Source: Elusimicrobiota bacterium (GTDB lineage: Bacteria > Elusimicrobiota > UBA8919). Taken from it: a stretch of DNA of 64,000 nucleotides. Location: the NCBI GenBank assembly GCA_016928195.1, contig JAFGLF010000044.1, positions 310,001 to 374,000 of the forward strand, given 5' to 3'. The number at the start of each line of letters is the position of its first letter. Position 1 is the stretch's first letter. This document shows positions 1 through 64,000 of the stretch, one piece after another. The position numbers and the translations under genes are program-made. The notes beneath the pieces are model-generated. The model worked only from the letters and a program-made list of their open reading frames with translations. It searched no databases and was not told where the DNA came from.

Positions 1-687
1 TATATAGCAGAAGGCAGTGACTGGAACTGGTGGTACGGGTCAGACCATTCTTCTATGAACGATACCGAATTTGACCAGCTTTTCAGGTCACATTTAATTA
101 ATGTCTATAAACTTTTAAACGAAAAGGTTCCTGACAATCTTTACCTGTCAATAAAGAAAAGATGGGATACCGCGAAATTTATAAATCCTATAGATTTCAT
201 CAAACCAAAAATTGACGGCAAGGTATCAAATTACTTCGAATGGCACAATGCCGGTTTTTACGATATTGTCCACTCCGGAGGGGGCGGGGCAATGCACCAG
301 ACAGATACCTGCCTTAAGGCAATATACTGGGGTTTTGACGAATCAAACCTCTACTTTCGCCTGGATTGTGCATATCCTTACCCCGAAGACACAAAATTAA
401 AAATTATCTTCCTGAAACCTGACAACAAAAAATTCATAGAATTAGACCCTAATAATAATACTGCAAGTTTTAATACCGCTAAACTGGAAAGCTTTATGGC
501 AGGGAAGGGGGGGATAATTGAATTCTCCCTTCCTTTTGCTCAAATAGGAACCAAAACCGGAGACAGTATAGAGTTTATTGCAACAGCCGAGCAAAAAGAT
601 ATTGAACTTGAAAGATGGCCCGGCTCCTTTTCTATAACATTGAAACATCCCGACAAATACTTTTCTGAAGAATACTGGTCAGCCTGA
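1..687 (+). CDS. Glycoside hydrolase family 57 protein, C-terminal part
   Basis: The reading frame is open from the first base and ends in TGA at 685-687, so only the last 228 codons of a longer gene are present. The first codons read YIAEGSDWNWWYGSDH, then a stretch like EFDQLFRSHLINVYKLL. This EGSDWxWWYG signature followed by a helical linker is typical of the C-terminal part of GH57 alpha-amylase/glucanotransferase-like proteins, which act on alpha-glucans such as glycogen. The rest is a beta-rich domain (residues after about 80) ending near HPDKYF. An internal ATG at 55 is not the true start, because the diagnostic motif lies before it. It is the only clear plus-strand gene in the window. 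Substrate cannot be inferred from this fragment. Confidence 0.82.
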   Translation, partial: YIAEGSDWNWWYGSDHSSMNDTEFDQLFRSHLINVYKLLNEKVPDNLYLSIKKRWDTAKFINPIDFIKPKIDGKVSNYFEWHNAGFYDIVHSGGGGAMHQTDTCLKAIYWGFDESNLYFRLDCAYPYPEDTKLKIIFLKPDNKKFIELDPNNNTASFNTAKLESFMAGKGGIIEFSLPFAQIGTKTGDSIEFIATAEQKDIELERWPGSFSITLKHPDKYFSEEYWSA

Positions 688-702
688 AAATCCTAAAAAA
701 AC

Positions 703-935
703 GTTGATATGGAAATACGTTTATAGGTTGATACGTGAAAACCTTTAACCATATATCACCAAGCTTATCATCCTATCATCTTACTTCTTTGTCTTGCCTA
801 CCTTTGCACTTCTGCCTGCCCGACCAAGTCAGTCAGGCGGGCTCTTCTGCACTATTTTTAGTTCTTAATTCTCGAAGCCCCGATAAATCGGGGCGTAGAT
901 CCCGCCAATTCTTAGTGGCGGATTAGTTCTGCCTT
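703..935. repeat. Composite of several intergenic repeat families
   Basis: Downstream of the GH57 gene, short repeats found elsewhere in the window occur end to end. There is a GATATGG/TATCACC inverted repeat (703-780), a TTTGCACTTCTGC word, a TGCCCGAC/GTCAGGCGGGC hairpin (about 817-842), an 18-nt palindrome GCCCCGAT-AA-ATCGGGGC (877-894) and a CCCGCC/GGCGG hairpin (about 902-922). An open frame across 735-926 is made of these repeats and is not considered a gene. Confidence 0.6.
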
Positions 936-1166
936 ATTGTGGGGTATCCTAGACCCTTAAAATATTAAAATCAGGCCTGTATTAAAACCCAATTCAATGG
1001 TCTACCCGTCTAGAAACAACCCAATTTACCCCTATATACTGGTTCGCATAAGGTATCTTATGTTAAGTTTTTATTATATTGAGCTGGTAGTGTGATATAA
1101 ATTTTATAGTTAAAGTAATTTATTAATAATACTATATATTTCCTCAATTATAGAGCATATTTGTTA

Positions 1167-2082
1167 TTGACTTAATACTGTTTATTGATATTTTCCCGTT
1201 AGCACTCTCTGCGGTATAAAATTTCGCAAAATTTTGCCAAAATTTAACCAAAAAATTTGGTAAGATTTAAAAAATATTTTTAATAGATATTTAACAAAAA
1301 AGGCAGGAAGGCAAACGGGCGGGTATCCCGTAATATTCGGCTAAAAGTTGGCAACATTTCGGATAATCCAAAAAGACTATGGAAGGCCCCTGGGTAAGAT
1401 TTTCCGGAAGTTGGCAACATTTAGGCAAATTTAGGCAAATTTTGATATCCCTCAAAAAAAGGCAGAAAACATAAAAGCTTCATAAAAAGCTACGCGGATG
1501 CCGAGGGTACCCAAATATCAACAAAACCCCCTACATAAGAAAAACACCATAAAAGAGAATAATCTGAAATATATAAAAAACCGGCAGGTTGGAAAAAAGG
1601 CAGGGAAAAAACATAAAAAGTTGGCAAAATAAAAAAAGAATTAGAAGACAAAAAAAGGCTGGAAGAAGGCAGGGTAAAAAGTTTAAAAAAGGCTGAAAGA
1701 AGTTAAAAAATAGGGTAAAGTATTGATTTCTCGACGGAAAATCGACAATAATTAACCTAAAATAAGGGAATTTTGGCCTAAAATCTGATTACAGCGATAT
1801 AAATAAGATTACAGTGATAGGTTTAATGTCTTTAATCTCCGTAATCATTTCGTTTATCACTGTTATCAGGCCTACCGGAATTGTGTAAAAGTTGGCAACA
1901 TTTTGAAAATTAGAATAATAAAAAAAGAAACCGGCCAAAATAAACAAAAAATTAAAAAAAAGGCGAAAAAGATAAAATAATCAGTAAAATTTGGCAGCTT
2001 TCCGACGAGAAACAAAGAGTTAACTCTTGATTACACCCGCCTCGACTCGCCTGCTCGTCGGGCGAGGCGGGCAGATTTTTTT
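1167..2082 (+). other. A-rich gene-poor region, possible noncoding transcript
   Basis: No protein-like reading frame is visible on either strand from 688 to 2190. The plus strand is strongly purine-rich from about 1270 to 2000 and repeats two words: AAAAAAGGCAGG-like (several times between 1300 and 1680) and AAAGTTGGCAACATTT-like (near 1345, 1408 and 1889, with a shorter form near 1618). A weak promoter-like pair (TTGACT at 1167, TATTTT at 1189, 16-nt spacer) and a terminator-like hairpin with a T-run (2036-2082) bracket the stretch on the plus strand. A transcribed RNA is therefore possible, but the region could equally be decayed sequence. A GATTACAGCGAT repeat block lies at 1785-1870. Confidence 0.3.
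2036..2082 (+). terminator. Terminator-like hairpin with T-run
   Basis: CCCGCCTCG (2036-2044) pairs with CGAGGCGGG (2063-2071), followed within five bases by seven T residues (2076-2082). The stem belongs to the GC-rich palindrome families scattered through the window, so a terminator role is plausible but not exclusive. Confidence 0.4.
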
Positions 2083-2094
2083 CGCCTCGGCGAA

Positions 2095-2155
2095 TCCGCC
2101 GTGGCGGAAAGGTCGATTACATTCACCCCGTACAAAAGCGAAGCTTTATACGGGG
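2095..2155. repeat. Two adjacent palindromes (TCCGCC family and CCCCGTAY family)
   Basis: TCCGCC-GT-GGCGGA at 2095-2108 is followed by a 30-nt hairpin at 2126-2155. Its arms start CCCCGTACAAAAGC and end GCTTTATACGGGG. The same 30-nt hairpin occurs in the opposite orientation at 7559-7588 and 37197-37226. Confidence 0.75.
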
Positions 2156-2191
2156 CAGGGATTTTAGAGGTTATTTTGGATTGGTTTAATA

Positions 2192-2395
2192 TTATTTAGG
2201 TATTTTTGTCCTTATACATTCGGCACATTTGGCAAGTATATCTTCTTTTGTATAGTTCCTTTCTTTTCTAACTTTGTTTATTATCGGGTCGCCGCTGGAT
2301 ACAGCAAAACAGCATGCCATGCATATAACCCCGTCTAGCAACGAACAACTAACTTCTTTTTTTGTTTCTTTACCACATAAGATACAAACAGCCAC
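2192..2395 (-). CDS. Small cysteine-rich protein, unknown function
   Basis: This is a 67-residue protein with a GTG start preceded by AGGGGG about nine bases upstream. It has an N-terminal CxxC (CILCGKE), a central run CMACC and a C-terminal CAEC. The cysteine spacing suggests a small zinc-binding domain of zinc-ribbon or treble-clef type. I do not recognise a named family. It follows the small membrane protein at 2533-2760 and could be the last gene of that short minus-strand group. The repeat-rich gap 2405-2530 lies between them. Function is not inferable. Confidence 0.55.
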   Translation of the reverse strand: MAVCILCGKETKKEVSCSLLDGVICMACCFAVSSGDPIINKVRKERNYTKEDILAKCAECIRTKIPK

Positions 2396-2404
2396 TGTAA
2401 TTTC

Positions 2405-2530
2405 CCCCTACTCGCTCCGCGTTAATCCGCCGCGGCGGACTAATCCAACGCTAATTGTCGCAAATATTTAAGTTGATTTTATTCGTGTTCATTCGCGTTG
2501 CATTTCCATTCGCGGATATTTGCGTTTCGT
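2405..2530. repeat. ATTCGCG-family repeat with TCCGCC palindrome
   Basis: The gap contains CGCGTTAATCC, the palindrome TCCGCC-GC-GGCGGA (2426-2439), AACGCTAATTGTCGCAAATA and several ATTCGCG/ATTCGTG words. The same assembly recurs at 23925-24037 and 24645-24716. Confidence 0.7.
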
Positions 2531-2532
2531 TA

Positions 2533-2760
2533 CTATGAGATGATCCCCACAGCAATTGTTATATAGCCTCCGACAAGTAAAAACGGAGATAAGCTACTTG
2601 CAAAGTTATCCCCCTGTGGATTTGTTTTTGTCAGAACCAAAAATCCGATAATAACAATCCCAATTCCTATTGCTATAACAACTTTACCCCTTTTGGATAT
2701 CACTGCCTGGGGAGTCTGGGATTCCTGCTCTGATTTTTGATGACGGTGTTTATGTTTCAT
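2533..2760 (-). CDS. Small two-helix membrane protein
   Basis: This is a 75-residue protein. After a basic, His-rich N terminus (KHKHRHQK) come two hydrophobic segments: about residues 27-44 (VVIAIGIGIVIIGFLVL) and 60-75 (FLLVGGYITIAVGII). Between them lies the motif KTNPQGDNFASSLSPF. Small proteins of this layout are common in uncultured bacteria but have no assigned role. It lies five bases downstream of the ferritin-like gene and probably shares its transcript. Inner-membrane location is inferred from the helices. Confidence 0.6.
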   Translation of the reverse strand: MKHKHRHQKSEQESQTPQAVISKRGKVVIAIGIGIVIIGFLVLTKTNPQGDNFASSLSPFLLVGGYITIAVGIIS

Positions 2761-2765
2761 TTTTA

Positions 2766-3227
2766 TTAGACCCCTTTGTATTTTTTTGCAAGTTGTGTTA
2801 GTTTTACAAAATGTCTTCTTTCTTCTTCAATTATACTGTTAATAACTTTCTTTTCATCTTCCAAAACAAAGTTTTTCATCTCAAAGTAATATAATATTGA
2901 ATCACTTTCGGCATTGATAGCATACTGTAAAGCATCTGCAGTACTTTTTATCTGGGGCAGATTACTGAAAATCTTTCCATCAACATAGGCTTTAAGATAC
3001 ATATAATATTCGTCATTAAACGAAGCGGGAGATTCATATTTTTCAACCTTTCCCAAAAGGTTTTTAAAGGTCTTCATATGCTCAACCTCTTCATCGGCAA
3101 GCATGGTAAATAATGACTTTGTCTTTTCATCTTCAGCTTTTGCAGCAGCAGACCTATAGAACTTTTCTCCGTTTTTTTCAATTTCAATTGCAAAATTGAC
3201 TATCTCATTTATACTAAAAATATTCAC
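2766..3227 (-). CDS. Rubrerythrin-like ferritin-family diiron protein
   Basis: This 153-residue four-helix-bundle protein carries the expected metal-ligand helices: EIEKNGEKFYR (about 15-25), DEEVEHMKTF (about 46-55), an ESDSILYYFEM helix (about 107-117) and EEERRHFVKL (about 134-143). These resemble the ferritin-like domain of rubrerythrins, which act on hydrogen peroxide in oxygen-sensitive bacteria. The C-terminal rubredoxin domain is absent, so the electron donor must be separate if it is a peroxidase. The start is GTG, six bases after a strong GGAGGTG site, and a good promoter lies at 3272-3299. Confidence 0.8.
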   Translation of the reverse strand: MNIFSINEIVNFAIEIEKNGEKFYRSAAAKAEDEKTKSLFTMLADEEVEHMKTFKNLLGKVEKYESPASFNDEYYMYLKAYVDGKIFSNLPQIKSTADALQYAINAESDSILYYFEMKNFVLEDEKKVINSIIEEERRHFVKLTQLAKKYKGV

Positions 3228-3271
3228 AAAACACCTCCGATAAATAATTATTTAAAGTCAGTTATACAGAT

Positions 3272-3299
3272 ATTTTATCAAAATATTTTAAATTGTCAA
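3272..3299 (-). promoter_or_regulatory. Sigma-70-type promoter for the rubrerythrin-like gene
   Basis: On the minus strand, TTGACA (3294-3299) and TAAAAT (3272-3277) are separated by 16 bases. They lie upstream of the GTG start at 3227, which has its own GGAGG site. Confidence 0.75.
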
Positions 3300-3368
3300 C
3301 CCCGTTTCCCTGCCCCCTGCTCCCTACTGCCCGCTCCGCCGAATCGAGGCAAGCCTACTGCCTGCTTC

Positions 3369-4490
3369 TTACAAAGTTGCCTCATAGATTCTGAATTTCT
3401 TATATAGAGTGCTTCCCATGGCTTCAATGCCTTTATTTATCAGATTGTTGTCTTCAAGTGTCCATGAGAGGTCTCCGCCATCATAACCGCATCTGTTTGT
3501 AGCTGTGTGAATTTCATGGTACAAAACTACCTCCAATCCTTTGTTTCTATACTCTTTCTTTACACCTAAAGCCATCAGGCGAACTGCTTTAATCTTCCTT
3601 CTCCAGTATAGGAATTTCAATATTCCCGACAATCCCATTCTACCGTTTAATTTTTTCATGACAAAGTTATAATCAGGTATAGCCAATGTTGCAGCAACCG
3701 GGTTACCGTTTATTTCCAAAAAATGGCAAATACGCGGATCTATCAGAGGTTTTAAAGCTTTTGCCATATAATCGACTTCTTCATCTGTCATGGGTACAAA
3801 ACCCCAGTTTTTCTCCCATGCAGAATTATAAATTTCTTTGAAATATTTTACTTCTCTTTTGAAATTTTTCATATCAAAAAACCTGAATTTAACCTTTTCT
3901 CTTCTTCTGACACGCTCTACGATTTTCACAATTCTTTCATACGGTACATCATGTGACGATTTCCAGTAAGCATAAAGGTCCTTTGCTTTCTTAAACCCAG
4001 ACCTTTCCATAAGATCAATATAGTAAGGCGGATTATAGGGCATCATTAATGTCGGTGATGAATCAAAACCGTCAATTAAAATACCGCACTCGTCGTTCGT
4101 GGAAGGACTCATAGGGCCCCGTACGGTGTGCATACCTTCGGATTTCAGATACTTTTTTACCGTATCCAGTAATCCTTTGGCAACCGATACATCACATATA
4201 CTGTCAAAAAATCCAAAAAAACCGCACTTCTCGTTATGAAAGTCTATAAAGTTACGGTCTATAATTGCAGCTGTACGGCCCAGGATTCGACATGACTTAC
4301 TATCTTCTGCTAAAAATATTTTTATCTTTGCATGTTTCCAGAAAGGATTTTCTTTTGAGAAAAGTTTTTTTGATTCCGATATTAGCTGCGGAACCCAAAA
4401 TTCTCCATAAGGTGTGTTTTTATAAAGCTGGAATGGAAATTTTATAAACTCATCCAGTTTTTCAGGCAGGTCATAACTTTTTATTTCCAT
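3369..4490 (-). CDS. GNAT-like N-acyltransferase, candidate bacterial ceramide synthase
   Basis: The protein has about 373 residues from the ATG at 4490; a GTG at 4499 is an alternative start. It looks like a double GNAT-fold acyltransferase: an N-terminal half with RTAAIIDRNF and FGFFD, a central VRGPMSPSTNDECG block, and a C-terminal half with ATLAIPDYN and RLMALGVKKEYRNKG, the acetyl-CoA-loop-like motif. It directly follows the SPT-like gene on the same strand with a 30-base gap. In Caulobacter a GNAT-family protein encoded near spt is the bacterial ceramide synthase bCerS. The neighbour, length and fold make an N-acylating role in sphingolipid synthesis plausible here, but this is inference. 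No signal peptide is seen. Confidence 0.6.
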   Translation of the reverse strand: MEIKSYDLPEKLDEFIKFPFQLYKNTPYGEFWVPQLISESKKLFSKENPFWKHAKIKIFLAEDSKSCRILGRTAAIIDRNFIDFHNEKCGFFGFFDSICDVSVAKGLLDTVKKYLKSEGMHTVRGPMSPSTNDECGILIDGFDSSPTLMMPYNPPYYIDLMERSGFKKAKDLYAYWKSSHDVPYERIVKIVERVRRREKVKFRFFDMKNFKREVKYFKEIYNSAWEKNWGFVPMTDEEVDYMAKALKPLIDPRICHFLEINGNPVAATLAIPDYNFVMKKLNGRMGLSGILKFLYWRRKIKAVRLMALGVKKEYRNKGLEVVLYHEIHTATNRCGYDGGDLSWTLEDNNLINKGIEAMGSTLYKKFRIYEATL

Positions 4491-4520
4491 ATAAACCACA
4501 GAACTAACAATCTACGAGTG

Positions 4521-5804
4521 TTATCTCCAGAGTTTACCCATCCACTCTCTCAGCTGTTTCATTGTAAACATATCGTAATGGAACTTCCTTCTTTTTATCC
4601 ATGGTCTGTTGGTATCAATTACACCGAGCTCACGGCCTGCAATCTCAAAGGCTTCAAGTGTCCTGTCAAGCTGTTCATCAGTATGGGTCGCCATAATACT
4701 TACCCGCAGGAGAGCACGGCCGGGCGGTGTGGCAGGAGAAACGATAGGGGTAGTAAAAATTCCGTATTCATAAAGGAGCTTCCACATTTGGAATACTTTC
4801 TCATCTTCACCGACAATAATTGGAATAATAGGTGTTTCACTCTTACCGGTATTGAATCCTAAAGCCTTAAAACCTTCTGTCATTTTCCGGGTATTTTTCC
4901 ATAAACGTTTTATTCTGCCCGGACGGGTTTTTATTATTTTCAAAGCGGTACGGACTGATGCTATATTTGAAGGGCAAATGCTGGCAGTAAATATCAGGAT
5001 TCTGGATATATGTTTAAGATAAAAAATTACATCCTTATTGGCGGCAATGAAACCGCCGGTTGACGCAAGTGATTTAGAGAATGTCCCCATTATTATATCA
5101 ACTTCATCAACCAAACCGAAGTGGGATGCAGTACCTCTGCCGTTTTTTCCCATAACACCCAAGCTGTGGGCATCATCAACCATTACACGGGCATTATATT
5201 TCTTTGCAAGATTAACAATACCTGGAATATATGCAATATCACCTTCCATGCTATAAACACCGTCAACAATTATCAATTTGGCTTTTTCGGATCCGATTAA
5301 CTTTAAAACCCTCTCCAGGTCATCCATATCGTTATGTTTGAATTTCATCATCTTACCGAATGAAAGCCGGCAGCCGTCAATAATTGAAGCATGGTCGTAT
5401 TCATCAATAATAACATATTCATGCAAACCGACAATAGCAGAAATAATACCGAAATTTGTCTGCATACCGGTTGAAAAAAGCAATGCTTTCTCTTTGCCTA
5501 TAAACTCGGCAATTTCCTCTTCGAGCTTCTCATGTATATCCAGCGTACCATTTAAAAACCTGGACCCTACGCAGCCGACACCATATTTCTGGACGGCTCT
5601 TATAGCGGATGTTTTAACTCTCCAATTGGATGTAAGCCCAAGATAATTGTTTGAGCCCATCATAATCATTCTTTTCCCCTGAACTATTACTTCCGGGTCC
5701 TGTCCAGATTCAACAGTACGGAAATACGGATATATGTTGTTGTTTATCAAATATTTTGCTACTTTAACAACAGGACTCTTATAACACTTATCAAATATGT
5801 CCAT
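4521..5804 (-). CDS. spt: Alpha-oxoamine synthase, probable serine palmitoyltransferase
   Basis: This 427-residue PLP enzyme of the KBL/BioF/SPT family would condense an amino acid with an acyl-CoA. Visible motifs are GSNNYLGLT (about 51-59), HASIIDGCRL, VDDAHSLGVMG (PLP-ring Asp/His) and the Schiff-base lysine region GTFSKSLASTGG. Near the C terminus are PATPPGRALLRVS and MATHTDEQLD. The N-terminal extension with YPYFRTVESG and the PPGR/ATHT region resemble bacterial serine palmitoyltransferases more than BioF or KBL. The start is fixed by AGGAG nine bases upstream. The downstream GNAT gene supports sphingolipid synthesis. KBL or BioF activity cannot be excluded from sequence alone, but no biotin or threonine genes are nearby. 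Confidence 0.75.
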   Translation of the reverse strand: MDIFDKCYKSPVVKVAKYLINNNIYPYFRTVESGQDPEVIVQGKRMIMMGSNNYLGLTSNWRVKTSAIRAVQKYGVGCVGSRFLNGTLDIHEKLEEEIAEFIGKEKALLFSTGMQTNFGIISAIVGLHEYVIIDEYDHASIIDGCRLSFGKMMKFKHNDMDDLERVLKLIGSEKAKLIIVDGVYSMEGDIAYIPGIVNLAKKYNARVMVDDAHSLGVMGKNGRGTASHFGLVDEVDIIMGTFSKSLASTGGFIAANKDVIFYLKHISRILIFTASICPSNIASVRTALKIIKTRPGRIKRLWKNTRKMTEGFKALGFNTGKSETPIIPIIVGEDEKVFQMWKLLYEYGIFTTPIVSPATPPGRALLRVSIMATHTDEQLDRTLEAFEIAGRELGVIDTNRPWIKRRKFHYDMFTMKQLREWMGKLWR

Positions 5805-5819
5805 ATAAATAACTCCTAT

Positions 5820-5882
5820 TAAAAATTAAAAAGATTATAAAAATTTTAGAATCTTTTAATCTTTCAATTTTTTAATTGTTTT
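5820..5882. repeat. AAAGATT/AATCTTT inverted repeat
   Basis: AAATTAAAAAGATTATAAAA is mirrored by AGAATCTTTTAATC and TTTTTTAATT. It fills the gap between the SPT-like gene and leuB. The same word family fills the rplK-rplA gap at 12920-13030. Confidence 0.6.
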
Positions 5883-6944
5883 CTATATTCCTTCTGCTAC
5901 TAAATCGCCGACTTCAGAAGTCGAATAGCCCATTTTACCCGCAGAAAGACTTTTTAGTTTTGTTCCTGTTACTTTAATTACTGATTTTTCGATTTTCTGT
6001 GCAGCTTCTTTTTCGCCAAGTGTATCCAATAACATTCCGAGCGCACAAATCGCCGCAAGAGGATTAATAACATTTTTCCCTGTATATTTAGGAGCAGAAC
6101 CTCCGATAGGTTCAAACATGGATACCCCTTCAGGATTTATATTACCGCCTGCCGCAATACCCATTCCGCCCTGTGTAATTGCTCCAAGGTCTGTAATAAT
6201 ATCTCCAAACATATTTCCGGTAACAATCACATCAAACCATTCAGGGTTTTTGACCATCCACATACATGTTGCGTCAACATGGTAATACTCTCTTTTAATC
6301 TCAGGATAATCCTTTTTGCCGATTTCATGAAAAGCTCTTACCCATAAATCATATACATAAGTCAGAACATTGGTTTTTCCGCAGAGCGCCAATGTATTGT
6401 TTTTATTTCTCTTCCTTGTATATTCAAAAGCGTACTGCAGACAGCGCTCAACCTGATGTCTTGTATAAACCATGCTCTGAACCGCAACTTCCTGTTCAGT
6501 ACCTTTCATTGTAAATCCGCCTATACCTGTATATAAACCTCCTGTATTTTCACGAACTACTACATAATCGATATCCTTAGGTCCCTTATCTTTTAATGGA
6601 GTATCTACTCCCGGATAAAGTTTTACAGGCCGTAAATTTATATACTGGTCCAGTTCAAATCTGAGTCTTAATAAAATTCCCTTCTCTAAAATACCGGGTT
6701 TTACGTCCGGATGTCCGATTGCTCCAAGGAAAATAGCATCTTTTTTCTTAAGATCTCCAACTGCGGATTCAGGCAGAATCTCACCGGTTTTTTTGTACCG
6801 CTCACCGCCAAAATCAAACTCTTCTGTTTCATACTTAAAACCGCACGATCTTGCAACAGCATTTAACACCTTCAGCCCTTCCCTGACCACTTCCGGACCG
6901 GTACCATCACCTGGTAGTACAGCAATCTTGTATTTCTTAGACAC
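5883..6944 (-). CDS. leuB: 3-isopropylmalate dehydrogenase
   Basis: This 353-residue NAD-dependent beta-decarboxylating dehydrogenase performs the third step of leucine synthesis, oxidising 3-isopropylmalate. It shows the nucleotide-fold start VLPGDGTGPEV (about 9-19), the substrate arginines around LRLRFELDQYINLRP, YVVVRENTGGLYTG, the metal-binding aspartates in TGNMFGDIITDLG and the adenine-loop GGSAPKYTG. The start is GTG preceded by GGAGGG. Isocitrate or tartrate dehydrogenases share this fold, but the linkage to leuC, leuD and leuA makes LeuB the best call. It lies downstream of leuD in a leuA-leuC-leuD-leuB order. Confidence 0.9.
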   Translation of the reverse strand: MSKKYKIAVLPGDGTGPEVVREGLKVLNAVARSCGFKYETEEFDFGGERYKKTGEILPESAVGDLKKKDAIFLGAIGHPDVKPGILEKGILLRLRFELDQYINLRPVKLYPGVDTPLKDKGPKDIDYVVVRENTGGLYTGIGGFTMKGTEQEVAVQSMVYTRHQVERCLQYAFEYTRKRNKNNTLALCGKTNVLTYVYDLWVRAFHEIGKKDYPEIKREYYHVDATCMWMVKNPEWFDVIVTGNMFGDIITDLGAITQGGMGIAAGGNINPEGVSMFEPIGGSAPKYTGKNVINPLAAICALGMLLDTLGEKEAAQKIEKSVIKVTGTKLKSLSAGKMGYSTSEVGDLVAEGI

Positions 6945-7022
6945 TTTCCCTCCGTCTGCTCCGCCCCGTACCGATTATGTTATCTGGTATGGGGCTCCGC
7001 TCATCCCGCAAAACGTTTTATA

Positions 7023-7517
7023 TTATACATTATTACTTTTTATATAATTCATTAAACCGCCTGTTTTAATTATATTTAACAGGAAGTTTGGAAATGGTGT
7101 TGATGAATATGTTTTATGCCGTGTATTATTTTTTACAATACCTTTAACCAGATCTACTTCCAGTTCATCTCCGGATTTTATCTTTGATGTATCCTTTATC
7201 ACGAGAATGGGAAGTCCGATATTTATTGCATTTCTGAAAAATATTCTTGCAAAACTTTCTGCTATTACACATGAAACCCCTGCTGCTTTTATTGAAATAG
7301 GAGCATGCTCACGGGAAGACCCGCATCCGAAGTTCTTACCGGCAACAATAATATCTCCCTTTGAAACTTTTTTTATAAATTCTTTGTCAATATCTTCCAT
7401 GCAATGACGTGCAAGTTCACCGGCATTTGCAGTATTAAGGTAGCGTGCAGGTATTATCTCATCCGTGTTGACATTATTCTGGTATTTATGTACTTTACCT
7501 TGTATAATTTCCGCCAT
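7023..7517 (-). CDS. leuD: 3-isopropylmalate dehydratase small subunit
   Basis: This 164-residue aconitase-swivel protein forms the isomerase with LeuC, converting 2- to 3-isopropylmalate through dehydration and rehydration. Motifs are [21 protein letters not shown] (first third) and the substrate-binding loop [14 protein letters not shown] (about 61-74). The length suits the compact LeuD type. The start ATG follows GGAGTGA at ideal spacing. It lies between leuC (131-base repeat-bearing gap) and leuB. Confidence 0.93.
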
Positions 7518-7558
7518 TAGTTCACTCCATTCACAACGCTAATAGTCTCTAATCCCTG

Positions 7559-7617
7559 CCCCGTATAAAGCTTCGCTTTTGTACGGGGTAACGCTGATAT
7601 TCGCGGATATTTGCGTT
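7559..7617. repeat. Composite repeat: 30-nt hairpin plus 28-nt ATTCGCG palindrome
   Basis: The hairpin with CCCCGTATAAAGC and CTTTTGTACGGGG arms (7559-7588) is followed by a near-perfect palindrome at 7590-7617 centred on TTCGCG, with AACGC/GCGTT ends. The same two-part unit is repeated at 37197-37255. The second part alone recurs at 25245-25272. Confidence 0.85.
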
Positions 7618-7648
7618 CAGTATTTCATTCGCGTGGTATTCGCGTTTT

Positions 7649-8893
7649 CTAAGGTAAACTTATTTTCCCCGCTACAGCAGAAGCCGCAGCTACGGCAGGG
7701 TTAGAAAGATAAACTTCGCTTTCAGGATGACCCATCCTGCCGACAAAGTTTCTGTTGGTAGTAGCAACTGCTCTTTCGCCTTTTGCCAGAATACCCATGT
7801 GTCCTCCGAGACAGGGTCCGCAGGTCGGAGTTGACACAGCACAACCGCTATTTATAAATATTTCCACCAATCCTTCTTTTACTGCTTCCAGATATATTTT
7901 CTGGGTTGCAGGAATAATAATAACTCTCACTCCTGAGTTAACCTTTCTCCCTTTAAAAATTGCAGCAGCAAGACGAAGGTCATCCAGCCTTCCATTAGTG
8001 CACGAACCAATAACAACCTGATCTATTTTTATATTTTTTAAATCTCTCACCTTTTTTATATTGGACGGAAGTGAAGGACATGCGACTATAGGTTCGATCT
8101 TTGAACAGTTGTATTTTATTACTTTTTCATATTTTGTATTCTTATCACTTTTATAAATTTCATAAGGTCTCTCGGCACGGCGTTCGATATATTCTAAAGT
8201 TTTCTTATCACATGCGATAGCTCCGCACTTACCGCCGGCTTCAATTATCATGTTGCACATTGTAAAGCGGTCTGACATTGAAAGATTTTCTATTGTCTCG
8301 CCTGTGAATTCCATTGCCTTATAATTTGCGCCGTCAACACCTATATCACCAATCAAGTGAAGAATTAAATCTTTCCCGGTAACCCATTTATTCAGTTTCC
8401 CGCTGAATTCAAACTTTATGGTAGGCGGGACTTTAAACCATGCTTTGCCCGAAATCATACATGCAGCAATATCGGTCGAACCTACACCGGTAGCAAAAGC
8501 ACTTAAGGCACCGTAAGTACATGTATGCGAATCAGCACCTATAACGATATCGCCCGGCAAAACAATTCCTTCTTCGGGAAGAAGTGCATGCTCGATTCCC
8601 ATAATCCCAACTTCATAATAATGGGTCAATCCCTGTTCACGAGCAAAATCCCTCAGTATTTTTGCATGCTCTGCAGACTTAATATCTTTGTTAGGACAAA
8701 AATGATCCGGAACAAGGACAATCTTGCTCTTATCAAAAACCTGACGAGCGCCTGATTTCCTAAATTCAGAAATTGCAAGCGGAGCAGTTACGTCATTCGC
8801 AAGCGCAATATCCACATTACATTCTATGAAATCACCAGGTGCAACTTTTTTCTTGCCGCAACCCTGTGCTAGTATTTTTTCAGTAATAGTCAT
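7649..8893 (-). CDS. leuC: 3-isopropylmalate dehydratase large subunit
   Basis: This 414-residue aconitase-family protein is the [4Fe-4S] catalytic subunit that pairs with LeuD. It shows [20 protein letters not shown] (about 120-140), [12 protein letters not shown] (about 293-305) and the two late cluster cysteines in [12 protein letters not shown] (about 354-365). It ends with the family's GRMGHPES and [11 protein letters not shown] blocks. The roughly 415-residue length matches the shorter LeuC/homoaconitase-type subunits. No strong ribosome-binding site precedes the ATG at 8891-8893. It is third in the leucine block, after leuA. Confidence 0.93.
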
Positions 8894-9010
8894 AGTACTT
8901 CAGTACAAAAGCACAAAGTACAAAGTGCAAAAGTAACTACCACAACTTTAAGATTCTACTTCTGCTCTCTGCACTTCTGCTCTTTTGCTCTGCCGTTATA
9001 CTCCTCTGCA
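8894..9010. repeat. AGAGCAAAAGTGCA inverted repeat
   Basis: Words AAGTACAAAGTGCAAAAGT are mirrored by TTCTGCTCTCTGCACTTC and TGCTCTTTTGCTCTGC, so the leuA-leuC spacer can fold on itself. The same family occurs at 12145-12226 and 44130-44200. Confidence 0.65.
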
Positions 9011-9019
9011 CTGTCTCTT

Positions 9020-10528
9020 CTATTTCCTTAAAACTTTGTTTATAGCAGACAAGTATGCTTTTACCGATGCTTCAATTACATCAGTAGATGTTCCTCTGCC
9101 AAAAAACGTCTTTCCTTTATAATTCAGTCTTATCATTGCTTCACCGACTGCATCTTTACCGATACTTATAGATTTTACCGAATAATCAATAAGTTTGAAT
9201 TTCTGCGAAATAATTTTATCAACTGCCTTATAGGACGAATCAACAGGCCCGTCACCTGATGCCTCTGCAGAAAATGACTTATTGCCTTTTTTCAGTTTAA
9301 TCCTGGCTACCGGTTTCATACCGGTTCCCGAAGATATAAATATGTTTTCAAGTTCATACATCCGTTTTTCACCTGACTGAGAAAGCTCATCCTCAATAAT
9401 AGATTCTATATCTTCATCATAAATATCCTTCTTCTTATCGGCAAGTGTTTTGAAATCTTTAAAGGCTTTTTCGAACTCGCCTGGTGTAAGTCTAATACCG
9501 AGTTCCCTTAGTTTTTTCTCAAACGCATGTCTGCCGGAATGTTTCCCTAAAACAAGCGATGATGCCTTGAGACCTATTGACTGTGGTGTCATAATTTCAT
9601 AGGTTGACGATCTGGCAAGAACACCGTGCTGATGGATCCCGGCTTCATGAGCAAATGCATTGTTCCCGACAATTGCTTTGTTCGGCTGAATTATCATACC
9701 CGTCAAAGACGAAACAAGCTTTGAGGTTTTTGATATCTCGGTTGTTTTTATACCGGTAGAAAGATTGAAAAATTTCTTTCTTGTACGTAAACACATTACT
9801 ATCTCTTCAAGTGAAGCATTACCGGCTCTTTCGCCCAAACCGTTAATTGTACACTCCACCTGTCTGGCACCGTTCATTACTGCAGCAAGAGAATTTGCCA
9901 CCGCTAATCCTAAATCATTATGACAATGTACGGAGATAACTGCTTTATTAATATTGGGGACCCTGGCGAAAAGTCTTGCTATAAGTTCTCCGAATTCCGA
10001 GGGTATTGAATATCCGACTGTATCCGGAATATTTACCGTGGTGGCACCCGCATCAATAACAGCTTCAACTACGCGGCATAAAAAATCACTTTCGCTTCTT
10101 GCAGCGTCTTCAGGAGAAAACTCAACATCGAAAGTTTTACTCTTTGCATATTTCACCGCATCAACCGCACGGCGTAAAACTTCATTAGGAGTTAGTTTAA
10201 GCTTATATTTCATATGAATAGGACTGGTTGCCAAAAACGTATGGATGCGTCTTTTTTTTGAATGTTTTATAGCATTAAAACAAATATCAATATCCTTTCT
10301 TAGCGCACGTGCGAGACCGCAAATTATAGGACCTTTGACCTTTTTGGCTATTAGGGATACCGCTTCAAAATCGCCTGGTGATGATGCCGGGAAGCCGGCT
10401 TCAAAAACGTCGACACCTAGTGCCGAAAGCTGATGCGCAATCTCCAGTTTCTGCTTTGTATTTAAAGAAGCACCCGGAGACTGCTCGCCATCCCTTAAAG
10501 TAGTATCAAATATTATTACTTTTTCCAT
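9020..10528 (-). CDS. leuA: 2-isopropylmalate synthase
   Basis: This 502-residue enzyme condenses acetyl-CoA and 2-oxoisovalerate, the committed step of leucine synthesis. The TIM-barrel catalytic domain starts with [15 protein letters not shown] (about 8-22) and has the metal-binding [14 protein letters not shown] (about 200-213) and the GLGERAGNA block. The C-terminal third (about 380-502) is the LeuA regulatory domain with [13 protein letters not shown] and [12 protein letters not shown]. That domain usually carries leucine feedback inhibition. The start follows GGAGTGAG. No leader peptide, attenuator or T-box is recognisable in the upstream 120 bases, which hold only repeats. Citramalate synthase is an alternative; the adjacent leuBCD favours LeuA. 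Confidence 0.92.
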
Positions 10529-10545
10529 AACTCACTCCGTGAAAG

Positions 10546-10648
10546 AATATGGTGATATGGAAATACGATGATACGGTTAAAGGTTTTTACATACCTGCCC
10601 GACGGCTGTCAGGCGGGTTTACGTATCAGCATATCAGCATATCAGCAT
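10546..10648. repeat. GATATGG/ATCAGCATATC inverted repeat with a GC-rich hairpin
   Basis: GGTGATATGGAAATACGATGATACGG and CGTATCAGCATATCAGCATATCAG are mirror words. A CCTGCCCGAC/GTCAGGCGGG hairpin (10593-10618) sits between them. The same family occurs at 703-780 and 19469-19560. Confidence 0.7.
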
Positions 10649-11407
10649 TTACTTGTGTCTCCTTAACCTAATTATTCTTATAAAATAACCGACAATACCG
10701 GACAAAAAGTATAGCATGTATATTACGAAAATTGTATTCTGCGGATATGTGAATATAAGAATTATTGCAATTATTAAAAGAACCAGAAGCTGAAAAGAAT
10801 GTGGCCGTGCAAGACTTAATTTTTTGAAATTTGAATATTTTATTTTCGATATCAGAAAAATTGATATAAGCACCATTAAAAACGGCATTATTTTAAAAAA
10901 CAGCGGCATTCTTTTCATAACAAGCGGAATCGTTTTTACCGTTAATTCTGGACCCACGGCAAAAAGCTCATATGAAAGTACAAATGACGCAATAATACCG
11001 CCTGCAGCTGTTGTCGGGAAACCTTCAAAATGTGCGGATATTCCGTTATCACAATGTGCCTTTGCATTAAACCGGGCAAGACGGAGTGCAGATGCAATTA
11101 TAAAAAATATCGCAATAGCAAATCCTATTTTTCCCATATCCTTAAGCACTATTTGATACATAAGGACAGACGGTGCAATGCCAAAAGACAAGAAATCAGC
11201 CAACGAATCAAGTTCTATCCCAAATGCGCTGTCGGCATGCATTGCACGGGCAACTCTACCGTCTATAATATCCATCAAAATGGCTATAATAACTGCCCAT
11301 GCCGCAGCAGTGAAATTTAATAGAATTGAATACTGCAAAGAAAAAAAACCTGCGGTTATATTAAGAACAGTAAAAATGCTCGGTAAAATATAAATTCCGC
11401 GCTTCAT
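10649..11407 (-). CDS. pssA: CDP-diacylglycerol--serine O-phosphatidyltransferase
   Basis: This 252-residue polytopic inner-membrane enzyme makes phosphatidylserine from CDP-diacylglycerol and serine. The CDP-alcohol phosphotransferase signature is clear: DGRVAR, then eight residues, G, three residues, D, three residues, D (about residues 48-70). Hydrophobic segments flank the motif and fill the second half. Phosphatidylserine decarboxylase is encoded just upstream on the same strand, so the pair forms the phosphatidylethanolamine route. The start ATG follows GAGTGAAAC. Confidence 0.92.
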   Translation of the reverse strand: MKRGIYILPSIFTVLNITAGFFSLQYSILLNFTAAAWAVIIAILMDIIDGRVARAMHADSAFGIELDSLADFLSFGIAPSVLMYQIVLKDMGKIGFAIAIFFIIASALRLARFNAKAHCDNGISAHFEGFPTTAAGGIIASFVLSYELFAVGPELTVKTIPLVMKRMPLFFKIMPFLMVLISIFLISKIKYSNFKKLSLARPHSFQLLVLLIIAIILIFTYPQNTIFVIYMLYFLSGIVGYFIRIIRLRRHK

Positions 11408-11414
11408 TATCGTT

Positions 11415-11520
11415 TCACTCTTTAACGCGAATCAACGCTAATCCAACGCTAATGTTCGCAAATAGCTGCTTTTCATTCGCGTGTATTCGCGTTGCCCTTT
11501 ATATTCGCGTCAATCAGCGT
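11415..11520. repeat. ATTCGCG-family repeat running into the psd 3' end
   Basis: AACGCGAATCAACGCTAATCC, TTCGCAAATAG and several ATTCGCG words fill the pssA-psd gap. They continue past the psd stop codon into its last codons (from 11473). Confidence 0.75.
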
Positions 11521-12141
11521 TCCAAGGACCGTTATACCGCCAACCACTTTCTGTCCGACCTCGACATTTACTTTGATATTACTCGGAAAATAAATATCGA
11601 CCTGACTGCCAAAATGTATAATCCCTAATTTGTCTCCCTGTTCAACTTTCTGATTCAATTGAATCCATAAATCACATTTTTGAGCAATAATTCCGGCAAT
11701 CTGTCTAATAAGGATTTGTGTTTTTCCGTTAATAATTCCTACTAAATTCTGTTGATTTTTTTCCGAGGCATCCTTATGATTTGCAGGGAGAACCAAACCT
11801 TCTTGTGTCTGAATGAATTTTATATCACCTGCAATGGGAGACCTTTGCAAGTGAACATTAAGTACAGAAAGAAATATTTTTATTACTTTCGTCCTGCCTT
11901 TTATAAATAACGGCTCATCGACATCGGAAATTTCAAAAATAGTACCATCGGCAGGAGACAGTATTTTATTTTCATCAATCCTGACATTTCTTACAGGGTC
12001 TCTGAAAAAATAAAGACAGAAAAGTGTTAAAAGAAAAAACAAACCGCCGATAATATAACCGGATATTCCTCCTCCATAAAAGAAAAAAACCAAAGCCAAG
12101 CCCAAAAATAAAGAAATATATTTAAAACCTATCTTTGCCAT
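11473..12141 (-). CDS. psd: Phosphatidylserine decarboxylase, short form
   Basis: The protein has about 222 residues from the ATG at 12141. An upstream in-frame ATG at 12165 would add eight residues that overlap a repeat. Two hydrophobic segments (about 8-45) precede the catalytic domain: FFRDPVRNV, SPADGTI, FLSVLNVHLQRSP and the self-cleavage region HFGSQVDIYFP, where the GS pair would generate the pyruvoyl group. This compact form resembles archaeal-type decarboxylases. The last residues (DANIKGNANTRE) are encoded by the ATTCGCG intergenic repeat and look like an acquired tail. It acts after PssA to make phosphatidylethanolamine. Confidence 0.88.
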   Translation of the reverse strand: MAKIGFKYISLFLGLALVFFFYGGGISGYIIGGLFFLLTLFCLYFFRDPVRNVRIDENKILSPADGTIFEISDVDEPLFIKGRTKVIKIFLSVLNVHLQRSPIAGDIKFIQTQEGLVLPANHKDASEKNQQNLVGIINGKTQILIRQIAGIIAQKCDLWIQLNQKVEQGDKLGIIHFGSQVDIYFPSNIKVNVEVGQKVVGGITVLGTLIDANIKGNANTRE

Positions 12142-12144
12142 TGT

Positions 12145-12226
12145 AACATCAGAGCAAAAGTACAAAGTGCAAAGTGCAAAAGTAAAGACTAATGCACTTC
12201 TGCGCTATTGCTCTATTGCACTGCCC
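12145..12226. repeat. AGAGCAAAAGTGCA inverted repeat
   Basis: AGAGCAAAAGTACAAAGTGCAAAGTGC is mirrored by TGCACTTCTGCGCTATTGCTC, giving a potential hairpin between rplA and psd. Confidence 0.65.
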
Positions 12227-12916
12227 CTATTGTCCTCCTGCTACTTTTATTTTTATTCCGGGTCCCATTGTGGATGAAAGCGCGATGCTTTTTATATATT
12301 GCCCCTTGGATGTAGCGGGTTTCAACGACGTTATTGTTGAGATTATTTTTTTTGCATTTTCGATAAGTTTATTCTCATCGAATGAAACTTTACCGATAAC
12401 AGAATGTACAATACCCTGAGGATCATTCTTAAATTCTACCCGGCCTGCCTTGACCTCTTTTACCACTTTCGAGATATCAAATGTCACTGTTCCTGTTTTA
12501 GGATTCGGCATTAGCCCCCGGGGACCCAAGATCTTTCCGAGTTTTGCAAGATCTTTCATACAATCGGGGGTCGCTATTACAGCATCGAAATCCAGCCAGC
12601 CTTTAGATATTTTTTCAAGTAAATCTTCCGAACCCGCAAAATCCGCACCGGCATCCTCTGCTTCTTTCAGTTTATCGCCCTTAGCAATAACAACAACTTT
12701 TTTGGTTTTGCCTATACCGTGAGGCAACGAAATGGCGCCCCTAACAGTTTGGTCAGTCTGTTTTGGGTTAATACCCAAACGAACAGCGATTTCAACCGAC
12801 TCATCAAATTTAGGTTTTGACATTTGTTTTAAGCATTTCACTGCTTCTTCCAGAGAATATTCACCCTGACGGGCCTTATCAATAATCTTTTCATTTTCTT
12901 TCATTCGCTTTGACAT
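12227..12916 (-). CDS. rplA: 50S ribosomal protein L1
   Basis: This 229-residue protein of the L1 stalk binds 23S rRNA. Features include [13 protein letters not shown] near the N terminus, [16 protein letters not shown] (about 68-83) and the highly conserved [16 protein letters not shown] (about 128-143), ending with [16 protein letters not shown] place the start at the [10 protein letters not shown] methionine (12916). The longer in-frame extension to 13021 is encoded by an AT-rich repeat and would be foreign to L1. It follows rplK, but rplJ/rplL do not come next as they usually do. Confidence 0.93.
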
Positions 12917-12919
12917 AAT

Positions 12920-13030
12920 AAAATCAATCAGAAAGATTACAAAGACAATTAAAAAATTAAAAAGATTTAAAGATTGGAAAGATTTTTTATCTTTTAATCT
13001 TTGAATTTTTGAATCTTTCAATTACTCTTT
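12920..13030. repeat. AAAGATT/AATCTTT inverted repeat
   Basis: AATTAAAAAGATTTAAAGATTGG is mirrored by TTTTATCTTTTAATCTTTG and TGAATCTTTCAATT. It is in frame with rplA and falsely lengthens that reading frame. Confidence 0.65.
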
Positions 13031-13049
13031 TGCCTTTCAATTGCCTCCT

Positions 13050-13475
13050 TTATTTTACTTCTATTCCCATAGACCTAGCCGTACCTTCAACTATTTTTGC
13101 CGCTGCTTCAACGGAATTCGCATTAAGGTCAGGCATTTTCTGTTTTGCTATCTCCTGTATCTGCTTCTTTGTTATTGTCGCTATTTTTACCTTTTGGTCA
13201 CTTGATGCTTTTGCAATACCGCATGCCTTTTTCAAAAGTGCAGAAACAGGCGGTACCTTAGTTATGAATGAAAATGTCCTGTCTTGATAAATAGTAATCA
13301 CTACAGGTATTAACATTCCGGGTTCGGCACTCTTTGTTTTTTCATTAAATTGTCTGCAAAAATCCATTATGTTGACGCCATGTTGCCCGAGTGCAGGGCC
13401 AACAGGCGGCGCAGGGTTTGCTGCTGTCGCCGGGATTTGCAGTCTAACTTGTGTTTTTACTTTCTTTGTCGCCAT
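13050..13475 (-). CDS. rplK: 50S ribosomal protein L11
   Basis: This 141-residue ribosomal protein binds the GTPase-associated region of 23S rRNA. The N-terminal domain has [19 protein letters not shown] (about 14-32) and [12 protein letters not shown]. The C-terminal RNA-binding domain has [13 protein letters not shown] and [12 protein letters not shown]-like helices. Length and order (after nusG, before rplA) are canonical. Confidence 0.96.
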
Positions 13476-13483
13476 ATTAACTT

Positions 13484-13552
13484 CAGGGAGTAGGCAGTAG
13501 GCAGTAGGCAGTAGTTAAAACCACTTTCCACTTTCCACTTTCCACTTCCTGC
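13484..13552. repeat. AGTAGGCAGTAG tandem words facing CACTTTCCACTTTCC
   Basis: GGCAGTAG occurs three times in tandem, then CACTTTC occurs three times. This forms an imperfect inverted repeat between nusG and rplK. A close relative lies at 14434-14500, and a shorter one near 3300-3365. Confidence 0.65.
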
Positions 13553-13555
13553 CTC

Positions 13556-14086
13556 TTATAGTTTTTCTACCTGTAAAAAGTCCAACTCCACAGGTGTCGA
13601 CCTGCCAAATATTGAAACCATCACCTTCAACTTTCCTTTTTCTTCATTAACTTCTTCAATAACACCTATAAAATTTGCAAATGGTCCTTCTATTATCCTA
13701 ACCGATTCTTCTACTTCAAAAATAATTGCCGGTTTCGGTTTTGAAGGCGGCGGAGCTTCAACCAGATTAATTACATTTGAAACTTCAGCCTCCGGCAGTG
13801 GCGTCGGTTTTAAACCGCCCAAGAAACCGCTGACACCGGTAGTATTTCTAACAATCCAATATGTTTCATTATCTATATCTACCTGAATAAAAACATAACC
13901 GGGGAAATATTTTCTTTTTTTTGATACTCTCTTATTTTTTTTAATCTGAACAACTTCTTCGGTCGGAATCAAAATCTTTCCAAATTTGCCTGAAAGACTC
14001 AGATTGTTAATCTGCTTTTCCAGTTCCTGTTTAACCTTTTCTTCATAGTTTGTTAAAGTGTGAATCACATACCAATTTAATGCCAT
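13556..14086 (-). CDS. nusG: Transcription termination/antitermination protein NusG
   Basis: This 176-residue protein has an N-terminal NGN domain ([18 protein letters not shown] at the start, [14 protein letters not shown] near 60-75, [12 protein letters not shown]) and a C-terminal KOW domain ([21 protein letters not shown], about 128-148). NGN binds RNA polymerase and KOW contacts Rho or S10. The start follows GAGGTG. The order secE-nusG-rplK-rplA is conserved in bacteria. Confidence 0.96.
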
Positions 14087-14109
14087 ATTACACCTCGCAG
14101 ATTTACCCC

Positions 14110-14235
14110 AACCACCAATGATATTGGTGTGAGGGTTTATGCTGATCTCTACGCCGATCTACGCTGAAATCCGCCGGCTGGCGGACAACGTTTATCAGTC
14201 CTCCGCGGAGGATCATCTGCGTCTTTCAGCGTTAC
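14110..14235. repeat. Repeat-rich nusG-secE spacer
   Basis: It contains TACGCTGAAA words, the palindrome TCCGCC-GGCT-GGCGGA (14170-14185), the palindrome CCTCCGCGGAGG, and TTTCAGCGTTA at the end, so several hairpins are possible between the two genes. Confidence 0.6.
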
Positions 14236-14239
14236 TTTT

Positions 14240-14425
14240 TTAGCCAAGTATCCATTTAATTATTATGGAAAATACAAGATCGATTAATGCTATGAAAATA
14301 GCAATAATGATTACAAGAATTGAAATAACAACAGTGGAAGCAAAAACTTCTTTTTTACCAAGCCATGTTACTTTTTTCAACTCCCCAATTGCCTCTTTTA
14401 CGAACCTAACAGCTGTCTGAACCAT
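14240..14425 (-). CDS. secE: Preprotein translocase subunit SecE
   Basis: This 61-residue single-span SecE protein begins MVQTAVRFVKEAIGELKKVTW, the amphipathic helix and conserved KKVTWxxKKE region, followed by one transmembrane helix (about 26-57). It forms the SecYEG channel. The reading frame extends upstream to 14473, but that part is encoded by an AGTAGGCAGTAG-type repeat, so I prefer the ATG at 14425. It lies between tRNA-Trp and nusG, as in many bacteria. Confidence 0.93.
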   Translation of the reverse strand: MVQTAVRFVKEAIGELKKVTWLGKKEVFASTVVISILVIIIAIFIALIDLVFSIIIKWILG

Positions 14426-14433
14426 ATTAACAC

Positions 14434-14500
14434 CAGAGAGTAGGCAGTAGTGAATAGGGAGTAGTAAAACCACTTCCCACTTCCTACTTTCTACTTACTG
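14434..14500. repeat. AGTAGGCAGTAG/CACTTCCCACTTCC inverted repeat
   Basis: Same word family as 13484-13552. It lies between tRNA-Trp and secE. Confidence 0.65.
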
Positions 14501-14508
14501 TCTCCATG

Positions 14509-14580
14509 CGGGGGAAGAGGGACTTGAACCCCCAGTCCCGGTTTTGGAGACCGGTCGTTTGCCAATTAACGGATTCCCCC
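14509..14580 (-). tRNA. tRNA-Trp (CCA)
   Basis: A 72-nt cloverleaf with acceptor GGGGGAA/TTCCCCC, anticodon stem CCGGT/ACCGG and loop CTCCAAA, giving anticodon CCA. The T-arm contains GGTTCAAGTCC. The discriminator is G, and the terminal CCA is not encoded (GCA follows). It lies between rpmG and secE, a common arrangement. Confidence 0.96.
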
Positions 14581-14586
14581 AACTTC

Positions 14587-14736
14587 CTATTTTGTTTCTT
14601 TATGCTCAGTATGCTTTCTGCAAAATTTACAATACTTTTTCCTTTGTATCTTTTGAGTCGTTGTTTTCTTGTTCTTTTTAGTTGTGTAATTCCTGTTTTT
14701 GCATTTCTGACATGTAAGAATTATTATATCCCGCAT
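14587..14736 (-). CDS. rpmG: 50S ribosomal protein L33
   Basis: A 49-residue gene starting [19 protein letters not shown] and ending HTEHKETK. It has the L33 zinc-ribbon cysteine pairs CQKC and CKFC. The ATG follows AGGAG eight bases upstream. It lies seven bases upstream of tRNA-Trp in the direction of transcription, and together with secE/nusG this is the usual rpmG-secE-nusG cluster. L33 binds 23S rRNA near the E site. The four-cysteine form usually binds zinc. Confidence 0.94.
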
Positions 14737-14756
14737 TTCACACTCCTATTAAATAT

Positions 14757-14893
14757 CCTTTACCTATTAAGCTATCGAGCGGGATTGCCGCCCTGATACT
14801 TATCGGGGCGAGCCTCGTCCCCGACTTAACAGTCGGGGCGGAAACCGCTGACCTTCCCGATATTATCGGGATGCTCTGCCTATCTAAATCATC
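14757..14893 (-). pseudogene. tRNA-like remnant interrupted by palindromes in the T-loop
   Basis: Read on the minus strand there is a D-arm remnant (GGCAGAGCA), an anticodon-arm-like hairpin CCCGAT-ATCGGG with too short a loop (14856-14870), then GGTCAGCGGTTTC. About 47 bases of palindromes follow (CCCCGACT/AGTCGGGG at 14819-14838 and a GCCCCGAT-type hairpin at 14790-14809). After them comes CAATCCCGCT, the other half of a T-arm, and CGATAGC. Joining the halves gives AGCGGTTTC and CAATCCCGCT, a plausible T-arm. No proper anticodon loop or 5' acceptor strand remains, so it cannot be a functional tRNA. Confidence 0.55.
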
Positions 14894-14965
14894 AGCCGAG
14901 GATGGGAATTGAACCCACGGCCACCTCCTTACCAAGGAGGTGCTCTACCCCTGAGCTACCTCGGC
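14894..14965 (-). tRNA. tRNA-Thr (GGU)
   Basis: A 72-nt cloverleaf with acceptor GCCGAGG/CCTCGGC, anticodon stem CCTCC/GGAGG, loop TTGGTAA (anticodon GGT) and T-arm GTGGGTTCAATTCCCAT. It is flanked on both sides by degenerate tRNA-like remnants. It is the first intact gene after the promoter at 15083-15111. Confidence 0.95.
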
Positions 14966-14972
14966 AAATTTT

Positions 14973-15045
14973 CACGACCTTCCCGATTACCATCGGGATG
15001 CTCTGCCCGTCCGCCACTACTACTATGGCGGAAGCTACGATGGCA
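14973..15045 (-). pseudogene. Truncated tRNA-Thr-like remnant with a palindrome in its D-loop
   Basis: On the minus strand it reads TGCCATCGTAGCT, then the palindrome TCCGCC...GGCGGA (15010-15032), then CGGGCAGAGCA. An anticodon-arm-like hairpin CCCGA-TGGTAA-TCGGG and AAGGTCGTGAA follow. The GGT triplet suggests threonine ancestry. The loop has six bases, and the T-arm and 3' acceptor are missing. It lies immediately upstream of the intact tRNA-Thr. Confidence 0.55.
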
Positions 15046-15082
15046 CTAAATAAGCAAATTAAACCGTTTTTTCAAGTTTATT

Positions 15083-15111
15083 ATTATATAAAACTATATT
15101 CGAAATGTCAA
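15083..15111 (-). promoter_or_regulatory. Consensus promoter for the tRNA-Thr/rpmG/secE/nusG/rplKA transcript
   Basis: TTGACA (15106-15111) and TATAAT (15083-15088) on the minus strand with a 17-base spacer, both perfect matches. The queA gene ends just beyond it, so it starts a new transcription unit. Confidence 0.85.
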
Positions 15112-15127
15112 CTGAAAAATATTGAAT

Positions 15128-16207
15128 TTACAGAATCAGCATTGCATCCCCATACGAAGCAAATCTGTAATTTCTTCTCTTAGCCTCTTCATATGCCTTA
15201 AAAATTAAATCTCTGCCGGCAAAAGCACACACAAGCATGAGAAGTGTGGTCTCCGGCAGATGAAAATTTGTGACCATAGCGTCGACATTTTTAAAAGTAT
15301 ATCCCGGATAAATAAAAATATCAGTGGTTCCTTTTTTGGCTGCAATATTTCTACCGTTTGCGACCGAAGGGTGTCCCTTAGGGGAAACCGTCTCCAGGAC
15401 TCTCACCGAGGTCGTTCCTACCGCAACTTTCCTCTTAGCAGAATTTATTATATCTACTGCAGACGGACTTACTTCATAATACTCAAAATCCATCTTATGC
15501 TCTTCAATTTTCAGGCATCTGACCGGAGAAAATGTTGCCCAGGAAATATGAAGCAGAACTTCTGCTATTTTGACATCTTTTTTATTTAACTCATCAAAAA
15601 TTACTTTTGTAAAATGCAGCCCGGCAGTCGGTGCGGCAATGGAACCGCCAACAGCGGCAAATATAGTTTGGTATCTTTCTTTATCTTCAGCTGCTACATC
15701 TCTTTTCATATAAGGCGGTAACGGAACTTTACCATGTTTGTTTATAATCAAATCAATGTCATCGGAAAAATTGAGTTCTAAAATACCGTTATCTATTGAA
15801 ATAACTTCACAAAAATCTGCTTTATTGTTAAATTCACCCCGCTCTTTCTTGAAAGGGCTGGGTTCACCCGGAAAAATAATTGATTGCCCAACTTTCAAAT
15901 TTTTTAAAGGTTTGGCAATTGCCTTGGCTGTTCGGTTTTTACCTTTATCAAGCAGCAAAACCTCTATTCTCCCGCCCGTCTGTTTTTTCCCGGAAAGCCT
16001 GGCTGGAATTACTTTTGTTTTATTTAATATTAAAACATCATCAGGTAAAAAATACTCCGTAATATCCCTGAAAATCCTATGCTCTATTTTTCCCGTATTC
16101 CTGTGAAGCACTAAAAGTTTTGATTCATCCCTTTTTTGAGCAGGATACTGAGCAATGAAATTTTTCGGGAGTTCGTAGCTGAAATCCGAGAGTTTTTGGT
16201 TATTCAT
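15128..16207 (-). CDS. queA: S-adenosylmethionine:tRNA ribosyltransferase-isomerase
   Basis: This 359-residue enzyme converts preQ1-modified tRNA to epoxyqueuosine-tRNA. It opens with SDFSYELPKNFIAQYPA, followed by RDESKLLVLHRNTG, LILNKTKVIPARL, the FAAVGGSIAAPTAGLHFT block (about 189-206) and TNFHLPETTLLMLVCAF near the C terminus. Length matches the family. Its start overlaps the end of the upstream 601-residue membrane protein by eight bases, so the two are probably translationally coupled. The later pathway enzyme QueH is encoded at 21305-21850 on the same strand. Confidence 0.95.
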   Translation of the reverse strand: MNNQKLSDFSYELPKNFIAQYPAQKRDESKLLVLHRNTGKIEHRIFRDITEYFLPDDVLILNKTKVIPARLSGKKQTGGRIEVLLLDKGKNRTAKAIAKPLKNLKVGQSIIFPGEPSPFKKERGEFNNKADFCEVISIDNGILELNFSDDIDLIINKHGKVPLPPYMKRDVAAEDKERYQTIFAAVGGSIAAPTAGLHFTKVIFDELNKKDVKIAEVLLHISWATFSPVRCLKIEEHKMDFEYYEVSPSAVDIINSAKRKVAVGTTSVRVLETVSPKGHPSVANGRNIAAKKGTTDIFIYPGYTFKNVDAMVTNFHLPETTLLMLVCAFAGRDLIFKAYEEAKRRNYRFASYGDAMLIL

Positions 16208-18005
16208 ATTTTAAAATCTTGATAACTCCCAGATCTTTTTGCGGGAAAGTTTTATTCAGTGATATAAAACCAGGATTGGATAAAACCTTTATCTTTTCAT
16301 CTGCTGATAATTTTTTACTGTCAAACATAAAAGCCAGCTGATAATACCCTTCTCCGATATCGGTAAATTCGAATATTCCATTTCTATCTATATCCTGGCT
16401 GGAAATCAGGATTATACTAAGAGCCAATCCGCTCAGTGATGGTTCTCTCGGATGCTCAGGATCTGCCCAGAAAAGCCCAACCTTTTCGGGTTGCGGCAAA
16501 TTATTGCCTGTTAGAATTCTTCCTTTTATTATTCCGTTTGTAAGCACTCCCTCTGCCGGGAACCGCAGGTCTTTTATTCTTTCCTTGTCTCTATTTTCTG
16601 CAGCCGGATGTTCTAAAGCCTTTTTCTTAAAATATTTCATTTTTGAAGAGTTCCCGAAATGTTTGTAAGCCTTGGCAAGTGATATTAGCGGTAGCGGACC
16701 ATGGTAATATTTTTCCTCATTTGCCCATTCGTCAAGATATTTTCTGTATTCTTCGGTTACAGGCAGCCGGCTGAGGCCCGGCAGTTCCAGCATCCGTGAC
16801 ATTATATCTCCATAATCCCTGCCGGCAATATGACGGGCCGGGAAACCTTTCACGGTATCCCAATTCATAAAATACCCTGATACTAATACACGATGTGCCT
16901 CACGAAGATAAAAAGATTTTTTATGACTTTTTGTATATTCTTCAATTTTTCTTAAGTTTTGTTCGGTAAGAGATACCTTTTTTGATAAAAAAGTATCAAA
17001 ATCTTCCAGAAAGTTAAAATACAAAGATTCTTCAATAGGTACATTTTCCAATTTAGATATTACTTTTCCCTTTTTATCCTTTGTAAGAATAACAACTGTT
17101 TTTATTTTTTTCTGATTTTCAGATATACCTATTGCTTCAACAAATGATTTTTTATTATAATCGAACTTATTTAAATATAACTTAAATCCTTGATAGCCGA
17201 TAATAACAAAAATAAAAAGATACAAACCAGGTAAAATTCTTAATAACCTTTTTTTGAAAGATATCTTTACAGGGGCAAAGGAATATAGGATAGGCGCTAT
17301 TACTCCTGCCATGAAAAACCCTGAAAAACTAAAAATACCGGCTAAAAATATTACAGCTTTCTGGGATATGAAAACCTCATACGGATAAGAAAGGACATTA
17401 CTGACAAAATAATAAAACAATATATGCGTATTGCCTACAAGGGCAAAAACACCGTAAGCAGTTAAAATACCCGCAACACCCAACAAAAAACACCATTTAT
17501 ATTTGAGAAATATGGGTTCTGATTCAGTTCCACACAACCATTTAGCACTTGCAAAAATCCATAGCATCCCTGAAGCAGATGCGAATAATACCGGAGGTAT
17601 CCACTTAGTTTCATTTATCTGAAAAAAAGAGAGATTCATAGTTGTCCATAGTAAAACAGGTGGAATAACAATTGAAATAAACAAAACAAATTTTTTCCAT
17701 TTTGCGGTAGTTTTATACGGGTAAACATCCTCAAATCCGGATAAGTTTTTTAAAAACCAGAAAATAACTACCCAGCTGACCAGTATAAAAATTATCCCAA
17801 TAATATTACTCCGGGCAGAACTAAAAAAATTTGCCAATCCCAAAAATATTTTTATATCTTTTATTTCTTCTCTACGCAGCAGCATATTGTCATATTTAGG
17901 CAATGCAATGGCTGTAACTATAAGACAAGCTACTAACCCTTCCAATGCACCAAGAATTGCCAGAGGAAACGAATAATAAATGCTGTTTTTTATTTCTTTG
18001 TTCAT
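16200..18005 (-). CDS. Polytopic membrane protein with C-terminal beta domain, unknown
   Basis: This 601-residue protein has roughly eight hydrophobic segments in the first 280 residues (for example LAILGALEGLVACLIVTAI near 15-33 and IIGIIFILVSWVVIFWFL near 68-85). A charged region follows at about 285-480. The C-terminal segment (from about 490, GIIKGRILTGNNLPQPEKVG) resembles a Cna-B/carboxypeptidase-regulatory beta-sandwich, with DIDRNGIFEFTDI. I do not recognise a named family. The start follows GGAG. It lies between spoIID-like and queA and overlaps queA by eight bases. An envelope role is inferred from topology only. Confidence 0.6.
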   Translation of the reverse strand: MNKEIKNSIYYSFPLAILGALEGLVACLIVTAIALPKYDNMLLRREEIKDIKIFLGLANFFSSARSNIIGIIFILVSWVVIFWFLKNLSGFEDVYPYKTTAKWKKFVLFISIVIPPVLLWTTMNLSFFQINETKWIPPVLFASASGMLWIFASAKWLCGTESEPIFLKYKWCFLLGVAGILTAYGVFALVGNTHILFYYFVSNVLSYPYEVFISQKAVIFLAGIFSFSGFFMAGVIAPILYSFAPVKISFKKRLLRILPGLYLFIFVIIGYQGFKLYLNKFDYNKKSFVEAIGISENQKKIKTVVILTKDKKGKVISKLENVPIEESLYFNFLEDFDTFLSKKVSLTEQNLRKIEEYTKSHKKSFYLREAHRVLVSGYFMNWDTVKGFPARHIAGRDYGDIMSRMLELPGLSRLPVTEEYRKYLDEWANEEKYYHGPLPLISLAKAYKHFGNSSKMKYFKKKALEHPAAENRDKERIKDLRFPAEGVLTNGIIKGRILTGNNLPQPEKVGLFWADPEHPREPSLSGLALSIILISSQDIDRNGIFEFTDIGEGYYQLAFMFDSKKLSADEKIKVLSNPGFISLNKTFPQKDLGVIKILKYE

Positions 18006-18020
18006 ATTTCTCCTTCAAAT

Positions 18021-19274
18021 TTACTTATATTCTGTTTCAACTTTACAGCCTTTATAGTAATGCTCAAGGATTTTCTTATAGCTCCAGCCATCTTCAGCCA
18101 TGTTTTTTGCTCCCCACTGACACATACCCACACCATGCCCCCACCCGTGACCTTTAAAATATGCAACATCATTTTTACATTTAACAATAAAATTGGTACT
18201 GCGGATTTTATCGGGATGCATTGCCATTCTGAATTTACCGGATGCAATCCGTAATTTTCCCTTTGAGTGTTTAATCAAAACCTGTTTTATACGACCTGAT
18301 GAGGTACGTCCTATTGTTCTTATACTTTCAATCTTACCCACTTTATATCCGGCATTACGCAATCTGGATGCAAGGGTATCAAATAATATTTTGTATGTCC
18401 AGTTGTACCATCTGTAATCTCTGCAAAATTTACATTTTACACTGCTCAGATATTCAGGATTAGAACTCTGAAAACTCTCCCATACATTATTAACATCCTC
18501 GGTATATCCGGCACAACTTGCATGGTAATAAGAACTTATAATCCCACCATTGTAAGTTATGACTTCACCTGCTGTCTCATATACAGCTTTATTAGTTTTT
18601 TCAGTTTCGCGTGAAGCCCCGCCATAAACCTGACAATGCGTTTTAGAGCACAAATTAAAACCATCTTTCCTATGCTTACCCATATTCTTCAAAGCAAAAG
18701 TCCTTGCCACTACAGCCTGCGCCTTTAATGATTCGAGCGGCCAATCGGGTCCAACCTCACATGGTACCACCCCGCATATATATTCCTCTAGCCCCAGCTC
18801 ATTTATAACACTGACTCTGTTTTTATCCTGCCTTCTTAATATTATACTTCCTCTATACATCTTACCGTTTACGCTTATTTTAGATAACTCTGAATATGAA
18901 TTTTTAGGTTTTATCCTTATTTTGGACCGAAATTGTCTCTTGTCAAGAAATATTTTCCCTCCGCCGGCTTTTACAGAATAAATATTATCCGACGACATCT
19001 CAGCCAATGCATCACCGGTTTCCATATCAACAACTAAAAAGTCACTCTCGGCTCCTATGGCTACTCCTTGACTGTTTTCAATAATACCGATTTTTATTAT
19101 CGTTTTAGAATCAGCCTTTTTCCGTTCTTTACCTGCAGCATCAACCCTTTCCGGCACAGGTACGGATACAGGGGTAATGCTTACCTGTCTTTTCTCCGGT
19201 ACCGGCAACATATGACAGCCGGCAAATAGAATACATATTAAAAAATAGAAAATTATCTTTTTAAAATCAGCCAT
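18021..19274 (-). CDS. SpoIID/LytB domain lipoprotein
   Basis: This 417-residue protein has an N-terminal lipoprotein signal (FLICILFAGC, lipobox cysteine near residue 20). A low-complexity region and a beta-rich segment follow, then the SpoIID/LytB domain from about 160: EEYICGVVPCEVGPDWP, SLKAQAVVARTFAL, GGIISSYYHASCAG and the terminal GHGWGHGVGMCQWGA. SpoIID-type proteins are lytic transglycosylases acting on denuded peptidoglycan. Outside spore formers their role is in cell-wall remodelling or division. Its start overlaps the DUF2905 gene by 22 bases, suggesting coupling. No sporulation genes are seen, so this is not evidence of sporulation. Confidence 0.85.
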   Translation of the reverse strand: MADFKKIIFYFLICILFAGCHMLPVPEKRQVSITPVSVPVPERVDAAGKERKKADSKTIIKIGIIENSQGVAIGAESDFLVVDMETGDALAEMSSDNIYSVKAGGGKIFLDKRQFRSKIRIKPKNSYSELSKISVNGKMYRGSIILRRQDKNRVSVINELGLEEYICGVVPCEVGPDWPLESLKAQAVVARTFALKNMGKHRKDGFNLCSKTHCQVYGGASRETEKTNKAVYETAGEVITYNGGIISSYYHASCAGYTEDVNNVWESFQSSNPEYLSSVKCKFCRDYRWYNWTYKILFDTLASRLRNAGYKVGKIESIRTIGRTSSGRIKQVLIKHSKGKLRIASGKFRMAMHPDKIRSTNFIVKCKNDVAYFKGHGWGHGVGMCQWGAKNMAEDGWSYKKILEHYYKGCKVETEYK

Positions 19275-19468
19275 AATATCAGCGAACCCAGGATACTAAG
19301 AATTATCGAAGTTGTAATTGGAAAATAAAAAACAAAATTATCTCTCTTTATAAAAATATCTCCGGGAAGTTTTCCCAAATACGGAATTTTTATACCCGAA
19401 GTAAATATTATCCCCAGTAGAGTAAGAATAATTCCGACAGTTATTAAAATCTTTCCTAATGATGCCAT
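19253..19468 (-). CDS. DUF2905 family membrane protein
   Basis: This 71-residue protein has two transmembrane helices (about 6-25 and 48-68) separated by the loop KIPYLGKLPGDIFIKR, which is diagnostic of the DUF2905 family. Its function is unknown, although the gene is widespread and often close to ruvABC and queA, as here. It is an inner-membrane protein by topology. It overlaps the downstream SpoIID-like gene. Confidence 0.85.
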   Translation of the reverse strand: MASLGKILITVGIILTLLGIIFTSGIKIPYLGKLPGDIFIKRDNFVFYFPITTSIILSILGSLILWLILKR

Positions 19469-19560
19469 GTTATTAAGATGATATGGTGATGCGCTGATAC
19501 GGTGATATGAATCCGGGTTTTACGTATCAGCATATTTACATATAAACTTATCACCCTCCT
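19469..19560. repeat. GATATGG/ATCAGCATAT inverted repeat
   Basis: AAGATGATATGGTGATGCGCTG faces TTACGTATCAGCATATTTAC. The gap between the two genes consists of this repeat. Confidence 0.65.
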
Positions 19561-19563
19561 CAT

Positions 19564-21297
19564 TTACCAGCAAGTATACAATACTCCTGAGGAATCTTTA
19601 CCAAAAACATTCAAACTAACCTGACCATTTTTGTAAAACCAGCCTCCGGACCCGTCAATTTCAATACTTACATTATTAGACTTCGTCAACAACTCCTGCG
19701 GTATTTCATCCAGGTATTCATCAATAAGCGAATCAAGTTTTACAGGATATCTGTTTGTCTTTGTTTTATAAATATGCAATGCCTCCCGCAGGTAAAGCAA
19801 ATTTATGCGTGTAATTTTTTCATTCTCGGCATTAATTTTTTTGGAAATCGACTTATGCAATACTGAAAATATTTCTTCCCATTGTGAACGCGACAAATCA
19901 ACCATGGGAATATGCCACATGTTTTCCGGACCGTCAGATGTCCATATAGTATAACCTCCGCTTGGCTGAATAAACTTTAAATAATCTTCCTTATACAGCA
20001 CACGGCAAATATTGGAAAAATTGATATAGAATATTTCATTACTTTTTGACGGGATCTTCAATCGTTTAAAACTTTCCGTTTCAGCTAAAAGTTTTTTTCT
20101 TTCGGTTACGAAAAATTTTATTACTTTCGAAAACTCCGGAGGCGTACAGATAACAAAGCGGTCTTCTATAAAAAAATACTTCCACTTATTCCCCAAATAC
20201 GGGACTTTATATTTAAATATTCCGCCTTCATTATTTTTTGAAAGCGGATTTACTATCTTTTCGAATTTAGATAAAAATGCCTCCCTATCTTTTACTTCGT
20301 AGTACAACATAAATTTCCCCGGCCAGAAAAAATACCCCAACTCATCTCCGAGCAGTGTTTTGTCAAATATATTATTTGAGATAAAACGCGGCGCTAAAGT
20401 ATTACCCGCACAGTAAAAAGAAACATCGTCAGGTGCAAAAATCAAGGATTCAATCTTTTTTGGTTTCTTCCCCCGTGCAGGCTGTGAAAGAGAAATACAG
20501 GATTTCAGCAGAAGTCCGTCTTTAAACTCTATAGAAATTATCATATCGCCTATTTCTTTTACAACCAACTGATATCTGCCAAATAATTTCTGTGTATTAA
20601 TATATATATATTTATTTGAAACTATCCTTGAAATGCTTCTCTGAAATCCAGTTTCAGTGACAATAGACCCGCCAGGAATAACCCGGTCACTAGAAACCTT
20701 TACAGCCAAACCAATAACTTTTCTTATAGTACCTATATCATTTGAAATAATCAATTTATTATCTAACAGGCACCAATACTTATGTTTGCCAAAAGTACAT
20801 ATTGCAAATTCTTTATATTTATCAATCCTGGTTTTATATGCGGTTTGTCTTTTAAATTCTTTTAATAATACGGAATCTTTTTTCAAATCGGATATTATCA
20901 AAACTTTTTTATCATTAACATTTTCCAGCCACATGGCAATCAAAATCTTCTTTCCTAAAAATGCAAGTATATTTTTTTCATCTAATTTAAAACCTATATC
21001 TTCCTGAATATCCCTGATATCCTTTGAATATCCGAGCAATCCTGACGGAGTTTTTTTCCATAACCAGCTCAAAAAGGTATTCAATTGATAATAAAAATTT
21101 GTCTCTTTAAAATCCGACCATACATTATCCAAATCATCCAGACGTATCAAAACCGAAGGCGAGGATGGTATAATACTTTCATAAGCTAAATCAATTCTTA
21201 TTTTAGGCTCTTTATATTTTTTGTAAACTATAATAAAAATCAAGCAAAAGGTTATCAAAACACCTGTAATAATCAATATCTTTTTTCTATTCTTCAT
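19564..21297 (-). CDS. Membrane-anchored protein, DUF3352-like, unknown function
   Basis: This 577-residue protein has an N-terminal membrane anchor (about residues 8-26, ILIITGVLITFCLIFIIVY) and a long extracytoplasmic part. It resembles DUF3352-type proteins: IPSSPSVLIRLDDLDNVW followed by FKETNFYYQLN, LAFLGKKILIAMW and DNKLIISND. The C-terminal 100 residues (YLREALHIYKTKTNRYPVKL) look like the pilin-like/GspG C-terminal domain often fused to such proteins. No catalytic motif is apparent. It is followed on the same strand by the DUF2905 and SpoIID-like genes. The envelope location is well supported; the role is unknown. Confidence 0.6.
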   Translation of the reverse strand: MKNRKKILIITGVLITFCLIFIIVYKKYKEPKIRIDLAYESIIPSSPSVLIRLDDLDNVWSDFKETNFYYQLNTFLSWLWKKTPSGLLGYSKDIRDIQEDIGFKLDEKNILAFLGKKILIAMWLENVNDKKVLIISDLKKDSVLLKEFKRQTAYKTRIDKYKEFAICTFGKHKYWCLLDNKLIISNDIGTIRKVIGLAVKVSSDRVIPGGSIVTETGFQRSISRIVSNKYIYINTQKLFGRYQLVVKEIGDMIISIEFKDGLLLKSCISLSQPARGKKPKKIESLIFAPDDVSFYCAGNTLAPRFISNNIFDKTLLGDELGYFFWPGKFMLYYEVKDREAFLSKFEKIVNPLSKNNEGGIFKYKVPYLGNKWKYFFIEDRFVICTPPEFSKVIKFFVTERKKLLAETESFKRLKIPSKSNEIFYINFSNICRVLYKEDYLKFIQPSGGYTIWTSDGPENMWHIPMVDLSRSQWEEIFSVLHKSISKKINAENEKITRINLLYLREALHIYKTKTNRYPVKLDSLIDEYLDEIPQELLTKSNNVSIEIDGSGGWFYKNGQVSLNVFGKDSSGVLYTCW

Positions 21298-21304
21298 TTT
21301 TCAC

Positions 21305-21850
21305 TTACTCTCTTACTTTCTTACTCTCCTGCTCTCTTTGACTATACACACACCCACAGTACTTTTGAGAATAAAAACCGAATTTATGGTATTCATTTTT
21401 ATTATTATAAAAATTGGGTCTTTCATCAAAATAGTAAAAATCTACACCATTTTTATCTGCTAAATCAAAACATACCGATTTTATCATTTCATGCTTTTGG
21501 TATGGACTGATTAAAAGTGTGGTCGTAAAATATTGAATCCCTCTCTGCTTTGCAATCTCTACTGTTTTCTGCAGACGTATCTTATAGCAGTTTAGACACC
21601 TTAAATCCTCATTATTCTCCTTTCCTTCAATCATCTTAAACCAATGTTTATCGTCGTATAAATCAATAATCACTTCATATTTTCCATTTTGGGCCCACAG
21701 CTTGAATGCATTTAATCTCTTTTCATATTCCTGTAATGGATGAATATTAGGATTATACCATAAACATTTGATATCAAACTGTTTTTTTATGTTTTTTAAA
21801 GTAGAAAATCCGCAAAATCCACAACAGGTATGAATCAAAATACTCCGCAT
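21305..21850 (-). CDS. queH: Epoxyqueuosine reductase QueH
   Basis: This 181-residue protein reduces epoxyqueuosine to queuosine in tRNA. QueH is the iron-sulfur alternative to cobalamin-dependent QueG. The conserved cysteines are all present: HTCCGFC (C9, C10, C13), RCLNCYKIRL (about 99-108) and YCGCVYSQ near the C terminus. TTTLLISPYQKHE is a family block. QueA is encoded 5 kb away on the same strand. The start ATG falls at the edge of an ATTCGCG repeat with no obvious ribosome-binding site, so translation may be coupled to the upstream radical SAM gene. Confidence 0.92.
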   Translation of the reverse strand: MRSILIHTCCGFCGFSTLKNIKKQFDIKCLWYNPNIHPLQEYEKRLNAFKLWAQNGKYEVIIDLYDDKHWFKMIEGKENNEDLRCLNCYKIRLQKTVEIAKQRGIQYFTTTLLISPYQKHEMIKSVCFDLADKNGVDFYYFDERPNFYNNKNEYHKFGFYSQKYCGCVYSQREQESKKVRE

Positions 21851-21905
21851 AATTATTCGCGTTAATTCGCGTTCTCCTTTCTATTCGCGGCCATTCGCAT
21901 TTTCT
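21851..21905. repeat. ATTCGCG-family repeat overlapping the radical SAM gene 3' end
   Basis: ATTATTCGCGTTAATTCGCG and TATTCGCGGCCATTCGCA span the gap and the final codons of the radical SAM gene. Confidence 0.75.
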
Positions 21906-22792
21906 TCATCAAATAACTCAAGCTGTTTCTTATCAGGAATATACATACCGCTTAATGTTGTATCAAGACCGAAATCATCCGCCAATTTTGTTATTAAATC
22001 CATCATCTTCTTCGAAAAAACAGCAGGCGGCAAAGTACTCTTTGAATACATTATTTCATATCTATGAATAAGCTTGGGATAAAACTTTTTAATAAATTCC
22101 AGGAATCTTATCTTATTTGTATCGCGTAAAGAACAATTATCAGCAAAAATATACTTGGCACCTGAATCACTTGCTTTTAATATTATACTTCTTATCAGCT
22201 TTTCCCTTACTATATACGGCAGAATCGGTGCGATTGTAACTCCGCAGCGAATCCCCTTCGAAGAAAGAATGTTTATCGCTTTAAATCTCTTTGAGGGCAA
22301 AGAGGAACGCGGTTCAAATATTTTAGATAGCTCATCATCCATTGCAATAGAAAAACTTACAGCCAAAAAAGAATCAGAAGTTATTTTGCTTAACAAATCG
22401 GTATCACGTAAAATCAGATCCGACTTTGTCATTATATGAACAGGATTTTTATATTCACACAGGATTTCTAAAACACTTCTTGTATTTTTATACTTTTTTT
22501 CTATTGGCTGATAAGGGTCACAAGCAGAACCTACAATTATCAGACAATCCTGTGGTATTGTCTGCAGTGAAATTTTTGTCAAAAATGATGCATTTGTTTT
22601 TGACTGTATTTTGCAGAAGAACTCTTCCTTTTTTTTATATGGAATATACTTATCTGACGTAACATAACAATACTGACATGCATGCTCGCAACCTTTATAG
22701 GGATTTAATGTATATACGTCAGAAAACACCTCCGATCTTTCATCTAAATGGTTTAAAATACTTTGTACCTGAACAGGTTCATACTTAATCAT
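21881..22792 (-). CDS. Spore-photolyase-like radical SAM protein
   Basis: This 303-residue protein has the radical SAM cysteine motif CEHACQYCY (about 35-43) in the form Cx3CxxC, preceded by YTLNPYKG. SACDPYQPIEKKYKNTR and AVSFSIAMDD follow, then GIRCGVTIAPILP. These are hallmarks of the SplB-related/Rv2578c-like radical SAM group. True spore photolyases repair spore thymine dimers, but most relatives have no known substrate. The extreme C terminus (EENANGRE) is encoded by the ATTCGCG repeat. It sits between ruvB and queH. Confidence 0.8.
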   Translation of the reverse strand: MIKYEPVQVQSILNHLDERSEVFSDVYTLNPYKGCEHACQYCYVTSDKYIPYKKKEEFFCKIQSKTNASFLTKISLQTIPQDCLIIVGSACDPYQPIEKKYKNTRSVLEILCEYKNPVHIMTKSDLILRDTDLLSKITSDSFLAVSFSIAMDDELSKIFEPRSSLPSKRFKAINILSSKGIRCGVTIAPILPYIVREKLIRSIILKASDSGAKYIFADNCSLRDTNKIRFLEFIKKFYPKLIHRYEIMYSKSTLPPAVFSKKMMDLITKLADDFGLDTTLSGMYIPDKKQLELFDEENANGRE

Positions 22793-22796
22793 ATCG

Positions 22797-22902
22797 ACTG
22801 CAATTCAGACAGATAAAAGCACAGATGTAGACGGATATTTTATCTGTATGAATCCGTTAATTATCCGTTTGAATCCGCTCCTATTATCCGTTTGAATCGT
22901 CT
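22797..22902. repeat. ATCCGTTTGAATC-type repeat
   Basis: ATCCGTT occurs three times with GAATCCG/GAATCG words (22855-22895), facing ACGGATATTTTATCTG. It fills the gap between ruvB and the radical SAM gene. Confidence 0.6.
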
Positions 22903-23916
22903 TTAAAGGAGATCCTGCTGTTTCTTGAAAGGAATGTTTAAATGTTTATATGCAAGTTCCGTAACAATCCTGCCCCGGGAGGTTCTTGCCAAAAAACCGG
23001 CTTGTATAAGGTATGGCTCATAGACATCTGTAATAGTATCAGTTTCTTCCGAAACTGCAACCGCAATGGTATCTACCCCAACAGGACCGCCGGAAAACTT
23101 TTCGATAATCGTTATAAGAATTTTTCTATCAATCTCATCAAGACCTGCAGAATCGATACCCAGTGATTCAAGGGCAGATCTAGCGAGCTCTTCCGTAATA
23201 ATACCTTTTGTTTTTATATCGGCAAAATCCCGAATACGCCTTAAAAGCCGGTTCGCGATCCTTGGAGTTCCCCTGCTCCTTTTAGCAATAAGTTCGATAC
23301 CGTTTCCCTCGGCTTTTATATTAAGAATGCCCGAAGAACGGTTTATAATATCTTTAAGATTATCAGCTGAATAAAAATTAATATGTGCGGAAATTCCAAA
23401 TCTTTCTCTCAAAGGTGATGTCAGAAGCCCGGCTCTTGTTGTGGCACCTATAAGAGTAAATTTCGGAATATCCAGTTTTATGGTTTTTGCCGAAGGTCCC
23501 TGACCTATAACTATATCCAATTTAAAATCTTCCAAAACAGGATAAAGTGATTCTTCAACCACCCTGTTCAAACGGTGAATTTCATCAATGAAAAATATAT
23601 CTCCATATGAAAGATTGGTTAATATCGCAGCCAGATCGCCAACCTTTTCAATAACAGGTCCGGATGTTGACTTTATATTAACACCCATTTCATGCGCTAT
23701 TATATTTGCAAGCGTTGTTTTTCCCAGGCCGGGCGGAGAATAAAAAAGACAATGATCAAGCGGTTCCTTTCTCTTCTTTGCTGCAGATATAAAAATTTTA
23801 AGATTTTCCTTAAGTTTCTCCTGACCAACAAATTCAGCAAGACTTTGGGGCCTTAATGTATAATCGATTTTTTCTTCTTCGCTAACTGCTGCTGGCGTAG
23901 TTATCCGTTCTTCCAT
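22903..23916 (-). CDS. ruvB: Holliday junction branch migration ATPase RuvB
   Basis: The protein has 337 residues from the ATG at 23916, which follows GGAGCGA. A start at 23934 would begin inside a repeat. The AAA+ motor has [11 protein letters not shown], Walker [13 protein letters not shown], Walker [11 protein letters not shown], sensor 1 [12 protein letters not shown] and the arginine-finger stretch SPLRERFGI. The C-terminal winged helix contains [10 protein letters not shown] and GRIVTELAY. It drives branch migration with RuvA at Holliday junctions. The order yebC-ruvC-ruvA-ruvB is conserved. Confidence 0.96.
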
Positions 23917-23924
23917 ATTCGCTC

Positions 23925-24037
23925 CGCATAACAACGCGAATGGTCGCGAATCTAATCCGCCGCGGCGGACGAATACCTATATTGATTTTATTCGTGTTTA
24001 TTCGCGTTTCTTTTCTATTTGCGCTTATTCGCGTTTG
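23925..24037. repeat. ATTCGCG-family repeat with TCCGCC palindrome
   Basis: AACGCGAATGGTCGCGAATC, the palindrome TCCGCC-GC-GGCGGA (23956-23969) and several ATTCGCG/ATTCGTG words fill the ruvA-ruvB gap. Confidence 0.75.
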
Positions 24038-24628
24038 TCACTTCTCCAGATTCTTCAGTGCTTCTTTTATTATATCCTGTGTCGACGATGTTTTCTTCAA
24101 ACGACCCATTACTATTTCAACCGATTCTTTTGCCTGAATATATGTAAAACCTAAGGCCTTTAATGCTTCTACCGCTTCATCAAAAGCAGATCCGGAAACA
24201 GGCATTTCCTTTTCCACAACATGAAATTCCTTAATTTTATCTTTTAATTCAAAGATTAATTTCTCTGCTGTTTTTTTACCGATGCCGTGAATACTTGCGA
24301 TTGTCTTTATATCTCCCGAGACAACAGCTTTTTTAAATCCGGATATTGAAGTATTGGATAAAATATCAATAGCGGTCTTCGGACCGATCCCGGAAACGTC
24401 TATTAAAAGCAGGAAAAGTTCTTTTTCGAACTGTGAGGAAAATCCAAAAAGATCTATGGAATTTTCCCTAACATGTTGATAAACCAGGACTTTTACTTTT
24501 GAATTTTCCTGCGGAAGTTCCGAAAGTGTCGAGAGCGAAATCGTAAGTTCATATCCGACACCTCCGGTGTCTATAATAATTTTATTTTTTTTCTTGGATA
24601 TAAGCGTACCTGTTAATTGTACAATCAT
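24038..24628 (-). CDS. ruvA: Holliday junction branch migration protein RuvA
   Basis: This 196-residue protein binds four-way junctions as a tetramer. It has the N-terminal OB domain (IVQLTGTLISKK, IDTGGVGYELTIS), the two helix-hairpin-helix motifs DVSGIGPKTAI (about 77-87) and IHGIGKKTAEKL (about 112-123), and a C-terminal RuvB-contacting domain with EAVEALKALGFTYIQA. The start follows GGAGTAAAC. Confidence 0.95.
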   Translation of the reverse strand: MIVQLTGTLISKKKNKIIIDTGGVGYELTISLSTLSELPQENSKVKVLVYQHVRENSIDLFGFSSQFEKELFLLLIDVSGIGPKTAIDILSNTSISGFKKAVVSGDIKTIASIHGIGKKTAEKLIFELKDKIKEFHVVEKEMPVSGSAFDEAVEALKALGFTYIQAKESVEIVMGRLKKTSSTQDIIKEALKNLEK

Positions 24629-24644
24629 TGTTTACTCCGTAAAC

Positions 24645-24716
24645 ATACAAATAACACGAATGATAGCGAATCCGCCGCGGCGGACGAATAATATTCGCGT
24701 AATTCGAGTCTCATAT
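24645..24716. repeat. ATTCGCG-family repeat with TCCGCC palindrome
   Basis: AACACGAATGATAGCGAATCC, the palindrome TCCGCC-GC-GGCGGA (24671-24684) and TATTCGCGTAATTCGAG lie between ruvC and ruvA. Confidence 0.75.
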
Positions 24717-25205
24717 TCGGCTTTTATTCGTATGCAGGAAGCAGACTCCTGTGGCTATAGCATCAACTGTATTGTCATCCCTGGGAAGTTCTTTTAGTTT
24801 AAAAATACTCTTTACCATATACCCAACCTGGTCCTTGCTTGCCTGTCCATAACCCGTAAGCGCCTGTTTTATCTGAAGCGGAGTAAATTCATAAATACTG
24901 AGCCCCATCTGTGTACAGGTAAGACACACAACTCCGCGTGCGTGTCCTACTGTAATTGCTGTTTTCACATTCTTTGCAAAAAAAAGTTCTTCGACGACTG
25001 CTATATCGGGTTTATTATTTTTTATTATTTCTTTAAGTTCTTTATTGATCGTACAAAGCCTTAATCCAATTGGTGTTTTTACTTTTGTTTTTATAACTCC
25101 GCAGTTTTTAATCTTAATCCGCCAGCTGGCGGATTTATCTTTAGTTTCTTCTATTATTGCCCAGCCGCATGATGCAATACCGGGATCGACTCCAAGTACA
25201 ATCAT
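24711..25205 (-). CDS. ruvC: Holliday junction resolvase RuvC
   Basis: This 164-residue endonuclease resolves Holliday junctions. The acidic catalytic residues are visible in LGVDPGIASCGWAII (D7), AVVEELFF and RDDNTVDAIATG. YEFTPLQIKQALTGYGQASKDQV is the conserved central block. Between strands one and two, residues 25-30 (SASWRI) are encoded by the palindrome TCCGCC-AGCT-GGCGGA. This makes the beta-turn about six residues longer than usual and is probably an in-frame repeat insertion in a tolerant loop. The catalytic residues are intact. Confidence 0.94.
   Translation of the reverse strand: MIVLGVDPGIASCGWAIIEETKDKSASWRIKIKNCGVIKTKVKTPIGLRLCTINKELKEIIKNNKPDIAVVEELFFAKNVKTAITVGHARGVVCLTCTQMGLSIYEFTPLQIKQALTGYGQASKDQVGYMVKSIFKLKELPRDDNTVDAIATGVCFLHTNKSRI
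25118..25133. repeat. TCCGCC-family palindrome inside ruvC
   Basis: The 16-nt sequence TCCGCCAGCTGGCGGA is in frame in ruvC. The same arms occur at 2095, 2426, 14170, 23956, 24671, 34270 and 47561. Confidence 0.8.
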
Positions 25206-25214
25206 AGTTCGTTA

Positions 25215-25300
25215 TCACTCACTAACGCTAATAATCGCAAATCCAACGCTGATATTCGCGAATATTTGCGTTTTCCTTTTTATTTGCGACCATTCGCGTC
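25215..25300. repeat. ATTCGCG-family repeat, including the 28-nt palindrome
   Basis: AACGCTAATAATCGCAAATCC is followed by the 28-nt palindrome (25245-25272, centred on TTCGCG with AACGC/GCGTT ends). TTTGCGACCATTCGCGTC continues into the last codons of yebC. Confidence 0.8.
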
Positions 25301-26023
25301 TTCTACCTCGAAATTGGAATAAACATTTTTCACGTCATCATGCTCTTCCAACTCATCCGCAAGTTCAATCATCTTTCTGGCATTATCGCCGGAAAGGGTA
25401 ATATATGTTGACGGCATCATTGTATTTTCTGCTACTGCAATCTGAATTTTTTTGTCTTCCACTGCCTTTTTTACTTTTTCAAAATCGGCAGATTGGGTAA
25501 AAATTTCATATAGATTTTCATCATCACTTTTTATATCATCAGCACCGCTGTCTAATGCAATGTTCATTATCTCATCTTCTTTAACTTTTGATTTTTCGAC
25601 TGCAATATACCCCCTGGGCTGAAACATCCAGCTCACACAGCCCGATTCTCCGAGATTACCGCCATGCGACGAAAATATCTTTTTTATCTCGGAATGAGTT
25701 CTGTTCTTACTATCAGTAGTAACCTCAACCATAACGGCGATGCCGCCCGGACCATACCCTTCATAGACAAGCTCTTCATAGGTTACACCCGGTAACTCTC
25801 CGGTACCGCGCTGTATTGCTTTTTTCACATTATCGGCCGGCATATTAGCTGCTTTAGCATCATCCATTGCTCTTCTTAATCTGGGATTGTGTTCCGGATT
25901 ACCACCCCCTTGCTTTGCAGAAATAGTCAACTCCCTGATAATTTTTGTAAAAGCTTTTCCTCTTTTGGCATCGATAGCCGCTTTTTTATGTTTTATTCCG
26001 GCCCATTTTGAATGTCCTGACAT
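25280..26023 (-). CDS. YebC/PmpR family protein
   Basis: This 247-residue protein belongs to the YebC/PmpR/TACO1 family, linked to transcription regulation and, more recently, to translation of difficult sequences. It begins SGHSKWAGIKHKKAAIDAKRGKAF. Next come RLRRAMDDAKAANMPADNV, the acidic GPGGIAVMVE block and GGNLGESGCVSWMF. It ends with LEEHDDVKNVYSNF plus a six-residue tail (EDANGRK) encoded by the ATTCGCG repeat. The start follows GGAGGG. It is the first gene of yebC-ruvC-ruvA-ruvB. Confidence 0.94.
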   Translation of the reverse strand: MSGHSKWAGIKHKKAAIDAKRGKAFTKIIRELTISAKQGGGNPEHNPRLRRAMDDAKAANMPADNVKKAIQRGTGELPGVTYEELVYEGYGPGGIAVMVEVTTDSKNRTHSEIKKIFSSHGGNLGESGCVSWMFQPRGYIAVEKSKVKEDEIMNIALDSGADDIKSDDENLYEIFTQSADFEKVKKAVEDKKIQIAVAENTMMPSTYITLSGDNARKMIELADELEEHDDVKNVYSNFEVEDANGRK

Positions 26024-26045
26024 ACTAATCCCTCCATCAAAATTA

Positions 26046-28070
26046 TTACTTTACCCCTCTCATTATATTATGCAAGTTCTTTTTTGCAAGTTCAAAATCC
26101 GGGTCGATACTAAGTGCCTTTTTATAACATTCTACCGCCTCGCTAGCACGATTTAACCTCATATTGACATAGCCGAGATTATTCCAAATATCCTTGTTCA
26201 AAGGACTGATATAAACTGCACGGCGGTAGATATGTCTTGCTTTCTCATATTCTTTTGTAAAAAGATAAACATTGCCCAATCCCATAACCGCTTCAAGAGA
26301 AAACGGATTTATAAAAATTGCTTTCTTATAATTATCCATAGCATCAGCATATTCCTCTCTTTGAGCATGCATGGTTGCGGAATTGAAATATAATTCGTCA
26401 TAGCCGGGATTTGCCGCTTTTGCTTCAGTGTACGCCCAAAGTGATTTTTTCTGGTATTCATCCATTTGTTTAAAAGCATTTATGCTTTTAAACATAGCGG
26501 CTTTTCTGGCATAGGCATTACCGAGCTCATAATTATTATTAACCTCTAATCTCCGGAGCCGGTGCGCCTTTTCTAAAAACGGAATTGCCTGGTCTATAGA
26601 CACGTTATGCCTTTTGGAAAGTTTAAATCCGGTGAAATAATTTTTTTCCGAGAAAAATATTACGGTATATCTTACTATCAAAACCGCGGAAAGCAAAATA
26701 AAAACCATGGAAATTATTTTAGTTTTTAAATTATGTTCTATAACTTTTTTTCCGGATGAACCAAGGCCGGCTAAAATACCTATCAATAACCAGAAGAAAA
26801 AACCCGGAATAACAAAATAAAATGTAACATTTATTATATTATCGACAAGCATGCCTATTAGTCCGGCAAAGATACCTACAGCGAGTACTTTTTGAAAATC
26901 ACCTCTCTGGTTCTTCAGCTGATGTATCCCAAACTTAATAATACAAAAAATAAACCATAAAAATATACCAAGTCCCGCAATTCCCATCTGGGAAAGATTT
27001 TCAAGTACAATATTATGTGCATTGTTTGCATGAGTTCTCTGGGTTAATTTTGGATGAATTAAATACCTTTGCTGATAAAAAGGATAAAGCATCTCAAACA
27101 AACCCCAACCGCTTCCAAAAACCGGATTTTGTTTTGCTATATCCCATGCAGATGCCCATATCAGAAACCTCTGGTATGCAGCAGCACCGGATTTCTCTAT
27201 ACTGAATATACTGGAAACCCTGTTAAATACATACGACCCGAACGGTTTTGTTTTTCCATGCCAGCTTGCCGGAATAAACATGACAAGAATCAGAATCAGC
27301 ATTATTCCCAGAAGCCACTTTTTTGCAGCTAAAATTTTTTCTCTGAACATATAAGCAACAATAACAAAAGCCACGCCTAAACCAAGCCAGGAAGATCTTG
27401 CCATAGTGCAAAATAACGCCAAAACCATATCGGCTATCAAAACAATATACAGGAATTTTTCATAGGACGATCTGGTAAAAATAAAAGAAGCAAATGAAAG
27501 AGGTATCATAAGGACCAGAAAACTTGATATAAAAACAGGATTACCGAATGTAGATACACATCTTTTAATTCCGTAAGGATTCACTATTTTATCCCATATC
27601 GGTTCTATGTCAAAATACTGCATAACCGCATATGTACTTGCAATAAACGCCACAAGGTATGAAAGGAAAAGAACAATTTTTATTGTTTTTTCATCTCTTA
27701 TGAGGTTAACCGCTATATAATACGCAAGAATACAATTAATAATTATATAAAGGTTATTTCTTAATCCTTCCGACCAGATTGCCGTAAAATATCCCGGGAT
27801 TTTTCCGAAACCCGGCACCTCGTAATGTACAAAAAATGCCAATATAAACGAAAAAACCGTAATCCCCAAAAAAACCAAAATTGGAATATCGAGATCCGTT
27901 CTGTAAAAAGTTAATCTGCCTTTTTTAAAAGAATTTACAAGGAATATCGCAAAGATTAAAAGAAGTGAAATATACAGAATTGTTCCCTGTATAATATAAG
28001 GGTTTCTGGTTACGTTCGTAAAAAAAACAAGCGGACAAACAAGAACAGCAATATACAGTATATTTTTCAC
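26046..28070 (-). CDS. O-antigen ligase-like membrane protein with C-terminal TPRs
   Basis: This 674-residue protein has about 12 hydrophobic segments in residues 5-470. A Wzy/O-antigen-ligase region (FGSGWGLFEMLYPFYQQRY and HANNAHNIVLENLSQMG, about 325-365) carries the conserved histidines near the large periplasmic loop. The C-terminal 170 residues are tetratricopeptide repeats (NSATMHAQREEYADAMDNY, GLGNVYLFTKEYEKARH, NLGYVNMRLNRASEAVECY). Such proteins polymerise or ligate glycans, or attach glycans to pilins. The start is GTG after AAGGTG. The adjacent upstream gene at 28085 has the same architecture, so the pair is probably a duplication with specialised substrates. Confidence 0.8.
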   Translation of the reverse strand: MKNILYIAVLVCPLVFFTNVTRNPYIIQGTILYISLLLIFAIFLVNSFKKGRLTFYRTDLDIPILVFLGITVFSFILAFFVHYEVPGFGKIPGYFTAIWSEGLRNNLYIIINCILAYYIAVNLIRDEKTIKIVLFLSYLVAFIASTYAVMQYFDIEPIWDKIVNPYGIKRCVSTFGNPVFISSFLVLMIPLSFASFIFTRSSYEKFLYIVLIADMVLALFCTMARSSWLGLGVAFVIVAYMFREKILAAKKWLLGIMLILILVMFIPASWHGKTKPFGSYVFNRVSSIFSIEKSGAAAYQRFLIWASAWDIAKQNPVFGSGWGLFEMLYPFYQQRYLIHPKLTQRTHANNAHNIVLENLSQMGIAGLGIFLWFIFCIIKFGIHQLKNQRGDFQKVLAVGIFAGLIGMLVDNIINVTFYFVIPGFFFWLLIGILAGLGSSGKKVIEHNLKTKIISMVFILLSAVLIVRYTVIFFSEKNYFTGFKLSKRHNVSIDQAIPFLEKAHRLRRLEVNNNYELGNAYARKAAMFKSINAFKQMDEYQKKSLWAYTEAKAANPGYDELYFNSATMHAQREEYADAMDNYKKAIFINPFSLEAVMGLGNVYLFTKEYEKARHIYRRAVYISPLNKDIWNNLGYVNMRLNRASEAVECYKKALSIDPDFELAKKNLHNIMRGVK

Positions 28071-28084
28071 ACAACACCTTTTAT

Positions 28085-30343
28085 TTACTTTACAGCACCC
28101 GGATCAATCTGCCTCAGTCTGTTTAACAATATCTGGGATTGTTTATTATTGCCTGTTGCCTTATATAACCTGATAAGGTTTTTTAAGGCTCCTTTATTGT
28201 TCGGGTCCATATCTCTTAAAACTTTTATATACATTGTCTGGGCCGCAAATATTTTGCCCTGGGCATAATAAATATTTCCGAGATTCAACCACGCTTCAGG
28301 TTTCAATGTATACTCCCTGACACCTAGGTCATAAGACTCTATGGTGTCGCTGGTAAGATGATTATAATAATAATACCAGTCGTTTCTGGCAATATACCTT
28401 TTAAACGTATCCTCAGCCTCTTTCCATTTACCCAGTTGCGCATAAGCCATACCCAATTGCTGGTATGTTCTTTCAAATACCGGGTCTAATTTTTGATACC
28501 TTCTGAAATAGTCAATAGCATCCTGCCATCTGCCCAACTTGGAATAAACTGTTCCCATCTGCATGAAAATCTGGACATAGTTAGGGGCAAGTTTTACTAC
28601 GTCCTCATATTTCTTTAAAACTCTTTCAGCATCAACCCTGCCTTTCTTCCCGGCATCTATACCGGTCCACGGGATATCGGTTTCTTTATCACCCCATTCG
28701 GGATGGTAACTTCTGTTATTATCCCACCGGTCATTAAAAACATTCCCTGTAAAGTAATGTGTCATTACGAAATCAGGATTATATTTTATAACTATATTGT
28801 AGTTTCTTAGTGCTTCCGACCATTCACCTCTCTTGGAATGGAAAATTGCAATATTATGATGTCTGTCTGCCACAAAAAATCCCCAGAAATATTTTATAAA
28901 ATACAGACATATAATAATAAGCACTATCTGTATGGCAGACATAAATTTCGGTTTTTGCCCTGCTGACTCGGATTTAGTTTCCGGTATTTGCGGAAGCGAA
29001 AGTATTCCCATCATTCCAAGTGCAAGCCAGAAAATAACACCTTCCGAAACAAACCTCATGCTTACACACATGGAATTATGGGCAAGCTGTGAAATAAATC
29101 CTGATGAAAAACCTATTAAACCGTGAATAACAAATTTTGACTGCGGCGGCAGTGTCTTAAGCCGTTTTACTACGGCAGTTAAAAAGGTTATAATCAATAA
29201 AACTAAAAATCCAAATCCTATAATTCCTTCATCATACAGCACTTCTATAAATTCGTTTTCAGGATGGTCGCTTTCAGTATTGGAACGGCCCTCCAGCTGG
29301 ATTACCTCCGGACGCCTATATGCAGGATAAACCGCCTTGAATGACCCCACACCTGTTCCTATAAGAGGGTGCAATGCTCTTCTTATCGGGCTTTTCCATT
29401 TAAGCGGGGAACGGTCATACAAATAAGAACCCGGCTGCGGGGTTCTGTTCAGCATCTCCCATGTCGAGAGCCATGTTGCTGTCCTGAATCTTACCGAATC
29501 AATTCTCTGCATGGTAAAATATGTAACACCCAAAACCATTGCGGAAAATACAGCCAGTGACATTCCAAGCATGATTTTTCTGATTGTTTCTTTCTTACCA
29601 TGAGACAAAAATGCAACCGCAAAAAAGGAAAACACAATTACACCCACTGAATAACCTATCCAGACAGCTTTTGAATATGTAAATATAATACAAAAAACCG
29701 TCATGATATAAAACATAATCATGAACTTCGAAAACCTCATAAACACAAAGGACAGTATAACCGGAGCAATAACGAGCAGATAGTCGCCAAAAAAGTTAGG
29801 ATTGCCGAAAGTGGAAAAAATCCGCCGTGCAAAGGCCTGTCTCCATATAAAAGGATCAAGCCCTATAGCAGGATTTGGAGGATAGAACCTATTATCCAAA
29901 AACTGCACGACTCCGTATACCACTGACACAAAAGCACCTGCAAGAACCCAGTTAACAAGACGTTTCTGGTCTTTTTCGGTTCTAAACTCGGAAATTACTA
30001 CAAAGAAAAGTGTAATATAAAAAATTCTCCTTGTAAATTCATCCATAGTTCCGAACCAATTTTTCAAAGGTGAAATGGACATGGAGAATATCGTTGAAAT
30101 CAATACAAGTATAACGGGAAGAATTAAATGGAATGAGCCTTTCGGGAATGGATCTTTCCATGTTTCAATCAGTTTTACAAGCAATGCGGTAAGCAGAATC
30201 GTCCCGCCGATCTGGCAGATTGTAATCTTTATCTGGCAGGAATCATAGGTTCTCAGATAGAACGCTACCGCCATTAAAAAATAGAAAACAGGAGTAAAGT
30301 AGAGCAGGATTTTCTGACAAATATCGACGATTCTTTTATTCAT
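28085..30343 (-). CDS. O-antigen ligase-like membrane protein with C-terminal TPRs (paralogue)
   Basis: This 752-residue protein has the same layout as its downstream neighbour: about 12 membrane segments in residues 10-475, a ligase-type loop (LIGTGVGSFKAVYPAYRRPEV and SDHPENEFIEVLYDEGIIGF, about 325-375) and TPRs from about 500 (NIAIFHSKRGEWSEALRNY, GTVYSKLGRWQDAIDYF, GMAYAQLGKWKEAEDTF). SDHPENE is the equivalent of the histidine/asparagine motif of Wzy_C proteins. It lies 14 bases upstream of the paralogue, implying one transcript. No glycosyltransferases are nearby, so the glycan substrate is unknown. Confidence 0.8.
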   Translation of the reverse strand: MNKRIVDICQKILLYFTPVFYFLMAVAFYLRTYDSCQIKITICQIGGTILLTALLVKLIETWKDPFPKGSFHLILPVILVLISTIFSMSISPLKNWFGTMDEFTRRIFYITLFFVVISEFRTEKDQKRLVNWVLAGAFVSVVYGVVQFLDNRFYPPNPAIGLDPFIWRQAFARRIFSTFGNPNFFGDYLLVIAPVILSFVFMRFSKFMIMFYIMTVFCIIFTYSKAVWIGYSVGVIVFSFFAVAFLSHGKKETIRKIMLGMSLAVFSAMVLGVTYFTMQRIDSVRFRTATWLSTWEMLNRTPQPGSYLYDRSPLKWKSPIRRALHPLIGTGVGSFKAVYPAYRRPEVIQLEGRSNTESDHPENEFIEVLYDEGIIGFGFLVLLIITFLTAVVKRLKTLPPQSKFVIHGLIGFSSGFISQLAHNSMCVSMRFVSEGVIFWLALGMMGILSLPQIPETKSESAGQKPKFMSAIQIVLIIICLYFIKYFWGFFVADRHHNIAIFHSKRGEWSEALRNYNIVIKYNPDFVMTHYFTGNVFNDRWDNNRSYHPEWGDKETDIPWTGIDAGKKGRVDAERVLKKYEDVVKLAPNYVQIFMQMGTVYSKLGRWQDAIDYFRRYQKLDPVFERTYQQLGMAYAQLGKWKEAEDTFKRYIARNDWYYYYNHLTSDTIESYDLGVREYTLKPEAWLNLGNIYYAQGKIFAAQTMYIKVLRDMDPNNKGALKNLIRLYKATGNNKQSQILLNRLRQIDPGAVK

Positions 30344-30344
30344 A

Positions 30345-30445
30345 CAGTAAACCTGATAACAGCGATGAAACTAACGATAACAGCGATAGAACATATTCAG
30401 CAGTATCGCTGTAATCTTTTCCTTTTATCACTGTAATTGTATTCT
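30345..30445. repeat. GATAACAGCGAT / ATCACTGTAAT inverted repeat
   Basis: CTGATAACAGCGATGAAACTAACGATAACAGCGAT is mirrored by AGTATCGCTGTAATC and TTATCACTGTAATTG. The same family is seen at 1785-1870 and 38780-38876. Confidence 0.65.
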
Positions 30446-30451
30446 TATAAA

Positions 30452-30471
30452 GCCGGCGAGTGGGTTCGAAC
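30452..30471 (-). pseudogene. 3' fragment of a tRNA, downstream of tRNA-Thr
   Basis: On the minus strand this reads GTTCGAACCCACTCGCCGGC, closely resembling the T-arm and acceptor of the intact tRNA-Thr at 30492 (GTTCGAGTCCACTCATCGGC). Only the 3' part is present. Confidence 0.55.
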
Positions 30472-30475
30472 TTCA

Positions 30476-30576
30476 CCCCGCACCTTATCAGAGCCGATGA
30501 GTGGACTCGAACCACCAACCTATCGCTTACGAAGCGATTGCTCTGCCGTTGAGCTACATCGGCATAAGGTGCGGGG
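30476..30576. repeat. 13-bp inverted repeat enclosing tRNA-Thr
   Basis: CCCCGCACCTTAT (30476-30488) and ATAAGGTGCGGGG (30564-30576) are perfect complements. One arm touches the tRNA 5' end directly. The other is separated from the discriminator base by three bases, so the precursor acceptor stem could extend by 13 base pairs. Confidence 0.85.
30492..30563 (-). tRNA. tRNA-Thr (CGU)
   Basis: A 72-nt cloverleaf: acceptor GCCGATG/CATCGGC, anticodon stem ATCGC/GCGAT, loop TTCGTAA (anticodon CGT), T-arm TGGTGGTTCGAGTCCACT, discriminator T. It is immediately flanked by the inverted repeat described at 30476-30576. Confidence 0.95.
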
Positions 30577-30579
30577 CAA

Positions 30580-30605
30580 GCCGACCTATCGTTTGCTACA
30601 TCGGC
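30580..30605 (-). pseudogene. Internally deleted tRNA-Thr remnant
   Basis: On the minus strand, GCCGATGTAGC (identical to the 5' end of tRNA-Thr CGU) is joined by AAA to CGATAGGTCGGC, which resembles the 3' side of the anticodon arm of the same tRNA. The ends GCCGA and TCGGC can pair. It is too short to be a tRNA. Confidence 0.55.
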
Positions 30606-30618
30606 ATTACAAAAAAAA

Positions 30619-30691
30619 TGCCACGGGACGGAATCGAACCGCCGACACGTTGATTTTCAGTCAACTGCTCTACCGACTGAGCTACCGTGGC
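30619..30691 (-). tRNA. tRNA-Phe (GAA)
   Basis: A 73-nt cloverleaf: acceptor GCCACGG/CCGTGGC, anticodon stem GTTGA/TCAAC, loop CTGAAAA (anticodon GAA), T-arm with GGTTCGATTCC, discriminator A. A consensus promoter lies 15 bases upstream. Confidence 0.96.
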
Positions 30692-30705
30692 ATTATTATC
30701 ATGTT

Positions 30706-30733
30706 ATTATATATTTTTTTAGATAATTGTCAA
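30706..30733 (-). promoter_or_regulatory. Consensus promoter for tRNA-Phe and tRNA-Thr
   Basis: TTGACA (30728-30733), 16-base spacer and TATAAT (30706-30711) on the minus strand, placing initiation just upstream of the tRNA 5' end at 30691. Confidence 0.85.
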
Positions 30734-30816
30734 GAAGATTTGGGATCTTGGTTAATTTAGGATCCGTGGTTTGGTACGGCAGTAAAGGATATAAAATGAT
30801 TACAGCTATATAAAAG

Positions 30817-32913
30817 CTAAAATTTGCCGCTTATTGAAAATTCATATACAAATCCGGGCATTGGCAAGGGTAGCCCGATCCCGTTACGGGCCCCTGCAAT
30901 GCGGTAATCCTTATCAGTAATATTCGTAGCTTTGAACTGCAATGTCAGGTCTTTAATATAATATGTCATAGCTGTATCCAGTATCATCACACACGGCAGA
31001 GATATTTCCCGGGTAGCTGTTGGAGTATTACTAGCAGCCAATGCTGTTACCTCTGTTGTCTCAACTGAAGTTAAATACCGTCCCCATAAAGCCACATCCA
31101 GAGTTTTCACAGGTTTCAGAGTCAATCCATAACGAAATATATTCTCCGGAATATCTTTTATTTGTCCATTCTGCAGAAGGCTCGAGCTGGTCCTGCCCTC
31201 TACAGGAAAGGCCGAACTCCAGCTCCCTTCAAGCTTAGCTAACTTGTGAATGTCATATTTTGCAACCAACTCCATACCGCGGTACTGGCTATCCCCGACG
31301 TTTTCATAGGTAAAAATGTTATCTCGAACAACATTGCTGATCAGTCCTGATACTTTAGATTGATAAAAATCCGCACTGAGCAACAGTTTATTGGTATTGT
31401 ATTCAAAAATTAAGTCACAATTCCTTGATTCTTCCGGATCAATGTCCGGTGCTCCTAAATACTGGCCGGTAGAGCTCTTGTTAGTATGTATCCATTGAGG
31501 TGCAAAATAAGATGAATTGTACATGAGTTTAACAATTAAATTCTGCATGGTAGTATACACAACAGCAGCACGCGGAGTAAACTGAGGGTCCGCACGGTCT
31601 TCAAAAGTATCATACCGGCCCCCCAGTGTAATAGTCATGGGCTGGTTAACCTTCCACTCGGCCTGGACGAGATAACCGCCTATCAGCCATGACCCTTTAG
31701 GTCCCTGGGAATCCGGATCAATGATGATCTCAGGACTAACGACTGTCGTTGTGTCCGTTACCACATTATTAACATCTGTTCGTAAGAAAGCGGCCCTGAG
31801 AAAGTCAATTCCGGTAATGAGGTTAAGGTCATCCCTAATATCTTTTTCATAAAAAACCTTTAAGCCCGCTATGTTATGCTCATTTAAAGAACCGCTGCGC
31901 CTTCCATACGGAGGGAAGAGGTCGGCTCCAGCAATGTGCACAGACTGGTCCCAATATCCGATATAAGTAATATGCGGATTCAAAGATAATTTTGCTCCGT
32001 TATCCAAATAAAATGTATATTTATAATCTGCAAGGAAGTTTTGTTCGTTATAACGCGGATGCAGAGGCTCAACTGACAGGTCGTAGGTGGTGTAGAGCGT
32101 TCTGGGAATGACTCGTTCCGTATGTTCCATTCGCATCATAAGAGATGTATTCTTGGTGTTTACAGTTCCTACAGCCGACCAGTTTTCCGGGTATCTATTA
32201 CAGTAAACAACTCCGTCCCGGGCCGGCTGACCTGAAGGAACGGGATTTTCAGATGCAGGGACATCGACCTCGGTGCCGTCTGTGTCAACCACTGTCACAT
32301 TCCATAAAATATCCATATCATCTTTTTTTCTTCCATAAGTAACACTGCTCTCGTATCCTTCGGAACCGACTTCGACTTTGACAAGAGTGCCGTCGATTTC
32401 AGCACCTTTTTTTGTGATGATATTTATAACCCCTAAAAGTGCTCCGGCACCGTACAGGGCCGAACCTCCGCCTCGGACAAACTCAATACGTTCAACCGCG
32501 TCCATCCCTATAAACTGGTCTATATTATATCTGCCTAAAAACAACCCGTTCATTCGGTGGCCGTTTACAAGAATTAAAACCTTGTTGGTAGTGCTGGAAA
32601 AAGCTCCGCGCACAGCCGGTACTACTTCATTGAGGTCAGCAAGAGGCTCAAAACCCGGAACATCTTCCAGTACTTCGCTCAAACGGCGATAACCACGCTT
32701 TTGGATTTCCTCTTTGGTAACTAATGTAATGGGAGATGGAGCTTGAGATATCTTTTGTTCCCTTAATGTGGAGGTAATAACCATCGGGATTTCCATGAAC
32801 AACAACTCTTCCTCTGATTCTATTTTGTCTGCCTCCCACTCAGCTAATGATACGTGCAGCGATAACACATTCATAATAAAGGCAACTAATAAAAACAATA
32901 ACGATTTTCTCAT
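30817..32913 (-). CDS. TonB-dependent outer-membrane receptor
   Basis: This 698-residue protein has a signal peptide (about 1-24, SLLFLLVAFIMNVLSLHVSLA). A plug domain spans about 42-165: ITLVTKEEIQKRGYRRLSEV, RGAFSSTTNKVLILVNG, VERIEFVRGGGSALYG and GVINIITKKG. A 22-strand-type barrel follows and ends with the aromatic residue of YEFSISGKF, the usual assembly signal. It would import a siderophore, vitamin or other large ligand using TonB energy. The ligand cannot be read from the sequence. No exbB/exbD/tonB or metal-transport genes are adjacent. The start follows GGAGGT. Its leader is the end of a tRNA-associated repeat. Confidence 0.9.
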   Translation of the reverse strand: MRKSLLFLLVAFIMNVLSLHVSLAEWEADKIESEEELLFMEIPMVITSTLREQKISQAPSPITLVTKEEIQKRGYRRLSEVLEDVPGFEPLADLNEVVPAVRGAFSSTTNKVLILVNGHRMNGLFLGRYNIDQFIGMDAVERIEFVRGGGSALYGAGALLGVINIITKKGAEIDGTLVKVEVGSEGYESSVTYGRKKDDMDILWNVTVVDTDGTEVDVPASENPVPSGQPARDGVVYCNRYPENWSAVGTVNTKNTSLMMRMEHTERVIPRTLYTTYDLSVEPLHPRYNEQNFLADYKYTFYLDNGAKLSLNPHITYIGYWDQSVHIAGADLFPPYGRRSGSLNEHNIAGLKVFYEKDIRDDLNLITGIDFLRAAFLRTDVNNVVTDTTTVVSPEIIIDPDSQGPKGSWLIGGYLVQAEWKVNQPMTITLGGRYDTFEDRADPQFTPRAAVVYTTMQNLIVKLMYNSSYFAPQWIHTNKSSTGQYLGAPDIDPEESRNCDLIFEYNTNKLLLSADFYQSKVSGLISNVVRDNIFTYENVGDSQYRGMELVAKYDIHKLAKLEGSWSSAFPVEGRTSSSLLQNGQIKDIPENIFRYGLTLKPVKTLDVALWGRYLTSVETTEVTALAASNTPTATREISLPCVMILDTAMTYYIKDLTLQFKATNITDKDYRIAGARNGIGLPLPMPGFVYEFSISGKF

Positions 32914-32927
32914 CGTTTACCTCCAAT

Positions 32928-33168
32928 AAGCAGTTTGCTCACTTCCCTCTTCGCTTCATTTCATTTCGCTTCGGAGGGAGAGAGATTCGGTCACAAGTTG
33001 CTTCACTGACGTTCAGCACTCGCGACCCCGCCTCGCCGTCTTCGCCTGTCCGATGTTAATCGGACAACTCAGACATGGCTCCGGCTTTCGAATCTTCACG
33101 TGAGCAAAGCAGTTTGCTCACTTCCCTCTTCGCTTCATTTCATTTCGCTTCGGAGGGAGAGAGATTCG
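32928..33168 (-). mobile_element. tRNA-Ser-associated structured element, copy A
   Basis: A 62-nt direct repeat (32928-32989 and 33107-33168) contains the 3' part of tRNA-Ser (from CGAATC in the T-loop onward) plus its trailer. It flanks a 117-nt unique core. The core carries a 25-nt block (33023-33047) and a 29-nt block (33066-33094), both identical to copy B at 38877-39060. It also has a 7-bp hairpin (33048-33065), and a 9-bp hairpin (33100-33121) that runs into the second repeat. The layout matches an att-flanked island reduced to about 180 bp. No integrase or reading frame is present, so mobility is inference. Confidence 0.6.
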
Positions 33169-33241
33169 AACTCTCGATACCGCTTTTCAACGGTATAGCG
33201 GTTTAGCAAACCGCCGCCCTAGGCCACTAGGCGACCCCTCC
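33151..33241 (-). tRNA. tRNA-Ser (GCU)
   Basis: A 91-nt class II tRNA: acceptor GGAGGGG/TCCCTCC, anticodon stem GCGGT/ACCGC, loop TTGCTAA (anticodon GCT), long variable arm (ACCGTTGAAAAGCGGT) and T-arm GAGAG-TTCGAAT-CTCTC, with discriminator G. Its 3' 18 bases are duplicated at 32972-32989. Confidence 0.95.
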
Positions 33242-33316
33242 AAATAAAGGCAGAATTAAGAGTTAAGCGTTAATCCCGATGAATCGGGATCTCCGCTACG
33301 CTATGAGAATTAAGAA

Positions 33317-33898
33317 CTATTTTACGAAGACCATGTAGAAAAATAGAAAAACTATAAAAAGAAAAATATTAAGACTGACTTCACTTAAAAAACCTGCTTT
33401 ATAATCAGGTTTTTTTTGGTCAGCACCTTTATAGCCCTTTAATTTTGGGATAAAACTTCCGGTTGAAGATTTATACTCAGAATAAGCATCGCCAAATTTA
33501 GACTGTAAAAACCTTTCTTCATAGGGTATTATAACTGTATATAAAAAAATATATTTTATAACAAGTATCATATAAATATACCATTCATTTAAAGCTATTG
33601 TAACTCCCATACTGACAATAAGATTACCCAGGTAAAGCGGATTTCTGATATAGGCATACGGGCCGGAAGTACATAAAAAGTCTGCTTCTATTTTTGTGAC
33701 AGTATGCCTGCCTAAAAGATGGCCGGCAGAATATGTTCTTAGCGATTGCCCTATTATAACAAAAATAATACCTGTAACGAAAAAAGATAAAGAAGTAACA
33801 CCGTCCAGATAAAATTTTAACCCTGCAGCAATCACTAGGGCACTTATTCTATAATACCTGCGGGTTGCAAATATAAATTTGGAAAACTCGTTATTCAT
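33317..33898 (-). CDS. Isoprenylcysteine carboxyl methyltransferase-like membrane protein
   Basis: This 193-residue protein starts at MNNEFSKFIF (33898). The frame runs on upstream through tRNA-Ser, which is not coding. It has four to five transmembrane helices. The ICMT/PEMT-type SAM-binding signature is seen in SGPYAYIRNPLYLGNLIVS (about 93-111) and PYEERFLQSKFGDAYSEYKS (about 140-160). Bacterial members methylate small or lipid substrates; the actual substrate is unknown. It lies between two tRNA-Ser genes on the same strand, so it is probably co-transcribed with them. Confidence 0.85.
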   Translation of the reverse strand: MNNEFSKFIFATRRYYRISALVIAAGLKFYLDGVTSLSFFVTGIIFVIIGQSLRTYSAGHLLGRHTVTKIEADFLCTSGPYAYIRNPLYLGNLIVSMGVTIALNEWYIYMILVIKYIFLYTVIIPYEERFLQSKFGDAYSEYKSSTGSFIPKLKGYKGADQKKPDYKAGFLSEVSLNIFLFIVFLFFYMVFVK

Positions 33899-33908
33899 AA
33901 CTTTTAAA

Positions 33909-33996
33909 CGGAAGGAGCAGGATTCGAACCTGCGGTCCACGTAAAGCGGACTCCGGTTTTCAAGACCGGTGCAATCAACCACTCTGCCATCCTTCC
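33909..33996 (-). tRNA. tRNA-Ser (UGA)
   Basis: An 88-nt class II tRNA: acceptor GGAAGGA/TCCTTCC, anticodon stem CCGGT/ACCGG, loop CTTGAAA (anticodon TGA), long variable arm GTCCGCTTTACGTGGAC and T-arm GCAGGTTCGAATCCTGC. It lies between the GIY-YIG gene and the methyltransferase gene. Confidence 0.95.
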
Positions 33997-34011
33997 ACTC
34001 AGTTTTATCTA

Positions 34012-34254
34012 CTATCCTTCCAATTTTTTCTTAAGCCATTCTCTACCTACACCTTTTAAATATAATTCTCTTTTTCTGGCTTCTGTATAAGTATATACTT
34101 CCTCTATATATATTAACTTGACAGGTCTGCGACTCTTTGTAGTTTTAACTTTTCCATTATTATGTGCTTGAATCCTGCTTTTTATATCTCGTGTAGAACC
34201 AACATATAACTTATTATCAACACATCTTAGCACATATACAATGTATCTTTTCAT
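34012..34254 (-). CDS. GIY-YIG domain protein, UPF0213/SLX1-like
   Basis: This 80-residue protein starts at MKRYIVYVLRC (34254). The frame extends upstream through a broken tRNA and palindromes that are not part of the family. The GIY-YIG nuclease fold is visible as VYVLRC, LYVGSTRDIKSRIQAHN and a C-terminal EARKRELYLKGV helix with the usual acidic residue. The small stand-alone members of this family have no firm cellular role. No ribosome-binding site is seen before the ATG, and the preceding bases are repeat-derived. Confidence 0.85.
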   Translation of the reverse strand: MKRYIVYVLRCVDNKLYVGSTRDIKSRIQAHNNGKVKTTKSRRPVKLIYIEEVYTYTEARKRELYLKGVGREWLKKKLEG

Positions 34255-34269
34255 TTTTAAAGCGGTTTT

Positions 34270-34447
34270 TCCGCCACAGGCGGACCCGCCGAGGCGGGCA
34301 AGACCGGCGCAATCAACCACTCGGCCACGCCTCCACTTCGTTCCGTCTTTGTACAGGATGCGGTTGCCGGGGTGCTCACTGTCTCGCACCCATCGCTAAT
34401 CCCGTGCTCCTTGTTCGTCGCACAGCGATCCACTCGGCCACGCCTCC
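34270..34447 (-). pseudogene. Broken tRNA-Ser: duplicated 5' ends, 3' half replaced by palindromes
   Basis: At 34299-34334 the minus strand carries the 5' half of a tRNA-Ser through the anticodon triplet (ending CCGGTCTTG), matching 31 of 36 bases of tRNA-Ser UGA. The sequence then changes to CCCGCCTCGGCGGG and TCCGCCTGTGGCGGA hairpins (34270-34298) instead of the rest of the anticodon loop. The first 18 bases (GGAGGCGTGGCCGAGTGG) occur again at 34430-34447, separated by a 95-base hairpin-rich insert. No complete tRNA can be assembled. The intact promoter at 34482-34510 points at it. Confidence 0.65.
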
Positions 34448-34481
34448 CCGATGAATCGGGGCGGACACTACTCATTTTATT

Positions 34482-34510
34482 ATTATATTTGTTTTCAGTA
34501 TTACTGTCAA
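34482..34510 (-). promoter_or_regulatory. Consensus promoter upstream of the broken tRNA-Ser
   Basis: TTGACA (34505-34510), 17-base spacer and TATAAT (34482-34487) on the minus strand. It reads into the tRNA-Ser remnant, the GIY-YIG gene, tRNA-Ser UGA, the methyltransferase and possibly tRNA-Ser GCU. Confidence 0.85.
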
Positions 34511-34526
34511 GTGTTGGCGGTAAACA

Positions 34527-35354
34527 TTAAAATAAATTATGTTTTTTGGTTTCCATATTCAGATATTTTTTTAACGTAACCGCGTTTTTAACAGACTGTC
34601 CGTTTGTACAGTTATTGAAAAATAAATATGTCTTCTGTGCTTTTTTATCAATCTTATGTATATTGGGAATAAATTCTTTTAATTCTTTGTCGGAATATAA
34701 ATAATTATATCTTTCTTTCACCGATGTATTGAACCAGTTTGAATTTCTACCATGAAACCTTAAATAACCGATATCGCTTGTCACTTCATATATAGCAGGC
34801 ATCAATCTCTCAAGTTTAGGTTCATCAACAACACAATGGCCTACGTTGTTTCTTCTTAAAATGTTAAATGTTTCCTTCGTTGCCCATCGGCTGTTTCTAA
34901 ACTCTATCACAAGCGGGATATCACCAAAACACTCTTTACATTCCAAAATATAATCATTGTTTCGTGACGACGGCTGAAAAAACACAGGGAACTGCAAAAG
35001 AACACAACCAAGTTTTCCGGATTCTTTTAACGGACTTAACGAATGTACAAATTTATCAATATCGGTTTTTACCTTATCAACTGAAGGTTTTTCTTTCAGC
35101 CTATAATCAAATAAATCGTGGGTTATACCTTTATATGCCTTTACAACAAATTCAAAATTCCGCCCTGTCTTTTTTGCCATACTATCAAATATATTAGACG
35201 AAACAATGTTATAATAGGCGGAGTTTATTTCAACGCAATCAAATCCAAGTTCCTGCTCGTAATAAGTGAGAGCATCTTTTGGCTGGAGTTTTTTGGGGTA
35301 AACGGTTCCTTTCCAATCAGGATATGAAAAACCGGACGTGCCAAGTTTAAGCAT
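34527..35354 (-). CDS. DUF72 family protein
   Basis: This 275-residue TIM-barrel-like protein begins LKLGTSGFSYPDWKGTVYPKK, the defining start of the DUF72 family. DCVEINSAYYN, KESGKLGCVLLQFP, IPLVIEFRNSRW, YLRFHGRN and YLFFNNCTNG follow. DUF72 proteins (YecE-like) have no established function. The gene stands between a promoter-bearing gap and a repeat region, so its transcription start is not clear. Confidence 0.88.
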   Translation of the reverse strand: MLKLGTSGFSYPDWKGTVYPKKLQPKDALTYYEQELGFDCVEINSAYYNIVSSNIFDSMAKKTGRNFEFVVKAYKGITHDLFDYRLKEKPSVDKVKTDIDKFVHSLSPLKESGKLGCVLLQFPVFFQPSSRNNDYILECKECFGDIPLVIEFRNSRWATKETFNILRRNNVGHCVVDEPKLERLMPAIYEVTSDIGYLRFHGRNSNWFNTSVKERYNYLYSDKELKEFIPNIHKIDKKAQKTYLFFNNCTNGQSVKNAVTLKKYLNMETKKHNLF

Positions 35355-35391
35355 TTTTTATTAACTGTATTGTATCTTCTTTCTCAAAAAA

Positions 35392-35439
35392 TTACTTTTT
35401 TTTCTTTTTCTTTTTCTTATGTACATGACCGCAACTCAT
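35392..35439 (-). CDS. Possible 15-residue lysine-rich peptide
   Basis: An ATG preceded by GGGGGTGATT opens a 15-codon frame, MSCGHVHKKKKKKKK, ending in TAA. It lies between the SPFH gene and DUF72 on the same strand. CxH/HVH at the start followed by polylysine resembles nothing I can name. The ribosome-binding-like sequence is the only support beyond the frame, and low-complexity A-runs make chance likely. Confidence 0.25.
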   Translation of the reverse strand: MSCGHVHKKKKKKKK

Positions 35440-35459
35440 ATGCCAATCACCCCCAATTA

Positions 35460-35565
35460 AATGAAATTCAATTGAAACACATAGAAATACATTGAAACTC
35501 ATTGTAACAACTGTATTTCCACTGTATTTCTACCGTGTTTCCACTGTATTTCTATTTATTTCTGT
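35460..35565. repeat. GAAACACATAGAAATAC / GTATTTCTACCGTGTTTC inverted repeat
   Basis: TTGAAACACATAGAAATAC and TTGAAACTCATTG face TGTATTTCCAC, TGTATTTCTACCGTGTTTC and TGTATTTCTA. The same family precedes the SPFH gene at 36430-36535 and recurs near 47690-47725. Confidence 0.7.
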
Positions 35566-36419
35566 TTTATGTTTGAATCTCCGCCAACACCAATAAACGG
35601 GATTGCTCCTGCTCCGGTAACATCCGGTAATATCCCATTCCATTTTTCAATGGCTTTTAGGTTTGCCTCCACTTTTCTAAGTTCTATTAGGTCCCGTGAA
35701 ATATTGGTACGCTGAAGACGCAAGGACTCAGCTTCCGCTTTTGCTGCGGCAATTTTCTGCTGCGCCTCTATCTTTACTCTTTCCAAATCCCTCTGTGCCT
35801 TAAGGGCAAGCTGTTCCGCGGTCTGTTTTGATTCGATAGCTTCGGTAAAGATTTTGGAAAAACTGAAAGCAGCAATGGAAAAAGCGTCAACCGTTATATT
35901 GTATTCAAGGAGCCGCTCGGTAAGTGTTGCCTTCATTTCCTCGCTTACTGCCGGCCTTTTCGTTATAAGTTCTTCTGCTGTATACTTGGCTGACACAGCC
36001 TTTACTACCTCAAGTATTGCAGGGTCTATAATGCGCTCCTTATAAAATATACCTATACTTTGATAAACAATGTTCGATTTGTCAGGTATTATATGGTAGT
36101 TGAGCACAAGTGTTGAAGTTACATCCTGAAGGTCTTTAGAAGCAGCTACCGTATCGGTTTCCGCCTTCTGAACCTTAACATCCATCAAAACAACTTTCTG
36201 CATTATGGGAATTCTCAAATGCAGCCCTTCATCCAGAACTTTTTCCTGAACAGCACCAAAATTCATGACAACGCCTCTTTCTCCAGGTCCGACCTGTACC
36301 CATGGCTTTAAAAACAGCAAGGTTATAAGGATTATTCCTATAATTAAACCATTTGTCGGTATCTTTCTTACAGCTTCCTGCACTGACTCCTTCGCCCTGT
36401 CAACATCATTACTTTCCAT
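35556..36419 (-). CDS. Prohibitin/SPFH-family membrane protein
   Basis: This 287-residue protein starts at MESNDVDRAKE (36419), after GGAGG. The longer frame to 36500 lies in a repeat. One N-terminal helix (about 22-40, NGLIIGIILITLLFLKPWV) is followed by the SPFH domain (GPGERGVVMNFGAVQEKVLDEGLH, LRIPIMQKVVLMDVKVQ, VSTAKYTAEEL-like stretch) and a long coiled coil from about 190 (ESKQTAEQLALKAQRDLERV). It resembles prohibitins more than HflK/HflC. Such proteins form membrane rings that affect proteases. No FtsH gene is adjacent. Confidence 0.88.
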   Translation of the reverse strand: MESNDVDRAKESVQEAVRKIPTNGLIIGIILITLLFLKPWVQVGPGERGVVMNFGAVQEKVLDEGLHLRIPIMQKVVLMDVKVQKAETDTVAASKDLQDVTSTLVLNYHIIPDKSNIVYQSIGIFYKERIIDPAILEVVKAVSAKYTAEELITKRPAVSEEMKATLTERLLEYNITVDAFSIAAFSFSKIFTEAIESKQTAEQLALKAQRDLERVKIEAQQKIAAAKAEAESLRLQRTNISRDLIELRKVEANLKAIEKWNGILPDVTGAGAIPFIGVGGDSNIKQK

Positions 36420-36429
36420 TGTTATACCT

Positions 36430-36535
36430 CCATTAAAATGAAACTCAATTGAAACACATAGAAATACTCGCCACGGCGGGAAATACAATTGTATTTCCAC
36501 TATATTTCTATCGTATCTCTACTGTATTTCTATTG
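36430..36535. repeat. GAAACACATAGAAATAC-type inverted repeat in the SPFH leader
   Basis: CAATTGAAACACATAGAAATAC faces TGTATTTCCACTATATTTC and TGTATTTCTATTGTA, with a CGCCACGGCGGG hairpin at about 36471-36482. It lies between the promoter and the SPFH start codon. Confidence 0.65.
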
Positions 36536-36559
36536 TAACTTTTTTACTACTTTTGTCAA
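36532..36559 (-). promoter_or_regulatory. Promoter for the SPFH gene
   Basis: TTGACA (36554-36559), 16-base spacer and TACAAT (36532-36537) on the minus strand. The predicted leader of about 105 bases is largely the inverted repeat. Confidence 0.7.
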
Positions 36560-36573
36560 TAGCTATCACTGTG

Positions 36574-37152
36574 TCAGTTTTTCTTAATTTTTTTAACTTT
36601 TTTCAATAATTCCCGATATCCTTTCCTGCCCAGAAAATCCGTTAATTCTTCCCGACAGCTTTTATAAATCGGAGGAAAGTTTTTTACATTTGAGTCCTCC
36701 AAACATTTCAGCCCTTTCCATTTTACAACCACAATTCTATTACCTACACTATCAATAGGGAATGACCAGCAGCCCGGTGGTTTATAGTTGGGTCGTATAT
36801 TATTTTTTGCACAATAGTTTTGCAAAACACAGCTCCCCTCGGCAGTATATTTAAAAAAAACACATTTACCTTTAACAACTCTGGTAAAATAATGTTCGTT
36901 TTCCGGATCCAAATCAAACCTTGAAAATCTTGAATTTATATAAAATCCTTTTGTTTTAACCATTTTTACCGCTTCAGGGCGCATAAAAACCAGGATTTTC
37001 GGAAGTATTTTTTTTATTTTTTTAATTCTGTCCGTACTTACCAATGCACCATCACTGCAGCATCCGTTACCGCAAGTTCTGAAATTACATGGACGGAACC
37101 TTTTATTCAATACATCGGAAGAAACAACAAACCCGTTTACTTTAACCTGCAT
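36574..37152 (-). CDS. YkgJ/DUF3109-like cysteine-cluster protein
   Basis: This 192-residue protein has eight conserved-looking cysteines: PCNFRTCGNGCCSDGALVS near residue 22-40, KGKCVFF, GSCVLQNYCAKN (about 105-116) and PGCWSFP. This pattern is the putative zinc/iron cluster of the YkgJ and DUF3109 families, whose function is unknown. The N-terminal CNxxTCGNGCC matches DUF3109 better. The C terminus is lysine-rich. The start follows GGAGTGA, and the 5' leader contains the ATTCGCG repeat. It is transcribed after thiE on the same strand. Confidence 0.7.
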   Translation of the reverse strand: MQVKVNGFVVSSDVLNKRFRPCNFRTCGNGCCSDGALVSTDRIKKIKKILPKILVFMRPEAVKMVKTKGFYINSRFSRFDLDPENEHYFTRVVKGKCVFFKYTAEGSCVLQNYCAKNNIRPNYKPPGCWSFPIDSVGNRIVVVKWKGLKCLEDSNVKNFPPIYKSCREELTDFLGRKGYRELLKKVKKIKKN

Positions 37153-37196
37153 ACTAATTCACTCCGTTCATTAACGCGAATTGTCGCTAATTTCTG

Positions 37197-37280
37197 CCCC
37201 GTATAAAGCTTCGCTTTTGTACGGGGTAACGCTGATATTCGCGAATATTTGCGTTTTATTTATCTATTCGCGTATATTCG
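37197..37280. repeat. Composite repeat overlapping the thiE 3' end
   Basis: The 30-nt CCCCGTATAAAGC/CTTTTGTACGGGG hairpin (37197-37226) and the 28-nt TTCGCG palindrome (37228-37255) match the unit at 7559-7617, with one base difference in the palindrome. TATTCGCGTATATTCGCG follows inside the last thiE codons. Confidence 0.85.
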
Positions 37281-37906
37281 CGTTCTTTCTCAAATAAATT
37301 TTGGAATTTCCTTATTTCTGCTTTTATATTATTCTTTTTGACCACTGCAGAAATAGCGCACAATCCGTCTGCACCTGCTCTGACTACATCGGCTGCATTT
37401 GAAAGATTAATCCCTCCGATTCCTATTATCGGGATTCCCTGCTTAAGACTCTCTTTTATTTTTTCTATCAGTATAATCCCTGCAGGACTCCCGGCGTCTG
37501 ATTTTGTATCCGTGGCAAAAATCGGCGAAATCCCGAGATAATCCGCGCCTCTTTCTTCTGCTTCTTCCGCCTCTTTAACACTATGAACTGTTAATCCGAT
37601 TATCTTATTTTTGCCGAGAATATTTCTAGCCCTTTCATAAGGCATGTCGTCCTGCCCAAGATGAACACCATCAGCATCAACAGCTAGTGCAATATCCACT
37701 CTGTCGTTTATAAGAAAAATATTTCGGCCTTTACATATATCTTTTAATTTTAGGGCTTCTTCAAACATTTCCTTTGTGCTGCCGCCTTTATTTCTATACT
37801 GAACAACTTTTACTCCTGCAGAAACCGCATTTGTTACGTCGCTGATATTTCCATTTTTACTAAGAATGGAATCCGTTATAAAATAATAACCGTTAATTTT
37901 AATCAT
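37256..37906 (-). CDS. thiE: Thiamine-phosphate synthase
   Basis: This 216-residue TIM-barrel enzyme joins hydroxymethylpyrimidine diphosphate and hydroxyethylthiazole phosphate. Motifs are QYRNKGGSTKEMFEEA (about 36-51), FLINDRVDIALAVDADGVHLGQDDMP in consecutive blocks (about 61-86), GLTVHSVKEAEEAEERGADYLGISPIF and IPIIGIGGINLSNAADVVRAGADG. The last residues (EREYTRIDK) are encoded by the ATTCGCG repeat, which supplies the stop. It follows thiM, so the pair fits thiazole salvage. No thiamine riboswitch is recognisable upstream of either. Confidence 0.93.
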   Translation of the reverse strand: MIKINGYYFITDSILSKNGNISDVTNAVSAGVKVVQYRNKGGSTKEMFEEALKLKDICKGRNIFLINDRVDIALAVDADGVHLGQDDMPYERARNILGKNKIIGLTVHSVKEAEEAEERGADYLGISPIFATDTKSDAGSPAGIILIEKIKESLKQGIPIIGIGGINLSNAADVVRAGADGLCAISAVVKKNNIKAEIRKFQNLFEKEREYTRIDK

Positions 37907-37981
37907 TATATTGTTTATTTATAGACGAAAAATCCCGCATTCCGGCAGCGAGATTAAAGAAATTATTAATCAATATCCACA

Positions 37982-38779
37982 CTATTTCACTTCTATTTTC
38001 TGCATTTTCGTTACATTCTTTTTATCCAAATTGTAAATCGCATCGTATAATGCTTCTTTAAATGTACCAGGGCCATTTGCCGATTTAGATGCGATTTCGG
38101 CAGCAATTTCATAACAACAAAGACCGCAGGATGCGGCTAAAGCGAGATTATCTTCAACAGCAGCAAATGCTCCAATCACAGAGGTTGCTATACATCCGGT
38201 ACCGACAATATTTGTCATCATAGAAACGCCGTTTCTGACAATATATACTTTTTCCGTATCTGCAACAATATCCTCTTTACCGGTTATTACAACTGTGCAG
38301 CTCCTTTTCTTAGCGAGTGATTTTGCAATGTCGATAAGATTCCTATCGACAGCAGAAGCATCAACCCCTTTTGTCTGAACATTTTCGCCTGAAACTTTTG
38401 CAATTTCAGAAGCATTACCTTTTATTATGTTTATTTTAACTTCGTCCAGCAGCTCAAAACATTTATTATCACGAAGGGCTGTTGCTCCCGCACCACAGAC
38501 ATCCAGAACAACAGGAATTCCTTTTTCATTTGCAGATTTTGCGGCAATTTTCATCGAATTAACAAAATCAACGGTAAGTGTCCCGATATTCAGCACCAGA
38601 GAGGACGCAATCTTTGCCATGTCTGCAACTTCTTCGGCAGCATGTGCCATCACAGGAGAAGCACCAAACACTTTTACAATATTGGCACAATCGTAAATGG
38701 TAACCCAGTTTGTAAGATGGTGTACTACCGGCTTCTGCAGTCTGACTTTTTCAAGTAAATTATAAACCTTAACTTTCAT
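37982..38779 (-). CDS. thiM: Hydroxyethylthiazole kinase
   Basis: This 265-residue ribokinase-fold enzyme phosphorylates hydroxyethylthiazole for thiamine salvage. It shows LVHHLTNWVTIYDCANI-type start (about 18-36), GASPVMAHAAEEV, VLDVCGAGAT (about 92-101), IKGNASEIAKVSG, TGKEDIVAD and the catalytic NIVGTGCIATSVIGAF (about 195-210). The start follows AAAGGA at good spacing. ThiD and thiC are not in the window. It lies downstream of tRNA-Tyr and element B. Confidence 0.94.
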   Translation of the reverse strand: MKVKVYNLLEKVRLQKPVVHHLTNWVTIYDCANIVKVFGASPVMAHAAEEVADMAKIASSLVLNIGTLTVDFVNSMKIAAKSANEKGIPVVLDVCGAGATALRDNKCFELLDEVKINIIKGNASEIAKVSGENVQTKGVDASAVDRNLIDIAKSLAKKRSCTVVITGKEDIVADTEKVYIVRNGVSMMTNIVGTGCIATSVIGAFAAVEDNLALAASCGLCCYEIAAEIASKSANGPGTFKEALYDAIYNLDKKNVTKMQKIEVK

Positions 38780-38876
38780 AATCCTTTAACCTAATTTGAT
38801 TACGGTGATTATAAAAAAACTATTCCTGTGATTAAAATCACTGTAATCATCCCTTTATCACTGCAATCGGATTTTT
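38780..38876. repeat. GATTACGGTGAT / ATCACTGTAATC inverted repeat
   Basis: TTGATTACGGTGATTATAAAA faces AATCACTGTAATCATCC and TATCACTGCAATCGG. Confidence 0.65.
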
Positions 38877-39060
38877 ATTGGGCAGGGAAGGATTCGGTCA
38901 CACATAAATATCCTGACGGATATTTTGTTCGACCCCGCCTCGCCGTCTTCGCCTCCCCGATATGTATCGGGGAACTCAGACATGGCTCCGGCTTTCGAAT
39001 CCTCACGCAAGCCAAGCAGTTGGCTTGCTCCCTTAAAACAATTGGGCAGGGAAGGATTCG
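38877..39060 (-). mobile_element. tRNA-Tyr-associated structured element, copy B
   Basis: A 20-nt direct repeat ATTGGGCAGGGAAGGATTCG (38877-38896 and 39041-39060) corresponds to the 3' end of tRNA-Tyr from the T-loop CGAATC onward plus three trailer bases. It flanks a 144-nt core. The core has an 8-bp perfect hairpin with TGAC loop (38906-38925), the 25-nt block (38930-38954), a 7-bp hairpin (38955-38972), the 29-nt block (38973-39001) and a 9-bp hairpin (39007-39028). Block sequences are identical to copy A while hairpin arms differ in compensating pairs. No protein is encoded. Confidence 0.6.
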
Positions 39061-39126
39061 AACCTTCGTAGGGCGCAGCCCGCCAGATTTACAGTCTGGT
39101 GCTTTTAGCCACTCAGCCACCTACCC
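39043..39126 (-). tRNA. tRNA-Tyr (GUA)
   Basis: An 84-nt class II tRNA: acceptor GGGTAGG/CCTGCCC, anticodon stem CCAGA/TCTGG, loop CTGTAAA (anticodon GTA), long variable arm GGGCTGCGCCC and T-arm GAAGGTTCGAATCCTTC, discriminator A. A consensus promoter lies directly upstream. Confidence 0.96.
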
Positions 39127-39135
39127 ATAAAAATC

Positions 39136-39164
39136 ATTTTACCAGTTTTTTATCTACTTGTCAA
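39136..39164 (-). promoter_or_regulatory. Consensus promoter for tRNA-Tyr
   Basis: TTGACA (39159-39164), 17-base spacer and TAAAAT (39136-39141) on the minus strand. The -35 box overlaps the last codons of the response regulator at 39161. Confidence 0.85.
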
Positions 39165-39679
39165 GAATCAACGAATATCATCCGCTGTTCATTCTGAATC
39201 TCAACCTGCTTACTTACATCTGCGACTTCTTTTTCCAGCAAAGCACGTTTTTCAGGGTCTTTTTCTTTATCCAACTCTTCTTTTTTCAGCTTCAATTCCA
39301 TTTTCCTCTTTCTCTTCAGGAAAATCAGTTCAATACAATCAACAAGTTTATTTATATCCACAGGTTTAACAATATATGCGGCAGGCCCGGTTGCTTCTGC
39401 TTTCTTTACCGAACCGGAATCCGAATATGCTGTTACATAGACAATAGGAATATCGCTTTTCTTTCTTATTTCCAAAGCTGCATCAATTCCTGTTTTACCG
39501 CCTTTAAGCATAATATCCATTAATATCAATTCCGGATTAAACTCTTCCGCCTTGCGTATGGCATCCTCTGCTGTCTCGGCAATTCCCATTATTATATAAC
39601 CCAAGTCGGATAATGATTCGCTTAAATCCTCTGCAACAATCGATTCATCCTCAACAATAAGAATTTTTGTTTTTTCCAT
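39161..39679 (-). CDS. Receiver-domain response regulator with C-terminal coiled coil
   Basis: This 172-residue protein has a CheY-type receiver in residues 1-120: acidic pocket VEDESIV, phosphoacceptor LILMDIMLKGG (Asp about 54), YVTAYSD and the lysine in YIVKPVD. The remaining 50 residues are highly charged and helical (KRKRKMELKLKKEELDKEKD). No DNA-binding domain is present. It is a close paralogue of the next gene upstream (39689), sharing the same tail, and both follow the multi-PAS kinase at 40232. Output is presumably by protein contact or by handing phosphate on in a relay. Confidence 0.9.
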   Translation of the reverse strand: MEKTKILIVEDESIVAEDLSESLSDLGYIIMGIAETAEDAIRKAEEFNPELILMDIMLKGGKTGIDAALEIRKKSDIPIVYVTAYSDSGSVKKAEATGPAAYIVKPVDINKLVDCIELIFLKRKRKMELKLKKEELDKEKDPEKRALLEKEVADVSKQVEIQNEQRMIFVDS

Positions 39680-39688
39680 AGCAGAAAA

Positions 39689-40216
39689 TTATTTAAAAAA
39701 TATCATGTTTTCTTTCTTCTGATTTTCGACCTGTTCTGATATTATCTTTATTTCCCTTTCCAATACACGGTGTTTTTCAGGATCCTTTTCCTTTTCCAAT
39801 TCTTTCTTTTTCTCTTCCAATCTCATTTCCTTCATTTTTCTCATAAGAGTCAGGCCTATACATGTTGCAAGTTCATCTTTATCAATAGGTTTAACAATAT
39901 ATGCAACAGGTCCGGTCTTTTCCGCTTTCTTTACTAAATCTATGGATGAATAGGCTGTTATATAAATAATAGCAATTTCTTTCTTCTTTTTTATTTCCTG
40001 TGCCACGTCTATCCCGGTTTTTGACCCGCCCAGCATAATATCCATTAATATTAAATCCGGGTTAAGTTTTTCTGCCTTTTGTATGGCATCCTCTGCTGTT
40101 GTAGAAATTCCTACTGTCTTATATCCTAACTCGGCAAGGGATTCACTTAAATCCTCAGCAATAATTGCCTCATCTTCAACAATCATAATTTTAACATACT
40201 CTCTTATATGTCCCAT
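39689..40216 (-). CDS. Receiver-domain response regulator, paralogue of 39161-39679
   Basis: This 175-residue protein has a receiver (IVEDEAIIAEDL, phosphoacceptor LILMDIMLGGS, YITAYSS, YIVKPIDK) and a charged helical tail (KMKEMRLEEKKKELEKEKD) aligned with that of the downstream gene. The start follows GGAG. It lies 15 bases after the HisKA_2-type kinase gene, its likely partner. No output domain is present. Confidence 0.9.
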   Translation of the reverse strand: MGHIREYVKIMIVEDEAIIAEDLSESLAELGYKTVGISTTAEDAIQKAEKLNPDLILMDIMLGGSKTGIDVAQEIKKKKEIAIIYITAYSSIDLVKKAEKTGPVAYIVKPIDKDELATCIGLTLMRKMKEMRLEEKKKELEKEKDPEKHRVLEREIKIISEQVENQKKENMIFFK

Positions 40217-40231
40217 AGATTTTCTCCTACA

Positions 40232-43200
40232 TCAATCCCCTTTATTGAATCTTATCGTAACAGTTGTACCATTTTTATCACTTTTGACATCAAAACTGCC
40301 GTGCAATTGATTCTGTGAAAGGGTTTTAATAAGACGGTACCCGATACTTTTACTGTTTGAAACATCTAGCCCATCAGGCATTCCTACACCATCATCACTT
40401 ACAATCAATGTTATCTCTTTGTTTTTTGAACCCGAAATAGAAACATTTATTTTCCCTTTCTCTCTTTTAACAAATGCATATTTCAGGCTATTTGCAATAA
40501 GTTCGTTTATAATCAAACCGCATGGCATACTGAGATTTATGGGAAACCAGAGCTTATCAACATCAACCGAATAAGATAATTTCATTTTTCCCAAAGAATA
40601 CTGCATAATAAGGCTTCTTACCAGTTCTTCTATAAATTCCTTCATATTAACGTGCGAAATATCGCCGCCTTTATATAAATAAGTATGTATTAATGCTATC
40701 GCACTGATTCTGCTCATAGATTCTTTAAACATACTGATTACTTTTGGGTCATCAATTTTTTTCAATTGTATATTCATTAAACTAATTATAACCTGAAGAT
40801 TGTTTTTAACGCGATGCTGTATTTCCTGCAGAAGCACCTCTTTTTCATGAAGCGATCTTCTTATCTGTTCTTCCGACTTCTTACGTTCGGTAACATCATG
40901 TATAGAGACCAAACCTGCTAACTTTCCCTGATATTCAGTTCTTGTTCCGACTGCACTTATTATAATTTCCTTACCGTCTTTTCTTATAGTACGAAATTCA
41001 TTAACCTGTCTCAGATCATTTTCAAACATATCTTTTATAATAGTTTTGCCGGCCCGGTCTCTGTCTTCCGGATGAATAAAGTCAAGCGGACTCTTTCCGA
41101 TCGCATCATTCATAGAATCAAATTTATACATCTTTTCCAAAGCCCGATTAATAAGAACTATTTTCATAGTTTCAGCATCAAGAACAAACATACCATCAAG
41201 TGTACTGTCAAATAAAATTTTATATCTTTCTTCGCTTCCACGAAGAGCCTCTTCCGCTACCCTGCGTTCTGTAATATCGCGGCAGAGGGCAAGAATTTGT
41301 TTCTGCCCTTCCCATTCCAAGGGCACCACGCGTACTTCAACCGGGTATGTAGAACCGTCCTTACGGCAGTGGGTGCCCGTAACTGTAATGGGACCGGTTT
41401 TAACAAGGTTTTTCCATAACTCTGACAGTTTCCTCCGCTGCCATCCGACTTCTATATTACCTACCGATAATTTTAATAACTCATCTCTTGAATATCCCAA
41501 ACTTTGGCATACTTGCTTATTAACCTGAATTATTTTGCCGTTCAGATCGTGAAGAATCAATGAATCTCCCAAATGTTCTACTAGTTGCCTAAATCTTTCT
41601 TCACTTTTTTTAACTGCAATCCCGGCCTGCCTGCGGTCTTCCTCTACCGAGATGGCCGAAGCGACAATACCCATAAACTTCCTGTCTGCTTCGCTGGGAA
41701 CAAAATCTCTCTGATAGACAACACACAGAGCGCCTACATAGACATCTCCGCTCTTGACCGGCCATCCCACATAGGTCTGCAGCCCGTAAGCAATAACGTT
41801 AGGATCGGTTTTTGCATAATTAGTTTCAAGCAGGTTACGAACTACTAAGCATTGGTCTTTACCCTGCCGTATTACATCGTAACAAATACGACCTCCGGGT
41901 TTATCTATGGGTTTGTAATCAGAAGGGGTATTCCATTGTCCCCACGAACATAGCATTTCGCCGTCGAAACGGTTATAGAACGCACAGGATGCATCCAGAG
42001 TTTCTCCGCAAAGAGCGGTAAGGCGATTAATATTATCCAATGGGTCGGTCCCAAAGTTTACAAAACATTTATTTATATTTACCAGACGTTCTTCTGCATA
42101 TTTCCGAGCGGTAATATCCTTATCTACACCGCGGTATCCAATTAATCCCCCGTTCCGGTCCAATACAGGTACACCATTGGTCAGCAGACAAACTCTCCGT
42201 CCGTCTTTATGTATGTTCCATTTCTCCAAATCTTTAATTGGCTGTTTATTAGCAGAAATTTCTTTGAAAATTTTTGATAACCGGGCAGCCTCCTCAGGCG
42301 GCATAAGGTCAAAAGGTTTTTTACCAAGCAGTTCTTCCCACGAATAACCAAGAATATTTTCGACCTGTACAGAACAATATATATATCGGCCCCGTTTATC
42401 CATCTCCCACACCAAATCATTCATACTAAGGGTTATATCACGATACCGTTTCTCGCTTACTTTTAGCGCCTCCTCAACCTTTTTACGCTCGGTAATATCA
42501 TATGATATAATCTGAACCCCGTATATGTTATTATTCACATCATAAACAGGATTATGAGTTGACCAAAACCATTGTGGTCCTGACGGCAATTTTACAAAAG
42601 TCTCCTTTTCAATATTTATTCCTGTGTCAACTACCTGTCTGTAAATAGCGCAATACGAATCATCCAAACCGGGAATTACTTCAAATATTGACCTTCCCAC
42701 ACATTTCGCCGGTGTTAAACCCATATTCCTGGCCCCGACAGTATTAATCATAAGAACAATACCGTTTCTATCTACTATGGTAATAGGATTATGAGAACTT
42801 TCAAAAAGTGTTCGATACTTCTTCTCGCTCTGATGGAGTTCATCCTGTGCCTTCTTGCGGTCTGTAATGTCTCTAATAATCCTCCATATTCCTACAGGCC
42901 GGCCCTTTCTATCCCTAACAAGCCATCCCCTTACCGAAACAGGGAATACAGTCCCGTTTTTTGTAATACATTCTTTTTCAAATTCGTTGGAATAACCTCT
43001 TTTTAAAAACTGATTTTTAAGAATATTATCATTTAATTTATGCCATCTTTCAGGTGTCAGCTGGCGATAATACAGTTTTTTTATTTCTTCCATCTTATAA
43101 CCAAGCATATTTACATAGGCATGATTGGCATCCAAGACCTTGCCCTGCATATCAGTAAAGACTATCCCATCCATACTGGACCTGAATAATGCCCGGTGTT

Positions 43201-44026
43201 TATTTTCGCTTTCATATATACTATCTTTTGCTATCTTGCGATTTATTATTATTCCTAACTGTTCTGTAATAGCATTCAAAAGAGATTTTTCCTCTTTTGT
43301 AAAATAATTACCATTTGTAAATTTTGGTCTTTCTTTTAAACAGAAAACATTCACAACACCGACCTTTTTTCTGTCCACAATAATACTGCTGCTCTGCTTC
43401 CATTTGGTTTTCTTGTAGTTACCTGTCTGAAATTTTTTATCGCCATAAATAATCTGAGCACATGTAATCTTCGGATATTCCCAGGCAGGAGGAATCATAT
43501 TAACAGTTCTTTTAAATATTTCTTCCATTGAGATATCGGTTATTTCAATAAGTTTGGAAAGATTATAAAGACACCTGAGCTCCTTTACCCTTTTTTCAAC
43601 ATCATGACACAATTGAGTACGCCAGACGATATCACGTGATACAATAACAAGGTTTAAAGGTTTCCCTGAAGAGTCATTCAATACGGAAGCGCTTAGTTCC
43701 ATGGGGAACACTTCTCCATCCTTTCTAACCGCATGATACTGTGCATATTTCAGATAGCCCGTATTTATACATTTCTTAATATCATTCCTGGCAAGTTTAC
43801 GTTCTTCGGGTACGATAAAATCGAAAAAAGTCTTTTTAGAAGCAATAAACTTCTTAGCATTCGGAAATTTATACATCCATGCCGCACAGTTATTAACTTC
43901 TATAAACTTTCCTTTAAGATCCGTTATACAAATTGCTTCCGGTGATGTTTTAAAAATGAGCCGCTGTTTTTCTTCGCTCTTTAAAAGTTTATCTTTAAGC
44001 TTCTGGTTAGATTTATTCTTTCTCAT
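40232..44026 (-). CDS. Multi-PAS/GAF sensor histidine kinase, HisKA_2 type
   Basis: This 1264-residue protein has no clear membrane helix. I see a PAS domain at about 20-130, a GAF-like region at 145-270, PAS domains near 275-395, 400-515 and 520-640, a GAF domain near 650-805 (FVNFGTDPLDNINRL, CEDV-type cysteine region), and PAS domains near 815-930 and 935-1060. The HisKA_2 phosphoacceptor EIQHRVKNNLQVIISLMN lies at about 1073-1090, followed by a HATPase domain (LIINELIANSLKYAF, VSDDGVGMP). HisKA_2 kinases commonly pair with stand-alone receivers, as here. The signals sensed are unknown. Confidence 0.92.
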   Translation of the reverse strand: MRKNKSNQKLKDKLLKSEEKQRLIFKTSPEAICITDLKGKFIEVNNCAAWMYKFPNAKKFIASKKTFFDFIVPEERKLARNDIKKCINTGYLKYAQYHAVRKDGEVFPMELSASVLNDSSGKPLNLVIVSRDIVWRTQLCHDVEKRVKELRCLYNLSKLIEITDISMEEIFKRTVNMIPPAWEYPKITCAQIIYGDKKFQTGNYKKTKWKQSSSIIVDRKKVGVVNVFCLKERPKFTNGNYFTKEEKSLLNAITEQLGIIINRKIAKDSIYESENKHRALFRSSMDGIVFTDMQGKVLDANHAYVNMLGYKMEEIKKLYYRQLTPERWHKLNDNILKNQFLKRGYSNEFEKECITKNGTVFPVSVRGWLVRDRKGRPVGIWRIIRDITDRKKAQDELHQSEKKYRTLFESSHNPITIVDRNGIVLMINTVGARNMGLTPAKCVGRSIFEVIPGLDDSYCAIYRQVVDTGINIEKETFVKLPSGPQWFWSTHNPVYDVNNNIYGVQIISYDITERKKVEEALKVSEKRYRDITLSMNDLVWEMDKRGRYIYCSVQVENILGYSWEELLGKKPFDLMPPEEAARLSKIFKEISANKQPIKDLEKWNIHKDGRRVCLLTNGVPVLDRNGGLIGYRGVDKDITARKYAEERLVNINKCFVNFGTDPLDNINRLTALCGETLDASCAFYNRFDGEMLCSWGQWNTPSDYKPIDKPGGRICYDVIRQGKDQCLVVRNLLETNYAKTDPNVIAYGLQTYVGWPVKSGDVYVGALCVVYQRDFVPSEADRKFMGIVASAISVEEDRRQAGIAVKKSEERFRQLVEHLGDSLILHDLNGKIIQVNKQVCQSLGYSRDELLKLSVGNIEVGWQRRKLSELWKNLVKTGPITVTGTHCRKDGSTYPVEVRVVPLEWEGQKQILALCRDITERRVAEEALRGSEERYKILFDSTLDGMFVLDAETMKIVLINRALEKMYKFDSMNDAIGKSPLDFIHPEDRDRAGKTIIKDMFENDLRQVNEFRTIRKDGKEIIISAVGTRTEYQGKLAGLVSIHDVTERKKSEEQIRRSLHEKEVLLQEIQHRVKNNLQVIISLMNIQLKKIDDPKVISMFKESMSRISAIALIHTYLYKGGDISHVNMKEFIEELVRSLIMQYSLGKMKLSYSVDVDKLWFPINLSMPCGLIINELIANSLKYAFVKREKGKINVSISGSKNKEITLIVSDDGVGMPDGLDVSNSKSIGYRLIKTLSQNQLHGSFDVKSDKNGTTVTIRFNKGD

Positions 44027-44050
44027 AGGTTGTTTGTTACAAGTTAAAAC

Positions 44051-44121
44051 AGCGGGTGATGGGAATCGAACCCACGTATCCAGCTTGGAAGGCTAGTGTT
44101 CTACCATTGAACTACACCCGC
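44051..44121 (-). tRNA. tRNA-Gly (UCC)
   Basis: A 71-nt cloverleaf: acceptor GCGGGTG/CACCCGC, anticodon arm CTAGC-CTTCCAA-GCTGG (anticodon TCC), T-arm GTGGGTTCGATTCCCAT, discriminator T. A promoter lies about 80 bases upstream, with an inverted repeat between. Confidence 0.95.
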
Positions 44122-44129
44122 ATTAAAAT

Positions 44130-44200
44130 CAGTGCAATAGTGCAAAAGTTAAAAGAGCAAAAGTAACTTCTGCTCTTATGCTCTCTTGCTCTGTTTTAAA
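44130..44200. repeat. AGTGCAATAGTGCAAAAG / TGCTCTTATGCTC inverted repeat
   Basis: GTGCAATAGTGCAAAAGTTAAAAGAGC faces TTCTGCTCTTATGCTCTCTTGC. It lies between the promoter at 44203-44231 and tRNA-Gly, so it would be in the tRNA leader. Confidence 0.65.
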
Positions 44201-44202
44201 GT

Positions 44203-44231
44203 ATTTTATATAAAAATTTTTATATTGTCAA
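44203..44231 (-). promoter_or_regulatory. Promoter for tRNA-Gly (and probably the downstream kinase)
   Basis: TTGACA (44226-44231), 17-base spacer and TAAAAT (44203-44208) on the minus strand. From 44232 to the end of the next gene at 44320 nothing else is recognisable. Confidence 0.8.
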
Positions 44232-44319
44232 GGTCTACATTTGGAAATAGATAGAACAAAGGGGAGTAAGACAAACAGCTAGTTTTTACTGTTCCGCTAT
44301 TCATAGGAACTTAATAAAA

Positions 44320-45561
44320 CTACATTATCCAGCCGTTTCTTGTTTTTTCTTCATTCAGCAGCTTCTGTGCTTTTGAAATCATATCTGAAGGAATTGCAGG
44401 ATGAGATATTTTACAAATATTATTAACCGAAACAATTGCTGCTTTTTTAACTTTAATATCACTATCCTTAATTAATCCCAATAAAATTTCAAATGTTTCC
44501 ATATTTAAAATACTGTCTATAATTTTCACACAATCATATCTCAATCCCGGCTGAGGACTTTTTGCAAGGCGCAAAATATTTCTAACTGCTTCTTCTCTGT
44601 TTACATTCATAATCGTTTTTATAGAAAGTGTCATCTTTTGTATAATTTGTTTCGAATACTCTTCCTTTTTTAACTCATCGGATATTGTATTCAGAGTTTT
44701 TTCCTCTTCGATTGTTGCTTCAAACCGCTGTCGTGCGGTTTCTCCGGCTTTTTCAGTTACCGTTTTCTTTTCCGCCATTTGAATCTTTGCCTTTTCAGCC
44801 ATCTCCCTTTTCAATTCCAATATGGCAGAATCCGTGTTCTTTTTTATATTATCCATCTCTTTTCTAAATTTAGCCTCTTCCTCTGCACGAATCTTATCTT
44901 CCAACTCCTTCCTTCTGGCAGCAACCTTTTTCTTTATCCATATATAGCAGATAAAAATAAGAGCAAATAAAATTAAACCTGAAGTTATACTCAAAACCAA
45001 AAAATGCTCTTTTAAAGAACCAATTATCTGTTCTATTGTATTCTTCTCATTATCCAAAGGGACCTGCTCAATAACAACCGGCTCTTCGGTTTTTTTTACA
45101 TCTTTTTTAATCTTTTTTTTCGTTACAGGCCGGACTTTCTTTTTCGGCACAGCATTCTTTACAGTTCCAACAGCCCCTTCAGTCTGCTGCGGCGGACCCG
45201 TGATTGGCATTCCTTTTATTATTTTCTGCAGTTCATTTACTTTCTCATCATCCGGGAAAAGTTCTTTTGCTCTTTTAATATATATATCTGCTTTCCAAGA
45301 GTTACTTTTCATTATTTGCTTTTCAGTTCCTTCAATCAAAACCTTCTTAAGAAACCTCTTTGCCTTTGTATGATTTGGACTCAAAGAAAGCGTCTGTTCA
45401 AAAAGTGCTATTGCACCGTCATAATCACCTTTGACATATTTATCAATGCCTGAATTAAAATATATTTCGGAATCAATCTCACAATAGAGACAGGTAGATA
45501 GGTAGATAGGTAGATAGGTAAATAAGCAAATAAGTATTAACCATCTCATAACTTTTTTCAT
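44320..45561 (-). CDS. TPR and HEAT-like repeat protein with internal membrane helix
   Basis: This 413-residue protein starts with a signal-like segment (WLILICLFTYLPIYLSTCLYC), the second part of which is encoded by an 8-nt tandem repeat (45491-45524). TPR-like helices follow (YFNSGIDKYVKGDYDGAIALF, about 33-53; AKRFLKKVL). Next come a basic linker, a second hydrophobic helix (about 188-210), a coiled coil (about 215-290) and HEAT-like C-terminal repeats (NILRLAKSPQPGLRYDCVKII). The start follows GGAGTA. It overlaps no gene but lies two bases after the PorV-like gene, implying one transcript. Its role is probably in the envelope or a scaffold, not assignable further. Confidence 0.65.
   Translation of the reverse strand: MKKVMRWLILICLFTYLPIYLSTCLYCEIDSEIYFNSGIDKYVKGDYDGAIALFEQTLSLSPNHTKAKRFLKKVLIEGTEKQIMKSNSWKADIYIKRAKELFPDDEKVNELQKIIKGMPITGPPQQTEGAVGTVKNAVPKKKVRPVTKKKIKKDVKKTEEPVVIEQVPLDNEKNTIEQIIGSLKEHFLVLSITSGLILFALIFICYIWIKKKVAARRKELEDKIRAEEEAKFRKEMDNIKKNTDSAILELKREMAEKAKIQMAEKKTVTEKAGETARQRFEATIEEEKTLNTISDELKKEEYSKQIIQKMTLSIKTIMNVNREEAVRNILRLAKSPQPGLRYDCVKIIDSILNMETFEILLGLIKDSDIKVKKAAIVSVNNICKISHPAIPSDMISKAQKLLNEEKTRNGWIM
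45491..45524. repeat. 8-nt tandem repeat in a signal peptide
   Basis: GGTAGATA is repeated about four times in tandem inside the 5' end of the 413-residue gene. The unit is not a multiple of three, so a change in copy number would shift the frame. Confidence 0.8.
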
Positions 45562-45563
45562 TA

Positions 45564-47183
45564 TTACTCCATCATATCTATGGTAGTTTGCACTCTTTTT
45601 AAAAGTTCCAGAATATTTTTATCGTCAGGTTTTATTTTTATTGCTTCAATTAGTTCGTACTTTGCGTTTTGATATTTCTGCTTTGTTATATAATCCTGTG
45701 CTTTTGACTGATGAAACAAAACCTGAGCATCAGAATGATTATTATCCATCTGAATTACCTCTTCCGATTTTTCAGCTGCTTTTATAAACTCTCCCTTTTC
45801 GTAAAACTCCACCGCTTTCAGATATATATCGTTTATTGCAGCCGATTCATGTCCTTCTGTGATTTTTCTAAAAAGTATCTCCGCCTCCTTATTATTTGGG
45901 TTTTCCTTAAGTATTTTTTTTATTATATTTACAGCTTTGTCAAATTCTTTTTTTTCATAGTATTTCTGGGCATCTAATAGCATTTCGGATAACTTCTTTT
46001 CCTTTCTGGTTCTCTGCAAATCACGTGCAAGTTTTTCTTTCTCCGCCTGAATATCCTCCCATTTACTTTTTAAGTCTGCATCGCTCAGCATAAGTTTTTC
46101 GATTTTTTCTTTTTCGTATTCAAAAGTTTTTTTATCGTCGCTTAATTTCCTTTTTTCATCAACAATCCTCTGTACAACTTTTTCAAAGTTTTCCCTATTC
46201 TCCTTCAGCATTCTGGCAGCTTGTTTCTGCGCCTTTGTTGCCTCTATCCCGAATCTCAAAGCAACTGAAAATCTATGAGTAATATCCAGCGTATGTAACG
46301 AAACCGCATAGTCAAGCGAAAACCGTTCGTCCCGCATTCCGACACCGCAGGTCACCTCTTTATAATTAACACCTGCCCTTAAAAAAAAGGTTTTATAGCT
46401 GTATTCCGAACCTAAAAACCATCTGGGCACCACCTTTACCGACATATCATCAAAAGCTAAGTCGCCACACAGGAAAAAATCACCATAAACCTGCTGCATA
46501 AGCCCAAAACGCAGAGATACAGGAAGTTTATCTCCTCCTAGTTTAAACGGAATTACGTTTTTTGCAGCAATCCCGAATTTTATATCACTTCTGTCAGAAA
46601 CAAGTCCTATATCAGCAGAAAATGCACGTGCTGTAAAATCATCGATATTCTGGGATAAAAACTTTACATTTACTCCTGCACTGGTCATAGCTCCCACCAT
46701 ACCGGCATAAGTAAAATTAAATACCGACTCCTGTGATGAAAAATCGTATAGGGTTTCTCCTATAGAATTTGTTTTCTCTATATCACCCGTAGAAAGTACA
46801 CCTATAGAACCTGCGATTGTTTCCTGTCCTGTCACAGGAGATGCGTAACTAATATACGTAAATTTTGTTCCGTAGAAAAGCGGGGTATAGAAAAATGAAA
46901 CCTCATTATAAATAAGTGAGGCAACATTCGCCGGATTATAATAAGAGGCAGCAGCCGAACCGGTAACCGCCGTTGCTGCACCTGCCCTTGCAGAACTTCC
47001 GGCATCCGGATAAAATGTCAAAAGATATTCGGCTGCAAGCCCTGAGTTATCTTTTGCATATAGACGGTCCGAAGTCCAAAGTCCAAAGTTCAAAGTCAAT
47101 AACAAAGCAAAAAATACAAATATAAATCTTATATTTTTATCCAGGACATTGGACACCAGACATTGGACAATTATTATATTCAT
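45564..47183 (-). CDS. PorV/PorQ-like outer-membrane protein with coiled coil and TPRs
   Basis: This 539-residue protein has a signal peptide (about 20-44, FIFVFFALLLTLNFGLW) encoded partly by a simple repeat. A beta-barrel domain of the PorV/PorQ/UPF0164 type spans about 50-315 (AGAATAVTGSAAASYYNPANVA, IAGSIGVLSTGDIEKTN, VSLRFGLMQQV). A coiled coil follows (about 318-400, EKEKIEKLMLSDADLKSKWE). TPR-like helices run from about 395 to the end (YYEKKEFDKAVNIIKKIL, FYEKGEFIKAAEKSEEV). PorV proteins work with type 9 secretion in Bacteroidetes; in other phyla this barrel is common and the secretion link is uncertain. It lies between a receiver-only regulator and the TPR/HEAT gene. Confidence 0.75.
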   Translation of the reverse strand: MNIIIVQCLVSNVLDKNIRFIFVFFALLLTLNFGLWTSDRLYAKDNSGLAAEYLLTFYPDAGSSARAGAATAVTGSAAASYYNPANVASLIYNEVSFFYTPLFYGTKFTYISYASPVTGQETIAGSIGVLSTGDIEKTNSIGETLYDFSSQESVFNFTYAGMVGAMTSAGVNVKFLSQNIDDFTARAFSADIGLVSDRSDIKFGIAAKNVIPFKLGGDKLPVSLRFGLMQQVYGDFFLCGDLAFDDMSVKVVPRWFLGSEYSYKTFFLRAGVNYKEVTCGVGMRDERFSLDYAVSLHTLDITHRFSVALRFGIEATKAQKQAARMLKENRENFEKVVQRIVDEKRKLSDDKKTFEYEKEKIEKLMLSDADLKSKWEDIQAEKEKLARDLQRTRKEKKLSEMLLDAQKYYEKKEFDKAVNIIKKILKENPNNKEAEILFRKITEGHESAAINDIYLKAVEFYEKGEFIKAAEKSEEVIQMDNNHSDAQVLFHQSKAQDYITKQKYQNAKYELIEAIKIKPDDKNILELLKRVQTTIDMME

Positions 47184-47197
47184 TTCTCTTAATAGGC

Positions 47198-47593
47198 CTA
47201 TTTAAAAACATTTCTTATTTTTTCAGAAAGTTCCTTTATATTAAACGGCTTCTCAAGATAATCAACTACCGAAACATCCTTTCTCGCCATAATAATTTCT
47301 CTTAAATGCCCTTTTCCTGTAATTATAATAACTGGAATATCTTTTGTTTCAGAATTTTCTTTAAGCTTAATATTCAAAGAATGACCGTCAAGTTTGGGCA
47401 TCATTATATCCAGAACAACCAAATCCGGCTTTTCTCCAATAATCTTTTCAAATGCTTCCAACCCGTCATGTGCACCCATTACCTCATATCCTTCCTTTTC
47501 AAGATACATAGAAATCAAATCCACAATATCTTTTTCATCATCCACAACAAGAATTTTTTTTCCGCCACAGGCGGATTTCATTTCATTTAACAT
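47198..47593 (-). CDS. Receiver-domain response regulator
   Basis: This 131-residue stand-alone receiver has ILVVDDEKDIV, phosphoacceptor LVVLDIMMPKLDG, VIIITGKGH and the lysine in DYLEKPFN. The N-terminal residues SACGG (7-11) are encoded by the palindrome TCCGCCTGTGGCGGA (47561-47575), placed just before the receiver fold. A second in-frame methionine (residue 5) also lies before it, so both starts include the palindrome. The start follows GGAG. It precedes the PorV-like gene. No output domain is present. Confidence 0.88.
   Translation of the reverse strand: MLNEMKSACGGKKILVVDDEKDIVDLISMYLEKEGYEVMGAHDGLEAFEKIIGEKPDLVVLDIMMPKLDGHSLNIKLKENSETKDIPVIIITGKGHLREIIMARKDVSVVDYLEKPFNIKELSEKIRNVFK
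47561..47575. repeat. TCCGCC-family palindrome inside a response regulator gene
   Basis: TCCGCC-ACA-GGCGGA reads in frame as SACGG on the minus strand. The arms are identical to those of the ruvC insertion. Confidence 0.75.
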
Positions 47594-47628
47594 AATCGTT
47601 TAGCTCCTTAACGCAAATTATCGCTAAT

Positions 47629-47755
47629 CCCTGTCTGACAGCAGGCAGGTAACGCTGATATTCACGAATATTTGCCCGCCGTGGCGGACATTTCTATGTG
47701 TTTCTATTGCATTTCTACCGTGTTTCAGATCCCGAATCAAGTTCGGGATGACCCT
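47629..47755. repeat. Mixed intergenic repeats between the kelch gene and the regulator
   Basis: CTGTCTGACAGCAGGCAGG hairpin, a variant of the 28-nt TTCGCG palindrome (47651-47675), CCCGCCGTGGCGG (47675-47688), the GAAACACATAG-family words, and ATCCCGAA-TCAAG-TTCGGGAT (47729-47749). Confidence 0.65.
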
Positions 47756-47760
47756 TCGGG

Positions 47761-50700
47761 TCACTTGATTACTGCTATTTTTCTTATTTCTTTTTCATCG
47801 TCCATCTTGACTTCCAGAATATATACACCGTTTGCCACAACTATACCGTTGCCGTTTTTACCGTCCCATGTCAATTCGTTTGTATAGCCCTCGGCACAGC
47901 CTATTGCCCCCTCAACACCTGCATCTATGTTTGTTTTGAATACCAAGTCGCCGACAAGATTAAAAATACAGAATGTTACATCCTCAGATTCAGTCAATAC
48001 ATATTTTATAGTTGTGCTTTCTATCTCCGGGTTAAACGGATTAGGGAAATTCATTATATTAGAAACCTTTTTAGTCGGGACAACCGATGCAACAGTTGTA
48101 TAATATGAAAAATGTTCAACATTAACCTTTACCTGTTTATTTGTCCTGTCATTAATCTGCTGAGCTTTCGGAAATTCCCATTTATTCTTTGTTTCGTTTA
48201 AATATGCAATACGTATATTATCTGCCTTTACATCTGAACCATCCAGATATCCGTCATTATTATCGTCAATATATTTAAACCTAACACTGGCGTTAACAGG
48301 AATGGATTGGGGATTACCGCTGCCGTCATAAGCGGTTATATTATAAACAGACTGGTTTAAACATTTTATAAGACGGTCTGAAATGGATTTTCTCGATGCA
48401 GCGGTAAATTCCGAGTTTGTGTTTTCAATTTTAACATAGTAATTTTCAGGCAAACCCTGTGAAATTTCCACACGGACCTTACCGTCGTCAGAATCATCCT
48501 TGCTCCAGGAAACAAGAAAGGAAAACATATCGGATACCGTCTTAGAATTGAACGGGTCTATTGCTTCAACTTTCCAGTAATATGTTACCTCTTCAATCAG
48601 ATCGGTAGGAGTGTATTCTGTTTCAGTGATATCGGGCACCGTGGTTTGATAAACAAAATATATACTGGATGAATAATAAAGGGTATATGTCAGAAAATCT
48701 TCGGTGTTTGGGTCCGTTGATTCCTGCCAGACAAATTTTAAACTGCCGATACTATTATAAGAACCATTCAGGGGTAAAACCAGTACCGGAGCAGAAGGGC
48801 CTTCATTGTCGTTATTAACCTCAAAATCTGACTCCGACGAATCGAAACCGGAAAGATTGGGATTTCCGTTATCAGTTGCTGTAACTTTTATACGGTATTT
48901 CGGGGAATTCTGGAAAGAAGCTGTATTCCAAAGATAACTGGTTTCTGTAATATTTTGTGCAATTTCTATATCGTATGTAACCCCTGAATTGGTAGAGGCA
49001 TAAATCGTAAAAATATGGTTATCAGCCAGATTGGCATCGGAAACGGTAAAGCTTATCGTATAATTGCCGTTAATTTTTTCAGAACCGTTGGGCTGTGTCA
49101 AGGTTAAAACCGGCGCTTCGTTAGGATTATTAACAGTAAAAACTGCATTGGATACATCACTACCTTCAAGACCCCTTGCATCGTATGCAACAACCTTTAT
49201 TATATGGGTTGCAGAATTTATGACATTTTTTGTATTCCATGAATAAGAGGTTGTTCCGTCGGCGAGACCGGATGCAACGGTGGTATTAAAATTGACACCG
49301 TCTGAGGAATCATAGATAGTAAATGTATGAGTATCATCCAAAGGATAAGGGTCGGAATATTCCCATGATATGACCCTATTCCCTGAAAATGTTTCTGCTC
49401 CGTCCGGAGATTTTACAGTTACGGACGGTTCGGCATTGGTCATACAAAATGGGGACGTTGCTGAAATTACGGAGGTATTACCGGTATCATCCTGGGTTTT
49501 TACAGAAAAGTAGTACGTAGTTGAATTATCCAGTCCGTCAACTGTATATGTCTGTATTTCTCCGGGTGTAATGGCAACACTTGTAATCGTTTTTTCGTCT
49601 GAGGAATTCTGGTCCCAGTCATTTTCGGTTAAAATCGAATATGTTGAATACCTTACATAATACTTTCCTGATGCTATACTCCCGGAAAAATCGTCTCTTC
49701 CGGGAGCATACCACGAAAGATTGATTGTCCCGTTTAACGTACCAATAGAAGCACTGAATGATGTCACTGCAGCAGGAGGTATTGTATCGATATAAAGTGT
49801 GTAGGAGGATGCCCATTGCGAATAGTTTGAACCGTCCCAGGCACGCACCCTCCAGAAATATGTTCCGTGAGGCAATATAGTAGTTGTGGAATATGATATT
49901 CCTGCAATATTGGAAGATGTTATTACCTGGGATAAAAAGTCACCACTATCGTCGATTTCTATACTATATGCAAGCGAATCATTGTCGTCATCCGAAGTTT
50001 CATACCAGCCAAAAACAGGTGTCGTATTACTTGTTGAAAAACCATTTACAGGAGAAGCAAGCGACGGTTTTATGGGACTTCTATTAAAATTTACGATTGC
50101 ACTCTGTAGTGTTCCCGAAAGAGGTAATTCGCTTGTATCAAAATAAAACTTAAGTTTCAGATATCTGTTATTGTCGTGCGTAGTGCCGATTGAAAGAGGA
50201 GTTCCTACATATTCGTACTTTGTACCTGTTGTATTATCCCAGCCTTTAAACTCAGAATAACTGATATTGTCGGCAGAGGACGCAACCTGGAATTTCAACG
50301 TAGTATTTGCAGGTACTCCGCTCTGGTTAGGTGCTTCAACCGAAAGCCAGTAGAGTTCTGTTGAGTAGGGAACATCAAAATATTTTGTTACGTAAACACC
50401 AGACGAACGGAAAACATAATTATAGTAATTATTCTGGACACCGCTACTATCACCGCCGAATAAAAACGCTTTTTGTAAAGAAGATATATAATTTACACTA
50501 AAACCGTACTTTGCCGAGGGAACAGATGCAGGCTGTATCCCTGACCATTTATTTGCAGTATAGGAGTAAAACCAAACCTTGTTATCCGATACATTGTACC
50601 CGCCGAATAATACACTGCTCTGGTTTTTTGAATCATAAAACATTCCTCCGCCGCTCCGTGCCGGAGACGGACTTGCACCCGGGGCTCTATCGGCCCAAGT

Positions 50701-51525
50701 GTCCGTATTGTAATCATAAGTCCATGTGTCATTAAGCGGATCGGTCCCATCATGACCGCCGAATACTAAAAATCTTTCATTATCAGGGTCATAACAGGAA
50801 TAAGCATCTGCTCTCGGCTCAGGGGCATAAGCACCTTTTGTCCAGGAAGAACCTTCAAAATTATAAATCCAGGTGGCGGATTCGATTGTTCCGGTTGATA
50901 TGCCACCGAAAAGTATTATTTTATTATTTTTGGAATCATAGCCGGCGCAGGAATAAACCAGAGCAATTGGGGATGAAATAGTTACAATTTGTGTCCAGGA
51001 GGATTTTTCAAAATCATATTCCCATGTATCATTGAAATAATCCGCACCATTGTATCCTCCGAAAAGTATTACTTTGTTTGTTCCTGAAGAAACCATAATA
51101 TGACCATACCGCTGGCCAGGTGATACTGCAGGTGATTTCTGTGTCCACTGTCCTGACTGCGGGTCGTAGACCCATGTATCGCCGAGAGGATCACCGCTGC
51201 TGTCAAAACCCCCGAATAAAAGAACTTTATCTTCTGAAGAACTATATGCCGTTGAATGCCATCTTCTTGCATCCGGTTTAGGCGTACCCGTAATATCATA
51301 GAAATTATTCAAAAGATTTACATATGAACCCGAATCATCACCTGTACCAAAGGTAAGCGTATTGTCGTGTACTCCTGCATTGAACTGGTAAGCGGTACTA
51401 TATACGGTGCAAGTACTAGCATAAAGGCATGTAAAATGTAAAAAGTAAAATGTAAAATATAAAACTAACCATTTTAGATGGATATAAGATTTAGATTGTA
51501 AAAAGTTAAATTCATAGAATTTCAT
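47761..51525 (-). CDS. Large secreted kelch-repeat, fibronectin-like protein
   Basis: This 1254-residue protein has a signal peptide (about 19-37, LVLYFTFYFLHFTCLYA) that is encoded by an AT-rich repeat. Six kelch blades lie between about 88 and 380, each with a VLLFGGxxxxGxxxxDTWVYD-type unit. Several Ig/fibronectin-like beta modules follow (about 440-1060), with TYYFSVKTQDDTG and TYYWKVEAIDP segments. The C-terminal 90 residues (NFPNPFNPEIESTTIKYVL, GNGIVVANGVYILEVKMD) are of the FlgD-Ig/type-9-sorting kind. It is probably exported to the surface, where it may bind carbohydrate or protein. No catalytic domain is seen. Confidence 0.8.
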   Translation of the reverse strand: MKFYEFNFLQSKSYIHLKWLVLYFTFYFLHFTCLYASTCTVYSTAYQFNAGVHDNTLTFGTGDDSGSYVNLLNNFYDITGTPKPDARRWHSTAYSSSEDKVLLFGGFDSSGDPLGDTWVYDPQSGQWTQKSPAVSPGQRYGHIMVSSGTNKVILFGGYNGADYFNDTWEYDFEKSSWTQIVTISSPIALVYSCAGYDSKNNKIILFGGISTGTIESATWIYNFEGSSWTKGAYAPEPRADAYSCYDPDNERFLVFGGHDGTDPLNDTWTYDYNTDTWADRAPGASPSPARSGGGMFYDSKNQSSVLFGGYNVSDNKVWFYSYTANKWSGIQPASVPSAKYGFSVNYISSLQKAFLFGGDSSGVQNNYYNYVFRSSGVYVTKYFDVPYSTELYWLSVEAPNQSGVPANTTLKFQVASSADNISYSEFKGWDNTTGTKYEYVGTPLSIGTTHDNNRYLKLKFYFDTSELPLSGTLQSAIVNFNRSPIKPSLASPVNGFSTSNTTPVFGWYETSDDDNDSLAYSIEIDDSGDFLSQVITSSNIAGISYSTTTILPHGTYFWRVRAWDGSNYSQWASSYTLYIDTIPPAAVTSFSASIGTLNGTINLSWYAPGRDDFSGSIASGKYYVRYSTYSILTENDWDQNSSDEKTITSVAITPGEIQTYTVDGLDNSTTYYFSVKTQDDTGNTSVISATSPFCMTNAEPSVTVKSPDGAETFSGNRVISWEYSDPYPLDDTHTFTIYDSSDGVNFNTTVASGLADGTTSYSWNTKNVINSATHIIKVVAYDARGLEGSDVSNAVFTVNNPNEAPVLTLTQPNGSEKINGNYTISFTVSDANLADNHIFTIYASTNSGVTYDIEIAQNITETSYLWNTASFQNSPKYRIKVTATDNGNPNLSGFDSSESDFEVNNDNEGPSAPVLVLPLNGSYNSIGSLKFVWQESTDPNTEDFLTYTLYYSSSIYFVYQTTVPDITETEYTPTDLIEEVTYYWKVEAIDPFNSKTVSDMFSFLVSWSKDDSDDGKVRVEISQGLPENYYVKIENTNSEFTAASRKSISDRLIKCLNQSVYNITAYDGSGNPQSIPVNASVRFKYIDDNNDGYLDGSDVKADNIRIAYLNETKNKWEFPKAQQINDRTNKQVKVNVEHFSYYTTVASVVPTKKVSNIMNFPNPFNPEIESTTIKYVLTESEDVTFCIFNLVGDLVFKTNIDAGVEGAIGCAEGYTNELTWDGKNGNGIVVANGVYILEVKMDDEKEIRKIAVIK

Positions 51526-51560
51526 TTTTCAGTTTTACATTTTAGATTTTCAATTTTACA
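51427..51560. repeat. GTAAAATGTAAAA words with inverted copies, overlapping a signal peptide
   Basis: GGCATGTAAAATGTAAAAAG at 51427 is mirrored by TTTTCAATTTTACATGCC near 51547-51564. The left half encodes the signal peptide of the kelch protein. Confidence 0.75.
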
Positions 51561-51569
51561 TGCCTTTAA

Positions 51570-52748
51570 CTATATCGGTAATATGAAAGTGAATTTCGAG
51601 CCCTTGCCGAGGCCGCCGGATTCCGCCCAGATTTTACCGTCGTAAAGTTCAACGATTTTTTTACAGATTGAAAGCCCCAAACCAAAACCGCCTGCCTCTC
51701 TTGTCAGCGACTGATCCACCCTGTAGAATTTCCCAAAAACTTCTTTTAAATTTTCTTTTGCAATACCTATACCATTATCGGCTACGGAAAAAAGAACAAA
51801 ATCAGGTGCAGCTGCCTTCTCCGATTTCTTTATTCCATTTGTCTTTATTATATCAACCGCTATCTTTCCGCCTTCATGTGTATATTTTACAGAATTGCCC
51901 AGAAGATTTGTAATAACCCTCTTTAAATGCTGATGGCTGCATTTAATATTAAAAGTATCGCTCAATGAATTGGACAGGGATATATCAATCTTTTTCTTAT
52001 CCATAAGCGGTTTAACTTCATTTACAGATTCATCCACAACTTTTACGACTGATACCTCCTCGTCTTTTATTCCGATAAAACCTGCTTCCATCTTTGCGAA
52101 ATCAAGCAAATCATTAACAAGTGATTTCATCTTATATGTCTGCCGGCTGATTATTTCAGTAAGTTTTTGAACTTCTTTATCGGTCTGGGCACGGAAAGCT
52201 TCCCGTTTTTCATCAACTTTCTCCTGTTCCGACAAGATTTCAATTGCACCTGAAATTGCCATAAGCGGTGTCTTTAACTCATGTGAGATTGTTGAAATAA
52301 ACTCATCCTTTAACTTATCCATTTCTTTTAAACTTACAAGCTGTGATTTAAGACTGCCGATTTCTACCGCCCTGTCAACAGTTGTTATAAGTTCTTTCAT
52401 CTCAAACGGTTTCATCAAATAATTACTTGCACCCTTTTTAATACAGTCCACCGCTGTTTCAATTGATGCATGAGCTGTTACAATAATCACTTCGGTTTTA
52501 GAATGTTTATTTTTTATTCTCTCCAGCAATTCGGAGCCGTCCATCTCCGGCATTTTCAGGTCGATTATTGCAACATCAAAATCATTTTCCTTCAAAAGAT
52601 TGAGCGCTTCAAGCGGATCGGCTGTTATCTGAACAAAGTAACCGCTTTTTGTAAGCGCTATTTCCACAAATTTTAAAATATCGGTTTCATCATCAACAAC
52701 AAGAATACGACCGACACCATTGGATTTCTGAACCGTTTTTTGTTCCAT
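51570..52748 (-). CDS. Hybrid receiver-histidine kinase
   Basis: This 392-residue protein has an N-terminal receiver (about 13-130: ILVVDDETDILKFVE, phosphoacceptor VAIIDLKMPEMDG, YLMKPFEM). HisKA follows (about 148-215) with phosphoacceptor FISTISHELKTPLMAISGA, then HATPase (HLKRVITNLLGNSVKYTHEGG, VADNGIGIAKENLKEVF, GGFGLGLSICK). It lacks PAS sensors, so its input may be phosphorylation of its own receiver by neighbouring kinases. The start follows GGAG. It is first of a contiguous kinase cluster running back to 64000. Confidence 0.92.
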   Translation of the reverse strand: MEQKTVQKSNGVGRILVVDDETDILKFVEIALTKSGYFVQITADPLEALNLLKENDFDVAIIDLKMPEMDGSELLERIKNKHSKTEVIIVTAHASIETAVDCIKKGASNYLMKPFEMKELITTVDRAVEIGSLKSQLVSLKEMDKLKDEFISTISHELKTPLMAISGAIEILSEQEKVDEKREAFRAQTDKEVQKLTEIISRQTYKMKSLVNDLLDFAKMEAGFIGIKDEEVSVVKVVDESVNEVKPLMDKKKIDISLSNSLSDTFNIKCSHQHLKRVITNLLGNSVKYTHEGGKIAVDIIKTNGIKKSEKAAAPDFVLFSVADNGIGIAKENLKEVFGKFYRVDQSLTREAGGFGLGLSICKKIVELYDGKIWAESGGLGKGSKFTFILPI

Positions 52749-52760
52749 AGGTTTCTCCGT

Positions 52761-54998
52761 TTATTTCGTAGGAAATTTTACGACAAACTCCGCACCCTTA
52801 CCTTCTCCCTCGGAAAATGCAAGTATTTCTCCGCCGTGCTGCTGTACAAGTCCGTAGGAAACAGAAAGCCCTAATCCTGTACCGTGGGAACGGGTTGTAT
52901 AGAACGGTTCAAAAACCCGCATTAAATCTTCCCTTTTAATTCCTACTCCGGTATCCTTAAAGGAAATTTCGATAAACTCAGGATTTGCAGATGCCTTACC
53001 GACTGTTTTTCCTATTTCCACCGTCCTCTTTGTAGCTATAGTCAATGTCCCGCCCTCGGGCATTGCCTTGGTTGCATTTGTTATCAGGTTCAAAAATACC
53101 TGCTCTATATGCAGTGAGGATATATTTATCCCGGGCAAATCATTATATTCCTTTATAACCTTTATTTTTTTAAGTTCAAGCTGCTTACCGTATAAAGAAA
53201 GCGACTGCTCCAATAAATCATTAATATTTACCCTGGTTAGATTTATTTTTCTTTGCCTCGAAAAAGTCAGAAGATTCTCTATAATCTGTTTTGCATACAA
53301 TACTGCTGTCTTTATTGCCTGTGTTTCATTGGTTTTCCTCTCCAAAAGCAGCAGTTCCGTATTGCCGAGAATGGTCTGTAAAGGATTCCCTATTTCATGT
53401 GCGAGCCCGGATGCCAGCTCCCCGATTGATGCAAGCCTGGATTGCGCGATAATTTGTGCCTGAAGTTTTTCTTTTTCCCTCTCCGCTTTTTTTTGTTCGG
53501 TAATATCCCGAAATATTCCCTGGCTTATTTTTTTGCCTCTAAATTCGAATATATTCGCCTTTATAGCCACATGTCTTATCTCTCCATCTCTGGTAATAAC
53601 CTGTGTTTCCAATGTCTGCCCCTGTTTATCCTTGACATGCTGCATGAAGGTAGCGGTAAACTTTTGCTCAATTTTTTCCGGAGGATGAAGAATCCGCTGG
53701 TGCTGCCCAATGATTTCTGATTTATCTCTGCCAACCAATTTTGATGCAGCAGGGTTACAATCAATTATTATACCTGTTTCAGTATCAGCTACAAAAATAG
53801 CATCCAATGCTCCTTCAAACTGCATTCTGTATTTTTCCTCCGCCTGACTCAACTCTACCTCTGCCTTTTTTCTTTCGGTGATATCCTGACCCATACCCAG
53901 GATACCCGCAACCTGACCCTTTTCATCAAATCTGGGAGTTAATGTCATATTGATCCATACCATATCCCCGTTTTTTGTTTTTTCCTTGATGTCACAGCTA
54001 ACACTTTCTTTATTATTATATATATCGTAGCGTATCTTCTCTGCCATATCTTTAGACTCTTCATCGAAATATAAAATATCGATCTTCCGGCGATTGACCA
54101 TCTCTTCGGATTTATATCCAAGTATGTTTTCTGCCCCTTTATTCCAGTAAATAATATTACGCTCTGAATCCGTGGATATGATGGAAACATGTGAAGAACT
54201 ATCCAGAATACTGTGCAAAAACATATTGGTCTTCTGAAGCTCATTCTGCATATCCCTGCGTTCGGTAATATCTCTGGATAAACCTATTACCGAAGTTACT
54301 TTTCCGTTACTATCCATAACAGGATTTAAAATTGTACTTGCCCATATTTGTTTTTTATCGGTAATCAATTTTGCTTCGCTGATATTAACCGTACCGGTTT
54401 TAAATACTCCTTTTATGGTCTCTGAATAATCTTCTGCAATTTCTTTTGGGAACAAATCAAATATTGACCTGCCTATTATTTCTTCGGATTTCTTTTCAAA
54501 AAACATTAATGCAGATTTGTTTATAGATAAAATCTTATTATCCTTATCAATCATAAAAATAAAATCGGCTGCACCTTCAACAAGAATCCTATATTTTTCC
54601 TCATTTTTGCGCAGTTCAGTTTCCATTTTTACTCTGTAAAGAGCGATTTCAATAGTACTTTTTAGTTCTCTTTCATCAATAGGTTTGACCAAATATCCAT
54701 ACGGCTCTACCACTTTTGCCTGTTTTAATATTTTATCGTCAACATAGGCGGTTACAAAAATAACAGGAATGTTTAATTGCAACTTGATTCTTTTAGCTGT
54801 CTCCACACCGTCCATAGCGCCCTCTAATCTAACGTCCATTAGTATCAAGTCGGGATTATGTTTTTCAGCTTCTTCTATAGCCCTGGCACCTGAACGGACT
54901 ATTGACGGCACACTATAGCCAAAATCCCTTAGGGTTTGCTGTAAATCCTCTGCAATAATTGTTTCATCTTCAACAATAATAATTTTTATTTTCGGCAT
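52761..54998 (-). CDS. Receiver-PAS-PAS-PAS histidine kinase
   Basis: This 745-residue protein has a receiver at 1-120 (IVEDETIIAEDLQ, phosphoacceptor LILMDVRLEGAMDG, YLVKPIDE) and PAS domains at about 133-250, 255-378 and 383-503. The HisKA at about 515-580 is of the LASGLAHEIGNPLQTILGN form, and HATPase runs from about 620 ([42 protein letters not shown]). The closely related HisKA/HATPase of the gene at 55427 suggests duplication. No membrane segment is seen, so sensing is probably cytoplasmic. Confidence 0.92.
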   Translation of the reverse strand: MPKIKIIIVEDETIIAEDLQQTLRDFGYSVPSIVRSGARAIEEAEKHNPDLILMDVRLEGAMDGVETAKRIKLQLNIPVIFVTAYVDDKILKQAKVVEPYGYLVKPIDERELKSTIEIALYRVKMETELRKNEEKYRILVEGAADFIFMIDKDNKILSINKSALMFFEKKSEEIIGRSIFDLFPKEIAEDYSETIKGVFKTGTVNISEAKLITDKKQIWASTILNPVMDSNGKVTSVIGLSRDITERRDMQNELQKTNMFLHSILDSSSHVSIISTDSERNIIYWNKGAENILGYKSEEMVNRRKIDILYFDEESKDMAEKIRYDIYNNKESVSCDIKEKTKNGDMVWINMTLTPRFDEKGQVAGILGMGQDITERKKAEVELSQAEEKYRMQFEGALDAIFVADTETGIIIDCNPAASKLVGRDKSEIIGQHQRILHPPEKIEQKFTATFMQHVKDKQGQTLETQVITRDGEIRHVAIKANIFEFRGKKISQGIFRDITEQKKAEREKEKLQAQIIAQSRLASIGELASGLAHEIGNPLQTILGNTELLLLERKTNETQAIKTAVLYAKQIIENLLTFSRQRKINLTRVNINDLLEQSLSLYGKQLELKKIKVIKEYNDLPGINISSLHIEQVFLNLITNATKAMPEGGTLTIATKRTVEIGKTVGKASANPEFIEISFKDTGVGIKREDLMRVFEPFYTTRSHGTGLGLSVSYGLVQQHGGEILAFSEGEGKGAEFVVKFPTK

Positions 54999-55005
54999 CT
55001 TTATA

Positions 55006-55407
55006 TTATTTCACTAAACTTTCTACTTTTTTCTTCAACTGATTAAGTGTAAATGGTTTTATCAAATAATCGTTAGCGCCTTTTTCGATACATTTAATTG
55101 CTAAATCCGTTCTGGCACTGGCTGTTATAATAAGAACTTTAACTTTAGGATATTTCTCCTTAATTATCTCCAGCAATTCAACACCGCTCATCTGCGGCAT
55201 TTTTAAATCAGTTATCGCGATGTCAAAATCATTTTTTTCCAGAAGATTAAGCGCATGAAATGCATCATGTGTTACTGTTACGGAATATCCGTTTTTTTTG
55301 AGTACGGTCTCAATAAACTTTAAAATTTCAATTTCGTCATCAACAACAAGAATATGTCCCTTACCCCGACCGGTATGACCATTTTTCTGACCGGTTCCTT
55401 GTTCCAT
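55006..55407 (-). CDS. Receiver-domain response regulator
   Basis: This 133-residue stand-alone receiver has ILVVDDEIEILKFIE, phosphoacceptor IAITDLKMPQMSG, LIITASARTD and the lysine in YLIKPFTL. Its N terminus (EQGTGQKNGHTGRGKGH) is a flexible basic extension. It closely resembles the receiver of the hybrid kinase at 51570. The start follows GGAGG. No output domain is present. Confidence 0.9.
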   Translation of the reverse strand: MEQGTGQKNGHTGRGKGHILVVDDEIEILKFIETVLKKNGYSVTVTHDAFHALNLLEKNDFDIAITDLKMPQMSGVELLEIIKEKYPKVKVLIITASARTDLAIKCIEKGANDYLIKPFTLNQLKKKVESLVK

Positions 55408-55426
55408 AATTCCTCCCCTCTGATTA

Positions 55427-57022
55427 TTATTTCAAAGGAATCTTTACAATAAATTCCGCACCTTTACCTTCGCCTTCAGAAAAAACAAGTATCTCTCCGC
55501 CATACTCTTTCATAATCCCATAAGAAACGGAAAGCCCTAATCCCGTGCCTTTTCCTACTTCGCTTGTAGTGAAAAACGGCTCGAAAATCCGCGCCAAATT
55601 GTCCTTTTTAATTCCGCTGCCTGTATCCTTGAAGGAAATGTTTATCATTCGCGGATTACTGCCTGTTGTATCCTTTTCTTCCTTTGCATATGCTTGTGAC
55701 GCACCGTCTGCTACAGATGTCATTACTGTCAATATTCCGCCCTCAGGCATTGCTTTGGTCGCATTTGTTATCAGATTCAAAAATACCTGTTCTATATTTA
55801 GCGAGGATATATTCATCTTGGGCAGGTTGCCGTATTTCTTTACGACCTCTATTTTTTTGATTTCAAGCTGTTTGCCGTATAGAGAAAATGTCTGCTCAAG
55901 CAAATCATTAATATTCGCCTGAACCAAAGCTGTCTTTCTGCGCCCGGAGAAAATCAGAAGATTTTCTATAATTTTCTTTGCATGCAGTACCGCAGTTTTT
56001 ATTGAATCCAGTTCTTCGTTTTTTTCTTCCATAAGCAATAACTCTGTATTACCGAGTATGGCCTGCAGAGGATTACCTATTTCATGTGCGAGTCCGGATG
56101 CCAGTTCCCCTATTGATGCAAGCCGTCCCTGCTGAGCAAGCATCATTTGTGTTTTCCGAAGTTTTTTGTATAAATTGCTATTCTCAACGGACAAGGTTAT
56201 AAAAGAATTGATTATATTTGCTTTATGTAAATCATCTTCGGAGAAATCCTCGTTAATATCTGTCTTATTGATAGTAAGCACCCCCAATACCGCATCTTTC
56301 GTTTTCAAAGAAAGCGCTATTGATGATTTTATTTTCTCACAACCCTTTATGTCCTTAAAGCGGGAATCCTTAGCCGGTTCGCTGATTAAAACCGAAGACT
56401 GGCTTTCTTTTTTCATCCAATCGGAAATATGTTTTCCCATAAACAACCTAGTATTTTTCCGGGCTTCCTCATCCAAACCATAAGAGTTGGCAATATATAA
56501 TTTTCCTTTATCATCAAACAACATTATAGAAACATCATCGGCTTTAAGCACCTTGCTGGTTAAATCAATAATTATTTTCAGTAAATCATTCAATTCTATG
56601 GTTGAAAAGAGATTTTTACTTATTTCATACAAGGCAACCGTTTCTTTGAATCTACGCTTTTCTAAAGCCCGCTTGACGGTAGCGGTAACCTCATCAATAT
56701 TAAAGGGTTTGCCGATATAATCAAAAGCGCCTTTCCTTAAACCCTCAATGGCGGTCTCCATTGTTCCGTATCCGGTAGCTATAATTACCTCTACTTCCGG
56801 ATTTATTTTCTTTATCTCGCCAAGAACAGTAATGCCATCCATTCCAGGCATTTTTATATCGGTAATAACTATATCAAAACTTTCTTTCCTAACTTTTTCT
56901 AAACCTTCTTCTCCGCTCTGAGCAGTATCAATGGTATATCCATGTTGCCTCAGTGTAAAAGACAGCATATCCCTTATACCCTGTTCATCATCAATACTTA
57001 ATATTTTACCTTTATTCATCAT
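55427..57022 (-). CDS. Receiver-GAF histidine kinase
   Basis: This 531-residue protein has a receiver (about 1-120, ILSIDDEQGIRDML, phosphoacceptor IVITDIKMPGMDG, YIGKPFN) and a GAF domain (about 135-285, EISKNLFSTIELNDLLKII). HisKA at about 300-365 has ASIGELASGLAHEIGNPLQ, and HATPase runs from about 400 ([43 protein letters not shown]). Its start overlaps the end of the upstream receiver gene by 11 bases, indicating translational coupling. Confidence 0.92.
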   Translation of the reverse strand: MMNKGKILSIDDEQGIRDMLSFTLRQHGYTIDTAQSGEEGLEKVRKESFDIVITDIKMPGMDGITVLGEIKKINPEVEVIIATGYGTMETAIEGLRKGAFDYIGKPFNIDEVTATVKRALEKRRFKETVALYEISKNLFSTIELNDLLKIIIDLTSKVLKADDVSIMLFDDKGKLYIANSYGLDEEARKNTRLFMGKHISDWMKKESQSSVLISEPAKDSRFKDIKGCEKIKSSIALSLKTKDAVLGVLTINKTDINEDFSEDDLHKANIINSFITLSVENSNLYKKLRKTQMMLAQQGRLASIGELASGLAHEIGNPLQAILGNTELLLMEEKNEELDSIKTAVLHAKKIIENLLIFSGRRKTALVQANINDLLEQTFSLYGKQLEIKKIEVVKKYGNLPKMNISSLNIEQVFLNLITNATKAMPEGGILTVMTSVADGASQAYAKEEKDTTGSNPRMINISFKDTGSGIKKDNLARIFEPFFTTSEVGKGTGLGLSVSYGIMKEYGGEILVFSEGEGKGAEFIVKIPLK

Positions 57023-57419
57023 CGCTCAACTCCTTATTTCCTGCTAATGCATTCTCTATTGTTTTCATTATGTCGTCAATATTAACCGGTTTATAAAGAC
57101 ATGTATACGCACCAAGTTTTTTAGCTTTCTTTTCAAATGCAAAATTAGGGTCTGAACTGCTGCTGAAAATAACTACGGTCTGATCCGGCCTGACCTGTTT
57201 AATAATACTCAGCGCTTCAGGCCCCTGCATTTTAGGCATATGAACATCAAGGAAAATAATATCATATGAATCTTTTCTGACCATCCCTACTCCTTCTAAT
57301 CCGTCATTGGCCGTAAATACCTCAAAACCCTGCGGTTCCAACATAAACCTGAACAGATCACGTATTCCCTGTTCATCATCAATAATTAAGATTTTCTTTT
57401 TCAATTTCCCCTCCATCAC
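57012..57419 (-). CDS. Receiver-domain response regulator
   Basis: This 135-residue stand-alone receiver has ILIIDDEQGIRDLFR, phosphoacceptor IIFLDVHMPKMQG, VIFSSSSDPN and the lysine in CLYKPVNI. Two start codons in tandem (GTG then ATG) overlap the stop of the upstream kinase in a GTGATG arrangement, so coupling to that kinase is likely. Its 3' end overlaps the next gene by 11 bases. Confidence 0.9.
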   Translation of the reverse strand: MMEGKLKKKILIIDDEQGIRDLFRFMLEPQGFEVFTANDGLEGVGMVRKDSYDIIFLDVHMPKMQGPEALSIIKQVRPDQTVVIFSSSSDPNFAFEKKAKKLGAYTCLYKPVNIDDIMKTIENALAGNKELSDDE

Positions 57420-59350
57420 AATGGCAGTTTTATTGTAAAGGTTGTCCCTTTGCCATCCCGTGTTACGGGGCTCTCTATTTTAATTGTTCCGTTATGTTTC
57501 TGTATTATCTCATAACATAAGCTCAACCCCAACCCAGTACCTTTTCCTACTTCTTTTGTAGTGAAAAATGCATCAAATATCTTTTCCTGATTTTCCTTCG
57601 GTATTCCTTCGCCTGTATCGGAAACGCTTATCTCTATATAGTCCAATGTCAAATCTCTTTGGTCTTTGGATTTAGAATTTTGGACCCCGGACTTTGGACC
57701 TTTGACAATCCTTGTGATTACTGCCAGCTTACCGCCGCCAGGCATGGCATCTATTGCATTGCTGCACAGATTCATTATAACCTGCTGTATCTGGTTTTTG
57801 TTTGCTTTTATCTGCGGTATATCTTTTCCATATTCCCTAGTAATCTCTACATTCTTTACTTTTGCCTGTGCTTCTATCAGTGATAATGTCCCGTCAATGG
57901 CTGCATTTATATCTATAACTTCCGCCTCTGTCTTCGCTGTCCTTGAAAATGTCAACAGGTCTACTATCAGCTTTTTACACCTTATTGCCTCTCTTTCTAT
58001 TGATTTCAGCGGCATATATAAAGGATTATCTTCCTTTACCATTCTAACAACACTCTGGCTGAATCCAAGTATCACACCCATTGGATTGTTTATTTCATGT
58101 GCCACTCCGCCTGCTAACTGTCCTACCGCTGCCAGCTTGCCTGACTGCATAATCTGAGCCTGAAATTTTTCTTTCTCATCTTCCGCCTTCTTACGCTCTG
58201 TAATATCTCTAAAAATACCTAACAGGTATTGCTCCCCTTTCAATACTACCGGCGATGAATTAACATCAGCATAGAAAACACTGCCGTCTTTTCTTTTTAC
58301 CGGTATATCTTTTGCCAGAACAATTTTTCCTCTCGCCTGTTTCTGAAACTGTTCTACAACATAAGGGAGGTCTTTTTCAGGATGAATATCGTTTACTCCC
58401 AGCTCCTTAATTTCTTCCAAATTATAACCCAGCATTCTGCAAATCATATTATTACCGGTATAAAATTTTTTACTTTTCAAATCCGCCAGAAGAATTCCGT
58501 CTGTCACATTATCAAAAATCGATCTAAACCGCTCTTCTGATTCTTTCAGAGATTCTTCCGCATTTTTGCGTTCCGTTATGTCTTTATCTACCCCGCGGTA
58601 TCCTATAATATTCCCTTTTTCGTCCAAAACAGGTACTCCGTTGGTCAGCAAACATATACGCTTACCTTCCTTGTTCAAATTCCAGTTCTCTAAATCTTTA
58701 ACGGATAACTTTTTCTTAACTATTTCCGAAAATATTTTCCCTATTCTTTCCGCTTCTTCAGGCAACATAAAATCAAACGGGGTTTTACCAAGGATTTCAT
58801 TCACTTCATATCCCAGGATATTCTTAACCTGCTCCGAACAATATTTATAAACACCATTCCTGTCCACTTCCCAAACCCAGTCGGCCACACTGAAAATAAA
58901 GTCTTTAAAACGTTTTTCAGAGCTCTGAAGTTCTTCCTTAACCTTTTCCCGTTCCTCGACTATCCTGCATAATTCCATACCGGCAACAATTTTACCTTTT
59001 TCATTTGTTAATACTGAGGCAATATTTTCAAACCTGAACGGTGTGCCGTCTCCGGTAATACCTATCCGCAAAGCTTTGTGAACTTTTCCATCTTTATAAG
59101 CTTCCCGTATCGGACAACCTTCACATATTTTATCCCGCCGTTCATATATTGCATAACAGTACTCTCCCGTATGCTTACCGAAATTGTCTATCATAAACTT
59201 ATTCTGATAGACTATCCTCATATCCAGGTCCTGAATACTAAGCCCGTCTCCCATAGAAGCCATTACCGTATCAAGTAGTTTTTCTTTATCCTTTAATAAT
59301 GATACGGCTTCACGATAATTCTTGTTTAATCCAGTTCTTCCTTTTTTCAT
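57416..59350 (-). CDS. PAS-domain histidine kinase with an in-frame repeat insertion
   Basis: This 644-residue kinase has three PAS domains: about 22-135 with CYAIYERRDKICEGCP, about 140-270 and about 275-400. A HisKA domain (about 405-470, AAVGQLAGGVAHEINNPMGV) and a HATPase domain follow. Within the HATPase, about 20 residues between ITRIV and DYIEISVSDTGEG (KGPKSGVQNSKSKDQ...) are encoded by TTTGGAC-type simple repeats (57643-57708). These resemble the repeat in the PorV-like gene near 47070. The insert sits in a loop, and the ATP-binding N, G1 and G2 motifs are intact. The start follows GAGGT. Confidence 0.92.
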   Translation of the reverse strand: MKKGRTGLNKNYREAVSLLKDKEKLLDTVMASMGDGLSIQDLDMRIVYQNKFMIDNFGKHTGEYCYAIYERRDKICEGCPIREAYKDGKVHKALRIGITGDGTPFRFENIASVLTNEKGKIVAGMELCRIVEEREKVKEELQSSEKRFKDFIFSVADWVWEVDRNGVYKYCSEQVKNILGYEVNEILGKTPFDFMLPEEAERIGKIFSEIVKKKLSVKDLENWNLNKEGKRICLLTNGVPVLDEKGNIIGYRGVDKDITERKNAEESLKESEERFRSIFDNVTDGILLADLKSKKFYTGNNMICRMLGYNLEEIKELGVNDIHPEKDLPYVVEQFQKQARGKIVLAKDIPVKRKDGSVFYADVNSSPVVLKGEQYLLGIFRDITERKKAEDEKEKFQAQIMQSGKLAAVGQLAGGVAHEINNPMGVILGFSQSVVRMVKEDNPLYMPLKSIEREAIRCKKLIVDLLTFSRTAKTEAEVIDINAAIDGTLSLIEAQAKVKNVEITREYGKDIPQIKANKNQIQQVIMNLCSNAIDAMPGGGKLAVITRIVKGPKSGVQNSKSKDQRDLTLDYIEISVSDTGEGIPKENQEKIFDAFFTTKEVGKGTGLGLSLCYEIIQKHNGTIKIESPVTRDGKGTTFTIKLPL

Positions 59351-59359
59351 AATATACCT

Positions 59360-61075
59360 CTATAAATCCGCAGGGAGCACACGGAAAATTTCCGCCATTG
59401 TAGTTATACCCCGGGCTACCAGCTGAACTCCGTTACTTTTCATAGTAATCATTCCGTTCTTCCCGGATACTTCCCTGAAAAGGCTTAATTTTGCCTTTCC
59501 GAGAATTAAATCCCTAATAGATTCATTTATAGTCAGCAACTCGAAAATTCCTATTCTTCCTTTATAGCCAATATTATCGCAGTACTTACAGCCTTTCGGT
59601 CTATAAAATTTTATTTCTTTAAACTCATTGGACTTCAAATTAAGGCTCTCAAGAACAGCTTTAGGAGGATGGTACATTTCTTTACAATGCGAACAAAGAG
59701 TTCTAACCAATCTCTGGGCTAAAACTCCTATAAGAGAAGAAGCTATAAGAAAAGGCTCTATCTCCATATCCAATAGTCTGTTAATTGTACTGACAGCGTC
59801 GTTAGTATGAATGGTACTAAATACCAGATGTCCCATCAAAGCGGCATTTATAGCTATTCTGCATGTTTCCTCGTCTCTAATTTCCCCGACTAAAATTATA
59901 TCAGGGTCCTGCCTTAATGATGCCCTCAGGGTTTTAGCAAAACTAAACCCTATTTTGGAGTTAATCTGCACCTGAGTAATGCCGCTTTCTCTTGCCTTTC
60001 CGGAAAGAAGGCCATACTCAATAGGGTCCTCAAGGGTAATAATATTTTTTGTGGAAGATTTAATCCTATTTAAAACCGAATACAGAGTGGTGGTTTTACC
60101 GCTCCCCGTAGGCCCCGTAACCAGAATAATTCCGCTGCCGGCATTTAAAATTTGCTCAAACCGGGTTTGTGTTTCCGGAGGGAATCCCAGATTTTCTATA
60201 CCAAGAGCAAAACTGCTTTTATCCAGCACACGTATAACTATTTTTTCACCGTATTTGGAAGGTAAAGTGGATACCCGGAAATCAATATCTCTTTTTTGAA
60301 TATTTGTTCTTATCTGACCGTCCTGAGGGAAACGTTTTTCGGTTATATCCATTTCCGCCATAACCTTAATTCTGGAAGTAAGTGCGGATTGAATCGCTTT
60401 AGGGAGAAGTTCTTTAGTGGACAATAAACCGTCAACTCTATATCTGATAAAAATACTTTTTTCCTGAGGTTCAACATGGATATCGCTTGCTTTTAATCGT
60501 ACCGCCTCAGCCATAATATTATCAACCAGTTTAACCAAAGGTGCTTTGCTGATAACTTCTTTTTCATTAGATGCCTCAATATCTTTTAATGATGCTTTAT
60601 CAATAACCGGTTCCTTTACCGATTCTTCTACTGCATCTAAAACATAAAATTTTTCAATAATATCAACTATACTGCTTTCCAAAGCAACTAAAGGTTTAAC
60701 TGTATATCCGGTTACTATCTGCATGTCTTCCAAAGCAACAATATCGTTTGGCGAACTCATTGCTATAGTAATTACATTGTCTTTCTTAGAAACAGGTAAA
60801 ACCCTGTATTTCCTTATTATCTGCTCCGGAATAATCCTTAATAGTTTTTTATCCTCGAGCTCCAATTTAGTCAAATCAATATACGGAACCTTATAATACT
60901 CTTCCAGTATTCTGCCGATTTCTTCTTTTTTTATTATCTTCCTGTCTATAAGAATTTGCTCTGTGGTCTTACCGGTGGTTTGCTTTTCCAGCATTATAGA
61001 TGCAATCTGCTTTTCATCAAGCATACCGGTCTTTAGAATAAGTTCTATAAGCTGTTCCCTAAATACGGTTCTCAT
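59360..61075 (-). CDS. Type IV pilus/type II secretion assembly ATPase PilB/GspE
   Basis: This 571-residue hexameric ATPase has an N-terminal MshEN domain (about 5-150, ELILKTGMLDEKQIASIM and VSKKDNVITIAMSSPND). The catalytic domain carries DIHVEPQEKSIFIRYRVDG, Walker A GPTGSGKTTTLYSV (about 326-339), the Asp box DPIEYG, Walker B DPDIILVGEIRDEET and His box GHLVFSTIHTND. A tetracysteine zinc site, CSHCKEMYHPPK with CKYCDNIGYKGR, lies near the C terminus. It powers pilus or secretion assembly. No pilin, PilC or secretin gene is adjacent; the gene is embedded in the two-component cluster, suggesting that motility or secretion is controlled by it. The start follows GGGAG. Confidence 0.93.
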   Translation of the reverse strand: MRTVFREQLIELILKTGMLDEKQIASIMLEKQTTGKTTEQILIDRKIIKKEEIGRILEEYYKVPYIDLTKLELEDKKLLRIIPEQIIRKYRVLPVSKKDNVITIAMSSPNDIVALEDMQIVTGYTVKPLVALESSIVDIIEKFYVLDAVEESVKEPVIDKASLKDIEASNEKEVISKAPLVKLVDNIMAEAVRLKASDIHVEPQEKSIFIRYRVDGLLSTKELLPKAIQSALTSRIKVMAEMDITEKRFPQDGQIRTNIQKRDIDFRVSTLPSKYGEKIVIRVLDKSSFALGIENLGFPPETQTRFEQILNAGSGIILVTGPTGSGKTTTLYSVLNRIKSSTKNIITLEDPIEYGLLSGKARESGITQVQINSKIGFSFAKTLRASLRQDPDIILVGEIRDEETCRIAINAALMGHLVFSTIHTNDAVSTINRLLDMEIEPFLIASSLIGVLAQRLVRTLCSHCKEMYHPPKAVLESLNLKSNEFKEIKFYRPKGCKYCDNIGYKGRIGIFELLTINESIRDLILGKAKLSLFREVSGKNGMITMKSNGVQLVARGITTMAEIFRVLPADL

Positions 61076-61081
61076 ATCAAA

Positions 61082-61456
61082 CTACTCCCTTTTTGACAGT
61101 AATCTCTTTATAATCTGCGATAATTCAGGATAGTCAAACGGCTTGGTTACATACTCATCGGCTCCGCATTCAAAACTCATTAGAGCATCCGTATTCTGTG
61201 ACTTAGCGGTCAGAATTATTACAGGTATATCCTTTGTCTTAGGATCACCTTTAATCTTCTTGCATACTTCCCAGCCGTTCATTTCAGGCATCATTACATC
61301 AAGAATAAGTAAGTCAAACTTACCATCAGCTAATTTACTTAAAGCATTTTTGCCGTCATGACCAACCGTTATTTCATACCCATCCAGCTCCAGATATCGC
61401 TTAAGAACAATTACAATATCCGGTTCGTCATCGGCTACAAGTATTCTTTTTGCCAT
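61082..61456 (-). CDS. Receiver-domain response regulator
   Basis: This 124-residue stand-alone receiver starts at MAKRILVADDEPD (61456), with GGAGG upstream. Phosphoacceptor is in LLILDVMMPEMNG, with VIILTAKSQN and the lysine in YVTKPFDY. Its first 29 bases overlap the 3' end of the long hybrid kinase gene. It is followed by pilB after six bases and is likely to be co-translated with both. Confidence 0.92.
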   Translation of the reverse strand: MAKRILVADDEPDIVIVLKRYLELDGYEITVGHDGKNALSKLADGKFDLLILDVMMPEMNGWEVCKKIKGDPKTKDIPVIILTAKSQNTDALMSFECGADEYVTKPFDYPELSQIIKRLLSKRE

Positions 61457-63824
61457 AGTTTTTTCCTCCCAATTCTTCTTTTTTAATAACCTTATCAAGT
61501 TCCTCCAGCATACTTTTTACCGAAAACGGCTTAATTAAATACTCATTTGCTCCCATTTTGACCGCTTTCTTGCCGTTTTCAACGGTGCGCGCGGTTATAA
61601 CAATAATCGGGATATGTGCAGTCCCCGGGTCTTTTTTCAACATCTTGATTACTTCAAATCCGTCTATTTCCGGCAACATTAAATCCAGAACAATTATATC
61701 CGGATTTTCCTTTTTGGCTAAAGCCACCGCCTGTAATCCGTCATATGCATTCAAAACTGAATATCCCTTCTCATTCAACGATATTGTTAATACCATAACA
61801 ATATCAGGGTCATCATCAACAACCAACACTTTTCTCTTTGACATCTGTGCCTGAATCTGTACTTCTATATTCTTAATACTTGCAATCAATTTGTCCGGAT
61901 CAAAAGGTTTTGTAATATAGTCAACAGCACCTAATTTGTAGCCTTTTTCTTTCTCAAATATAGCAGAAACAATGACAATGGGTATATCCTTTGTATCCGG
62001 ATTTTGTTTCAGCAGTTCGGCTACCGCAAACCCATCCATGCCTTTCATAAGAATATCCAATGTTATCAATTGAGGTTTAATCTCTATTGCCTTTTTTACC
62101 GCCTCTGCTCCGGAATGAGCAATTGTTATTTCATATTTTTCTTTTTCTAAGTGTCTTTTAATAATCCGGGCGAGATCTTCATCGTCATCAACCACCAGTA
62201 TTTTGTCAATAATAAAATGAGGCTTTTGGATTATCTCTTTTAATGAAATCTGTTTCAGTTGTCCCTTTTCTATAGGCTTAACGGTTTCAATAACTCCTTC
62301 TTTTATTATTTTAGGCAGTGTAAAAGAGAATGTACTGCCTTTGCCGAGTTCACTTTCCACCCAGATTCTACCCTTGTGTGCTTCAATTATCGATTTGGTA
62401 ATAGGCAGCCCCAACCCTGTTCCGCCCGCCGAACGGGTAGATGAAGAATCTACCTGTTTAAACTTTTCAAAAACCATATCAACATGTTCTTCCGCTATAC
62501 CCATTCCTGTATCGGTAATATTTATCTGTAACTCTTCTTTATTCTCTTCTACGCTGATAACAATAGACTTTTTGGCAGGAGTAAACTTAATAGCATTGCC
62601 TATAATATTTATCAGAACCTGCTTTATCCTATCCTCATCACAGCATACTTCCGGCAATTGTTCAGGGCTGTTAAAACTAAGAGTTATCTGTTTTTGGTCA
62701 GCCAGGGATTTAATTTCACTAATTGTATTTTTAATAATATCAATAATATTGCGGGGCATAATCTCCATCTCAATTCTTCCGGATTCAATTTTAGAGAGGT
62801 CCAATAAATCACTGATTAACTTAATAAGCCGTAAGGTATTATTTTTGACAATAGTCAAAAGTTCTCTCTGGGAATCACTAACAGGGCCCTCTGAACCTCC
62901 AAGAACCAATTCCACCGCACCCTTAACGGATGTAAGAGGCGTTCGTAATTCATGGGAGACATTGGAAACAAACTCGGATTTCATCCGGTCGATTTTTTTC
63001 TCCTGGGTAATATCGCGGATTATCATACTTATTCCTTCGTCTTCAATATTACTCGCTGTTATATTTATATAAATTGACTCATTGTTTCCGGTAAGTGCTT
63101 TTGTAATAAAATTCCTGATAAACTTTTTTTCCCTTAATTCTTCCCATATGGACTTTTCCGATATTTCCCGCTTCTGAGAAAAAAGCACATCCGCTTTTTT
63201 CCCCAGCACATCGGATTCTTTATAACCAAAGGTCAGCTCTGCGCCTTTATTCCAGCCGGTAATCTCAGTTCTATCGTTCAGAGTAATAATGGGGTCAAAC
63301 GAATCATCAATAATCCTGCGGTATTTCTGCTCCGAAATCTTTAATTCTTTTGTTCTCTCCTGAACTTTCTCCTCAAGAGAGTTTTTTGCTTTTTCTAATT
63401 CGGTATTTTTTTCTATTAAATTTTTATTAAGCAAAGCAACCTTCTTTTTTAATTGGTAATTATCAACGGCTTTTTTGACTGAATGCTGCATTTCATCGAT
63501 ATTAAAGGGTTTATTAATAAAATCAAATACGCCAAACCTTAAACTACTAACCACATTCTCGATTGTACCGTATCCTGTCATTATAATTACTTCTATCTCC
63601 GGATTTATCTTCTTTATCTCTTCAAGAACAGTAACACCATCTATTCCCGGCATTTTTATATCGGTAATAATCAGATCAAATTCATTCGCTTTTGCTTTTT
63701 CAATACCCTCTTCTCCGCTTGATGCGGTAGTCACAGCATAACCCTGTTGCCCCAATTCAAAAGACAGCATATCTCTTAATCCCTGCTCATCGTCAATAAC
63801 CAAAATTTTTATTCCGGTTTCCAT
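61428..63824 (-). CDS. Hybrid histidine kinase: receiver-PAS-kinase-receiver-receiver
   Basis: The protein has 798 residues from the ATG at 63824, after GAGGGG. An ATG at 63839 overlaps the upstream stop and is an alternative. Order: receiver (about 1-120, IIITDIKMPGIDG), coiled coil (about 125-165, EKNTELEKAKNSLEEKVQ) and PAS (about 170-285). Then come HisKA (about 290-355, FVSNVSHELRTPLTSVKGA) and HATPase (about 400-510, DTGMGIAEEHVDMVFEKF, GGTGLGLPITKSII). Two further receivers follow: about 545-660 (LITLDILMKGMDG) and about 670-790 (IIVLDLMLPEIDG). Three receivers in one chain indicate a multistep phosphorelay. No output domain is present. Confidence 0.92.
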   Translation of the reverse strand: METGIKILVIDDEQGLRDMLSFELGQQGYAVTTASSGEEGIEKAKANEFDLIITDIKMPGIDGVTVLEEIKKINPEIEVIIMTGYGTIENVVSSLRFGVFDFINKPFNIDEMQHSVKKAVDNYQLKKKVALLNKNLIEKNTELEKAKNSLEEKVQERTKELKISEQKYRRIIDDSFDPIITLNDRTEITGWNKGAELTFGYKESDVLGKKADVLFSQKREISEKSIWEELREKKFIRNFITKALTGNNESIYINITASNIEDEGISMIIRDITQEKKIDRMKSEFVSNVSHELRTPLTSVKGAVELVLGGSEGPVSDSQRELLTIVKNNTLRLIKLISDLLDLSKIESGRIEMEIMPRNIIDIIKNTISEIKSLADQKQITLSFNSPEQLPEVCCDEDRIKQVLINIIGNAIKFTPAKKSIVISVEENKEELQINITDTGMGIAEEHVDMVFEKFKQVDSSSTRSAGGTGLGLPITKSIIEAHKGRIWVESELGKGSTFSFTLPKIIKEGVIETVKPIEKGQLKQISLKEIIQKPHFIIDKILVVDDDEDLARIIKRHLEKEKYEITIAHSGAEAVKKAIEIKPQLITLDILMKGMDGFAVAELLKQNPDTKDIPIVIVSAIFEKEKGYKLGAVDYITKPFDPDKLIASIKNIEVQIQAQMSKRKVLVVDDDPDIVMVLTISLNEKGYSVLNAYDGLQAVALAKKENPDIIVLDLMLPEIDGFEVIKMLKKDPGTAHIPIIVITARTVENGKKAVKMGANEYLIKPFSVKSMLEELDKVIKKEELGGKNYGKKNTCSR

Positions 63825-63835
63825 AAATAGACCCC

Positions 63836-64000
63836 TCATTTACCGACAGGAAGCCTTATAACAAACTCAGAACCTTTTTCTTTTCCTTCAGATAAAGCAA
63901 AAATCTGACCATTATGCTGTTTTACAATACCGTAAGAAACGGAAAGACCAAGCCCCGTGCCTCTTTTGTAGGTAGTAAAAAACGGTTCAAATATAACATT
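63836..64000 (-). CDS. Histidine kinase, C-terminal end (partial)
   Basis: The last 54 codons of a gene that continues beyond the window. They encode the end of a HATPase domain: [19 protein letters not shown] (G2 box), [14 protein letters not shown] and [14 protein letters not shown], then TGA at 63836-63838. It is the kinase upstream of, and probably co-transcribed with, the hybrid kinase at 61428. Confidence 0.9.

Follow-up and report, generated by a model that had tools for sequence, protein, structure and literature searches.

The tRNA-Thr(CGU) gene of the window, i.e. the whole stretch of 64,000 nucleotides of an Elusimicrobiota contig analysed here, lies within a perfect inverted repeat and has pieces of tRNA outside both repeat arms, which raises the question whether this arrangement serves tRNA maturation or is left from an insertion. 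The intact inner gene (30492-30563, minus strand) was found by ARAGORN (tRNA-Thr(CGT), 30491-30563), by Rfam (tRNA-Thr, 30492-30563; 69.6 bits), and in the tRNA inventory of the source genome, which contained Thr genes for the anticodons CGU, UGU, and GGU, the inner copy being the only Thr(CGU) found. On the forward strand, CCCCGCACCTTAT (30476-30488) and ATAAGGTGCGGGG (30564-30576) form a perfect 13-bp inverted repeat (13/13 pairs). Read on the minus strand, CCCCGCACCTTAT is the arm on the tRNA 5' side (30564-30576) and ATAAGGTGCGGGG that on the 3' side (30476-30488); the 5' end of the tRNA touches its arm directly, three bases (CTG) separate the discriminator from the other arm, and the 75 bp between the arms contain only the tRNA. 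No further copies of the arm sequence, allowing up to two mismatches, occurred elsewhere in the window. In the RNA fold, the arms continued the acceptor stem, giving a single helix of 20 bp with a 4-nt bulge at the 3' side (fold including the arm helix, -76.5 kcal/mol; z = -5.8 versus shuffles), so that both the armed tRNA-Thr(CGU) and the bulged helix described in an earlier note on this DNA were confirmed. The armed tRNA-Thr is a real feature, neither an ordinary RNA structure nor an ordinary repeat; its arms are not there by chance, as the same arms recur at C68:48455-48559 in the same genome and at 41 places in a collection of species genomes. Just downstream of the nested tRNA (30355-30420), GATAACAGCGAT repeats were present in direct and inverse orientation.

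The tRNA fragments that the earlier note had seen outside both arms proved to be, together, the two halves of another tRNA-Thr. In minus-strand order, tRNA-Phe(GAA) (30691-30619) is followed by GCCGATGTAGC-AAACGATAGGTCGG (30605-30581), CTTG, the arm CCCCGCACCTTAT (30576-30564), tRNA-Thr(CGU) (30563-30492), CTG, the arm ATAAGGTGCGGGG (30488-30476), TGAA, and GTTCGAACCCACTCGCCGGCT (30471-30451). The 5' part of the outer tRNA-Thr (30581-30605, minus strand), made up of GCCGATGTAGC and AAACGATAGGTCGG, contains AGGTCGG as do the resident Thr genes of relatives, and its 3' part (30451-30471, minus strand) covers the T loop to the discriminator and agrees with the 3' end that the resident tRNA-Thr(CGU) has at the syntenic site in relatives; the D arm is missing, as is most of the anticodon arm. 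The tRNA-Phe gene (30619-30691, minus strand) marks the syntenic position in seven relatives (G001-G006 of the same family and G008 of the same order), in each of which it is followed by a single intact, armless tRNA-Thr(CGU); in G001, G002, G003, G005, and G008, the next gene starts like the downstream open reading frame of the window. The resident Thr gene ends with CCACTCGCCGGCT in five relatives, exactly as the outer 3' fragment does, and the inner copy ends with CCACTCATCGGCT, indicating that the outer gene was inherited and that the inner gene is the newcomer. Indeed, the inner Thr gene is further from the resident one than the decaying outer copy is. The outer 5' end (GCCGATG) is closer to the inner copy than to the residents of most relatives (GCCGGCG), so that some gene conversion has to be assumed. 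The arms and the tRNA thus behave as one cassette within a tRNA gene of the same isotype, which supports the suggestion of the earlier note that they are a trace of the same insertion process, and an insertion very probably replaced the resident tRNA-Thr gene. As to the same syntenic region in relatives, Thr-like pseudo-tRNAs with a D-loop palindrome lie between tRNA-Phe and the intact tRNA-Thr in G002 (L234) and G005 (L238), giving a broken and an intact Thr copy without CCCCGCACC arms; in G003 (L236), the 3' end of tRNA-Phe occurs twice more in tandem after tRNA-Phe, with a short spacer.

A second nested case was found in the same genome, where tRNA-Lys(CUU) lies between CCCCGCACCTTT and AAAGGTGCGGGG (C68:48455-48559) and sits in the T loop of an outer tRNA-Lys. 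The halves of this outer gene are those of the resident Lys(CUU) ahead of Leu(UAG) in G002, G005, and G006; the inner Lys differs from the resident all through the acceptor and T stems. In addition, a small palindrome (TCCGCCTCAGGCGGA) is present in the anticodon region of the outer Lys. In both cases, the decaying outer copy is closer to the resident than the inner gene is, which argues against an in-place duplication, whereby a hairpin element in a tRNA gene would have received a copy of the intact tRNA in its loop by template switching or gene conversion, without any tRNA-bearing unit travelling.

Similar cassettes were retrieved from distant bacteria. When the species-genome collection, comprising 84,980 genomes, was scanned once for the arms, with one free position, and for a T-loop motif, 95 loci were obtained, 41 of which had a tRNA between the arms according to ARAGORN; the loci without an inner tRNA were mostly chance matches, in which the variable position did not pair, or else pairs of arms enclosing sequence of other kinds. 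Nearly all of the 41 armed tRNAs belonged to Patescibacteria (Uhrbacteria, Doudnabacteria, Portnoybacteria, Moranbacteria, Liptonbacteria, Saccharibacteria, and others), those beyond being from two Omnitrophota, one Elusimicrobia (UBA5214; the same element as in G011), and one unplaced bacterium, and thirteen isotypes were represented. Together with the two cases of the source genome, this gave 43 cases, a number higher than that of independent events, as some are related pairs; the outside cases all came from metagenome-assembled genomes. The arms are rare overall; arm pairs with loops of 62-92 bases were found in four of 287 genomes of one phylum (12 elements, five with a tRNA), and a reversed control pattern gave no matches in the same 287 genomes. 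Arm position 4, free in the search pattern, formed a Watson-Crick pair in 42 of the 43 cases (A-T in 39, C-G in two, and T-A in one). Similarly, other positions left free by the pattern were paired in most cases, namely position -1 in 41/43, position 9 in 40/43, and position -2 in 37/43, C-G and T-A alternatives included for the latter. Pairing is thus kept across distant bacteria despite changes in the arm sequence. The earlier note had proposed this as a check, and such conservation is expected of the termini of a mobile unit.

The conserved pairing, together with the continuous and stable helix, would also be in line with a pre-tRNA processing device, in which the long helix would guide or obstruct RNase P and the maturation of the 3' end and would have been retained for this purpose. 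However, the spacing between arms and tRNA varies, other cassettes having leaders and trailers of differing length, the same arms also enclose non-tRNA DNA, and the orthologous genes of all seven relatives are armless at the syntenic site, an outcome that the earlier note had named as a refutation and that applies at this phylogenetic range. Its suggestion that the arms hinder or direct RNase P and 3' processing is therefore unsupported, the tight abutment not being conserved and the relatives being armless, and a processing device is very improbable. As to the non-tRNA sequences found between arm pairs, G011 (L034-L048) contains at least 13 short elements with CCCCGCACCTT arms and very different interiors, only one of which holds a tRNA.

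The insertion reading is further characterized by the relationship between the inner and the outer genes. As most outer genes are decayed, mechanical rejoining gave a clean tRNA with the same anticodon in no more than three or four cases; the analysis therefore relied on alignment and permutation, comparing the sequences that flank the arms with 135 tRNAs, not including the inner gene. The best isotype of the outer gene equalled that of the inner one in 32 of the 43 cases (label permutations, mean 7.4 and maximum 17 in 10,000), and the flanks aligned better with the same strand in 42/43; the inner isotype was not top-scoring for the other 11 outer genes, several of which are decayed. The outer genes are broken within or close to the T, anticodon, and D loops. 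Upon rejoining, the outer genes of L090 (Arg GCG), L104 (Lys CUU), and L105 (Gln CUG) gave the inner anticodon, and that of L114 gave Val CAC, matching the inner anticodon, as one among several calls. That some outer genes are well formed when rejoined (L090, L104, and L105) could mean that the outer gene is functional, the armed insert being intron-like and its removal joining the outer halves into a second tRNA. This is very improbable, as the outer tRNA of the window is without D arm and retains little of the anticodon arm, other outer genes carry further palindromes, and Rfam revealed no group I or II intron match in the window.

Multiple nesting occurs in L162 of Uhrbacteria (reverse strand, approximately 2075-2625), where three tRNA-Thr cassettes are nested inside a fourth Thr gene, the outermost being TTCCGCACCTTTCTTG-Thr-TGGAAAGGTGTGGGA, the middle one CCCCGCACCATAT-Thr-ATGGTGCGTGG, and the innermost TCCCGCACCTTTCTTG-Thr-TGGAAAGGTGCGGGA. 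The first and third cassettes have leader, tRNA, and trailer in common, which demonstrates that arms and tRNA were copied together at this locus. The Met cassettes L079 and L113, from two Uhrbacteria genomes, have nearly the same leader with other tRNA cargo. The occurrence of the same leader-tRNA-trailer unit twice at one locus further weakens in-place duplication. From the latter, same isotype and strand would follow automatically; arm pairs do exist around other sequences, and in L104, the inner tRNA shows no difference from the outer one outside the T loop. In-place copying is thus possible for some cases, such as L104, and as the general explanation it is unlikely. No description of same-isotype tRNA-in-tRNA nesting was found in the literature searched, which covered few subscription papers and preprints.

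Compared with known element families, the cassette is to be filed with the gene-restoring, tRNA-targeting elements, and it is not of the MITE, RAYT, integrase, or intron family, as each of these fails on at least one tested feature. Terminal inverted repeats common to several copies, as in MITEs or other terminal-inverted-repeat elements, were present, but the interiors differ, and neither a homologous interior nor a transposase-bearing parent with the same ends was found. TTTA or TAAA occurred on both sides of some intergenic copies and at none of the tRNA insertions, target-site duplications being inconsistent among copies. For G011, an autonomous element bearing these arms was rejected, as single-arm sites were found among host-like genes. 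A Y1/RAYT transposase was rejected as mover, since the Y1 genes are not flanked by these hairpins and are missing from two carrier genomes. A group I intron in a tRNA was rejected too, in view of the lack of Rfam matches besides tRNA and of the incomplete outer gene, and four IMG/VR matches, all without tRNA, were taken as chance with respect to a viral origin. Integrative elements use tRNA genes as attachment sites, restore the 3' end, leave a displaced fragment, and carry an integrase. Like these, the cassette of the window is inserted in a tRNA gene, restores the gene, and leaves a displaced fragment; unlike these, it supplies the whole tRNA instead of only the 3' part, displaces both outer halves, and consists of approximately 100 bp without a protein gene, no integrase being present between the arms, so that a tRNA-targeting integrative element was rejected. 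Repetitive hairpin-forming elements are known in sponge mitochondria (PMC2800124). These, as well as MITEs and REP/BIME, resemble the cassettes in being short and hairpin-forming, with conserved stems and variable loops, but none is described in that paper as carrying a same-isotype tRNA into a tRNA gene (PMC2800124). In Caldiarchaeum, a putative mobile element has disrupted a tRNA-Thr locus, where a tRNA fragment was left and a functional Thr gene lies close by (PMC3293823). This archaeal locus resembles the window in its disrupted tRNA-Thr with leftover fragment and functional Thr gene, but involves a 1.8-kb element with recombinase and spliced introns, without arms around the tRNA.

As to a possible driver, a nuclease gene characteristic of a GIY-YIG homing element is absent from the armed cassette and present at other tRNA loci, both in the same genome and in others. 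Indeed, no transposase or nuclease was found in the armed cassette of the window, and no GIY-YIG gene is adjacent to it. Elsewhere in the window (33908-34446, minus strand), two broken 5' copies of tRNA-Ser, palindromes, a GIY-YIG gene, and an intact tRNA-Ser(UGA) occur in a row. Here, a broken 5' part of tRNA-Ser(UGA) (34299-34335, minus strand; alignment score 49 versus a shuffle maximum of 23), with palindromes following at its anticodon loop, precedes the small nuclease gene (34012-34254, minus strand; PF01541, 66.6 bits, E 2.4e-18), directly after which the intact tRNA-Ser(UGA) is located (33909-33996, minus strand; ARAGORN and Rfam). Four of the five small GIY-YIG genes of the source genome lie approximately 38-112 nt upstream of a same-strand tRNA (Ser UGA, Pro GGG, Ala CGC, and Gln CUG), and 23 of the 51 small GIY-YIG genes examined have a tRNA within 260 nt, versus an expectation of one to two per cent, estimated by the author from tRNA density. 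The order broken tRNA, GIY-YIG gene, intact same tRNA was found at about nine loci, one of them in the window, involving Ser(UGA), Pro(GGG), Leu(CAA), Gln(CUG), Tyr(GUA), Arg(UCU), and Cys(GCA), further Ile(UAU) with a CAU-like outer gene, and Ser(GGA) by eye. The opposite order, with an intact tRNA, a GIY-YIG gene, and a 3' fragment of that tRNA, was found for Glu(UUC) and Gly(UCC), and in L316 both outer halves of Leu(CAA) enclose hairpins, the nuclease, and the intact Leu(CAA). At L310, the outer gene has a CAU anticodon loop and the inner one is tRNA-Ile(UAU); if the outer gene were tRNA-Ile2, the codon would be the same and the anticodon different. As a precedent, SegB of T-even phages, a free-standing homing endonuclease of the GIY-YIG type encoded among tRNA genes, promotes the inheritance or the amplification of its tRNA segment through recombination (PMC2988022; PMC13096335). 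It is like the present loci in that a GIY-YIG gene occurs among tRNA genes, and unlike the window in that it belongs to phage tRNA clusters, with the nuclease gene between tRNAs and no armed cassette in a split same-isotype tRNA; the cassette of the window, in turn, has no nuclease.

These data are best explained by a cassette, consisting of the arms CCCCGCACCTT and AAGGTGCGGGG around a complete tRNA-Thr(CGU), that entered the resident tRNA-Thr(CGU) near the T arm and broke it, the cassette tRNA taking over its function and probably its transcription unit too. The insertion may be tolerated because the cassette restores the tRNA that it destroys, acting as replacement cargo, and the same-strand placement suggests that the resident promoter serves the inner tRNA. 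Small homing-type nucleases of the GIY-YIG family, many of which are encoded between the broken and the intact copy of one tRNA, might cleave tRNA genes and thereby open sites for such units, the armed cassette being a form without nuclease, mobilized in trans or through recombination. That these enzymes drive cassette insertion is a tentative proposal; the explanation as a whole, i.e. an armed cassette that broke and replaced the resident tRNA-Thr(CGU), with this driver included, is considered likely. A class of tRNA-gene-invading, gene-replacing elements may exist, of which the armed cassette would perhaps be a nuclease-less member. Tentative as well is the extension to widespread break-and-replace mobile elements in uncultured bacteria, autonomous with GIY-YIG and non-autonomous as arms plus tRNA, replacing host tRNA genes one after another.

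The tolerance of elements that enter tRNA genes is ascribed to their restoring the end of the gene. Here, a tRNA gene that is often the only one of its kind is destroyed by an insert of approximately 100 bp, which puts a complete copy of its own in its place; this has happened repeatedly and across many lineages. This provides a concrete route for tRNA gene turnover, by which a new copy arises and the old one becomes a pseudogene. It also suggests where tRNA fragments of Patescibacteria and Elusimicrobiota genomes may come from, and it gives the numerous small GIY-YIG genes therein a role that can be tested. Lastly, the final 19 nt of tRNA-Ser(GCU) and tRNA-Tyr are repeated exactly approximately 150-180 bp downstream of each gene, and these repeated 3' ends (32971-32989 and 38878-38896 in the window) look like attachment-site scars.

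What the first reader, a model, noticed from the sequence alone, without database searches (positions are those of the whole stretch)
32990..33106. Two tRNA-linked elements share identical blocks and covarying hairpins
The cores at 32990-33106 and 38897-39040 share a 25-nt block (33023-33047; 38930-38954) and a 29-nt block (33066-33094; 38973-39001) with no differences. Between them, hairpins at matching positions have changed in pairs. GTCCGAT/ATCGGAC in one is CCCCGAT/ATCGGGG in the other. GTGAGCAAA-GCAG-TTTGCTCAC in one is GCAAGCCAA-GCAG-TTGGCTTGC in the other, so three pairs have changed with the loop kept. A third hairpin keeps a TGAC loop, with a perfect 8-bp stem in copy B and an imperfect one in copy A. 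Compensatory change between two copies points to selection on folded RNA or single-stranded DNA. The GATTCG/CGAATC ends coincide with the tRNA T-loop sequence. I do not recognise this element; it may be an undescribed mobile or RNA family.
Basis: seen in the sequence. Interest (0 to 1): 0.85.

Follow-up and report, generated by a model that had tools for sequence, protein, structure and literature searches.

The report
Unknown structured elements invading tRNA genes
Two bacterial phyla carry an undescribed family of small non-coding, strongly folded DNA elements that sit just behind tRNA genes and carry two arms that base-pair with the particular tRNA they sit beside, which looks like a self-retargeting genomic parasite (or tRNA-linked RNA) of a kind not described so far.

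Summary
Copies A (32990-33106) and B (38897-39040) belong to a large family. A covariance model finds it in 139 of 341 Elusimicrobiota genomes and 49 of 380 sampled Patescibacteria. It is absent from Rfam and was not found in phage, plasmid and viral collections. Of 176 copies examined in 79 genomes, 166 lie downstream of a same-strand tRNA gene, covering 18 amino-acid types. All 44 modelled base pairs show double-sided changes.

The new finding is that two arms flanking the first hairpin are complementary to the 3' half of the adjacent tRNA: T-loop/T-stem 54-64, and acceptor strand less strictly. They follow its T-loop variant (90 of 136 exact against 20 expected, 107 counting a tandem-GA equivalent). 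Cores 95-97% identical occur beside different tRNAs with refitted arms, so the element, or at least its core, spreads. The tRNA restarts at C56 behind each copy. Clean empty sites and remnants broken in hairpin 1 exist.

Best explanation: a non-autonomous mobile element, probably acting as tRNA-sense RNA, whose arms guide it to tRNA genes. Reverse transcriptase, Y1, small GIY-YIG and IS110 enzymes are absent from most element-rich genomes, so the enzyme is unknown. A host-functional RNA is not excluded.

The parts
32990..33106 (-). Copy A core (minus strand: part of HP1, rcT arm, P2, P3, ending GTGAC), behind tRNA-Ser(GCT)
   Evidence: model R1 match G000:C62:342983-343121, E 1.6e-29
33100..33121 (-). 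HP1 of copy A, GTGAGCAAA-CTGC-TTTGCTCAC
   Evidence: sequence
33087..33095 (-). rcT arm of copy A, complementary to T54-62 of tRNA-Ser (AGATTCGAA)
33122..33128 (-). rcA arm of copy A (GAGGGAA), complementary to acceptor 3' strand CTCCCTC
33030..33086 (-). P2 of copy A (GCCGGAGCC...GGCGAGGC with hairpin GTCCGAT/ATCGGAC)
32990..33028 (-). P3 of copy A (GGTC...GTCA loop...GACC)
32928..32989 (-). Distal direct repeat of copy A: tRNA-Ser from C56 through 3' end, rcA and HP1 5' half, breaking off after the HP1 loop (AACTGCTT)
   Evidence: D5, 62 of 62 identical to 33107-33168
33150..33242 (-). tRNA-Ser(GCT), resident tRNA of copy A
38897..39040 (-). Copy B (rcA, HP1, rcT, P2, P3, GTGAC) behind tRNA-Tyr(GTA)
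   Evidence: R1 match G000:C62:348890-349028, E 4.1e-31
39007..39028 (-). HP1 of copy B, GCAAGCCAA-CTGC-TTGGCTTGC
   Evidence: sequence
38994..39002 (-). rcT arm of copy B, complementary to T54-62 of tRNA-Tyr (GGATTCGAA)
39029..39033 (-). rcA arm of copy B (AGGGA), complementary to TCCCT of tRNA-Tyr
38937..38993 (-). P2 of copy B (hairpin CCCCGAT/ATCGGGG)
38897..38934 (-). P3 of copy B (GTCA loop)
38877..38896 (-). Distal direct repeat of copy B: CGAATCCTTCCCTGCCCAAT, tRNA-Tyr C56 to its 3' end
   Evidence: 20 of 20 identical to 39041-39060
39042..39127 (-). tRNA-Tyr(GTA), resident tRNA of copy B

Best explanation
The element is a small (core about 135 nt, unit about 150-200 bp) non-coding, non-autonomous mobile element that specialises in tRNA genes. 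In the tRNA-sense strand it reads: native tRNA (and its terminator where there is one) - rcA arm - hairpin HP1 (loop mostly CUGC) - rcT arm - P2 - P3 (loop GUCA) - GTGAC - restart of the tRNA at C56. Shown here: the conserved fold; the tRNA location; the two arms complementary to the resident tRNA (54-64 strongly, 66-73 more weakly); near-identical cores beside different tRNAs with different fitted arms; the direct repeat from C56; empty sites, tandem units, and partial units that break off at HP1. Inferred: the folded strand acts as RNA read in the tRNA direction; rcA-HP1-rcT is a bipartite guide that pairs with the 3' half of a tRNA or of its gene; a trans-acting, still unidentified enzyme that knows the P2/P3 core opens the gene at U55|C56 and further downstream, so the new copy is followed by a repeated tRNA 3' end and the tRNA stays intact. 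How the arms are fitted to a new tRNA (copied during insertion, or selected afterwards) is not known.
For: Fold. Conserved U-G pairs in P2 alternate with U-A and C-G in the tRNA-sense strand (columns 85-149 and 86-148); G-T outnumber A-C about 2:1 in Watson-Crick columns. Location: 166 of 176 copies have a same-strand tRNA upstream, 139 within 120 nt, 18 amino-acid types. Arms: own tRNA fits far better than permuted tRNAs (1290 against 836, sd 19, best of 5000 permutations 904). T-loop centres follow the tRNA (CGAA-TTCG 40 of 45, CAAA-TTTG 20 of 21, CAAG-CTTG 10 of 12, CAAT-ATTG 4 of 4; 90 exact against 20.3 permuted). In 17 CGAG tRNAs the arm reads CGAG, which would pair as C-GA-G/G-AG-C tandem G.A, and this occurs beside no other T-loop, pointing to physical pairing. 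Spread: G035 Leu and Thr copies 97% identical in the core, G048 Ser and G025 Asn/Gln 96-97%, arms changed. Restart at C56. Empty sites G074, G113, G107, G118, G099; remnants ending in HP1 G123, G048, G091, G023.
Against: No candidate enzyme co-occurs with it. Reverse transcriptase, Y1 transposase, small GIY-YIG and IS110 are missing from most element-rich genomes; tyrosine recombinases do not differ from element-free genomes. No copy with a coding cargo was met. In 76 of 105 Elusimicrobiota copies a terminator-like hairpin lies between tRNA and element, so co-transcription is not assured. Many copies stay at the same tRNA across species, which also fits residence plus gene conversion. Wobble is rare in HP1 (1.0% against 5.4% in tRNA stems), which would suit ssDNA or templated palindromes.
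Confidence: 0.42

Rival explanations
1. Host-useful tRNA-linked RNA: the element is kept because its arms bind the tRNA (precursor or mature) and influence its processing, abundance or a stress response; copies are old residents and only their cores are exchanged.
For: Many copies sit at the same tRNA in several species with shared synteny (tRNA-Tyr locus). The rcT arm is kept more faithfully than the distal repeat (41 copies keep only the arm, 16 only the distal repeat, p 0.001). Tandem-GA replacement shows physical pairing.
Against: Present in only 139 of 341 genomes of the phylum with 0 to 12 or more copies and different tRNAs in different species; clean empty sites in close relatives; tandem duplicates and decaying remnants; most Elusimicrobiota copies lie behind a terminator-like hairpin.
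Confidence: 0.24
2. Quasi-palindrome correction: an inserted core makes an imperfect inverted repeat with the neighbouring tRNA, and replication template switching copies the tRNA into the arms; the fit is a by-product and no guide exists.
For: Template switching is known to create and keep perfect hairpins (PMC8794818) and to homogenise inverted-repeat arms (PMC8604942). HP1 is 98% Watson-Crick with few intermediates although its sequence varies widely. In near-identical cores HP1 and both arms differ together as one block.
Against: In 17 copies the arm centre is CGAG opposite CGAG, which templating cannot make and which occurs beside no other T-loop. It does not explain why the element is at tRNAs, nor the repeat that starts at C56.
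Confidence: 0.15
3. Integrase cassette: minimal elements moved by a tyrosine recombinase that uses the T-loop and 3' half of tRNA genes as attachment site.
For: The distal repeat begins at C56 and in 40 copies ends within the tRNA or at most 4 nt past its 3' end; tRNA 3' halves are classic integrase sites (own knowledge). Tyrosine recombinases are in every genome.
Against: No integrase gene in the element; recombinase numbers do not differ between element-rich and element-free genomes. Att recombination does not refit an inverted, hairpin-interrupted copy of the tRNA or explain the conserved RNA-like loops.
Confidence: 0.12
4. Retroelement with tRNA as primer: rcA + rcT is a bipartite primer-binding site renewed from the tRNA at each cycle, as in LTR retroviruses.
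For: The arms cover about the tRNA 3' end that retroviral primer-binding sites use (own knowledge; arms), and renewal would explain the fit.
Against: No reverse transcriptase domain in many genomes with several copies (G000, G005, G019, G021, G023); a hairpin interrupts the site; no coding element found.
Confidence: 0.05

Closest known systems
Genomic islands, IMEs and satellites integrated in tRNA genes by tyrosine recombinases
   Same: Location at the tRNA 3' half, intact tRNA kept, direct repeat of the tRNA 3' end
   Different: About 150-200 bp, no genes, a fold with covarying pairs, arms complementary to the resident tRNA, many tRNA types per genome
IS110/IS1111 bridge RNA and TnpB/IscB guide RNAs
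   Same: Structured non-coding RNA of an element carrying sequence that matches the target; bipartite guide around a stem
   Different: IS110 transposase absent from element-rich genomes; tRNA 3' ends as only target seen; no encoded protein; TnpB/IscB genes not tested
REP sequences, BIMEs and MITEs
   Same: Short, dispersed, palindromic, non-coding, multicopy
   Different: Strict tRNA location, target-fitted arms, three-way-junction core; no Y1 transposase in nearly all element-rich Elusimicrobiaceae
Group I introns in bacterial tRNA genes
   Same: Structured RNA in tRNA genes with internal guide sequences
   Different: T-loop boundary instead of anticodon loop; tRNA stays complete without splicing; no group I match at Rfam gathering score or in the lax scan of five loci
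Retroviral tRNA primer-binding site
   Same: Complementarity to the tRNA 3' end that follows the tRNA used
   Different: Interrupted by a hairpin, lies next to the tRNA gene itself, no reverse transcriptase needed in the genome

Membership tests
Known Rfam RNA family | Match at the curated score | tested here: not met
   only tRNA hits at gathering score; nothing convincing on the core at E up to 1
IS200/IS605 or REP element (Y1 transposase) | Y1 transposase in the genome to move it | tested here: not met
   none in G017, G019, G021, G023, G025, G035, G037, G048, G054, G058, all with several copies
Retroelement / group II-type | Reverse transcriptase in cis or in the genome | tested here: not met
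   65 of 336 genomes have RVT_1; many copy-rich genomes do not
IS110 bridge-RNA element | DEDD transposase | tested here: not met
   6 of 60 genomes; of the element-bearing ones only G012 and G051 (one copy each)
GIY-YIG homing element | Small GIY-YIG nuclease in every carrier | tested here: not met
   G017, G025, G035, G037, G041, G043, G048 have only a single hit in a long (about 450 aa) frame, read here as UvrC
tRNA-integrating element (tyrosine recombinase) | Direct repeat of the tRNA 3' end at the far junction | tested here: met
tRNA-integrating element (tyrosine recombinase) | Own or co-occurring integrase | tested here: inconclusive
   None in the element; XerC/D-like genes everywhere, no excess in carriers
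tRNA-integrating element (tyrosine recombinase) | Excised circle with joined ends | not testable with these tools
   Needs raw reads or PCR
Group I intron | P3/P7 core, splicing restores the tRNA | tested here: not met
   No Rfam group I match on the element; proximal tRNA is already complete; distal half often decayed
MITE | Ends shared with an autonomous transposon | not tested
   No coding relative met in the loci read; no systematic search for one was made

The most novel reading that the evidence does not exclude
A new class of RNA-guided mobile element: a non-coding RNA whose bipartite arms around a hairpin base-pair with the 3' half of a tRNA (gene), directing insertion at the U55|C56 boundary, and which refits its own guide to each new tRNA target.
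Probability: 0.33. Interest if true: 0.95.

Novelty: categorically new. Interest (0 to 1): 0.85.

Why it matters
A family in a large share of Elusimicrobiota and a visible share of Patescibacteria appears to have gone unannotated. It attaches to tRNA genes of nearly every amino acid and carries arms fitted to its host tRNA. If mobile, it shows a new way by which a very small non-coding element finds and refits to targets; if host-functional, it is a new tRNA-linked RNA. Either way it makes testable how a 135-nt element tracks its target without encoding a protein. It also affects annotation, since its tRNA 3' copies can mimic att sites.

Tried and rejected
Rfam at gathering and lax thresholds. 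Phage, plasmid and viral collections: no match; the viral scan was for one exact pattern only. Reverse transcriptase, Y1, GIY-YIG, tyrosine recombinase and IS110 co-occurrence: none explains the distribution. Self-splicing tRNA intron: rejected because the proximal tRNA is complete and the distal half often decayed. Degenerate tandem tRNA gene: rejected because the arms read as the reverse complement of the 3' half, not as the 5' acceptor and 5' T-stem. A strong wobble asymmetry first seen (282 against 42) shrank to about 2:1 when only Watson-Crick columns were counted, so strand and molecule rest on weaker evidence than it first seemed.

Full report
Observation. On the minus strand the two copies follow tRNA-Ser(GCT) and tRNA-Tyr(GTA). 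The layout is tRNA - rcA arm - hairpin HP1 - rcT arm - P2 - P3 - GTGAC - second copy of the tRNA from C56. A third full copy in the same genome lies behind tRNA-Arg(CCT) (L025), and a partial one lies at a contig end (L001).

Family and distribution. A blastn search found it in 18 of 60 relatives, up to 12 per genome. A covariance model built from 19 copies (R1) found it in 139 of 341 genomes of the phylum. That screen scored only about nine candidates per genome, so counts are lower bounds. Record titles and matching contig lengths identify the phylum as Elusimicrobiota. An exact pattern over all GTDB contigs gave 50 loci, all Elusimicrobiota or Patescibacteria apart from MAGs named only 'bacterium'. 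A loose Patescibacteria screen gave 49 of 380, with up to 24 copies in one genome (G363). None was found in IMG/VR by exact pattern, PLSDB or INPHARED. Rfam has no model for it.

Structure. In the 19 hand-picked copies, aligned without the model, 87.7% of cells pair, 37 of 51 pairs have double changes, and the covariation score is 0.471 against at most 0.131 when slid. In 104 distinct copies aligned to the model all 44 pairs have double changes. Invariant parts lie mostly in loops and internal loops: the HP1 loop (CTGC; CGAT in Endomicrobium-like genomes), GGA/GA and GAGTTT/AAAGGCGA in P2, and GTCA in P3. Two U-G pairs in P2 alternate with Watson-Crick pairs, pointing to the tRNA-sense strand as RNA. 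Against that, HP1 is 98% Watson-Crick with 1.0% G-T, whereas tRNA stems from the same loci have 5.4%. The molecule is therefore probably RNA, but ssDNA is not excluded.

Relation to tRNAs. Of 176 copies, 166 have a same-strand tRNA upstream and 139 within 120 nt, for 18 amino-acid types. By a rough estimate (about 45 tRNA genes per 1.4 Mb) chance would put well under 1% there. Some of the ten exceptions are at contig ends or behind an intron-bearing tRNA. The arms fit their own tRNA far better than permuted ones. The rcT arm usually pairs with 54-62 to 54-65, most often to 64; rcA pairs less well with the acceptor strand. The four central T-loop bases are matched exactly in 90 of 136 against 20.3 permuted, plus 17 CGAG/CGAG cases. 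As C-GA-G against C-GA-G can form tandem sheared G.A pairs (established structural knowledge), those 17 cases argue for real pairing and against mere copying. The arm outlasts the distal repeat (41 against 16, p 0.001).

Junctions. After GTGAC the tRNA restarts at C56. The repeat ends at or near the tRNA 3' end (40 copies), in the spacer or after the native terminator (22), or at HP1 (13); in 63 it is decayed or short. At the tRNA-Tyr locus of one genus, relatives show one or two units, remnants broken inside HP1 (G123, G048, G091, G023), or clean sites with the native terminator (G074, G113, G107, G118, G099). So the terminator is native there and the element proper starts at rcA. In G030 and relatives, copies behind tRNA-Ser isoacceptors share a similar spacer as well.

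Spread. Cores 95-97% identical lie beside different tRNAs with unrelated flanks and different arms, within one genome (G035 Leu/Thr) and between genomes (G048 Ser, G025 Asn/Gln). Copies at the same tRNA in different genomes are also somewhat more alike than average (mean 0.632 against 0.577), so residence and loss are mixed with movement. HP1 and both arms change as a block relative to the core, so core exchange by gene conversion between resident elements is a real alternative to transposition of whole units.

Machinery. No protein found explains it: reverse transcriptase, Y1, GIY-YIG, tyrosine recombinase, IS110. The mechanism is therefore inference: arms as bipartite guide, core as protein-binding scaffold, cut at U55|C56, enzyme in trans.

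Verdict. A real, large, structured family, not described in any source I could search. Its defining trait, arms fitted to the neighbouring tRNA, is not shared with any family I compared. That it spreads (as element or core) and pairs is well supported; how, and whether as RNA, is open.

Noticed in passing
window 34012-34275 (-) and 34299-34342: A small GIY-YIG nuclease gene sits between a duplicated 5' half of a tRNA-Ser gene (breaking off in the anticodon loop after CTTG) and an intact tRNA-Ser(TGA): it looks like a separate tRNA-gene invader targeting the anticodon loop.
   Followed up: partly
window 34343-34460: A second tRNA-Ser 5' fragment (GGAGGCGTGGCCGAGTGG at 34430-34447) followed by a hairpin-rich insert of about 90 nt and then the next 5' fragment: possibly another structured element duplicating tRNA 5' ends.
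   Followed up: no
window 35449-35567 and 36426-36545: Related blocks of AT-rich 11-nt repeats (TGTATTTCTAC-like) with inverted parts flank a gene that looks like an HflC/prohibitin-type protein (read from the sequence, not tested by a family search).
   Followed up: no
window 39161-39679 and 39689-40216: Two tandem genes that read like response regulators, about 72-75% identical over long stretches, next to a large multi-PAS histidine-kinase-like gene.
   Followed up: no
L025 1513-1657: In the tRNA-Arg copy the rcT arm is interrupted by a palindrome CCGCCAGCTGGCGG resembling short GC-rich palindromes seen elsewhere in this genome (e.g. window 34276-34298).
   Followed up: no
L036 about 1370-1547 (-): A copy behind tRNA-Asn whose HP1 carries a nested insert of about 120 nt with its own hairpins.
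   Followed up: no
L084 and L094, upstream of the element: tRNA genes next to element copies appear to be split by a group I-like intron in the anticodon region (GATATAGTCC motif); ARAGORN misses the tRNA.
   Followed up: no
L019, L034, L104: Well-preserved copies with no tRNA gene found nearby; either the tRNA was lost or moved, or the element can live elsewhere.
   Followed up: no
17 copies beside tRNAs with T-loop CGAG: The arm centre is CGAG instead of CTCG, beside Asn, Gln and Leu tRNAs among others and never beside other T-loops; a tandem-GA pairing variant.
   Followed up: yes
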